From Candidatus Melainabacteria bacterium RIFCSPLOWO2_02_FULL_35_15 (GTDB lineage Bacteria; Cyanobacteriota; Vampirovibrionia; 2-02-FULL-35-15): a stretch of 34,864 nt of DNA. The position numbers were made by a program, and so were the translations under genes. Location of the stretch: the NCBI GenBank assembly GCA_001784585.1, contig MFRN01000005.1, positions 35,379 through 70,242 on the forward strand. The letters are read 5' to 3'. Within the stretch, counting starts at the first letter, position 1. The number at the start of each line of letters is the position of its first letter. The notes beneath the pieces are model-generated. The model searched no databases. It was not told the DNA's origin and saw only the letters and a program-made list of their open reading frames with translations. Below are positions 1-34,864 of this stretch, one piece after another.

Positions 1-218
1 TCATTTTTAAAGAACTTATATTTATAGCCATCAAGCAGGGGAATATCCCACTTAACTTCCTTTCCAAACCCTTTATCTTTATAAGTTTTCAGTCCCCAGT
101 CAGAACAAAATAAAACTGTTAAATCAATCTCTGGTTCTTTGGATAAGAGTTTATATAGGGGTGTCTGGTACTGAATCGGGTGTGAAACTAAAATTGCAAG
201 TTTATGTTTTTTATTCAT
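1..218 (-). CDS. Glycosyltransferase (GT4-like), N-terminal part only
   Basis: Partial gene starting at ATG 218 and running off the left edge, so only about 72 residues are visible. The start reads MNKKHKLAILVSHPIQYQ, followed by TPLYKLLSKEPEIDLTVLF. The HPIQYQ-P-LY pattern after a first beta strand is typical of the N-terminal Rossmann fold of family 4 glycosyltransferases, which transfer sugars from nucleotide donors during glycan assembly. It lies 14 nt downstream of the radical SAM gene on the same strand and belongs to the polysaccharide block. The donor-binding C-terminal half is outside the window, so donor and acceptor cannot be judged. The family call is fairly secure; the specific role is unknown. 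Confidence 0.75.
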   Translation of the reverse strand, partial: MNKKHKLAILVSHPIQYQTPLYKLLSKEPEIDLTVLFCSDWGLKTYKDKGFGKEVKWDIPLLDGYKYKFFKN

Positions 219-232
219 ATCATAAGCCAATA

Positions 233-1306
233 TTATTCATAACCAGATTCAAAAATAAACTTCATAGCGGCATTGAAATCAGAGCCCATTTGAATCAACT
301 TATCTTTTAATGAAGCAAATCTATATTCGGGATTATAGTGACGGCAAGTAGCACATATTACAGGTAAATCATGATTTAAAAATTTATTTCTTAAGTTATC
401 CATGCTTCCATAATATACCTTTTCCAGGTCGCCGGATTCATAAAATGAAGCGAAAAGTTTAGGATCTGATAATTCGGATTTACCTTCAAGATCCCGACAT
501 CCGCAAGCAGTAAGCTTCCCTGAGGCAAGAAGATGAGGTCCTGACTGGAGCATTGTACATGGTAAATGTTTACCACGCAGCGGTCTTCTTAGTAACTTAT
601 TTTCTTTAAGACCTTCTTTAACCATTCCTGACCAGTCGTCAAAATAAATATTTCTTGTGATTTCCCATCCCATTGTCTTTGCCTCCTTAAATAAAGAATG
701 ATTTCTTAAAAAAAATCTTGGAGACCTTATGCAAAGAGATATTTTTACATTCTTTTTATCTAAAAGTAATAATCGGTTTAAATTTTCCATAAGGCTGCTA
801 AATTTCTTACTACGATAAATAGTTTTATATTCATTTTCATCTGGATAAGTCATGCTAATGTTTAGATTTGTAAGTCCAGCATCTTGTAATTTGATAAATT
901 TATCAGCAGTTAATAAAATCCCATTTGTAGTTAATCCTATATTTTTTATTTCTTTATAGCTTTTGCATAAAATAATAATATCTTCTATGTTCTTGCATAC
1001 CAGCGGATCTCCAACAATTGGTGTTAGTCCAATATCACCACCTCCACTGGTACAAAACGCATCTAAAGCTTTTTTTACAGAATTAGTTTCCACCTCTTTA
1101 TAGATAGGCCCATTTTGATATTGATATGCACAAAACACACAGTTAGCATTACAAATATTCGTAGGTTCAATATCTAAGTGGCAAAGCTTTCTGTCTGTTC
1201 TTTTAGAAATAAGCAAGCTTTTAAAATCCTTAAAAATAACAGATAAGAAATAAAGAATGCCTGCAATTTTTTCAAATATAATCATTTTTTGATAGGTTTC
1301 AGTCAA
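233..1306 (-). CDS. Radical SAM protein with SPASM-like C-terminus
   Basis: The cluster motif CNANCVFC (Cys-x3-Cys-x2-Cys) near residue 53 binds the [4Fe-4S] cluster that cleaves S-adenosylmethionine. A second Cys group in the C-terminal third (CTMLQ, ACGCRD, CATCRHY) resembles the auxiliary-cluster SPASM region. The 357-residue length fits the family. The annotated start is a TTG at 1306 that overlaps the tail of a degraded glycosyltransferase. The ATG at 1285 (MIIFEKIAG) is an equally good start, and neither has a clear ribosome binding site. The neighbours are glycan genes, so modification of a sugar or a peptide-linked glycan is plausible, but the substrate cannot be read from the sequence. 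Confidence 0.8.
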   Translation of the reverse strand: MTETYQKMIIFEKIAGILYFLSVIFKDFKSLLISKRTDRKLCHLDIEPTNICNANCVFCAYQYQNGPIYKEVETNSVKKALDAFCTSGGGDIGLTPIVGDPLVCKNIEDIIILCKSYKEIKNIGLTTNGILLTADKFIKLQDAGLTNLNISMTYPDENEYKTIYRSKKFSSLMENLNRLLLLDKKNVKISLCIRSPRFFLRNHSLFKEAKTMGWEITRNIYFDDWSGMVKEGLKENKLLRRPLRGKHLPCTMLQSGPHLLASGKLTACGCRDLEGKSELSDPKLFASFYESGDLEKVYYGSMDNLRNKFLNHDLPVICATCRHYNPEYRFASLKDKLIQMGSDFNAAMKFIFESGYE

Positions 1307-1406
1307 GTAATATATTTTCTAATCTCTCTTTAAATCTCTCAAAAGAAAACTTACTCTCAAATCTTTCTTTTCCGGCTTTTCCCATTGCACTTCTACTAAA
1401 TTTTTT
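1299..1406 (-). pseudogene. Orphan C-terminal tail of a GT4 glycosyltransferase
   Basis: On the minus strand this stretch reads SAMGKAGKERFESKFSFERF, then KERLENILLD and a stop at 1299-1301. It is preceded by two in-frame stops and has no body. The tail closely matches the end of the intact glycosyltransferase at 4721-5809 (MGKKGKERFESKFGFCSFKE), and the two share a 20-nt identical DNA run within the ERFESK-encoding part. It overlaps the last codons of the sulfatase-like gene and the TTG start of the radical SAM gene. It looks like the remains of a glycosyltransferase whose body was lost when cluster genes were replaced or recombined. Confidence 0.75.
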
Positions 1407-2988
1407 CTACTATTTTCCTTAAGTGAAGAGGTCGAGAAGAATAATCTTCAAAGATGTAACTATCATCCTCTAGAAGTTTAAAATTTTGTCCAAAATACAA
1501 ATTAAAAATTATCCTAAAGGTGTTAACTGGTGATATTGAACTGTACAACAATCTTTCCTTACCTACATCAGGCAAATAATATGCATTTAGTATTCTAAGA
1601 TGAATTTTTAATGAGTCTAAAGACAATTTGCTCCAATTAATAGCTTCTGTATCAAAAAATTCTTTAAAATCACTTAATATATATGGGCCTTCATCTGATT
1701 GAATAATAATAATAGGCTTGGAGGAAGAATTCAAGATTATTGATTCAATAAGCTTTTTTATTTCTTCATTTGTAAAAAGCAATTGCTGAATATATTTTTT
1801 GTCTTCTGGTAGTCTCAAATCTTCTAGCCCACTGAAACAATCTCCATTACTCTTAAATAAATAAGGTAAATGAGGGAGTAATATATGTGCAAAAACAAAC
1901 TTTGGGACTTTAACAGATTTGGATATTTCAATAAGTTTTTTTAACTGATATTGAGTACAATTTCTTAAAAGATTATATCCTATAAATTTATTATAGATCG
2001 GGAAAAGTATAGTGGTTTGTATCAGATTGTTATAAAACTCATCAAATAACAAATAAGAATTATAGGAAATATTAATGTCAGCGGAATTGATATAAGAGGT
2101 CACATGGTACCAACCTCCAATATTGATAAATTTATAACCAAAGCTTTTTAATATTTTAACTACTTCGGAATTGTGAATAAGCTCATATACAGGAATAAAG
2201 CTGGTTATATTTTCACTTATCCTATTCTTTAAATTATAAAAATAATCCATGTTCAGGGATGATGCTAGTGACAAGAAAGTTCTTGGGTAGTTTGCTTTAC
2301 TATCACGAGCAATATAAAACCCATTATCAATTAAATGATTTAAAAAAGCACTATTATCAAAATTGAAATATTCTTTTAGAACAGTTTCATTAGCATATCT
2401 GTCAAAAATTAAATAGTAAATGTCTTTTGGTTCCCTGACTGTATTATTGTTGTAGATTTCATATTCTGGTTTTATATTGTTTATTTTTAAATTTAATAGT
2501 TGTTTGTTTGATAATTTATTCTTACTACTCAGCAAATTAAATTGACAGACATTGATCAAGCAAAAAATCACAAGAATAAAGTAAGTCAAAGTTATAGAGT
2601 AAGAGATTTGTTTTGTTGAATTAGCATTAATACACCTTAAGACTACAAAAATAATTACAATAAATAATACTAACCATATTAGGATTAAATAAATATTCTT
2701 ACTATATATAACTAAATTAGAGTATCTGAGTTCCAAAGCTCTTAACAGCTTAAAAAAATGCCCATATGTAAAAAACATAAAGGCTATAAGTGAGATAATC
2801 AGTGAAGATTTTTCGCCATCTTTTATAAATTTAGAAACTATAATCCATATTAAAGCTATAAAAATATTGATTATTATAAGAGGGATAATGACAATATTAA
2901 AATGTAACTCTCGAATGTTGTTTGAAAGCAAGAACAGAACCGGATAGGAAGCTACTAAAAACGGGTGTACTACAAGTTCTCTTTTCAT
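1396..2988 (-). CDS. Sulfatase/alkaline-phosphatase-fold membrane protein
   Basis: The first ~165 residues hold about five hydrophobic segments, followed by an extracytoplasmic domain. That domain has IYYLIFDRYAN (the first metal-site Asp of the alkaline phosphatase superfamily), YPRTFLSLASSLN (candidate Thr nucleophile), HILLPHLPY and IIIIQSDEGP (second metal site). This layout recalls LTA-synthase-like and phosphoethanolamine-transferase-like enzymes, which move phospho-groups onto envelope glycans. In the last motif Glu stands where many sulfatases have His (DHG). I believe this is normal for this subgroup but cannot check. The ATG at 2988 lies one nucleotide after the methyltransferase stop, so the two are probably co-translated. 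The substrate is unknown. Confidence 0.65.
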   Translation of the reverse strand: MKRELVVHPFLVASYPVLFLLSNNIRELHFNIVIIPLIIINIFIALIWIIVSKFIKDGEKSSLIISLIAFMFFTYGHFFKLLRALELRYSNLVIYSKNIYLILIWLVLFIVIIFVVLRCINANSTKQISYSITLTYFILVIFCLINVCQFNLLSSKNKLSNKQLLNLKINNIKPEYEIYNNNTVREPKDIYYLIFDRYANETVLKEYFNFDNSAFLNHLIDNGFYIARDSKANYPRTFLSLASSLNMDYFYNLKNRISENITSFIPVYELIHNSEVVKILKSFGYKFINIGGWYHVTSYINSADINISYNSYLLFDEFYNNLIQTTILFPIYNKFIGYNLLRNCTQYQLKKLIEISKSVKVPKFVFAHILLPHLPYLFKSNGDCFSGLEDLRLPEDKKYIQQLLFTNEEIKKLIESIILNSSSKPIIIIQSDEGPYILSDFKEFFDTEAINWSKLSLDSLKIHLRILNAYYLPDVGKERLLYSSISPVNTFRIIFNLYFGQNFKLLEDDSYIFEDYSSRPLHLRKIVEKI

Positions 2989-2989
2989 T

Positions 2990-4357
2990 CTATATTTTGT
3001 CCATTAGATACAGTATTCTTTCAGAACCAGTTAATTGCATGGAATCCTTAATAATAAAAAAATCTTTAAAAGCTAATTCAAAAGCCAATTTCGTATAATC
3101 TTTAAATATATCTTTTTTTGTTGCTAGCAATCTTTGTACTTGTGAATCACTTTTGGGTATGAACTCAATTATTAATTTATTGCATAAATCAGATAGAAAG
3201 CTTGCTATATAACGAAAAGATACATTGTTAGATATAGATAAATGATGGAGTAAAGCAAGGACTAAAGCAGTATCAACCTTTGTCCTTTCTATAAATGATT
3301 TCCTTTCTTTATTAGACCATCCTATTGCTGGGCTGGGATTCATAACATCTACTATAAGAGGTAAAATATTTTTTATATTCCTATTCTTACATTCTATATA
3401 ATTACAGTCCACTACAACCGGATCAAGATCACATGATATTGTTTTAATATTTTTGTTAGCTGTTAACATACTAAAATATCCTTCATTGGCACCGAGATCA
3501 AGGACGGATGATGGTGTAACTTTATCTAAAAATTGACTTACTACTTCTGTTTTATGTTTGAATGTGCCCGGTAGATAGTAACTATTCTTATAATATTTTG
3601 ACCATGTGGAATCTTTATGTCTCCAGTTTAATTGCATAATGGAATTTTCTAAGCTATTTATAATCGAAACCATCTGTTCTTTACTAACTTTATTTAATTG
3701 GGTTGAGTTGTTTTGCTTCTTACCAAAGGCTACCTTGAACTTAGAATGACAATGTAAATGCCCTAATAAAGGAAAATTGAAATATGACGACAGAGGTAAT
3801 AAGCGACTTGCCAACTCTAGTGGTATCCCATCAATATAAATTTGTAACAACTTGGCTAATCCAGCATCTTTATAAACAGTCAAGGATAGCGGTGCCAAAA
3901 AATTCTCACAAAATTGTCTGTAAGCTATCCATGGGATGCCCTCATCATATTTTTCAAGAGATAAAGTATCAATTAATATTGGTTTACCATTTAGAAATTG
4001 TATATTATAAGCACTAGCATCTTTTAAAATCATCCCATATTCAATAGCAGTTTTTTGAATTTGTAACGTGAGTAAAGCTGCATCTTTAAGTTGGCTAAAT
4101 GACCATTCATATGGATAAGATATAAATTCTATTTTTTCAGGTTTAATGTTCTTGTAGGGTTTGATTTCAAAGTTTTCTTGACTATCTATTTCTTCGTGAG
4201 GAATTAATAGCTTTGAATTAATAAGAGATTCGTAAAGTCCGGAAGTAATTAAATATTCATAGTGCTCCTTATAGTTAGAGTTAATTTGTCTGTAAACATC
4301 TTTATTCACGTAAAAAACGAAACCACTTGGATCTCTGAATGAACTTGCTTCCTTCAT
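2990..4357 (-). CDS. Class I SAM-dependent methyltransferase with long N-terminal domain
   Basis: Residues ~270-450 form a Rossmann methyltransferase. Motif I is VLDLGANEGYFS, followed by an acidic SCDLDP strand that would bind the SAM ribose, and ALVLALLHHL as the motif IV-like region. The first ~230 residues (FRDPSGFVFYVNKDVYR, then YKNIKPEKIEFISYPYEWS, DASAYNIQF) form a separate domain that resembles NoeA-type nodulation methyltransferases in my memory. The ATG at 4357 sits two nucleotides after the upstream small gene. Its position between the DPGSGS membrane protein and the sulfatase-like protein suggests that the three act together on an envelope glycan or its lipid carrier. The acceptor is unknown. 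Confidence 0.7.
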   Translation of the reverse strand: MKEASSFRDPSGFVFYVNKDVYRQINSNYKEHYEYLITSGLYESLINSKLLIPHEEIDSQENFEIKPYKNIKPEKIEFISYPYEWSFSQLKDAALLTLQIQKTAIEYGMILKDASAYNIQFLNGKPILIDTLSLEKYDEGIPWIAYRQFCENFLAPLSLTVYKDAGLAKLLQIYIDGIPLELASRLLPLSSYFNFPLLGHLHCHSKFKVAFGKKQNNSTQLNKVSKEQMVSIINSLENSIMQLNWRHKDSTWSKYYKNSYYLPGTFKHKTEVVSQFLDKVTPSSVLDLGANEGYFSMLTANKNIKTISCDLDPVVVDCNYIECKNRNIKNILPLIVDVMNPSPAIGWSNKERKSFIERTKVDTALVLALLHHLSISNNVSFRYIASFLSDLCNKLIIEFIPKSDSQVQRLLATKKDIFKDYTKLAFELAFKDFFIIKDSMQLTGSERILYLMDKI

Positions 4358-4359
4358 GC

Positions 4360-4602
4360 CTAGTCCTTGTTAACCCTAAATATAGAAAATAATGACTTGA
4401 AAATCCTAACTATTTTTAACCAAAAAAACTTAAGAGAAAAAGCAACACCAATTAAAGAAGCTAAAATAATTTGGAAGAAATAACTTCCACTACCAGGATC
4501 TATATAAGCATAAGCTTCATTAAAGCACAATAAAAAAATCACCACATAAAAAAACATTATTCTGACAATAAGCTGATAAATCAATTTTAAACTTTTATAC
4601 AA
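4360..4602 (-). CDS. Small membrane protein with AYIDPGSGS motif
   Basis: An 80-residue protein with two hydrophobic stretches (LIVRIMFFYVVIFLLCF and FFQIILASLIGVAFSLKFFW) flanking AYAYIDPGSGSY, and a basic tail. I remember small proteins with this DPG(S/T)GS motif next to sulfatase-like and methyltransferase genes in many bacteria, but their function is not known to me. The start is a TTG at 4602, supported by a GGAAAG ribosome binding site a few bases upstream; no ATG is available before the first hydrophobic segment. Alanines before YIDPG could mark a signal peptidase site, leaving one membrane anchor. Confidence 0.7.
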   Translation of the reverse strand: MYKSLKLIYQLIVRIMFFYVVIFLLCFNEAYAYIDPGSGSYFFQIILASLIGVAFSLKFFWLKIVRIFKSLFSIFRVNKD

Positions 4603-4720
4603 TTTTCTTTCCAGCCTTATTCTTTATACTTAATAAAGAACATATTTCAACCAAAGGAGTATCTAAAATAATACTACCCTTAGAGATACCGCTTTAATCT
4701 TGTATATCAATAAATACTTC
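4603..4720. other. Short intergenic gap with AT-rich hairpin
   Basis: This gap separates the GT4 gene from the small membrane protein gene. It holds an 8-bp inverted repeat (TTCTTTAT/ATAAAGAA, 4620-4640, 5-nt loop) with no T-run on either side, so I do not call a terminator. A minus-strand frame open from 4693 to 4595 reads GISKGSIILDTPLVEICSLL but has no recognisable match, and could be another gene remnant or chance. Confidence 0.35.
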
Positions 4721-5809
4721 TTAAAATTCACATATTATATTGCCTAGTTTCTCTTTAAACGAACAAAAACCAAATTTACTCTCAAATCTTTCTTTCCCTT
4801 TTTTACCCATTTTATTTCTTAAGTCATTATCTTTCAGTAATTTTATAATTGAATCTGATAGTGAAGTGCTGTCATTTGGTGAACACAAAATCCCTGTTTC
4901 TTTGTCTTTTATAACTTCAGGTATGCCGCCGGCATTTGCCCCTATACAGGGCTTTGAAAAATACATGGCTTCTAGAAAAACAATTCCAAAACCTTCACCA
5001 GTACTCGGAAGAATAAAAATATCACAAGATTCATAATATAAGGAAAGTAAATCATCTGGTATAAATCCAGCAAAAATCACATTATCTCTCACGCCTAGAT
5101 TTTTTGCTAATAGTTCCAACCTGAAACGATCAGTTCCCTCACCCACTATTACATAATAAGCATCAGGAATATTTTTTAAAACCTCAGGCAATGCTTTTAT
5201 TACAAGATCAATATTTTTATAACGTTCTCTTGGGTCAAGCCTGGCAACACTTAGAATTATCGTTCCTATTGGCAAGACCAGATCTTCATCAACTCCTGGC
5301 TGAGCTTGATAAAAAGGATCCAGTGTACACGGGAAAATAGTAAACGTATTTATTATCTCATTATAGTTTTTTATTTGTCTTTTTGTATAAACACTTATAG
5401 ACAATATTTTATTAACACTTCTTACTCCAGCCAATTTAAAATAGTTAAGCTTTTTCCATGCTTCAATACCATAAATAGTTAAATATTTTTTTGCACCTGA
5501 GTTCATAAGTACTGCAAGTGGAGAAAAGTTTATATGTCCAAAAATAACTTTATCTGCTCTGGCACTTTCCTTTAATGCATGAATAAAGAACTTGAAGCGA
5601 TTACCCGAAAAGTACTTATATTCAATGTTTCCGGATGAAATATATTTAGCAGACAAACTACTTTTACCTGTATCATTTAAAACTAATACTTTTACATTAA
5701 TATTATGCTTTACAGATAAATCATCTAAAGCTTTTACAAAAGATCGATTAAATGTTTGTATGCCACCAGTTGCATCAAACAAATCTGTAAGTAATAAAAG
5801 AATTTGCAT
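4721..5809 (-). CDS. GT4 family glycosyltransferase
   Basis: A complete 362-residue two-domain GT-B enzyme. The N-terminal TDLFDATGGIQTFNRSF carries the glycine loop near the acceptor site. The C-terminal domain has SVARLDPRERYKN (Arg and Lys contacting the donor phosphates) and the E-x7-E motif in GEGFGIVFLEAMYFSKP, followed by NAGGIPEVI. It should transfer a sugar from a nucleotide donor to a lipid-linked glycan on the cytoplasmic membrane face. Its ATG directly abuts the asnB stop (TAAATG), indicating coupling. Its last 30 residues match the orphan tail at 1299-1406, so this cluster once held a close paralogue. Donor specificity cannot be read from the sequence. Confidence 0.85.
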   Translation of the reverse strand: MQILLLLTDLFDATGGIQTFNRSFVKALDDLSVKHNINVKVLVLNDTGKSSLSAKYISSGNIEYKYFSGNRFKFFIHALKESARADKVIFGHINFSPLAVLMNSGAKKYLTIYGIEAWKKLNYFKLAGVRSVNKILSISVYTKRQIKNYNEIINTFTIFPCTLDPFYQAQPGVDEDLVLPIGTIILSVARLDPRERYKNIDLVIKALPEVLKNIPDAYYVIVGEGTDRFRLELLAKNLGVRDNVIFAGFIPDDLLSLYYESCDIFILPSTGEGFGIVFLEAMYFSKPCIGANAGGIPEVIKDKETGILCSPNDSTSLSDSIIKLLKDNDLRNKMGKKGKERFESKFGFCSFKEKLGNIICEF

Positions 5810-7696
5810 TTAAGTTTTAGAGAGTGCTGATTCTGTCCATTTATTTGCTATAACTAATGCCCATACTCTGGACCAATGAAGTTTATTATTTTTAAACTCA
5901 TTCCAAATTTTTTTAAGAGCACTTTGTTCAAAATAGCCTTGTTGTAAACAAATTGAAAGAAAGTACTCAGAACCATTATTAATCCATTCTTTAAGAGGAA
6001 AAATAAATCCCATTTTATTTCTGCACAAAATCTCTTTTGGTAAAAATTCTGACATAAGATTTACAAGCAGTGGTTTATTAACTTCACTATCCAACTTTAA
6101 TCCTGAAGATAGTCCTGTAACATATTCCACAAGCAAGTGATCCAGATATGGCACCCTAAGTTCTATTGAATTAGCCATGCTCATGCAGTCTGAGTCTTTT
6201 AAAATCTGATTTTGAAGATAATGGTTAAACTCTAACTTATTAAAAGTACTTATAAGTTTTCCATTTAATTTCCCACCACATAATAAGTGAGACCCCATAA
6301 GTTCACAATATTGTTCCTGACTAACCCCTAATAGGTCTTGAATCTGCAATGGAGTAAATAACCCTCTGAACAACAAATAACAGTTTTCAGAATTTACTAC
6401 ATTTAAATAAGATAATTTTTCAAATCTTCTGCTGTTAAACAATTTTGAAATTGATATAAGACTATTTATTAATCCCAGGGACATGAAAGGTAAGATTTTA
6501 TTTAACAATTTTGCTCTTTTAAAATGAGAATATCCAAGGAAAATTTCATCAGATCCAATTCCAGAAAGTACCACTTTTAATCCGGTTTTTTTTGCTGCTT
6601 TAGAAATAAAATAAGTGTTAATCCCATCAATTGTTGGTTGATCCATAACTTTTAAAATATTTGGTATCTCATTTAAAAAATCTTTCTCCTTCAGTAATAT
6701 CTCCTTGTGATCTGTTTTATATTGTTCAGCTACTAATCTTGCATATTTTGCCTCATTATAATTTTTTTCTTCAAAGACTACAGAAAGCGTAGTTATTGGA
6801 GTACTTGAACAGTGGCTTGCCAATGCTACAAGAGATGAAGAATCCAATCCACCACTTAAAAATATTCCTGTTGGTACATCACTAATCAAATGACCTTTTA
6901 CTGATTTAGATAAAAGAGATTTTATTTTGGCAAGAATCTCACCATAATCATTAATTTCATTTTTATCGGTTGAGTTATTTATGTAATCTTCAATATCATA
7001 GTACTTTTTTATACCTATAGATCTTCCTCCTTCTTTAATATCCATATAAGAACCGCATGGCAGAGAAAAAATCTTTCTAATGGTTGTAAGTGGAGATGGC
7101 ACAGAGCCTAACTGTAAAAAATAAACCAGTGCTTCTATATTTTTTTCATCAGGCACAAGCATACTTTTTATAATGCCTTTAACTTCAGAAGCAAAAATCA
7201 GTCTGTTTTTGTCTTCATAGTAATAAAGTGGCTTGATTCCAAATCTGTCTCTTGCCAAGATTAATCTATAGCCGGATTCATTATTTCTTTTATCGTAAAG
7301 AGCAAATGCAAACATTCCCTGTAGTCTTTTAAGTAGTTCATCAATTCCCCATTCTTCATAACCATAAATTAAAACTTCTGTATCAGTTTTTGATTTAAAT
7401 GGATATCCTAAATCAATTAATTCATTTCGTAGTTCCTGAAAGTTATAAATTTCACCATTATAAGTAATCCAAATAGTTTTATCATGATTACTCATAGGCT
7501 GATGACCAGCTTCTGACAGATCTAAAACAGCAAGTCTTCTGTTTGCAAACCCTATTTTTTTATCTTCTGAGATAAACATACCAAAGCCATCAGGCCCTCC
7601 ATGAATCATAGAATCTCTCATGGAAATTAATGCTTCTTTCATTAATCCTTCATTGAGTGAATTCTGAAAATTTATAATTCCAGCTATGCGGCACAC
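5810..7696 (-). CDS. asnB: Asparagine synthase (glutamine-hydrolysing)
   Basis: The N-terminal glutaminase domain starts MCRIAGI, with Cys2 as the nucleophile after Met removal; Arg3 replaces the more usual Gly. Conserved ITYNGEIYNFQELR and TDTEVLIYGYEEWG follow. The synthetase domain has the PP-loop LSGGLDSSSLVALAS near residue 265, and later GIGSDEIFLGYSHF. At 628 residues it has the family's full length. The start is a GTG at 7696 with no clear ribosome binding site, 9 nt after gmd. In free metabolism it makes asparagine. Inside a polysaccharide block such paralogues often amidate sugar acids, so I infer glycan modification as an alternative role. Confidence 0.88.
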   Translation of the reverse strand: MCRIAGIINFQNSLNEGLMKEALISMRDSMIHGGPDGFGMFISEDKKIGFANRRLAVLDLSEAGHQPMSNHDKTIWITYNGEIYNFQELRNELIDLGYPFKSKTDTEVLIYGYEEWGIDELLKRLQGMFAFALYDKRNNESGYRLILARDRFGIKPLYYYEDKNRLIFASEVKGIIKSMLVPDEKNIEALVYFLQLGSVPSPLTTIRKIFSLPCGSYMDIKEGGRSIGIKKYYDIEDYINNSTDKNEINDYGEILAKIKSLLSKSVKGHLISDVPTGIFLSGGLDSSSLVALASHCSSTPITTLSVVFEEKNYNEAKYARLVAEQYKTDHKEILLKEKDFLNEIPNILKVMDQPTIDGINTYFISKAAKKTGLKVVLSGIGSDEIFLGYSHFKRAKLLNKILPFMSLGLINSLISISKLFNSRRFEKLSYLNVVNSENCYLLFRGLFTPLQIQDLLGVSQEQYCELMGSHLLCGGKLNGKLISTFNKLEFNHYLQNQILKDSDCMSMANSIELRVPYLDHLLVEYVTGLSSGLKLDSEVNKPLLVNLMSEFLPKEILCRNKMGFIFPLKEWINNGSEYFLSICLQQGYFEQSALKKIWNEFKNNKLHWSRVWALVIANKWTESALSKT

Positions 7697-7705
7697 TTAT
7701 TTTCT

Positions 7706-8704
7706 TTATCTTACAACAGAAACATTAGAGATTTGTTTTTTTAATAAAGCCAGGTCATGATTTACCATATCTTTTACAAGGTCACAAAAAGAGACTTCAG
7801 GTTCCCAATTTAATTTCTTTTTTGCTTTACTGTAATCACCCTTAAGTTCAAATACTTCAGCTGGTCTGTAAAACTTTTCATCAATCTTTGTATATTCTTT
7901 CCAGTCAAGATCCACGCTGGCAAAGGCTGTCTCTGCAAATTCTTTTACTGAGTGGCATTCTCCTGAGGCTATCACATAATCCTCCGAAGAATCCTGCTGT
8001 AACATTAACCACATGGCTTTTACATAATCACCGGCAAATCCCCAGTCTCTTTTAGGTTCCAGGCTTCCAAGCTTTAATTCTTTTACTAACCCAAGTTTAA
8101 TTTTTGCAACTGTGGTTGTAATTTTTCTGCTTACAAATTCATATCCACGTCTTGGAGATTCATGATTAAATAAAATACCGCTTAAAGCAAACATATTATA
8201 AGATTCTCTGAAATTCTTTGTTAAATGATATCCTGTAACTTTTGAGATCCCATAAGGAGAACGTGGATTAAATGGAGTGTTTTCATTCTGCGGAGACTCA
8301 TTTACATTACCAAACATTTCGCTTGTGCCAGCAAAATAAAATCTACAGCGGGGAACTCTTTCTTTTATTGCTGAGAGTACAGACAGTGTGCCATTAACAT
8401 TAGTATTAATTGTTGAAAATGGATCTTCAAATGAATAGCTGACAAAACTAATCGCTGCAAGATGATAGCACTCGTCCGGCTGCACTTTTTCTAAAACATT
8501 ATAAATACTTCCATAGTTTTCCAGTGAGGCAGAATGAAGAGTTAATTTTTCAAGAATGTGGTTTATTCTGTAAAATCTGTGCTCCGGGTTTTCTATTGCG
8601 TTGTTTCTTACAATTCCATGAACCTCATAACCTTTGCTTAATAAAAATTCTGCAAGATATGAACCATCCTGTCCTGTTATTCCTGTAATTAAAGCTTTTT
8701 TCAT
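7706..8704 (-). CDS. gmd: GDP-mannose 4,6-dehydratase
   Basis: A short-chain dehydrogenase-type sugar enzyme that converts GDP-mannose to GDP-4-keto-6-deoxymannose, the precursor of fucose, rhamnose or perosamine glycans. It starts MKKALITGITGQDGSYLAEF, with the GxxGxxG NADP loop. The catalytic residues are in AGTSEMFG and SPYGISK (Tyr-x3-Lys), and NHESPRRGYEFVSRKI is a Gmd signature. I chose ATG 8704 because the longer frame to 8749 adds 15 unrelated residues and would overlap the upstream peptidase gene. That leaves 332 residues, near the usual length. The later enzyme that fixes the final sugar is not in the window. Confidence 0.9.
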   Translation of the reverse strand: MKKALITGITGQDGSYLAEFLLSKGYEVHGIVRNNAIENPEHRFYRINHILEKLTLHSASLENYGSIYNVLEKVQPDECYHLAAISFVSYSFEDPFSTINTNVNGTLSVLSAIKERVPRCRFYFAGTSEMFGNVNESPQNENTPFNPRSPYGISKVTGYHLTKNFRESYNMFALSGILFNHESPRRGYEFVSRKITTTVAKIKLGLVKELKLGSLEPKRDWGFAGDYVKAMWLMLQQDSSEDYVIASGECHSVKEFAETAFASVDLDWKEYTKIDEKFYRPAEVFELKGDYSKAKKKLNWEPEVSFCDLVKDMVNHDLALLKKQISNVSVVR

Positions 8705-8726
8705 AAGCAATCTTTCAATAATTATT

Positions 8727-9407
8727 TTACCCCAACACCCCCACCTCAAACATTATTCCGTATTTTTTATAAAGCTCCTGAGCTGATTTTGTATCATCCA
8801 GCTCTACTGTTACTGAAATCTTTTTTAAATCTTTTCCAGCCCAGTATCCTAAAGAGCCTGGTGTAGGATAGCCAATATCATGATGTGAAATTAACCCTGT
8901 AGCAACACTTACCTTTTCCGCTAATTCTCTACTCTGTTCACCATCATAATTTACCATTGGCGGGTTTGGAAACTGAATAGTATGGTTTGTATGAATTGCA
9001 ATAATTTTTTTAAAGTTATATTTATTTAATAAACTTACAATGATTTGTGTTTCCGGTTCTGATGCTGGTTTTACACCTGGATAATAAGCACTATTATTAG
9101 CTAATGAAATGCTTTGCCAGCAGCTTGACGGAAAGTTTCTGTTTAAATCCACTCCATTTGCATTTCCTCTCGTCTTAAGTGAAATACCATCAGGATTTAT
9201 ACATGGAATTAAAACTAAAAAACAATCCTTTGGAAATGGTTTATTTTTAATTTCATCTATATACAGCTCACAAACTTCTTTTGACTGTGGTTCTACACCA
9301 TGAATACCACCAATAACAATAGTTTTGTTAAAGGATTTTTCGTTTCCAAAAAAATATCCTTTTATTTCTTTACCTTTTATGCTTTTGCCCAGAATGATTT
9401 CTTTCAT
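8727..9407 (-). CDS. M14-family zinc carboxypeptidase (MpaA-like)
   Basis: All key M14 features are visible: GGIHGVEPQ (His and Glu zinc ligands), NPDG, RGNANGVDLNRNFPS (substrate-binding Arg and Asn), AIHTN (third zinc ligand) and VTVELDD (catalytic Glu). The protein is about 226 residues with no clear signal peptide, like the cytoplasmic murein peptide amidase MpaA that cleaves the D-Glu/diaminopimelate bond of recycled peptides. It is divergent to murE, which makes the same tripeptide linkage, supporting a role in murein peptide recycling (inference). I chose ATG 9407 (MKEIILGKS). The longer TTG frame to 9443 would cross the murE start and add residues unlike the family. Confidence 0.8.
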   Translation of the reverse strand: MKEIILGKSIKGKEIKGYFFGNEKSFNKTIVIGGIHGVEPQSKEVCELYIDEIKNKPFPKDCFLVLIPCINPDGISLKTRGNANGVDLNRNFPSSCWQSISLANNSAYYPGVKPASEPETQIIVSLLNKYNFKKIIAIHTNHTIQFPNPPMVNYDGEQSRELAEKVSVATGLISHHDIGYPTPGSLGYWAGKDLKKISVTVELDDTKSAQELYKKYGIMFEVGVLG

Positions 9408-9431
9408 ATAAGTTAGAATAATATATAAAAC

Positions 9432-10916
9432 ATGAAATATCAACTAACCATTAAAAAAATATCTGACCTCTTTGGATGCAACATTGAAGATAATTCAGTC
9501 ATCACTGGCATTTCATATGATTCCAGGAAGGTAAAAGAAAGTGACATCTTTATATGTTTAATCGGAGAAAAGACGGATGGCCATAATTATATAAAAAAGG
9601 CAGAAGCTAAAGGTGCAAAGGTTATCTTAGCTCAAAAAAAAGTCAATTCGAATCTTCCGGTAATTTACGTGCAGAACACACAAAGTTCAATAGCAAAGCT
9701 TGCAAATCTGTTTTATAAAGAACCTTCAAAAAAAATAAAAATAATCGGGGTTACTGGTACAAACGGAAAAACCACGACTACTCATTTAGTTCAGCATATC
9801 TTTGAAAAAAACAATTTAAAAACTGCAGTTATTGGAACACTTGGAACAAGAGAAAATATAAACAGTAATTATTATGATGCAAAACATACCACCCCGCAGG
9901 CTTCAGATCTTCAGAAACAGTTAAGTAATCTGGTTGAAAAAGATTTTTCGCACCTTGCTATGGAAGTAAGCTCTCATGCACTTAGTCTTCATAGAGCAGA
10001 TGAATGTAATTTTGTAAGCGCTGTACTTACAAATATTACCCAGGATCACCTGGACTTTCACCTTACAATGAATGAATACTGGAGAGCAAAAAGAAAATTA
10101 TTTGAAATGTTGAATTTATCTTTTTGGAAAAACAAATATGCAATTATAAACAAGGATGATGTGTTATTTGAAGAATTTGCAAGGGTTTTAAATAAAGATA
10201 TAAAACTATTTAGCTATGGAGTAAAAAACAAATCTGACTTTCAGGCAAAAGACATTTCTTTTCAGCCAGGCGGTCTGTCTTTTACACTGAGTTCACCAAA
10301 AAGGGAACATAAAGTTAAGTCCAGATTAAACGGTATGTTTAATGTCTATAATCTATTAGCTGCAATCTCTGTTTCTTACGGAGAGGGCATTGAAATAAAT
10401 AAAATTATTGATGCAGTTTCAGATGCAAAAGAAGTACCGGGAAGATTTCAAATTATACAAAATGAAGATTCACCGCTTTGCATAGTAGATTATGCACATA
10501 CACCGGATGGCCTTGAAAATATTTTAACTGCTGCAAGGCTTATGACTCCTAGGGATAGAAAATTAATTTGTGTTTTTGGCTGCGGGGGAGACAGAGACCC
10601 TACCAAACGTCCTAAAATGGGGAAAATTGCAGAAGACCTTTCAGATATTGTAATAGTTACATCAGACAACCCGCGCTCAGAAGATCCAAAACAAATTATC
10701 AGCGATATTTTAAGTGGAATAAAAAACACTTCAAATATAATAGTAGAAACAGACAGAAAAGCAGCTATTGAAACAGCCGTAAAAAAAGCAAATAAAAATG
10801 ATGTTATTGTAATAGCCGGAAAAGGACATGAAGATTATCAGATATTAAAAGATAAGACGATTCACTTTGATGACAGGGAAGTAGTGATGAAGTTACTGCA
10901 AGCATTGACATGCTAA
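9432..10916 (+). CDS. murE: UDP-MurNAc-tripeptide synthetase (meso-DAP adding)
   Basis: A cytoplasmic ATP-dependent ligase that adds the third amino acid to UDP-MurNAc-L-Ala-D-Glu. The domains run in order: the N-terminal UDP-binding part with the GEKTDGHNYI pattern, the P-loop GVTGTNGKTTTTH near residue 110, the carbamylated-lysine region RAKRKLFEML, and the C-terminal DYAHTPDGLENI, FGCGGDRDPTKRPKMG and SDNPRSEDP. The DNPR motif is the known determinant for meso-diaminopimelate rather than lysine, so the wall is probably DAP-type. It overlaps aroE by 7 nt, indicating coupling. Only 24 nt separate its ATG from the divergent peptidase start, so the leader must be very short. Confidence 0.95.
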   Translation: MKYQLTIKKISDLFGCNIEDNSVITGISYDSRKVKESDIFICLIGEKTDGHNYIKKAEAKGAKVILAQKKVNSNLPVIYVQNTQSSIAKLANLFYKEPSKKIKIIGVTGTNGKTTTTHLVQHIFEKNNLKTAVIGTLGTRENINSNYYDAKHTTPQASDLQKQLSNLVEKDFSHLAMEVSSHALSLHRADECNFVSAVLTNITQDHLDFHLTMNEYWRAKRKLFEMLNLSFWKNKYAIINKDDVLFEEFARVLNKDIKLFSYGVKNKSDFQAKDISFQPGGLSFTLSSPKREHKVKSRLNGMFNVYNLLAAISVSYGEGIEINKIIDAVSDAKEVPGRFQIIQNEDSPLCIVDYAHTPDGLENILTAARLMTPRDRKLICVFGCGGDRDPTKRPKMGKIAEDLSDIVIVTSDNPRSEDPKQIISDILSGIKNTSNIIVETDRKAAIETAVKKANKNDVIVIAGKGHEDYQILKDKTIHFDDREVVMKLLQALTC

Positions 10917-11764
10917 AAGAACGTTTAAAACTTGGAATAATAAAGTCTTCTCATACCCATTCGTTATCTTCGATAATGCATACTGCTGCTCTTCAGCACC
11001 TAAATATAAATGGTGAATATAAAGCATATGAAGTAAAATCTGAAGATCTGGAAAAAGTTTTTAAAGAATTAAAGAAGGAGAAGCTAAAAGGAGTAAATGT
11101 CACTATTCCGCATAAAATAAATATTATTCCATTACTTGATGAGTTAACTGAGAGAGCAAAACAAACAGGAGCAGTTAACACTGTAATATTCAAAGACAAA
11201 AAAACAATTGGAGACAATACTGATATTAGTGGATTTTGGGATGCAATTCCGGAAAAAATCAGAAAAGATATTTTTGGAAAAACTATTTCTATCCTTGGAT
11301 GTGGCGGCGCTGCTTATGCATGTGTAATTGCATTTTTATCAAACAATGTCTCTTCAATGAAAATTTATGGCAGAAATAAAAAGAAACTGTCTGATTCTAA
11401 AGATTTTCTTGACAAAACCGTAGAGGCGCTGCATTGCAGCGCCTCTATAAGTATTGATTTATTATCCAATATAGATCTCTCAAATACAAACATCCTTGTA
11501 AACACCACACCAGTTGGCATGTATCCTGATGTGGATGAATGTCCTGTTGAAGAAGAAGATTTAAAGAAATTACCAAAAGATGCTTTCGTCTATGACATTA
11601 TTTACAACCCGCCTGAAACAAAACTTTTACAGTATGCAAAATCATTGGGTTTGGAAACCTTAAATGGTATTGAAATGCTTGTAAGGCAGGGAGCTGAATC
11701 ACTAAACATCTGGCTTGAAAAAGATATTGCGCCAATTGAAGTAATGAGAAACGCTGTCACCTAA
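10910..11764 (+). CDS. aroE: Shikimate dehydrogenase
   Basis: Reduces 3-dehydroshikimate to shikimate with NADPH in aromatic amino acid synthesis. GVNVTIPHK carries the catalytic lysine, GDNTDISGF the partner aspartate, [14 protein letters not shown] the dinucleotide loop, and [10 protein letters not shown] is a family signature. The usual HSxSPxxHN substrate motif is slightly altered here to HSLSSIMHT, and the usual NRT after the Rossmann strand is GRN. The start overlaps the murE stop. The gene contains a 27-bp GC-rich palindrome at 11421-11447 coding about nine extra residues (VEALHCSAS) in a region that normally varies. The 3' end overlaps the carB stop by 4 nt, tail to tail. Confidence 0.9.
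11421..11447. repeat. 27-bp perfect GC-rich palindrome inside aroE
   Basis: The arms are TAGAGGCGCTGCA and TGCAGCGCCTCTA (13 bp each) around one central T. The element is much more GC-rich than its surroundings and stays in frame (27 bp equals nine codons). It has the same length and the same TA-AG-GC edge pattern as the palindrome at 32851-32877, so both look like copies of one small repeat family. Confidence 0.8.
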
Positions 11765-14700
11765 AGGTTTGCGCAACTTCCGATTTGATAATATTCCTGC
11801 AGTGATTTTACATCTACTACTCCTGACTTTAAAGCTCTTATAGCACAAGCTGTTGCACTGGCACCACGGGCAGTCGTTACTACCGGAATGGAATACTGGA
11901 TTGCTGCCTGCCTTATATACCGGTCATCTTCTCTGGCTTCTCTTCCAATTGGAGTATTTATAATAAGCTGAATTTCCTTGTTTTTAATACAATCCACAAT
12001 ATTTGGTCTGCCTTCATATACTTTTTTTACTTCAGTAACGTTAATCCCGTTTTTTCTTAAAATTTTTGCAGTGCCACCTGTAGAATAAATTCCCAGTCCC
12101 ATTTCAAATAACTCTTTGGCAGGAGATACAATTAGTTTTTTATCTCTGTCGTTAACACTTATAAAAACGTTACCTCTTACAGGAAGATGCTGACTGGCTG
12201 CTATCTGGGATTTTGCATAAGAAACACTAAAGTCAGAACTTATACCCATAACTTCACCTGTAGATTTCATTTCCGGTCCAAGAATTATATCTGAACCGGG
12301 AAATTTGTGAAATGGTAAAACCACTTCCTTGACTGAGATATATCTGGGAACTGTTTCTTTTAAACCCAGTTCTTTTATAGTCTTACCAAGCATGATTTTA
12401 CTGGCCATTTTTGCCCATGGAATACCTGTAGCTTTTGATACAAATGGAATGGTACGACTGGCTCTGGGATTAACCTCCAAAACATATAAAATATCATCCT
12501 TAATAGCAAACTGAATATTCATAAGTCCAATAACTTTTAATTCCAGCGCCAGCTTAATTGTGGCTTCCCTGATTTCTTTGATTTGTTTATCGGGAATATT
12601 TTGCGGTGGCAGTACACATGCACTGTCTCCACTGTGAACACCAGCTTCTTCAATGTGCTCCATAATTCCGCAGATTAAGACATCTTTTCCGTCTGAGATT
12701 GCATCTACATCAATCTCAGTAGCATTTTCCAGAAACGTGTCTATTAAAACAGGATGGTCAGGCTCTACTTCAAAAACCTTCTCAATAAATTTTTCCATTT
12801 CATTTAAACTGTAAAATACTTCCATGGCTCTGCCGCCCAGTACAAAGCTTGGTCTGACTAGAAGTGGAAACTTTAACTTTTTAGCAAGTTCTATAGACTC
12901 TGAAATTGAAGTGGTAGAGAAAGATTGAGGCTGGTTTAGTCCCAGTCTTTCAATAACTTTTCTAAAAAGCTCTCTGTCTTCTGCAAGCTGAATACTTTTT
13001 ACTTCGGTCCCTAAGATCTTTACTCCAAGCTCTTCCAGCGGCTTTGCAATATTTAACGGAGTCTGACCACCATACTGAACAATTACTCCTTCTGGTTTTT
13101 CTACTTTATAAATATTAAAAACATCTTCACACGTTAAAGGTTCAAAATATAATCTGTCTGAGACATTATAATCGGTTGAAACTGTTTCCGGGTTTGAGTT
13201 AACCATAAGGGTTTCATATCCATCCTCATGAATCCCAAACGTAGCATGTACACAACAATAATCAAATTCAATTCCCTGTCCTATTCTGTTTGGTCCGCCA
13301 CCTAAAACCATTACTTTCTTTTTGCTGGATTTTTTTACCTCAGATTCAGTCTCTCCTGTTTCATAAGTAGAATAGTGATAAGGTGTGTAAGCTTCAAACT
13401 CACTGGCGCATGTATCAACGGTTTTGTAGACTGGAAAAACTGAGTGTTTTTCTCTTAATTTTCTTATATCAGATTCGGTTACCATGACACACTGAGCAAT
13501 TTGTTTATCACTAAACCCCAGACCCTTTAGATGAAACAATCTTTCTTTATTATCAACTCTGCTCAAACCTTCTTTTTCAATTTTCTTTGTCTCAAGGACA
13601 ATTTCTTCCAGATGTTTTAAAAACCACTGATCAATATCTGTAATAGAATTAATTCTTAAAATTGGAGCACCATTATATAAAGCTGCATAAAGCTGTTTAA
13701 CTCTATCCGGCGTAGGTGTTTGTAATTTGCTTAAAACCTGTTCAAGCGATAAATTTAAAAAAGTCCTGTCATAAAAACCAACCATTTTATTCTCAAGCCC
13801 TCTTAAAGCTTTTTGAAAAGACTCTTTAAATGTTCTGCCTATTGCCATTACTTCTCCTACTGATTTCATCTGGGTAGTTAAAGTATGATCACTGGTAGGA
13901 AATTTTTCACTTGCAAAGCGCGGGATTTTTGTCACTACATAGTCAATGGCAGGTTCAAAGCTGGCAAATGTGGTTTTTGTAATATCATTTGGGATTTCAT
14001 CCAGTGTATATCCTACTGATAACTTTGCTGCAATCTTTGCAATAGGAAAACCAGTGGCTTTACTAGCCAGCGCACTGGATCTGGATACACGGGGATTCAT
14101 TTCAATAACCACTATCCGTCCATCTTTTGGATTTACTGCAAACTGAATATTACTTCCGCCGGTTTCTACCCCGATTGCACGAATAATTTTTATAGATGCA
14201 TCGCGCAATTTCTGGTACTGCTTATCAGTTAAAGTCTGTGCCGGTGCAACTGTTATAGAATCTCCTGTATGAATTCCCATCGGATCAAAATTTTCAATCG
14301 AGCAAATTATAACCACATTGTCAGCAAGATCTCTCATTACTTCCAGCTCATATTCTTTATATCCAAGAACACTTTCTTCCAGAAGCACCTGATGAATCGG
14401 GCTTATTTCAAGCGCCCGATCCAGCATAGATTCAAACTCATCTTTGTTATAAGCTATTCCTCCGCCTGTACCCCCCAGAGTAAATGCCGGCCTTAAAATT
14501 AAGGGATAACCAATTTCATTTGCCATATAAACACCGTCAGTTTTTGATTTGACAATATACGATTTTGGCACTTCAAGCCCAATTTCAAGCATTTTATTTT
14601 TAAATAGTTCCCTGTCTTCTGCTAGTTTTATCGCCTGGAGCTTTGCACCTATTAATTCAACCCCATATTTATTCAGGATCCCTTTGTCTGCTAACTGAAC

Positions 14701-14997
14701 TGCAATATTCAGGCTGGTTTGCCCACCCATTGTTGGAAGCAGTGCATCGGGTCTTTCTTTTTCTATAATTGCCCGGACAAGCTCACAAGTAATAGGTTCA
14801 ATGTATGTTTTGTCTGCAAGCTCCGGATCGGTCATTATTGTGGCAGGATTTGAATTTATAAGAATAATTTCATAACCTTCTTCTTTAAGAGCTTTGCAAG
14901 CCTGTGTACCGGAATAATCAAACTCACACGCCTGACCAATAACAATAGGTCCTGCACCGATTAATAAGATTTTTTTTATGTCTTTCCGCTTTGGCAT
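11761..14997 (-). CDS. carB: Carbamoyl-phosphate synthase large subunit
   Basis: A complete 1078-residue enzyme that makes carbamoyl phosphate for pyrimidines and arginine from ammonia delivered by CarA. Two tandem ATP-grasp halves are visible: the first starts [20 protein letters not shown], with [12 protein letters not shown] and [20 protein letters not shown]; the second has [29 protein letters not shown] and [19 protein letters not shown]. The C-terminal ~140 residues ([36 protein letters not shown]) form the MGS-like allosteric domain. CarA is not in the window. The region upstream of the ATG is almost entirely a MITE-like inverted repeat, so the promoter must lie in or beyond it. Confidence 0.96.
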
Positions 14998-15006
14998 AGT
15001 AGTTAA

Positions 15007-15148
15007 TTGTCATTGCGAGGAGCGTAAGCGACGAAGCAATCTTATACGGTATCTAGTGCATAATAACAATACCTTAAGGCTGCCTTATTTATCTTGATAT
15101 TGGTATAAGATTGCCGCGTCGTCACTTCGTTCCTCCTCGCAATGACAA
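15007..15148. repeat. MITE-like inverted repeat filling the carB upstream gap
   Basis: The left end is TTGTCATTGCGAGGAG and the right end is its exact complement, CTCCTCGCAATGACAA. Twelve further paired bases (GCAATCTTATAC/GTATAAGATTGC) flank a diverged middle and a 55-nt core. The repeat starts 10 nt before the carB ATG and ends 2 nt before the stop of the unknown gene at 15150. I remember the CATTGCGAGGAGC...GCAATC pattern as a dispersed non-coding repeat in many unrelated bacteria. There is no transposase in it. Confidence 0.8.
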
Positions 15149-15149
15149 A

Positions 15150-15629
15150 TCAACAAACATTAAACAACTCCTCCTTTTCCTTACTTAGTTCTTCCACAAA
15201 GGAAATTATATTTTTTTCACTCATGAAAAATCTTACTCCAAATCCATCCCACGAATAGTGATTTGAAATTACATTTCCTGCATCCAGCCAGCATGTAGCA
15301 GAATAGCCTCTGTGAGATCGTTCAAGTATTAGTTCAAATGATGGCTCATTTGGTTCAAATGAAAACATTGTAGATTTTTTATCTCTTAAAAATTTTTTTA
15401 TTCCACAGGTTAAATTTTCAATTTCATTTACAGGTTTTAAGGCAAGAACATAATCACCGGCTCCTTTATTTTTTAACTCCAGCTCATATATTAAACTTTT
15501 CTCACCGCTTGTAAGAATAATTTTATACGGTATCCAGGATATTGCAATTTTATTTTTTATCTTGTCTTTTAAAAAAAGTAATTCTAAGCTCGATTTTATT
15601 TCTTCATCTTCTGAAATCAGTTTTGCCAT
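15150..15629 (-). CDS. Protein of unknown function, 159 residues
   Basis: I do not recognise this protein. It has no signal peptide or membrane segment, and appears to be a mixed alpha/beta cytoplasmic protein. A distinctive stretch near residues 113-140 reads ATCWLDAGNVISNHYSWDGF, then GVRFF, followed by a helix (NIISFVEELSKEKEEL). The alternating hydrophobic pattern in EPSFELILERSHRG suggests beta strands. Codon use and base composition match the neighbours. ATG 15629 is a natural start (MAKLISEDEEIKSS). It is divergent from ribF with a short shared upstream region, and its stop touches the repeat upstream of carB. A WapI-like or immunity-type fold is conceivable but is only a guess. Confidence 0.6.
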   Translation of the reverse strand: MAKLISEDEEIKSSLELLFLKDKIKNKIAISWIPYKIILTSGEKSLIYELELKNKGAGDYVLALKPVNEIENLTCGIKKFLRDKKSTMFSFEPNEPSFELILERSHRGYSATCWLDAGNVISNHYSWDGFGVRFFMSEKNIISFVEELSKEKEELFNVC

Positions 15630-15646
15630 TACAATTCATTTATATC

Positions 15647-15668
15647 ACACATCGTATACACGGTGTGT
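15647..15668. promoter_or_regulatory. Imperfect dyad between two divergent genes
   Basis: An imperfect 22-bp inverted repeat with ends ACACA and TGTGT, in which eight of the nine outer base pairs match, sits in the gap between the unknown gene (start 15629) and ribF (start 15687). Its place between divergent starts is suitable for an operator. No matching regulator is evident. Confidence 0.35.
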
Positions 15669-15686
15669 TATCCTTTAATTTGTAAA

Positions 15687-16625
15687 ATGCAGCTCTATAA
15701 TCAAATCAAACAAAACATATTTCCAAAAGGATCAGGTATTGCACTTGGGGTATTTGATGGTGTACATCTGGGACATGCAGGAATAATAAAAAACGCTGTT
15801 GATTTTGCAAAAAAAAATAATTTAACTTCAGTTGTGGCTACTTTTTCAAATCATCCTCACTCTGAAATTACAGGACAAGCGCCGAAGTTATTAAGTACAT
15901 TTGAAGACCGGTTAACTTTGATTGAAAATTTAGGAGTAGATGCATTTTTTGCTCTTGAGTTTAATTCCAGATTAAGGCACATGAGTGCCCAGGATTATTT
16001 TACTAAAGTATTAGTCGACTGTTTAAACGCAAAGTACATAAGTGTAGGATATGATCACAAGTTTGGTTTTAATCAGGAAGGTACGACTGACAAATTAAAA
16101 GAATGGGGAGCAAAATTTTCCATAACCGTTCATGTAAACCAGCCAATAAATATTCATGATGAACCAATTAGCAGTACAAGAATAAGAAAAGATCTGTCTG
16201 CAGGACAAGTAAAAGCTACAAGTCTTTTACTTGGCAGATATTACTCAGTACACGGGAAAATAACACAAGGATTAAAACGTGGTACGGAACTGGGCTTTCC
16301 TACTGCAAATATAATGATTCCAAGCGGTCTTATTATCCCGGCTGCCGGCGTTTATGCAGGATTTGCTGATTTACCGGGTGAAAATAAAAAGAAATTACAG
16401 TGTGTAATAAATATCGGTTACTGTCCTACTTTCAAGGAAAGTCATACTGAATTAAAAGTTGAAGCTCACATTTTAGATTTTCCATATAAAGAACTTTATA
16501 ACCAGAATATAAAAATAGAGTTCGTTGAAAGGCTTAGAAATGAAGAAAAATTTTCATCAAAAGAAGAACTTATTAAACAAATTAAAAAAGATTGTGAAGT
16601 GGGGAGGAAAATTTTAGCTGTTTAA
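15687..16625 (+). CDS. ribF: Bifunctional riboflavin kinase / FAD synthetase
   Basis: Makes FMN from riboflavin and then FAD. The N-terminal nucleotidyltransferase half has ALGVFDGVHLGHAGII (nucleotide-binding HxGH) and the later EPISSTRIRKDL. The C-terminal kinase half has RGTELGFPTANI, AAGVYAGFADL, INIGYCPTF and VEAHILDFP, ending with FVERLRNEEKFSSKEELIKQ. The chosen ATG at 15687 (MQLYNQIKQ) gives 312 residues. The frame is open from a GTG at 15663, but those eight residues (MCYPLICK) are unlike the family and overlap the dyad at 15647-15668. No FMN riboswitch is visible in the short leader. It converges on the aspartase gene. Confidence 0.92.
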   Translation: MQLYNQIKQNIFPKGSGIALGVFDGVHLGHAGIIKNAVDFAKKNNLTSVVATFSNHPHSEITGQAPKLLSTFEDRLTLIENLGVDAFFALEFNSRLRHMSAQDYFTKVLVDCLNAKYISVGYDHKFGFNQEGTTDKLKEWGAKFSITVHVNQPINIHDEPISSTRIRKDLSAGQVKATSLLLGRYYSVHGKITQGLKRGTELGFPTANIMIPSGLIIPAAGVYAGFADLPGENKKKLQCVINIGYCPTFKESHTELKVEAHILDFPYKELYNQNIKIEFVERLRNEEKFSSKEELIKQIKKDCEVGRKILAV

Positions 16626-16637
16626 TAACGTAACTGA

Positions 16638-18014
16638 TTATTTTCCTACCTGTTTTTCCAGATTAAGTGCTTCTTCTAATTTGTTTTTATCCACTAGTTT
16701 TCCTTCTTCGCAGACCTGCTTAATGGTCTTTCCTTTTGCAATAGCTTCTTTTACTACTTCTGCTGTTTTTAAGTACCCTAAAACAGGATTCAAGGCAGTG
16801 GCATTTGATACGCTGCCTTCAGCGTATTTTCTACACCTGTCAGTATTTGCAGTTATTCCTTTTACACATTTTTCATTCCAGACATTTAGTGCATTTGTAA
16901 ATATTTTTATGCTGTGCAGAAGATTGAAATTAATTACAGGCATCATTACATTCAGTTCAAACTGACCAGCTTGTGAGCAATAATCAATGGTAGTAGCACA
17001 GCCAATAACCTGAAAACAAACCTGATTCATCATCTCTGCCATGGATGGATTTACTTTACCAGGCATGATAGAGGAACCTGGCTGAACAGCAGGTAATTTA
17101 ATCTCTGATAATCCTGTAGTTGGCCCAGAGTCCATTAGGCGTAAATCATTACAAATTTTTGTAAGATCAAGGGCTAAATTTCTAAGTGCACCAGCTACTG
17201 ATACAAATGGAGTCATAGTCTGCATGGCAAGCATTAAATCTGATGCTCCCTGTAAGTCACAGTTCATAAGTTTGCTTAATTCTGAAACAATCTTTAGCTG
17301 GTACTGAGGATGAGCATTTAATCCTGTCCCTGCAGCAGTTCCACCAATGCCAAGAACTTTAAGTTCATTAAATGCATTTTCAAGTCTGATTTTATGATCA
17401 TGCATTACTCTGGAATAAACCTGAAACTCTCTGCCAAGCCTTACCGGAACTGCATCCTGAAGATGTGTTCTGCCTGCTTTTATAATCAGAAAAAACTCAT
17501 CTCCCTTTTTAGCAAAAGATTTTGAACATCTTTCTATAACCTCTAACAAATCTTTTGATTTAATAAGAGCAGCTAATCTCATAGCTGTAGGAAAAAAATC
17601 ATTTGTAGATTGAGCACAGTTTACATGATCATTTGGACTGACCAGTTTTGAATCACCTTTTTTACCACCGAGGATTTCTATGGCACGATTAGCTAAGACT
17701 TCATTTGTATTCATATTATGTGAAGTGCCGGCTCCTGCCTGATAAACATCTACTACAAAGTTTTCAGATAATTTTCCACTTAAGACTTCATCAGAGGCTT
17801 TAATAATAGCTTCTGAAAGTTTTTTATCTAATTGGTTTAGATCAGCATTCACTTTTGCTGCTGCTCTTTTAATACAGACGCTTGCTTTTATAAAATCAGG
17901 ATCTGCTTTTATTCCTGAAATAGGAAAATTTTCTATCGCTCTTGCAGTCTGTACCCCATAATAAACTTCATCCGAAATATCAAAAACACCCATTGAATCT
18001 TTTTCTTGTCGCAT
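16638..18014 (-). CDS. aspA: Aspartate ammonia-lyase (fumarase/aspartase superfamily)
   Basis: Catalyses reversible deamination of aspartate to fumarate. The superfamily loop GSSIMPGKVNP near residue 315 carries the catalytic serine. AGTSHNMNTNEVLANRA, STNDFFPTAMRLA and GRTHLQDAVPVRLG are substrate-site motifs. Start MRQEKDSMGVFDISDEVYYG, then VQTARAIENFPISG, and LQDAV rather than LMDAT, favour aspartase over class II fumarase; this is judged from remembered family patterns, and fumarase (fumC) remains possible. The 458-residue length fits. ATG 18014 follows a perfect TATAAT box by only 9 nt with no ribosome binding site, so the message may be leaderless. Its fumarate product would connect to the succinate dehydrogenase genes further along. 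Confidence 0.78.
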   Translation of the reverse strand: MRQEKDSMGVFDISDEVYYGVQTARAIENFPISGIKADPDFIKASVCIKRAAAKVNADLNQLDKKLSEAIIKASDEVLSGKLSENFVVDVYQAGAGTSHNMNTNEVLANRAIEILGGKKGDSKLVSPNDHVNCAQSTNDFFPTAMRLAALIKSKDLLEVIERCSKSFAKKGDEFFLIIKAGRTHLQDAVPVRLGREFQVYSRVMHDHKIRLENAFNELKVLGIGGTAAGTGLNAHPQYQLKIVSELSKLMNCDLQGASDLMLAMQTMTPFVSVAGALRNLALDLTKICNDLRLMDSGPTTGLSEIKLPAVQPGSSIMPGKVNPSMAEMMNQVCFQVIGCATTIDYCSQAGQFELNVMMPVINFNLLHSIKIFTNALNVWNEKCVKGITANTDRCRKYAEGSVSNATALNPVLGYLKTAEVVKEAIAKGKTIKQVCEEGKLVDKNKLEEALNLEKQVGK

Positions 18015-18023
18015 AGCATTTTA

Positions 18024-18029
18024 ATTATA
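18024..18029 (-). promoter_or_regulatory. -10 box (TATAAT) of aspA
   Basis: A consensus TATAAT on the minus strand ends 9 nt before the aspA ATG. A transcript starting the usual ~7 nt after a -10 box would have almost no leader. The -35 region is not clear. Confidence 0.5.
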
Positions 18030-18032
18030 CAT

Positions 18033-18038
18033 TATGCT
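18033..18038 (+). promoter_or_regulatory. Possible -10 box (TATGCT) of the NicO-type gene
   Basis: TATGCT lies 11 nt before the ATG at 18050, in the 35-bp gap between divergent starts. There is no ribosome binding site. A weak TTGTCG 21 nt upstream is too far for a normal -35. Confidence 0.35.
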
Positions 18039-18049
18039 AGAATCCACTC

Positions 18050-18799
18050 ATGCCACATATAAATCTATTTTACATATTTACAGCACTGTTATTTGGTATG
18101 TTGCACGCGCTTGAACCAGGTCATGGGAAAAGTCTGGTAGCTACTTTTGTATTAAGCAGAACAGCCAGCAAAACAAGAGATGCTTTTATAATTGGGTTAA
18201 TTGCATCGGTTACACACACTGCAAGCGTCTATTTAATCGGGTATTTTGGAATAAAAATATTAGAGTTTATTTCACCTATAGACAAAGAAATCTTCATAAA
18301 CTTCATAGCAAGCGTATTTATTTTTTTAATTGGTTTATGGCTTATGTGGGACAGAATAATCAATCCTTTATTTCATCATGAGCATGAGCACCAGTGCTCA
18401 GTACGCGAAGTTCTCACTAAAAATTTAAAAATAACAAATCTGCTTTTAATAGGATTAATTGCAGGACTAGCCCCATGCTCCGGCGGTCTGGCTGTGTTTA
18501 TGACTGCTACTGCAGTAAGTGGATTTAAAAATTTATTAAACGGTTTCTTTTATGTACTGTCATTCAGTATAGGACTTGGAATTGCTTTAACGCTTGTAGC
18601 CTTATCAATGATCTTTGGGCAGGGACTGTTAAAATCTTTACTACAAAAATCAATTTCAAACATTGAAAGGTCGTCAGGTATTATAAGTGCAATTATAATC
18701 TATACTTTAGGACTGGTTTTGCTTACTACAAATTTAGTAAGAATAATCCCACATGAGCATCATCATGAACATATTAAGCAGCTTTCATTCTTCCCTTGA
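18050..18799 (+). CDS. NicO/RcnA-type nickel-cobalt transport protein
   Basis: A polytopic inner-membrane protein with about six hydrophobic segments. The family motif is LLFGMLHALEPGHGKSLVAT in the first segment, with THTASVYLIG in the second and GLAPCSGGLAVF in the fourth. A cytoplasmic or periplasmic loop HHEHEHQCS and the C-terminus HEHHHEHIKQ are rich in His, as expected for metal sensing or binding. The family exports Ni/Co or supplies them to enzymes such as urease; direction cannot be read from the sequence. The ATG at 18050 lies 35 nt from the divergent aspA start. The 3' end overlaps the ThiF-type gene by 37 nt, tail to tail. Confidence 0.82.
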   Translation: MPHINLFYIFTALLFGMLHALEPGHGKSLVATFVLSRTASKTRDAFIIGLIASVTHTASVYLIGYFGIKILEFISPIDKEIFINFIASVFIFLIGLWLMWDRIINPLFHHEHEHQCSVREVLTKNLKITNLLLIGLIAGLAPCSGGLAVFMTATAVSGFKNLLNGFFYVLSFSIGLGIALTLVALSMIFGQGLLKSLLQKSISNIERSSGIISAIIIYTLGLVLLTTNLVRIIPHEHHHEHIKQLSFFP

Positions 18800-19509
18800 A
18801 TCTTAAGCTCATAAAACGTTTCATCAAGAGCATTAAATTTTAAAATTCTGTTTGTGAGAGGTTTACCGATTCCTAGAATCAATTTAAGAACTTCGTTTGC
18901 CTGAATAGTACTAATTACTCCTACGCATGTGGCAAATACGCCAAGCTCCCTGCAGCTTTGTCTGAAATCCGGAGGAGTTTCCGGGAAGTAACATCTAAGG
19001 CATGCTGATTGTTTTGGAATGACTGTTAATACCTGCCCTTCAAACCCAATTACTCCGGCATGTACAAGTTTCTTATTTAATAAGATCGAATAGTCATTTA
19101 ACAAGAACTTATCACTGAAAGTATCCAGTCCGTCTACAATGATTTCATAATTTTCAAATATTTTTTCTATATTATTCTTATTTAATTTTTTTTCAAAGAT
19201 GTTAACTTTTACATCAGGATTGATTTTATTTATTTTTTCTTTAACTGAAAAAACCTTTGATTTATTTAAATCATCTGTATCATAAATAATCTGCCTGTGA
19301 AGATTAGTTAAATCTACAGTATCATAATCAACCACTCCGATTTCTCCAACGCCACTACTGGCAAGATACATTAAAGCAGCAGAACTCAGGCCTCCTGCAC
19401 CCACCACGAGAACTTTAGCTAAAAATAATTTTGCCTGACCATCTTCACCTAATTCAGGTAAGACAATCTGTCTGGTATATCGCTCAAGTTGTTTATCAGT
19501 TAACAGCAT
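18763..19509 (-). CDS. ThiF/MoeB/HesA-type E1-like adenylyltransferase
   Basis: Activates the C-terminal glycine of a small sulfur-carrier protein (ThiS/MoaD type) by adenylation. The start MLLTDKQLERYTRQIVLPEL and the ATP loop VLVVGAGGLSSAALMYLAS are hallmarks of the family, as are the DLTNLHRQIIY signature and GLDTFSDKFLLND. Two zinc Cys pairs are present (CLRC and CLIC). I chose ATG 19509 (248 residues). The open frame to 19581 adds 24 residues that do not fit the family, and a TATAAT lies 7 nt upstream of 19509. No thiS, moaD or sulfurtransferase gene is nearby, so thiamine, molybdopterin or another pathway cannot be chosen. Confidence 0.85.
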   Translation of the reverse strand: MLLTDKQLERYTRQIVLPELGEDGQAKLFLAKVLVVGAGGLSSAALMYLASSGVGEIGVVDYDTVDLTNLHRQIIYDTDDLNKSKVFSVKEKINKINPDVKVNIFEKKLNKNNIEKIFENYEIIVDGLDTFSDKFLLNDYSILLNKKLVHAGVIGFEGQVLTVIPKQSACLRCYFPETPPDFRQSCRELGVFATCVGVISTIQANEVLKLILGIGKPLTNRILKFNALDETFYELKIQGKNESCLICS

Positions 19510-19516
19510 AGAAAAG

Positions 19517-19522
19517 ATTATA
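19517..19522 (-). promoter_or_regulatory. -10 box (TATAAT) of the ThiF-type gene
   Basis: A consensus TATAAT on the minus strand lies 7 nt before ATG 19509. It supports that start over the upstream in-frame codons and suggests a leaderless message. Confidence 0.45.
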
Positions 19523-19707
19523 GCGTAGGGATAAGCAGATGTACTATCCCTGAACTGGTTTTGATTTTTTAAATTTGTCAAATTAATGGTCGAATTCCTC
19601 TGGTGATAAACCCAGATCTTTTTGTTTATCCGACTATTGTTCCGATAATTTAATTAAGGTTACCTTACTGATGGGCTTCAGCAAGAGAATCTTAGGTTAG
19701 GTATTTT

Positions 19708-19935
19708 GTGAAGAATAAAACAATCTTATTTGTTTGTATGCTTATTGCACTGTCTATTAGTTTGCAGTGTAATATTTCTGTTTGTGCACAAATAGAAGAA
19801 AATAATAAAGTTATAGTTGTTGAAGAAGAAAATTCAGATAATTCAGATAATGCAGATGCTGATGCTGAAGTTATTGAAGGAACCTCAATTTCAAGTAGGG
19901 CAGATGATCAACAAGAAGAATACTTGTCAAATTAA
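19708..19935 (+). CDS. Small secreted acidic protein, unknown function
   Basis: A 75-residue protein starting at GTG 19708, with an AGGT-type ribosome binding site about six bases upstream. The N-terminus (KNKTILFVCMLIALSISL) is a clear signal peptide with a likely cleavage after VCA. The mature part is short, very acidic and low in complexity (VVEEENSDNSDNADADAEV) with no cysteine or fold motif, and looks disordered. It overlaps the stop of the ferredoxin gene tail to tail. I cannot assign a function; a calcium- or surface-binding role would be guesswork. Confidence 0.6.
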   Translation: MKNKTILFVCMLIALSISLQCNISVCAQIEENNKVIVVEEENSDNSDNADADAEVIEGTSISSRADDQQEEYLSN

Positions 19936-20408
19936 AGATCTATAGTAACGACATCAACAGGGCATGAGGGCACACACATCTCACATACAGTACACTTTGG
20001 CTCTACAAACTGAAGATGAAAATCATGATCTAGTTTAAGAGCACCTGCTAAACAAACAGAAATACATGCACCGCAATGAATACATTTATCCATATCAAAG
20101 ATTACTTTTCTGGCTATTTCAGTAACTTCAATGCCTGAATCTTTAATTCTTTGAATTGCTTTTTCCAGATTTTCCGGTAACCCGTCCATTTCCATAACTA
20201 ATTTTCCGCTTTCTTCCGGAGTGATTTCTGCTCTCAAAATGTTACTTGCTATGTCATACTCCTTAGCCAGTATATAAGTAACAGGTGTCTGAAGTTGTGA
20301 TGGCGGGAAATCAAGAACTACTCTTTTTCTGGTACGTAAAGCCGGGTTTGGAAGAGGGCTTTCACTGATAGTTTGTTTTTCTTTTTTTTTGTTTTTTCCG
20401 GGTGACAT
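19932..20408 (-). CDS. NIL-domain ferredoxin with two [4Fe-4S] clusters
   Basis: Residues ~30-105 form a NIL domain (VVLDFPPSQLQTPVTYILAK and LVMEMDGLPENLEKAIQRIK), a ligand-binding fold first seen beside methionine transporters. Residues ~118-155 hold two Cys clusters, CIHCGACISVC and CTVCEMCVPSCP, each of the Cx2Cx2Cx3C type of bacterial ferredoxins. A charged lysine-rich N-terminus precedes the fold. Proteins of this layout are widespread in cyanobacteria and anaerobes; some are linked to homocysteine or sulfur metabolism, which I only recall. It is the last gene of a probable rpsA-rodA-ferredoxin run on the minus strand. The electron partner is unknown. Confidence 0.85.
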   Translation of the reverse strand: MSPGKNKKKEKQTISESPLPNPALRTRKRVVLDFPPSQLQTPVTYILAKEYDIASNILRAEITPEESGKLVMEMDGLPENLEKAIQRIKDSGIEVTEIARKVIFDMDKCIHCGACISVCLAGALKLDHDFHLQFVEPKCTVCEMCVPSCPVDVVTIDL

Positions 20409-20441
20409 GCTTATATTTTACCCTTATTTCACGCTCCACAC

Positions 20442-20477
20442 TCTACATTCTACATTTGTCATTCCATATTCTACATT
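20442..20477. repeat. Short direct repeats TCTACATT (three copies)
   Basis: TCTACATT occurs at 20442, 20449 and 20470 in the gap between the ferredoxin gene and rodA. The degenerate CTACATTC texture resembles low-complexity intergenic repeats seen in other bacteria. There is no sign of coding. Confidence 0.5.
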
Positions 20478-20478
20478 T

Positions 20479-21798
20479 TTAGAATATCTTCCTCGGCAAG
20501 GTTCTCCATGAAACTGATAAAAGAATAAACACTGAAAATAAATTAACAAACAATGCTGTCCCGCCATAGCTAAGTAAAATTAACGGGACCCCTGTTATAG
20601 GCATAATCCCGATCGACATTCCAATATTTATAAATATGTGAAAGGCAAAATATGAAAAAATTCCAACAGAAAGTAAACTGGCAAACTGATGGTTTGAATT
20701 TTTTGCAATGTACAATGCTCTACACAAGATTATTGCAAACATGCAAAGCACAAGCACAGAACCAATAAACCCAAACTCTTCTCCGCAAATTGAAAACACA
20801 AAGTCGGTATGCTGTGCAGGTACATAGTGCCCTTTAGTTAATCTTCCATGCTGCCAGCCATATCCAAAAAACCCACCGTTTCCAATTGCTAACAGACTTT
20901 GAATTATATGATAACCAGCTCCAAGAGGATCGCTCTCTGGATTTAAAAAGATGGTTAATCTGCACTGTTGATATGGTTGTAAAAGACTCCAGAGAATTGG
21001 ACGAATAAATCCAATTGAAAAATTAAAAATCATTAAAAGAAATAATAATAAAACTGTCCATGGGGATTTCCATGGTTTATAGTTAATTACAAGCCAAACT
21101 AATAAAAATACTAAAAATAAAATGAAATATTGGGTAATGGTGATTTCAATTATTTTATTATTTATTTGAACAGTACCAAAGCTAAATACAATCGAGCCAA
21201 TTGCATTAAAAATCAAACTTAATACTGGTGATACAACCACAAGTAAATGTGTGATTTTAGCTCCTGCCCAGAAGGCCATTCCAAGATAAATAGCTACAAA
21301 TGTCAGCGATGTTCCTAAATCAGGTTGCTTAAATATAAGTATAAAAGGAATAAAAGTTATAAGGCCGGAAATTAAAATATCAAAATAATTTTTTACCTGG
21401 TGTTTTGAAAACCAGGCTGCTAAAGTAATTATTATTGCGATTTTTGAAATTTCGGATGGCTGGATTTTAACAAATCCGAGGTTTATCCATCTTTGAGCAC
21501 CAAGCGCTGAACTGCCCATTACTAAGACAGCTAACAGTAAAAAAATATTAATCAGATACACCCATAAAGAAACTGATTTCCAAAAATGAATACGAATAAA
21601 TAATGTACTAAAGCCTAAAAGAAACGCTGGCAGTAAAAAAAGGAGCTGCCTGGTAAAGTAAGCTCCACCTTCTGCACTCTTAAGTAAAAAGAGTCCAAAT
21701 GTAACTAAAAAGAAAACAGGAGCTAAAATAAACCAGTCTAATTCATAGAGATTTGACCACCTGCGTACTACAAAATCTCTTTCATCTGTAAGCTGCAT
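20479..21798 (-). CDS. rodA: RodA-type peptidoglycan glycosyltransferase (SEDS family)
   Basis: A polytopic membrane enzyme that polymerises lipid II during cell elongation, working with a class B penicillin-binding protein. It has about ten to twelve hydrophobic segments. The SEDS signatures are clear: GSSALGAQRWINLGFVKIQP followed by SEISKIAI, KQPDLGTSLTF (catalytic Asp region), GYGWQHGRLTKGHYVPAQHT followed by DFVFSICGEEFGF, and near the end MSIGIMPITGVPLILLSYGG. At 439 residues it is somewhat longer than average because of extra hydrophobic sequence between the central segments (around residues 205-265). It starts 13 nt after rpsA. I prefer RodA over FtsW because of IMPITGVPLILLSYGG and the lack of division genes nearby. 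Confidence 0.9.
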   Translation of the reverse strand: MQLTDERDFVVRRWSNLYELDWFILAPVFFLVTFGLFLLKSAEGGAYFTRQLLFLLPAFLLGFSTLFIRIHFWKSVSLWVYLINIFLLLAVLVMGSSALGAQRWINLGFVKIQPSEISKIAIIITLAAWFSKHQVKNYFDILISGLITFIPFILIFKQPDLGTSLTFVAIYLGMAFWAGAKITHLLVVVSPVLSLIFNAIGSIVFSFGTVQINNKIIEITITQYFILFLVFLLVWLVINYKPWKSPWTVLLLFLLMIFNFSIGFIRPILWSLLQPYQQCRLTIFLNPESDPLGAGYHIIQSLLAIGNGGFFGYGWQHGRLTKGHYVPAQHTDFVFSICGEEFGFIGSVLVLCMFAIILCRALYIAKNSNHQFASLLSVGIFSYFAFHIFINIGMSIGIMPITGVPLILLSYGGTALFVNLFSVFILLSVSWRTLPRKIF

Positions 21799-21811
21799 TA
21801 AAGGAACCTAA

Positions 21812-22897
21812 TCAGGACGACACCTTTTCTTTAACCTCTTTAAGACTTAAACTAAGCCTGTGTTCATTTGGAGCAAATCGCTTTACAAAAACCTGGACTT
21901 CCTGTCCGGCAGATAAATAATCTTCAATCCTTGGATTCTCTGTTTCACTGGTGATTTCTGATCTTGGAAGAAGCCCTTCAACCCCTGGATACACTTCTAT
22001 AAAGGCACCAAAATTTGCAACTTTACTGACTGTCCCTTTAATAAGTTCATTTTCTTTTACTTTACCTTCTAATTCATTCCAGGGATCATTATTCATTCTT
22101 TTTAAACTAAGGCTTATCCTGCTTGTCTCTCTATCAATTTTTAATACTATCAGTTCGATCTGTTGACCGACTTTTAAAATTTCCTGAGGATTTGTAACTC
22201 TTTGCCAGGAAAATTCTGAAATTGGCAGAAGTCCATCAATGCCACCAAGATCAACGAAAGCACCAAAATCAGTTACTCTAACCACTTCACCTGTAACTTT
22301 TTGTCCAGGTTCAAGATTTTGCATAGTCCTTTCACGCAGGTCAGCTTTTTCATCCTGCAGGGCCTGCTTCTGAGAAAGAATAAGCTTATTTTTTTTCTGA
22401 TCAATTTCAAGAATTTTTATACTTAACTCTGTATTAAGCAAACTGTCATGTTGTATATTTTTAATTCTTAACTGACTGGTTGGAATAAACCCCCTTATTC
22501 CGAACAAATCAAGTATAATCCCGCCTTTAACAACTGAAACAACTGTCCCGCTTAGGCTTTCATTTGCTCTCCTGGCTTCCTCAAGTTTATTCCAGCCCTG
22601 TGCCTGATTTACTTTTTTAATGGAGACTATTACTTGTTCATCTTCATTTTCATCCCTAAGAACAAAAAACTCATGCTCTTCTCCGATTTTTACCAGATCC
22701 TCAATTTTTACTTTTTTTGATTTATAAGATAATTCTTTATATGGTAAAAATGCCTCTGTCTTTCCACCTATATCAACTAAGGCCCCGTCCTTTTCCAAAT
22801 GAATAATTTTGCCTTTAACAATATCTCCCTGGTTAACTTTACTGTCGTATTTTCCTTCCTTTAAAAGTTTTTCGAACTCTGATATTTTATCAATCAT
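21812..22897 (-). CDS. rpsA: Ribosomal protein S1 (four S1 domains)
   Basis: Four S1 RNA-binding repeats at about residues 20-90, 108-175, 196-265 and 282-353. They are best seen in GEVVRVTDFGAFVDLGGIDG and GTVSKVANFGAFIEVYPGVE, each ending in RISLSLK-type strands. It binds mRNA at the 30S subunit and helps start translation, and in some organisms acts in RNA turnover. The 361 residues and four domains match the shorter S1 proteins of cyanobacteria and Gram-positives rather than the six-domain enterobacterial type. The ATG at 22897 has an AAGGAGAG-like site about 15 nt upstream. A protein that compensates for weak ribosome binding sites is relevant here, since many genes in the window lack them. 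Confidence 0.9.
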   Translation of the reverse strand: MIDKISEFEKLLKEGKYDSKVNQGDIVKGKIIHLEKDGALVDIGGKTEAFLPYKELSYKSKKVKIEDLVKIGEEHEFFVLRDENEDEQVIVSIKKVNQAQGWNKLEEARRANESLSGTVVSVVKGGIILDLFGIRGFIPTSQLRIKNIQHDSLLNTELSIKILEIDQKKNKLILSQKQALQDEKADLRERTMQNLEPGQKVTGEVVRVTDFGAFVDLGGIDGLLPISEFSWQRVTNPQEILKVGQQIELIVLKIDRETSRISLSLKRMNNDPWNELEGKVKENELIKGTVSKVANFGAFIEVYPGVEGLLPRSEITSETENPRIEDYLSAGQEVQVFVKRFAPNEHRLSLSLKEVKEKVSS

Positions 22898-22931
22898 ATT
22901 ATTTTTTTATTTACTCTCCTTCTTGAGTGCG

Positions 22932-22941
22932 ACTCATGAGT
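22932..22941. promoter_or_regulatory. Palindrome ACTCATGAGT in the rpsA leader
   Basis: A 10-bp perfect palindrome overlapped by a short GAGT-GCG-ACTC hairpin lies between the -10 box and the ribosome binding site of rpsA. S1 genes are often self-regulated through their leader, so this could be a control element, but nothing more supports it. Confidence 0.3.
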
Positions 22942-22946
22942 TATTT

Positions 22947-22952
22947 ATTATA
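22947..22952 (-). promoter_or_regulatory. -10 box (TATAAT) of rpsA
   Basis: TATAAT on the minus strand lies 49 nt before the rpsA ATG, just past the stop of the secreted protein gene. This gives rpsA its own promoter with a leader of about 40 nt that includes a ribosome binding site. No clear -35 box is seen. Confidence 0.4.
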
Positions 22953-22961
22953 ACCTACTTG

Positions 22962-23567
22962 TCACTTACCACTCTTGCTTAAAACAGCCTCTCCTTTAAA
23001 TGCGTAAATAGGAATCTTGTTTTCATATACAGTTGTCTGAAAAACTGTAAAGAGCTGGTTTTCACTTACCCTGAATATTTTTCCCCTTATCACCTGAAAC
23101 CAACCCTTACTTTTAGCATTTGTCCAATAATTTATTTGTTTATCATTTGCCAGGTCAAAATTCACAAAACTGTATTTTACGTCTTTTTGAATTATCTCTA
23201 ATCCGGATAAGGTGGTTTTCTCAACCAAACCAAATTTTATCCCTATAGTGTATGGGCCAAAATCTACAGAATTATAAATATAACTGTTATCTAAAGAAGG
23301 ATTTGTCCAAAAGATAGATTTTTGATCTAAAGTATAATTTCCACTCCAAAAACCATCCAGTGTTTCATATAGACCAAATTCACTATATTTATCAAATTCA
23401 TTGTTACTAAAAAAATCAGCCTGGTTTGGATTTTCAGTATAATATACCTTAACCTTAAGCTCACCCTCAGAACTGTTAAAACCAGCACCTAAAGCAATAT
23501 TTGAAAGAAAAGTTAAAACTATAACCAGCTTTAAATTGTACGAAGATTTAAAAAATCTAATATTCAA
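22962..23567 (-). CDS. Secreted protein of unknown function
   Basis: A 201-residue protein whose N-terminus (MNIRFFKSSYNLKLVIVLTF, then LSNIALGAG) is a signal peptide with a likely cut after ALG or GAG. The mature part is rich in aromatic and polar residues with beta-strand spacing (DGFWSGNYTLDQKSIFWTNP, GWFQVIRGKIFRVSE) and has no cysteine. This suggests a small periplasmic or extracellular beta protein. I recognise no family. It is on the same strand as rpsA but probably separately transcribed, because rpsA has its own -10 box. It is divergent from the LuxR gene. Confidence 0.65.
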   Translation of the reverse strand: MNIRFFKSSYNLKLVIVLTFLSNIALGAGFNSSEGELKVKVYYTENPNQADFFSNNEFDKYSEFGLYETLDGFWSGNYTLDQKSIFWTNPSLDNSYIYNSVDFGPYTIGIKFGLVEKTTLSGLEIIQKDVKYSFVNFDLANDKQINYWTNAKSKGWFQVIRGKIFRVSENQLFTVFQTTVYENKIPIYAFKGEAVLSKSGK

Positions 23568-23695
23568 AGCCCCACACTTTATCCAATCTTAACAACATTT
23601 AATCATAATATGTTTCATTTTGGGGCTGTCCCTGATAGCAACCCCTTTGAATTGTTCAAAACAATAAGAGATGAGAATTTTATGAAGGAGATTTT

Positions 23696-24418
23696 ATGCA
23701 AGAACAAAACTTAAGTACAGCCCTACTGACATCCGGCTTGTTTTTAAACAATCAAAATTTATTAGGGTTATTAATAAAAAATAGGTTACAGACTATAAAT
23801 AAAACGTTAATTAATACAAAAGAAAGTGTTCTCTTTGAAGTTGATGCACATAAACCAGACTACTTATTCCTTTCTTCTTCTTTACCAGGTGTGATTGATA
23901 TTCTTGAAGTAATTACAAGGGTAAAAAAATCTTCTCCAAAAACAAAAATTATTTTAACAGTAAATAAAGACGACGCAAATAAAATTTTAAGTTGTATAAT
24001 TGCAAATACCGATGCGATTATTTATACAGAGTGTCTGAATGATTCTCTGGAAACTGCAATCAAGCAGTTGTCAAAGGGGCAAATGTTTTTATGCGGGTTA
24101 GCAACAAATGTATTAAAATCTTCCCTGCAAAAGCAACAGGTTGAAACAAAATTTGACAATGGTTTATTGAATTCACTTACTGACAGAGAACTTGAGGTTT
24201 TACATTCTTTAACACAGGGGATTAACTACAAGCAGATTTCAAACCTTTTATTTATCAGTGAGTCTACAGTTAAAACACATATAAACAATATCTTTACCAA
24301 GCTAAATGTAAATGACAGAACACAGGCAGTACTTTATGCATTGCATCACGGTATAGATAACCTTTCAAAGAAACCAGATTTGTTTGAAAGTTTGACCGGT
24401 AAACCAGTAAAAAAATAA
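23696..24418 (+). CDS. LuxR-family regulator with degenerate receiver domain
   Basis: Residues ~160-222 form a LuxR/NarL DNA-binding helix-turn-helix (LTDRELEVLHSLTQGINYKQ, FISESTVKTHINNIFTKL). Residues ~5-125 have the length and strand pattern of a response-regulator receiver (KPDYLFLSSSLPG), but the usual phosphoacceptor Asp position is Ser, the acidic pair after the first strand is absent, and the conserved Lys position near residue 110 (IIYTECL) is not Lys. It is therefore probably controlled without phosphorylation. The ATG at 23696 has a strong AAGGAG site five bases upstream, unusual for this window. A five-codon frame (23671-23685) ends inside that site. Targets are unknown. Confidence 0.8.
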   Translation: MQEQNLSTALLTSGLFLNNQNLLGLLIKNRLQTINKTLINTKESVLFEVDAHKPDYLFLSSSLPGVIDILEVITRVKKSSPKTKIILTVNKDDANKILSCIIANTDAIIYTECLNDSLETAIKQLSKGQMFLCGLATNVLKSSLQKQQVETKFDNGLLNSLTDRELEVLHSLTQGINYKQISNLLFISESTVKTHINNIFTKLNVNDRTQAVLYALHHGIDNLSKKPDLFESLTGKPVKK

Positions 24419-24475
24419 CGTTATCCTGGAATTTTAAAAAGAATATTTATTGCAAAGATCTGTCTTGATGTCTTG

Positions 24476-24481
24476 TATAAT
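24476..24481 (+). promoter_or_regulatory. -10 box (TATAAT) of fabF
   Basis: TATAAT ends 9 nt before ATG 24491. It overlaps the in-frame TTG-started extension, which supports the ATG as the true start and suggests a leaderless message. Confidence 0.5.
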
Positions 24482-24490
24482 ATAAAAGTT

Positions 24491-25762
24491 ATGCAGAAGC
24501 GACGTGTTGTAATTACTGGTATTGGTCCTGTTACACCTGTAGGCACAGGGAAAGATCTGTTCTGGGAAAATCTGAAACTTGGCAGAAGTGGTATTGCCAA
24601 AATCAAGGATTTTGAAAGCCCTGAATGGCAGGTAATTGATGTAAAAATTGCCGGAGAAGTTAAAGACTTTTCTCTTGAAAAATATTTTACAGATCAAAGA
24701 CTTTTAAAAACTCTAAATAAAGATACGGACAAAGTCACACAGTTTGCAGTTGTTGCTGCGAAGCTGGCAATAGACGATTCTTTAATAGACTTCTCAAAGC
24801 TAAACACTGAACGGGTTTCTACTTTCGTAGGTACAGGAATAGGAGGGATTCAAACCACCTGTGCAGATCAAATTGCACTCCTTGCAGGCGGTCAAAAAAA
24901 AATCGGGGTCAGATCAATAATTCGTTTAATGCCAAATGCCCCGTCAGGATATATTGGAATTTTATGGGGACTAAAAGGCAGGGCAAAAAACGATTCGACA
25001 GCATGTGCCAGTGGACTTGACTCAATGCTCGATGCTCTAAACTGGATTAGACTAAACAAAGCTGATGTAGTAATTACCGGAGGAACAGAAGCTACTATCC
25101 ACCCGTTAAGCATGGCCTCATTCAGTAATATGGGAGCTCTTTCAAAAAGAGACTGTCCTCCTGAAGCAGCTTCATGTCCCTTCAGCAAAGAACGGGATGG
25201 ATTTATAATGGGTGAAGGCTCTGTAGTTTGTGTATTTGAAGAACTTGAACATGCTAAAGCCCGTGGTGCAAAAATTTATGCTGAAGTTCTTGGTGGAGCA
25301 GGAACATGTGACGCATCACACATAACAGCCCCGCACGAGACCGGTGATGGCGCAGCCAGAGCCATGACAGAAACACTAAAAGATGCCCAGATAAAACCAG
25401 AAGATGTAAATTATATTCATGCACATGGAACATCTACACCACTAAATGATGCCAGAGAAACCGTGGCTATTAAAAGAGTTTTTGGAGATCATGTTAAAAA
25501 ACTGGCAATAACCAGCTCTAAATCAATGACAGGGCATTTAATCGGTGCAGCGGGCCCTGCAGGCACAGCAGCATGTGCACTTACCATTCAAAACGGAATA
25601 ATTACTCCTACTATTAACTATCAAACCCCTGACCCTGACTGTGATTTAGACTATGTTCCAAATAAAGCAAGAGAGCAAAAAATAAATATAGGATTAGTTT
25701 CTTCGCTGGGATTTGGTGGGCATAATACTGTTCTGGCTTTGAAGAGGTATGAAGGATACTGA
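24491..25762 (+). CDS. fabF: Beta-ketoacyl-ACP synthase II
   Basis: Condenses malonyl-ACP with acyl-ACP in fatty acid elongation. The thiolase-fold active site is complete: Cys in DSTACASGLDSML, His in YIHAHGTSTPLNDARE and His in SMTGHLIGAAGPAGT. The opening RRVVITGIGPVTPVGTGKDL and the closing GLVSSLGFGGHNTVL are standard. From ATG 24491 the protein has 423 residues, near the usual ~412. The frame is open to a TTG at 24473, but those six residues cover the -10 box. No acpP or other fab gene is adjacent. It converges on the 58-residue gene with a 7-nt gap and no visible terminator. Confidence 0.94.
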   Translation: MQKRRVVITGIGPVTPVGTGKDLFWENLKLGRSGIAKIKDFESPEWQVIDVKIAGEVKDFSLEKYFTDQRLLKTLNKDTDKVTQFAVVAAKLAIDDSLIDFSKLNTERVSTFVGTGIGGIQTTCADQIALLAGGQKKIGVRSIIRLMPNAPSGYIGILWGLKGRAKNDSTACASGLDSMLDALNWIRLNKADVVITGGTEATIHPLSMASFSNMGALSKRDCPPEAASCPFSKERDGFIMGEGSVVCVFEELEHAKARGAKIYAEVLGGAGTCDASHITAPHETGDGAARAMTETLKDAQIKPEDVNYIHAHGTSTPLNDARETVAIKRVFGDHVKKLAITSSKSMTGHLIGAAGPAGTAACALTIQNGIITPTINYQTPDPDCDLDYVPNKAREQKINIGLVSSLGFGGHNTVLALKRYEGY

Positions 25763-25769
25763 TTTAAAA

Positions 25770-25946
25770 CTACCAGCCCTTTTCCTTAAGCTTTTCCCAG
25801 ACCTTTTTTGATTCTTCCGGCATAGATACCCAAAAAAAGTCTCTCATTTCTTCCAAGATTTCTAATTTTTTTTCCGGGGATAAAGTCATATATTTTTTTA
25901 AGTGCTCTATATTAATAAAGTCGTTATCATCTGATTCAGTTTTCAT
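25770..25946 (-). CDS. 58-residue partner of the nucleotidyltransferase
   Basis: A short gene not obvious from length alone. It starts ATG 25946 inside the 3' end of the nucleotidyltransferase gene (11-nt overlap) with GGAGG ten bases upstream. It reads MKTESDDNDFINIEHLKKYM, then a helix with TLSPEKKLEILEEMRDFFW and a basic C-terminal helix (ESKKVWEKLKEKGW). LSPExKLExLEEM is the type of short helical sequence often found beside minimal nucleotidyltransferases. The overlap and context make a two-gene toxin-antitoxin-like module plausible. Which member would be the toxin cannot be told, and no experimental family is known to me for this exact protein. Confidence 0.7.
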   Translation of the reverse strand: MKTESDDNDFINIEHLKKYMTLSPEKKLEILEEMRDFFWVSMPEESKKVWEKLKEKGW

Positions 25947-26433
25947 AAGTAATATCCTCCATTTCCGATAAAACCTTAATATCTATTAAATCACGTGGTC
26001 TTCCAGCAACTTGTTTTAGCTTAATCAGATCAGGTATTGAAGCAAGAGGTACCTTAAAATCTTTAATGTTAATGATTTTTCTATTTCTGTAAGCTTCTTC
26101 AAAATTTAAATAGTCAATAATCATTACATCAATTATATCGATTTCATTATCTGTATTATACAAAGAGAATACTTTCATGTTTTTTTCACTAATCCACTTT
26201 TCTCTTTTTGTCTTATCCGCTATTTCTTCAATCTCAACAGGAACTCTTGGTTTAAAATGTAACTCTCGCATTACAGATGCAAACTTATTTATATTTTCAT
26301 TATCGAGCAAAATAAAAATATCTAAGTCATGAGTTGGTCTTTTATAGCCATGAAAATTGATTGCTACTCCACCTATTACTAAATACTTTATCTGAGCTTC
26401 ACTAAGTTTTCTAAGAATAGATTCGTAAAACAT
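25936..26433 (-). CDS. Nucleotidyltransferase of the MNT/AbiEii-like fold
   Basis: A 165-residue minimal nucleotidyltransferase: YLVIGGVAINFHGYKRPTHD followed by LDIFI gives the GG motif and the DxD metal-binding pair (Asp-Leu-Asp), with a third acidic residue in EIDIID. The C-terminal DLIKLKQVAGRPRDLIDIKV is typical of the AbiEii/DUF6036-type proteins, where K-x6-RxxDxxD closes the fold. Such enzymes transfer nucleotides to RNA, tRNA or proteins and often act as toxin or antitoxin partners. It overlaps the 58-residue gene downstream and follows the SpeD-like gene by 13 nt, so it is probably transcribed from the purF promoter. The target is unknown. Confidence 0.78.
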   Translation of the reverse strand: MFYESILRKLSEAQIKYLVIGGVAINFHGYKRPTHDLDIFILLDNENINKFASVMRELHFKPRVPVEIEEIADKTKREKWISEKNMKVFSLYNTDNEIDIIDVMIIDYLNFEEAYRNRKIINIKDFKVPLASIPDLIKLKQVAGRPRDLIDIKVLSEMEDITYEN

Positions 26434-26446
26434 AAGATTTCTTATT

Positions 26447-26869
26447 CTATCTTCTTCTCACCTTCATCTCATACTCGGCAGATTTAAACAGAGTCTTTAG
26501 CTGGTCACAAATTTGAGTGGCAGTTCTTCTGGTGTTAAATGAATAGAGATCAATAGCAGCAGATTTATATTCAGGCCATGTATGAATGGTAAAGCTTAAA
26601 CCGTCTGCACAGACAATAGCTGTTACACCGAACGGCTGAAACTGATAAAAGGTTTGAATCTTAGGTTCAAGCTCAAACTGAGTAAAAACTTTTTTTACTT
26701 TTTGTTCTAATAAACTTGCTTTACCAAGAGCTTTATCATCACATTCATAAAGATCTAAAAGTACATGCACACGGTTTATCTTTGTATCTTTTTTTAATTT
26801 TAAACTTTTTATTGATCTTACTGTTCTGTAAGATCGCATTTCTTTTCCGTTTTTATTTACATCATTCAT
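26447..26869 (-). CDS. SpeD-like S-adenosylmethionine decarboxylase homologue, atypical active site
   Basis: The fold is that of prokaryotic AdoMet decarboxylase, which uses a self-made pyruvoyl group and feeds spermidine synthesis. FYQFQPFGVTAIV, TIHTWPEYKSAAIDLYSF match the family. In an ungapped alignment to the remembered consensus AESHLTIHTWPE, the self-cleaving Glu-Ser pair is Gly-Leu here (ADGLSFTIHTWPE), with a Ser one place later. The proton-donor Cys 15 residues after the conserved His is Phe. The processing chemistry is therefore doubtful. ATG 26869 is preferred because GGAAG lies five bases upstream; the frame is open to 26896. It could be a divergent decarboxylase or a non-enzymatic relative. 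No speE is seen. Confidence 0.7.
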   Translation of the reverse strand: MNDVNKNGKEMRSYRTVRSIKSLKLKKDTKINRVHVLLDLYECDDKALGKASLLEQKVKKVFTQFELEPKIQTFYQFQPFGVTAIVCADGLSFTIHTWPEYKSAAIDLYSFNTRRTATQICDQLKTLFKSAEYEMKVRRR

Positions 26870-26907
26870 TTTTACTTCCAAAACAAGACACATCACCGGT
26901 ATGTCTC

Positions 26908-28437
26908 TTATCCCTTAGTGCTGATTTTCTCATATCTGAATTTTGCACCTTCAAGCTCTTTTGGTATTTCAATCGGATATTTGCCACTAAAACAGGCTGT
27001 ACAAAAAGTTTCCTGAGACAATCCTGTTGACTTTATCATTCCTTCATGGCTTATATATTTTAATGTATCAGCCTCAATATATCTTGCAATCCCTTCTGCT
27101 GAATTTGTTTTAGCTGCTATGAGCTGCTCTCGCGAATCAATATCTATACCATAAAAACACGGCCACTGAACAGGTGGAGAACTAATTCTCATATGGATTT
27201 CTTTGGCACCTGAATCCCGTAAGAGTTTGACTATCTTTCTGGAAGTGTTTCCCCTGACGATAGAATCATCTACGACTACTATTTTTTTACCGGCAATAAT
27301 ATCTCTCAATGGATTTAATTTTAACCTGATTCCAAGTTCCCTTAACATCTGAGATGGCTGAATAAATGTCCTGCCTACATATCTGTTTTTAATTAATCCT
27401 TCTGAAAACGGCAGCTTTAACTCTTCTGCAAAACCAATTGCAGCAGGGGTTCCGGAGTCAGGTACTGAAATTACATAATCTGCATTAACCGGCGCTTCCC
27501 TGGCTAATTGCCTGCCAAGCTCTTTTCTGAAATGATAAATGCTTAAGCCTTTAAATGTACTGTCTGGTCTTGAAAAATATATAAGTTCAAAAATGCAGTG
27601 ATGTGGTTTTATTTCAGAGACAAATAAATCTGAATCCAATTTTTGCTCTTTGGTTATAAAAATCATTTCGCCCGGTGCAACCTCTCTTTTATAAGTTGCA
27701 CCGATAATATCCAGGGCACAGCTTTCAGAAGCAATAACATGATGACCTTTCAGTGTAGTACCAATACAAAGAGGCCTTACACCATCCGGATCTCTTACTG
27801 CTACCAGACTGTCCTTTGTGCCTAAAACTACCGAATATGCTCCTTTGCATTTTTTAAAAGCTTCTTTTACAGCTAACTGTAAATCATTTTTATTATCCAA
27901 TTCAAGAACTATCAACTTTGCCATTACTTCACTGTCGGTTGTAGATTCAAATTTATAACCCCTGGAGATTAAATAGTTTCTAAGTTCTGTAGCATTAACC
28001 AGATTTCCGTTATGCGCAAGAACTATCTTTAAATTTTTGTATGTAACTAAGATAGGCTGAGCATTACAAATATTGTTTGAACCGGTAGTTGAATATCTGG
28101 TATGTCCTACAGCAATATCACCTTGTAGCTTTGCAAGAATTTCTTCGTTAAAAACCTGACTAACCAAACCAATATCTTTATGCAAAAAGACATTGTTATT
28201 TAAAAATGTAGCTATCCCACAACTCTCCTGTCCACGGTGTTGCAGGGCATACAATGCAAAAAAAGTCAATCTGGCAGTATCTTCTCCAGGTGCCATTATG
28301 CCAAATACGCCGCAAGCTTCTTTCCATGCGTGCTCCAGTCTGCCGGCTTCTGTGCTTCCACAGGTTCCTAAACCATTTCTCCACAACGTTTGGTGATTAT
28401 TCTTCATAATCACTTCACTTTTGGTATTGCTATCCAT
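26908..28437 (-). CDS. purF: Amidophosphoribosyltransferase
   Basis: Catalyses the first committed step of purine synthesis, glutamine plus PRPP to phosphoribosylamine. After a 41-residue leader, which is long for the family and presumably removed, Cys42 in EACGVFGIMAPGED would become the glutaminase nucleophile. The glutaminase core has YALQHRGQESCGI and GHTRYSTTGSNNICNAQP. The PRPP loop is KKIVVVDDSIVRGNTSRKIV. Cysteines in HHCIFELIYF, QWPCFYGID and TFCTACFSGKYPI match the Fe-S-cluster type of Bacillus. M11 (28407) is an alternative start that would shorten the leader. It heads a probable operon with the SpeD-like gene and the nucleotidyltransferase pair. Confidence 0.93.
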   Translation of the reverse strand: MDSNTKSEVIMKNNHQTLWRNGLGTCGSTEAGRLEHAWKEACGVFGIMAPGEDTARLTFFALYALQHRGQESCGIATFLNNNVFLHKDIGLVSQVFNEEILAKLQGDIAVGHTRYSTTGSNNICNAQPILVTYKNLKIVLAHNGNLVNATELRNYLISRGYKFESTTDSEVMAKLIVLELDNKNDLQLAVKEAFKKCKGAYSVVLGTKDSLVAVRDPDGVRPLCIGTTLKGHHVIASESCALDIIGATYKREVAPGEMIFITKEQKLDSDLFVSEIKPHHCIFELIYFSRPDSTFKGLSIYHFRKELGRQLAREAPVNADYVISVPDSGTPAAIGFAEELKLPFSEGLIKNRYVGRTFIQPSQMLRELGIRLKLNPLRDIIAGKKIVVVDDSIVRGNTSRKIVKLLRDSGAKEIHMRISSPPVQWPCFYGIDIDSREQLIAAKTNSAEGIARYIEADTLKYISHEGMIKSTGLSQETFCTACFSGKYPIEIPKELEGAKFRYEKISTKG

Positions 28438-28469
28438 GTTTTTATTAATACTTTTACTGAAACAAGTTA

Positions 28470-28475
28470 ATTATA
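28470..28475 (-). promoter_or_regulatory. -10 box (TATAAT) of the purF operon
   Basis: TATAAT on the minus strand lies 32 nt before the purF ATG, in the gap between purF and the transposase relic. A TTTACA sits upstream, but only 13 nt away, which is short for a -35 box. Confidence 0.4.
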
Positions 28476-28544
28476 ACCTGCCCTTATTTGTAAAAAAGTA
28501 AAAATGTAATAAAGATTGGGTAAATTGGTATAAATCCGTATACA

Positions 28545-29090
28545 TCAGGTATTCCTTCTTTTTTTATTGCGCCCGAGCGAAAAACTCGAGAGCTTGCTCC
28601 AGAACGACCTGTGAAAAATTAGATTTAAAAGCAGCTTAAGCCACTTTGAGAATGTATGAGCAAGATGAGTAGCTCTCATCTCAAGCTTGCTAAAGATTGA
28701 TTTGTAATTTCTGACATAACGATTAGCCATGTGTTCCTGCATCACATTAAACTCTGATTCAATTAATAACCTCTCACCACCTCCTACTATTTTTACTCCC
28801 TGTGTAACATAATTTTTTGCTCCTCTATAACCTAAGTCACCAATGTATTTTAAGTCTGGTGAACCACGATTTAAGTTTGGAAGCATAACTACATCATGAT
28901 GATTACCACTAACGTATGACCACTCTGGAAATATCTTGGTTAGAGGGTCCAGAACACCATGAAACTTGTATCCGAAGAAAGAACCTAATCTTCCACAATG
29001 TCCAAATCTTCCATCTGGAAATCTTTCATAAGTTTTAAGATTTACTCTTGGTTTTTCTGCAATTACTTGGTATGTACTATCTACAACTCT
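28545..29090 (-). pseudogene. Transposase remnant (DDE type), N-terminus lost
   Basis: One frame of 181 codons runs from just after a stop at 29091-29093 to TGA 28545. It opens directly at VVDSTYQVIAEKPR, the strand that carries the first catalytic Asp of DDE transposases. It continues with GYKFHGVLDPLTKIF, SGNHHDVVMLPNL and IGDLGYRGAKNY (second Asp, GDxGY), then LLIESEFNVMQEHMANRY (Glu region) and a helical tail THLAHTFSKWL. The layout resembles the IS4/IS5/IS982 range; I cannot fix the family. The N-terminal DNA-binding part is missing and no terminal inverted repeats are evident, so it is a dead fragment. Its broken end meets the TGTAAC dyads at 29093-29141. Confidence 0.8.
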
Positions 29091-29092
29091 TT

Positions 29093-29111
29093 ATGTAACT
29101 CAGAGTTACAT
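29093..29111. promoter_or_regulatory. Dyad 1: ATGTAACT-CAG-AGTTACAT
   Basis: A perfect dyad with 8-bp arms. Its core is TGTAAC-N5-GTTACA with centre at 29102. It lies between the transposase relic and the ORF6N gene, exactly 30 bp from dyad 2. Confidence 0.55.
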
Positions 29112-29123
29112 CCGTTATAAAAC

Positions 29124-29140
29124 TGTAACTGTAGGTTACA
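29124..29140. promoter_or_regulatory. Dyad 2: TGTAAC-N5-GTTACA
   Basis: The same half-sites and the same 5-nt spacer as dyad 1, with centre at 29132. Two identical dyads about three helical turns apart look like a paired operator. Confidence 0.55.
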
Positions 29141-29246
29141 TCTTAATCATGATATTGGTTAGTTATGATTCAATCTCTGCATGGCAAATTTAATTCCGAT
29201 AGAAAAAATAGAAAGTAAAATCTTTATCATTAATAGAATATAAACT

Positions 29247-29273
29247 TTTGAGGTCACAAATTGTGACCTCAAA
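29247..29273. promoter_or_regulatory. 27-bp palindrome upstream of the ORF6N gene
   Basis: The arms TTTGAGGTCACAA and TTGTGACCTCAAA flank a single A; the core is GGTCAC-N5-GTGACC. It ends 27 nt before the ATG at 29301. Read on the plus strand it encodes LRSQIVTSN, which I recall as a motif of many ORF6N proteins, in a frame that stops in an ATGA overlap with the ORF6N start. The minus strand gives LRSQFVTSK. Confidence 0.65.
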
Positions 29274-29300
29274 CAAAGAACGTGAAGGACAGAATTTAAT

Positions 29301-29864
29301 ATGAGTACAGCACTAATATCTATAGAGACTATTGAAACAAGAATATTTCTTATTCGTGGGAAGAAAGTCATGCTTGATAAGGATTTAGCTGAACTTTATA
29401 AAGTTAAACCTATAGCTTTAAGACAACAAGTTAAAAGAAACAAAGAGCGCTTCCCTGGCGATTTTATGTTTCAACTTACAAATAAAGAAGTAGAAAGCAT
29501 GGTATCACAAAACGTGATACCTTCAAAACAAAGCCTAGGAGGGCATTTCCCTTATGCCTTTACTGAGCAAGGAGTAGCTATGCTTTCTAGTGTTTTAAAT
29601 AGTAAAAGGGCAATTATGGTCAATATTCAAATTATAAGAGCTTTCACTAAACTTAGAGAAATGATTGAGGGTAATCGTGACTTAAAAAAGAAAATAGAAG
29701 AAATGGAAAGAAAATACGATACTCAATTTAAAGCAGTATTTGAAGCAATAAAAAATTTGATAGAGCCTGAAAGAAAACCAAAAAGAAAAATAGGATTTTA
29801 TGTGGCTAATGAAGAAATAAACGACCTGAAAAATTTCAAAGGAATCAAGTTTTATGATGAATAG
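29301..29864 (+). CDS. ORF6N-domain protein (KilA-N-associated family)
   Basis: The ORF6N domain spans about residues 8-115: IFLIRGKKVMLDKDLAELYK, QQVKRNKERFPGDFMFQLTN, then a variable stretch VSQNVIPSKQSLGG, then the invariant PYAFTEQGVAMLSSVLNSKR and IQIIRAFTKLREM. A coiled coil (residues ~125-150) and a short basic tail follow. The family occurs in phages and bacterial islands and is thought to bind DNA; its function is poorly known. The ATG at 29301 has AAGGA eleven bases upstream and overlaps an upstream frame (ATGA). The variable stretch is itself encoded by an inverted repeat (29501-29521). Neighbours are a transposase relic and tRNA-Ser. Confidence 0.85.
   Translation: MSTALISIETIETRIFLIRGKKVMLDKDLAELYKVKPIALRQQVKRNKERFPGDFMFQLTNKEVESMVSQNVIPSKQSLGGHFPYAFTEQGVAMLSSVLNSKRAIMVNIQIIRAFTKLREMIEGNRDLKKKIEEMERKYDTQFKAVFEAIKNLIEPERKPKRKIGFYVANEEINDLKNFKGIKFYDE
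29501..29521. repeat. Dyad inside the ORF6N gene: GGTATCAC-N5-GTGATACC
   Basis: The 8-bp arms and 5-nt spacer encode the variable VSQNVIP stretch of the ORF6N domain. The spacer length and the inner TCAC...GTGA are the same as in the upstream palindrome at 29247-29273, while the outer bases differ. Confidence 0.6.
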
Positions 29865-29941
29865 TCATTAATTTCGTTCAACAAGATTTCAAGTGTAGGT
29901 TTTTCCATAAGCGAAAAATCGAACGTCGTTAAGTAAAACCG

Positions 29942-29971
29942 TAAAAAGCGGAGCATTTCATTATGAAATGC
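29942..29971 (-). terminator. Probable terminator of tRNA-Ser
   Basis: A hairpin with 9-bp arms (GCATTTCAT/ATGAAATGC, one-base loop, 29953-29971) lies downstream of tRNA-Ser on the minus strand and is followed six bases later by five T residues. A T-run also directly follows the tRNA 3' end. Confidence 0.45.
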
Positions 29972-29989
29972 GGAGTGCTATATAAAAAA

Positions 29990-30076
29990 CGGACAGGGAG
30001 GGATTCGAACCCCCGGATACCTTGCGGCATCAGTAGTTTTCAAGACTACCTCCTTAAACCACTCGGACACCTGTCC
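29990..30076 (-). tRNA. tRNA-Ser (anticodon TGA)
   Basis: An 87-nt class II tRNA on the minus strand. The acceptor stem GGACAGG pairs with CCTGTCC, with discriminator G. The anticodon arm GTAGT-CTTGAAA-ACTAC has TGA in the loop. A long variable arm (GATGCCGCAAGGTATC) and the T arm GGGGGTTCGAATCCC complete the fold. CCA is not encoded; the tRNA is followed by a T-run. Confidence 0.95.
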
Positions 30077-30090
30077 ATCATTTTATATTT

Positions 30091-30116
30091 GGAAACATCC
30101 AGACTTAGATGTTTCC
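30091..30116. repeat. Hairpin GGAAACATC/GATGTTTCC
   Basis: A 9-bp perfect inverted repeat with an 8-nt loop, in the 247-nt gap between tRNA-Ser and sdhC. It lies upstream of tRNA-Ser on the minus strand. A weak T-rich stretch follows on the plus strand, so it might end plus-strand transcripts coming from the ORF6N gene. Confidence 0.4.
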
Positions 30117-30133
30117 TCTTAGTAACAGTACTC

Positions 30134-30158
30134 AAGATATTCTTCATCAGAATATCTT
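30134..30158 (+). terminator. Possible terminator before the sdh operon
   Basis: A 9-bp inverted repeat (AAGATATTC/GAATATCTT, 7-nt loop) whose arm runs into TCTTTT. It could stop plus-strand read-through before sdhC. It is AT-rich and therefore weak. The rest of the gap (30159-30323) is AT-rich and holds a possible -10 box TAGAAT at 30286. Confidence 0.35.
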
Positions 30159-30323
30159 TTGCTTATCTTTGCTGTTTGACCTTAATATTTTATATTAGTT
30201 TGAATAAATCGTAAATCTATTTAAATAAGAATTAACCAAGATTACGACTTTATTGTGTAATTCGGTTTTTAAGTTAAATTTATTGTAGAATCAATTCGTT
30301 TCTTTTAATATTTAATTAACCTT

Positions 30324-31067
30324 ATGTCCACATCTTTAACAGAAAAACCAAATCAAAAATTGGATAAAACCCAAAGAAAAGATCTCTGGTGGCTGGAACC
30401 GTTAGTTTACTTTGTGGGACTTAACTGTTTTATTGTGTATGCTACATGGGCAGCATTTCAGGGAAAAAATTATGAATGGGGTCCGTATCTTTCACCATTT
30501 TATTCTCCACTTATTGCAGTTAAATGGTGGCATTTTTCTCCGGCTTTTTTAATACTCTGGATTCCGGCTGGTTTTAGAATTACATGCTATTACTATCGTA
30601 AGGCTTATTATCGATCGTTTTTTATGGATCCTCCGGCATGTGCTGTCAGTGAAGGTTGTCAAAGCAGAAAATATGATGGCGAGACAAAATTTCCTCTGAT
30701 TTTTCAAAACATTCACAGATATTTTTTAATTGGCGCAACTGTACTTTTATGTTTTCTTTGGCATGATGTAATTAAAGCTTTAAATTTTAATGGACAGTTA
30801 GGAGTAGGTGTTGGAACAATAGTCCTTTTTGTAAACACACTTCTTCTAACCATGTACTCTCTTACATGTCATTCGTTTAGACATTTGATTGGTGGTCATT
30901 TGGATTCTTTTAAGTGTGGCTACCATTATAAAATTTATGAAAAAGTCAGCTGTGCAAATGAACATCACATGTTCTGGGCATGGACAAGTTTGTTTATGGT
31001 CGGGTTTGCTGACTTTTATGTAAGGATGTTAGCGATGGGGGCTTGGACGGATATAAGATTGTTATAG
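30324..31067 (+). CDS. sdhC: Succinate dehydrogenase membrane anchor (Sdh1-like)
   Basis: A 247-residue protein with about five hydrophobic segments (EPLVYFVGLNCFIVYATWAA, FSPAFLILWIPAGFRITCYY, FLIGATVLLCFLW, VGTIVLFVNTLLLTMYSL, AWTSLFMVGFADFYVRML). Conserved His and Cys positions are in PPACAV, QNIHRYF, CHSFRHLIGGH and NEHHMFWAW. It resembles the large single anchor of the actinobacterial Sdh1 complex as I remember it (M. tuberculosis Rv0249c), not the paired SdhC/SdhD type. It would pass electrons from succinate to quinone. It is followed by sdhA after 13 nt, so the gene order is C-A-B. ATG 30324 has no ribosome binding site. Confidence 0.8.
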   Translation: MSTSLTEKPNQKLDKTQRKDLWWLEPLVYFVGLNCFIVYATWAAFQGKNYEWGPYLSPFYSPLIAVKWWHFSPAFLILWIPAGFRITCYYYRKAYYRSFFMDPPACAVSEGCQSRKYDGETKFPLIFQNIHRYFLIGATVLLCFLWHDVIKALNFNGQLGVGVGTIVLFVNTLLLTMYSLTCHSFRHLIGGHLDSFKCGYHYKIYEKVSCANEHHMFWAWTSLFMVGFADFYVRMLAMGAWTDIRLL

Positions 31068-31080
31068 GGTTGGGGAGATT

Positions 31081-32820
31081 ATGAGTGTTATCGACCGTTT
31101 TGAAATTCACGAACACGATGTTCTTGTAATCGGTGCTGGCGGTGCTGGCTTGAGAGCTGCTATCGAAGCATCAGCTAATGGTGTTTCTGTAGGACTGGTT
31201 TGTAAGTCACTTCTCGGTAAAGCACATACTGTTATGGCTGAAGGTGGTATTGCAGCAGCAATCAGTAATGTAGATAAACACGATGACTGGAAGACACATT
31301 TTAAAGATACTATAAGAGGTGGAAAGTTTTTAAACAACTGGAAAATGGCAGAGCTTCATGCGAAAGAAGCTCCCGAAAGGGTTTTGGAGCTTGAAAGATG
31401 GGGAGCCCTTTTTGACAGAACGCAGGACGGAAAAATCTTACAGAGACCCTTTGGCGGACATACCTGTAAGAGACTTTGCCATGTAGGTGACAGAACCGGA
31501 CTTGAAATGATTCGCACACTTCAGGATAAAGGTATTCACATGGGTATTGAAGTCTACATGGAGTGTACCATTACTAAACTTTTAAAAGATAATGGAAAAA
31601 CCTCCGGTGCATTTGGATACTGGAGAGAGAATGGGCGCTTTGTAATTTTCAAAGCAAAGGCTATTGTGCTTGCTACTGGTGGAGTTGGAAAAGCTTATAA
31701 AGTCACTTCAAATTCCTGGGAGTACACATCAGATGGTCAGATACTTGCTTACAATGCAGGAGCTGAAATCTTAGATGCAGAATTTGTTCAGTTTCATCCG
31801 ACCGGAATGATTTGGCCTCCAGGTGTTATCGGGATTTTAGTTACAGAAGCTGTTCGCGGTGAAGGTGGAATTCTTACAAATAAAGACGGCTTTCGATTTA
31901 TGGAAAAATACGATCCTGAGCGAATGGAGCTTTCTACCCGTGATGTTGTTGCCAGATCAATTTATATGGAGAATAAAGAAGGAAGGGGAACACCGCACGG
32001 TGGCGCATTTTTAGATATCAGTCATAAAGGAGCAGATTATATAAAGAAAAAATTACCCAGCATGTACCATCAGTTTAAAGAACTTGCTGATGTAGATATT
32101 ACAAAGGGGCCTATGGAAGTAGGGCCTACATGCCACTACTCAATGGGTGGAATCAGAGTAGACGGCGAAACGACGGCTACTTCTGTCCCTGGTTTATTTG
32201 CAGCAGGTGAAGTAGCTGCCGGCCTGCATGGTGCAAACAGGTTAGGTGGAAATTCTTTGTCAGATCTTTTAGTTTTTGGATGTCGATCCGGCTTATATGC
32301 AGCAGAATATGCTAAGAAAAGCTCTTCAAATCTAAAAATAGATGAGCAAGAAATTCAGTTAGCTGAAAAAGAAATGATAAGATTCTTTGAAAACAATGGT
32401 GAAAACCCATATACTGTTCATAAAGATTTACAGGAACTTATGCAGAATTATGTAGGAATTTTTAGAACTGAGTCAGATCTTCAATATGCTATTAAAGAAC
32501 TTGTAAAAATTACAGACAGGGCAAAGAAAGTAAAAATTGACGGCAGTAGAATGTATAATCCTGGCTGGCATATGGCATATGATTTGCAAAATATGATTCA
32601 GTACTCACAGTTTATAACTGAATCTGCCATTAGAAGAAAAGAAAGTCGCGGAGCTCATAGCAGAATTGACTTTCCGGAGACTGATCCAGAGTGTAGTAAG
32701 TGGAATAATGTAATTAAGATGAATGATGATGGATCTATGAATATTCGTCAAGAGCCATTATCACAAATGTCTGAAGAATTGAAAAAATTATTCGAAGAAA
32801 AGGAATTGGTTAAAAAATAA
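31081..32820 (+). CDS. sdhA: Succinate dehydrogenase flavoprotein subunit
   Basis: Oxidises succinate to fumarate using covalent FAD. The dinucleotide loop is VLVIGAGGAGLRAAIEASAN; His in GKAHTVMAEGGIAAA is the likely flavin attachment point. The substrate and capping-domain residues lie in QFHPTGMIWP, TEAVRGEGGIL and HYSMGGIRVDG; HGANRLGGNSLSDLLVFG is the closing FAD contact. The C-terminal helical part (AKKVKIDGSRMYNPGWHMAY) matches the Sdh1-like type. The 579-residue length is normal. GGGGAG sits a few bases before ATG 31081, one of the better ribosome binding sites in the window. It works with the adjacent sdhC and sdhB. Confidence 0.93.
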   Translation: MSVIDRFEIHEHDVLVIGAGGAGLRAAIEASANGVSVGLVCKSLLGKAHTVMAEGGIAAAISNVDKHDDWKTHFKDTIRGGKFLNNWKMAELHAKEAPERVLELERWGALFDRTQDGKILQRPFGGHTCKRLCHVGDRTGLEMIRTLQDKGIHMGIEVYMECTITKLLKDNGKTSGAFGYWRENGRFVIFKAKAIVLATGGVGKAYKVTSNSWEYTSDGQILAYNAGAEILDAEFVQFHPTGMIWPPGVIGILVTEAVRGEGGILTNKDGFRFMEKYDPERMELSTRDVVARSIYMENKEGRGTPHGGAFLDISHKGADYIKKKLPSMYHQFKELADVDITKGPMEVGPTCHYSMGGIRVDGETTATSVPGLFAAGEVAAGLHGANRLGGNSLSDLLVFGCRSGLYAAEYAKKSSSNLKIDEQEIQLAEKEMIRFFENNGENPYTVHKDLQELMQNYVGIFRTESDLQYAIKELVKITDRAKKVKIDGSRMYNPGWHMAYDLQNMIQYSQFITESAIRRKESRGAHSRIDFPETDPECSKWNNVIKMNDDGSMNIRQEPLSQMSEELKKLFEEKELVKK

Positions 32821-32821
32821 T

Positions 32822-33628
32822 ATGACAACATCAATGTTAGAAAAGGAAGATACAGACGCCCCGGCGGGGCGTCTGTACAAGAGAAATATTATGAAAGAGG
32901 CAATCTTTAAAATCTTTCGTGGCGATAAAAACGGTGGTTCTGAAGTAGAGTATAAAGTTCCAGTAGAAGAAGGCATGGTAGTTCTAGATGCTGTGCATTA
33001 TGTTCAGAAAAATATTGCACCGGATTTAGCCGTACGCTGGAATTGTAAAGCAGCAAAATGTGGATCATGTTCTGCTGAAGTAAATGGAAAACCACGTCTT
33101 ATGTGTAAATCAAGGCTGGATGATTTTGACTTAAATAAAGAAATAAAGGTTTATCCCATGAAATCCTTTCCTGTTATTAAGGATTTGGCTTGTGATGTTT
33201 TGTGGAATTTTGAAGTAAATAAAAAAATCACTCCATTTACTCCAAAAGGAAATACTGACTGGAAAATGAGCCAGAGAGATATCGATCGTGTTCAGGAGTT
33301 TAGAAAGTGTATTGAATGTTTTGCATGTCAGAACGTCTGTCATGTAATTCGCGAGCATGATTTGAAACCAAAGTTTGCAGGACCTAGATTTTTTGTAAGA
33401 GTTGCGGGACTGGAAATGCATCCTCTCGATAATGCAGATCGATTAGAAGCTCTTAAAAGTGATATGGGAATTGGTCTTTGTAATATTACAAAGTGCTGTA
33501 CAGAGGTTTGCCCTGAAGATATTCATATAACTGATAATGCTATTATTCCACTTAAAGAAAGAGTTGTAGACAGGTTTTATGATCCTTTGAGGATGTTTTT
33601 TAGGAAATTGTTTAGCTGGCTTTTTTAA
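32822..33628 (+). CDS. sdhB: Succinate dehydrogenase iron-sulfur subunit
   Basis: Carries electrons from FAD to quinone. The [2Fe-2S] ligands are in WNCKAAKCGSCSAEV and LMCKSR; the [4Fe-4S] and [3Fe-4S] ligands are in RKCIECFACQNVCH and CNITKCCTEVCPEDI. ATG 32822 follows the sdhA stop by one nucleotide and gives 268 residues. The ATG at 32891 (MKEAIFKIFRGDKN) gives 245 residues, closer to the Sdh1 relatives I remember, which lack this N-terminal extension. The extension contains a 27-bp palindrome (32851-32877). Neither start has a ribosome binding site. The palindrome therefore either codes for an added peptide or is an intergenic hairpin between sdhA and sdhB. Confidence 0.92.
   Translation: MTTSMLEKEDTDAPAGRLYKRNIMKEAIFKIFRGDKNGGSEVEYKVPVEEGMVVLDAVHYVQKNIAPDLAVRWNCKAAKCGSCSAEVNGKPRLMCKSRLDDFDLNKEIKVYPMKSFPVIKDLACDVLWNFEVNKKITPFTPKGNTDWKMSQRDIDRVQEFRKCIECFACQNVCHVIREHDLKPKFAGPRFFVRVAGLEMHPLDNADRLEALKSDMGIGLCNITKCCTEVCPEDIHITDNAIIPLKERVVDRFYDPLRMFFRKLFSWLF
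32851..32877. repeat. 27-bp perfect GC-rich palindrome at the sdhA-sdhB junction
   Basis: The arms TACAGACGCCCCG and CGGGGCGTCTGTA (13 bp) flank a single central G. It has the same size, symmetry and TA-AG-GC edges as the aroE copy at 11421-11447. In RNA it would form a very stable hairpin that could affect sdhB expression. Confidence 0.8.
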
Positions 33629-33704
33629 TTTGTTTTACTTCCTTTTCTTTTAATCTTTCTCGTCGTTTTCTGAAATGTTCTTCTAAGTCTTCTATAGGCT
33701 CCAC
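33612..33704 (-). CDS. Possible 30-residue basic peptide behind the HTH gene
   Basis: Starts with GTG 33704 inside the end of the HTH gene (13-nt overlap) and stops inside the sdhB 3' end on the other strand. It reads EPIEDLEEHFRKRRERLKEK and then a lysine-rich tail, a single charged helix. The overlap is the kind seen in coupled small genes, but length and composition allow chance. It might be the cut-off start of a longer lost gene. Confidence 0.3.
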   Translation of the reverse strand: MEPIEDLEEHFRKRRERLKEKEVKQIKKAS

Positions 33705-33949
33705 TCAATCCAATTATTTCTTTCTTCAAACAACAAATCCCAATCAGAAAGTAAATTATTTTCTTCGTTTTCTTGCTTCTTATTCTTTTTCCAATTCAAA
33801 TACTCATCAAATGGAATAACATAGGAGTGCCCTTTTTTATTCTTTATAGCAATAACAGGAAATACACCTTTCCTAGCTAACCTTTGTGTTGTTTTCCTTG
33901 ATAGTTTTAAATCTTTTGCGATATCATTAAGAGTTAGAGTACCAAACAT
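33692..33949 (-). CDS. Excisionase-like helix-turn-helix protein
   Basis: An 85-residue protein. Residues 4-52 (LTLNDIAKDLKLSRKTTQRL, ARKGVFPVIAIKNKKGHSYV, IPFDEYLNWKK) match the short winged HTH of excisionases and similar MerR-like DNA-binding proteins: a helix-turn-helix, a beta wing, then a final helix. An acidic tail follows. ATG 33949 has an AGGTAGG-type ribosome binding site four to five bases upstream. It ends tail to tail near sdhB and lies 69 nt from tRNA-Asp, behind which a serine recombinase tail remains. That context fits a leftover of an integrated element, where such proteins control excision direction; a host regulator or antitoxin is also possible. Confidence 0.75.
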   Translation of the reverse strand: MFGTLTLNDIAKDLKLSRKTTQRLARKGVFPVIAIKNKKGHSYVIPFDEYLNWKKNKKQENEENNLLSDWDLLFEERNNWIEWSL

Positions 33950-34018
33950 TTACCTACCTTTTTTAGATGGGACAAATGGGTACTTTAGTGGTTACTGAGT
34001 AAATCTTTCAAACATCAC

Positions 34019-34095
34019 GGGGTCGTAGTTCAGTTGGTTAGAACGCATGCCTGTCACGCATGAGGTCGCGAGTTCGAGTCTCGTCGGCCCCGCCA
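34019..34095 (+). tRNA. tRNA-Asp (anticodon GTC)
   Basis: 77 nt including an encoded CCA. The acceptor stem GGGGTCG pairs with CGGCCCC (one G-T pair), with discriminator G. The anticodon arm CATGC-CTGTCAC-GCATG has GTC. The T arm is CGAGTTCGAGTCTCG. A recombinase remnant begins directly behind the CCA, marking it as a probable integration site. Confidence 0.95.
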
Positions 34096-34097
34096 TA

Positions 34098-34486
34098 AGA
34101 AACAAACATTATCAAAAGCTTGTTTCTTTTCAGAATTAGTAGCCAAATCATCAGTTTTAAAAAGTTCGAACCGATTATAAAGGTCTTCTGCCACTGGATA
34201 CTTATTTTCAAGTGTAATTAATATTTTTGAAGAATCCAACTATGAAGAAAAAAGAGCAATCTTGCAAACATTTATAAAACACATAGAGTTTGATCCATTT
34301 AATAAATGTATTACTGTAGAAGCATATTGTGATCCGCTATCTGCTTGGAAGCACATTGATAAGCAAGAATTACTGTCTAATTCTAAAGAATCTGTTTCTG
34401 GTAAGTTAAGTTACTTCGAAGAACATTGCGGAGGACGGCATTTGACCTGGACGCATAAGATTAAAGACTATAGGCTTGCTGGGTAG
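34098..34486 (+). pseudogene. C-terminal remnant of a serine recombinase
   Basis: One frame runs from the tRNA-Asp 3' end to a stop at 34484-34486, with a single in-frame TAA at 34178-34180. After it, GYLFSSVINIFEESNYEEKR, then AILQTFIKHIEFDPFNKCIT, matches the remembered pattern of large serine recombinases (FEKAxxEEKRxLLxxFxxxIEFD) that lies between the coiled-coil region and the C-terminal end. It continues VEAYCDPLSAWKHID and ends HKIKDYRLAG. The catalytic N-terminal domain, zinc ribbon and most of the coiled coil are missing. The frame is disrupted and has no start, so it is a relic of an element once integrated at the tRNA. Family assignment is by pattern only. Confidence 0.6.
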
Positions 34487-34603
34487 AGTTATTAATCTTA
34501 GTCATGCTAATACCATTTATCAAAAGCCATTTAAAGCTTAACCCACAATGCTACTAACTATATTTTATAGAAACATATTTTATTTATAGGTTAATAAAAC
34601 AAT

Positions 34604-34864
34604 TTATTCTTCTGTACTAAACAGATCCAAATCACTAGCGATTTCATCAGCAGAATGAGAAGAAAGTCCAAACACTTTTTGTACAGGGTACTTGCCCACT
34701 AGTCCTACAATAAATTTAGCTCTCAAATCGTTGATAATTCTGTGGAAATCAAAACCTTGATGCTTTATAAAGCGTTCTAAAAGCCACAAAGTCGTTCTAG
34801 CACCGATTCTATTTATTGTTTTGTCAGGGGGATTAGAGAGTGCTTCTAATTCTTTAGCTAAGAG
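34604..34864 (-). CDS. Unrecognised protein, C-terminal part only
   Basis: The last 86 residues of a gene that begins beyond the right edge. The visible part reads NPPDKTINRIGARTTLWLLE, RFIKHQGFDFHRIINDLRAK, FIVGLVGKYPVQKVFGLSSH and ends DLDLFSTEE with TAA at 34604. It is mostly helical, soluble and free of cysteine. I do not recognise the family. A weakly similar KYPV-containing open frame lies antisense to the recombinase relic (34104-34239). The location behind a tRNA and a recombinase remnant suggests accessory or element-borne origin, but the base composition does not stand out. Confidence 0.55.
   Translation of the reverse strand, partial: LLAKELEALSNPPDKTINRIGARTTLWLLERFIKHQGFDFHRIINDLRAKFIVGLVGKYPVQKVFGLSSHSADEIASDLDLFSTEE

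Follow-up and report, generated by a model that had tools for sequence, protein, structure and literature searches.

A paired palindromic operator at predicted class II-type promoters of DNA uptake, recombination and mobile genes in one Melainabacteria family

The present analysis describes a palindromic operator that is restricted to one family of Melainabacteria among the genomes searched and that stands upstream of genes for DNA uptake and recombination as well as upstream of several kinds of mobile genes. We consider it likely that the operator belongs to an activated promoter of the class II type, that these promoters serve a DNA uptake and recombination regulon answering to a natural-transformation signal, and that mobile genes share the promoter. 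The predicted regulon would comprise dprA, comM, ssb, recA, recJ/pilC and, in one genome, comEC, so competence for natural transformation is the most likely signal, and a natural-transformation regulon seems to be the best reading of the gene content. A family-wide cis-element that links such genes with those for ORF6N and RAYT would reveal how uptake is controlled in uncultured relatives of the cyanobacteria and would suggest, by association, functions for the ORF6N and RAYT genes. One could then examine promoter sequences to test whether selfish genes take advantage of transformation. The operator was encountered in the window, by which we mean the whole stretch of 34,864 nucleotides analyzed here, from Candidatus Melainabacteria bacterium RIFCSPLOWO2_02_FULL_35_15 (genome G000).

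Sequence and distribution of the operator

The initial annotation had drawn attention to two TGTAAC-N5-GTTACA dyads, and both are indeed exact, with centers at 29102 and 29132 and a start-to-start spacing of exactly 30 bp (Table 1). They are the sole matches in the window at zero mismatches, whereas the 16 matches obtained with up to three mismatches (17.9 expected) are noise apart from these two. Within the 1,942,096 bases of G000, the exact pattern occurs 19 times and the reversed-control pattern not once. The motif extends to TGTAACY-N3-RGTTACA, and TGATACC is an alternative form of its half-site; a pattern accepting both forms (TGWWACYNNNRGTWWCA) finds 27 sites in G000 versus 0 for the reversed control. 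Since these exact counts far exceed the reversed control, the exact sites are not a product of chance; at three mismatches the excess is small (312 versus 263).

All 11 genomes of the family (f1, Melainabacteria) contain between 4 and 34 exact sites, the two poorest having 4 and 6, and none has a reversed-control match. When the rest of the 194 genomes of the class are examined, 3 of the 183 outside the family have one site each, and the reversed control gives 10 matches in 9 of the 183. According to the initial annotation, a motif common and randomly placed in the genome, or half-sites that are not conserved in related strains, would speak against an operator; neither was found, as placement is non-random and the dyads are conserved in the sister species. 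Positional counts given below cover 152 of 155 strict sites in eight genomes for start codons and 129 of 133 strict sites in six genomes for pair spacing. Loci were picked by the presence of exact sites, and hence the lists of target genes are not a random sample, whereas the ORF6N and RAYT counts were taken independently of sites.

Table 1. Features around the dyad pair, in positions of the window
Feature	Sequence	Positions	Strand	Basis and remarks
Transposase relic		28545-29093	-	One frame stays open as far as the operator; identified by eye; outside the operator system
Distal operator	TGTAACTCAGAGTTACA	29094-29110	.	Exact match; aligns to TGTAACCCAGGGTTACA of L047 in sister species G001
Proximal operator	TGTAACTGTAGGTTACA	29124-29140	.	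Exact match; aligned with TGTAACCGTAGGTGACA in G001 (L047)
Predicted -10 element	TATGAT	29164-29169	+	23 bp after the proximal operator, versus a family mode of 21
Original ORF6N start, 20-codon relic	MANLIPIEKIESKIFIINRI, then stop	29181-29243	+	Likeness to L047; old ATG at 29181
Palindrome	TTTGAGGTCACAAATTGTGACCTCAAA	29247-29273	.	Likely ORF6N coding leftover (LRSQIVTS); no operator of the regulon
Intact ORF6N gene		29301-29864	+	PF10543, E 1.4e-32; follows the proximal operator at 160 bp
Second AC-N5-GT dyad		29501-29521		Inside the ORF6N coding sequence

Position relative to start codons and a -10 element

It is evident from their placement that the sites are promoter elements. An open reading frame of at least 60 aa starts 31–42 bp away from 65 of 152 strict sites in the eight family genomes, whereas 60 random shifts gave a mean of 9.8 ± 3.5 and a maximum of 21. 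The 87 sites without a start codon at this distance include some distal members of pairs, while others have gaps of 48–90 bp or no called gene beside them. In the 58 promoters whose gap measures 31–42 bp, offset 21 from the site marks the beginning of a TATAAT-like hexamer, the conserved positions of which are T (74 percent), A (74 percent), A (84 percent) and T (90 percent). The -10 choice in these 58 promoters involved a tie-break towards offset 21, whereas the position matrix and a separate test of flanks did not. In the latter, matches to TATAAT at 5/6 or better number 35 at offset 21 among the 254 flanks of 127 sites, versus about 5 each, and at most 14, at other offsets.

Several inferences can be made from this arrangement. 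Firstly, the start codon follows the hexamer by 6–9 bp in 39 of the 58 promoters, and therefore the mRNA would have little or no leader. Secondly, a -10 element at offset 21 would place the site center near -42 relative to the predicted transcription start, the position of a class II activator, and the position matrix of the 58 promoters exhibits no -35 element; together, these features suggest the geometry of a class II activator. For comparison, the class II activator site of P1gal lies at -41.5 (PMC6728893). Presumably, a dimeric transcription factor would bind the proximal 17-bp dyad with its center ~42 bp upstream of the transcription start, and it would recruit a sigma-70-type RNA polymerase to the -10 element without the aid of a -35 element.

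Paired sites recur at a few spacings. Around 129 sites, we counted 78 neighboring matches with two or fewer mismatches (pairs of strict sites being counted twice), with 24 at 29–31 bp, 27 at 48–51 bp, 6 at 61 bp, 8 at 18–23 bp (peaks at 18–19 and 22–23) and 13 scattered. The peak spacings together hold 65 of the 78, whereas the reversed control consists of 16 scattered matches. A single consensus serves both sites of a pair, and the recurring spacings are helically phased. Both sites are probably bound cooperatively by one predicted factor, a second dimer on the distal dyad, approximately 3, 5 or 6 helical turns upstream, probably cooperating with the first. The initial annotation had proposed a cooperative paired operator for the window; its spacing is well supported, as no single distance between neighbors is more frequent than 30 bp (16 of 78) and a fixed promoter position is favored, whereas cooperativity itself is something we infer.

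DNA uptake and recombination genes

Site loci were read in eight genomes, and the genes most consistently associated with the operator there are comM and dprA, each having a site in seven of them, with gaps of 33–36 bp for comM (and a second site 49–50 bp upstream in each) and 32–37 bp for dprA. The exception in both cases is G007, whose six exact sites include neither gene. Furthermore, 7 of 10 dprA loci named as Melainabacteria or Caenarcanales have the site at the same place, while L134 is one base off, L133 has a degenerate form and L135 has none; dprA loci from other groups lack the site in 4 of 4 cases. These loci are not independent of the previous count, as five of the seven site-bearing named loci overlap the eight genomes read (L126–L129 and L132 belong to the same genomes as G001, G003, G002, G009 and G005).

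All six ssb-operon loci that were checked also have a site, in G009 with variant half-sites. Further sites lie upstream of a secreted-protein gene that precedes recA in G000, G001, G005 and G007, and within the pilC/recJ intergenic region in G000, G003, G005 and G009, with a pilC site in G008. The comEC gene, also known as rec-2, has a site in G007, with TATAAT at offset 21 and the ATG at 39 bp. No exact site occurs upstream of comEC in the other six of the seven genomes examined, one of which offered less than 100 bp of upstream sequence, and comEC was consequently rejected as a constant member of the regulon. At mutL, the site overlaps the start codon in six genomes, a position that would fit repression of mismatch repair rather than activation. 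The mutL operators at L013:3383-3417, L071, L107, L245 and L249 encode part of the first residues of the protein (GYI). Many operator targets are not competence genes.

This mixture of targets raises another scenario, which we regard as unlikely, in which LexA or a DdrO-type repressor would recognize the dyads as the boxes of an SOS-like regulon extending over recA, ssb, recJ, mutL and mobile genes. The presence of recA, ssb, recJ and mutL along with a Bro-N gene among the targets would agree with such a regulon, as would the overlap of sites with the mutL start codon. The RDR regulon of Deinococcus includes ssb, and its motif, RDRM, is palindromic and differs in sequence from the TGTAACY-N3-RGTTACA operator. 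This regulon (DdrO/IrrE) is a known repair regulon, and RDRM is a conserved promoter motif common to repair genes including recA, much as the present operator is. However, DdrO is a repressor, whereas an activator is suggested here by the lack of a -35 element and the preference for a position near -42, and dprA, comM and comEC are among the present targets. To our knowledge, dprA, comM, comEC and pilC do not usually belong to SOS regulons, which also counts against this scenario. Finally, LexA is present in the family (L195 of G008, PF01726 and PF00717), but in this one genome the region upstream of lexA has no operator match with two or fewer mismatches and instead contains its own GTAC-N4-GTAC dyad (L195:914-1064), which resembles the cyanobacterial LexA box.

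Mobile, accessory and small membrane protein genes

In the preferred reading, single-gene mobile elements, including ORF6N genes, RAYT-like transposases, RhuM and others, carry the same promoter. An exact site of either half-site form lies within 260 bp upstream of 15 of 18 ORF6N matches in six genomes; the exceptions are the full-length L207, which lacks a site, and the partial L211 and L217, which have none in the stretch displayed. RAYT-like genes gave 22 matches, of which 16 were assessed, the rest being fragments or the second piece of one gene; 13 of these 16 have a site. For both gene types, a site was defined as an exact TGWWACYNNNRGTWWCA match within 260 bp of the called start, except that L227 of the RAYT-like genes was counted as positive on the start seen at the locus rather than the called start; the reversed control gave 2-mismatch matches only. 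Further site-bearing genes encode RhuM, Bro-N, GIY-YIG, 23S-IVP, DUF4160/DUF2442 and BrnT-like proteins, the last below the Pfam cut-off.

The abundance of sites at ORF6N genes, together with ORF6N being a predicted DNA-binding domain, might seem to favor the proposal of the initial annotation that the pair is bound by ORF6N-type proteins themselves or by the regulator of a lost IS element. We consider this highly improbable. A regulator of the ORF6N type is unsupported because ORF6N is itself a target, and the same operator is common at genes without an ORF6N neighbor, such as dprA, comM, recA and ssb. As for a lost mobile element, the transposase relic of the window merely adjoins the dyads, which are explicable without any such loss. 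The relic was described as broken where the dyads begin, and the two are in fact adjacent; adjacency is all that stands, as the relic frame is open to about the first dyad. An IS or transposase origin of the dyads was rejected on the same grounds, a search of 28441-28660 against 29031-29125 for terminal inverted repeats of 12–18 bp having found none. Pfam had no match for the 113-aa ORF of the relic.

A still fainter prospect is that the sites are REP-like dispersed palindromes moved by RAYT transposases of the same genomes, as the 13 RAYT-like genes with an adjoining site might imply, but such palindromes would have no promoter geometry, whereas the sites favor a fixed distance from start codons and the -10 element and are found again at the promoters of orthologous genes from different genera, and in some of them a TGATACC half-site opposite TGTAACC breaks the stem.

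The operator also accompanies a family of small membrane proteins of ~70–85 aa with the motif GFALMTPFG. A pattern search of site-bearing loci found 31 such genes, and for 29 of them a site lies no more than 160 bp from the called start; no convincing Pfam or NCBIfam match was obtained for the 20 members searched. The family is multicopy, as at L015:9094-9300, L036:3456-3677 and further loci in six genomes. In G000, the gap between prfB and rplT (L010:1278-1304) contains a single operator alone; the same gap in G009 (L066:1994-2500) contains small membrane genes with two sites, and G005 has prfB, a site and a small membrane gene in the same order. The operator in G000 may be the scar of a gene loss.

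Building upon the preferred reading of an activated uptake and recombination regulon, we tentatively suggest a broader possibility, which we hold with less than even confidence. Transformation in this family might be run by a dedicated operator and activator, to which mobile genes (ORF6N, RAYT-like, RhuM, GIY-YIG, 23S-IVP and BrnT-like) and the fast-turning small membrane family have attached themselves, being expressed at the entry of foreign DNA, while the same factor may repress mutL from the site over its start codon. With expression timed in this way, mobile genes could spread through transformation and leave operator scars when lost. If true, repression of mutL would relax mismatch repair during uptake.

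Comparison with known systems

Several features of the operator are reminiscent of other regulatory systems. The ComK boxes of Bacillus are likewise paired, helically spaced dyads upstream of late competence genes, whereas their sequence is AT-rich and different. The lambda operator bound by cI has the same dyad length and geometry, as it is an odd dyad of 17 bp with an ACC-N3-GGT center, cooperative neighbors and activation from approximately -42, but its outer half-site bases differ from those of the operator described here, and no protein resembling cI was identified.

With regard to gene content, the closest parallel is the CRP-S/Sxy system of Haemophilus and its relatives, in which a palindromic promoter element is likewise predicted at comM, dprA, ssb and a similar list of genes. 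For H. parasuis, the predicted CRP-S sites include those of comM, dprA (weaker), ssb, rec-2 and pilA (PMC5809987). The two elements are distinct, as the present motif has a TGTAACC half-site in a paired dyad of odd length (17 bp), rather than the CRP-type TGCGA of CRP-S, or TGTGA, with an N6 spacer. Moreover, the position here is class II-like, whereas CRP-S promoters are described as class I-like (PMC6728893), and the phylum is unrelated. Within the portions of the literature consulted, we found no description of competence control in Melainabacteria and no mention of the regulon in print, nothing useful joining ORF6N with RAYT or RhuM, and nothing relevant under the letters of the motif.

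Search for the regulator

The family genomes were surveyed for proteins of the HTH_3, CRP and GerE families, and LexA was examined in G008; no candidate regulator is put forward from these four families. Neither the HTH_3 proteins (2–7 per family genome) nor the GerE proteins (7–11 per family genome) include one that is clearly family-restricted. A 105-aa HTH_3 protein of G000, G001 and G009 was rejected, as it looks like an antitoxin and lies beside a gene judged by eye to be RelE-like in G001 and G009. CRP is encoded exactly once in each of the 11 family genomes and is also present in several other families. Its recognition helix, SPRETVNR, is of the type that we assume to read TGTGA, and no exact site occurs upstream of its gene; CRP is disfavored as the regulator on account of both. 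GerE proteins of ~100 aa located ~4–6 kb from the ssb-operon site in G000, G001, G003, G005 and G009 constitute a weak lead. The window itself encodes a NarL-like regulator (23696-24418) with a GerE domain and a receiver domain (PF00072) that falls below the cut-off.

The window locus: a broken ORF6N gene

The origin of the pair in the window becomes clear when the locus is compared with L047 of the sister species G001, which contains an intact ORF6N gene. Positions 29091-29237, including both dyads, match the promoter and the initial codons of this gene at 86% identity (E 2e-42), and positions 29334-29898 match its remainder and 3' flank at 83%. Thus, the pair represents the operator of an ORF6N gene whose original start has been lost. 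The 96 bases between the two L047-like pieces contain the stop after 20 codons, the palindrome and the present ORF6N start at 29301. When placed on L047, these pieces share ~24 bases, an overlap of the kind that recombination between two copies of ORF6N would produce. Presumably, the pair once drove this ORF6N gene before it was broken close to its start, and transcripts from the pair could still reach the intact ORF6N gene.

The initial annotation had also noted that the operator pair shares an AC-N5-GT core with two dyads of the ORF6N gene (the palindrome and the second dyad of Table 1). The core is literally present in both, but they are other sequences, with GAGGTCAC and GGTATCAC as their arms, and neither is among the operator matches in the TGWWACYNNNRGTWWCA search. 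The palindrome instead resembles pieces inside the ORF6N coding regions of L057, L053, L015 and L101. ORF6N coding regions in the window, L057, L053 and L101 hold near-perfect palindromes (VSQNVIP and LRSQ.VTS in translation) whose sequences vary between paralogues, and it is possible that these are self-recognition or recombination sites. A tRNA-Ser gene (TGA) lies on the minus strand at 29989-30077, ~125 bp after the ORF6N gene.
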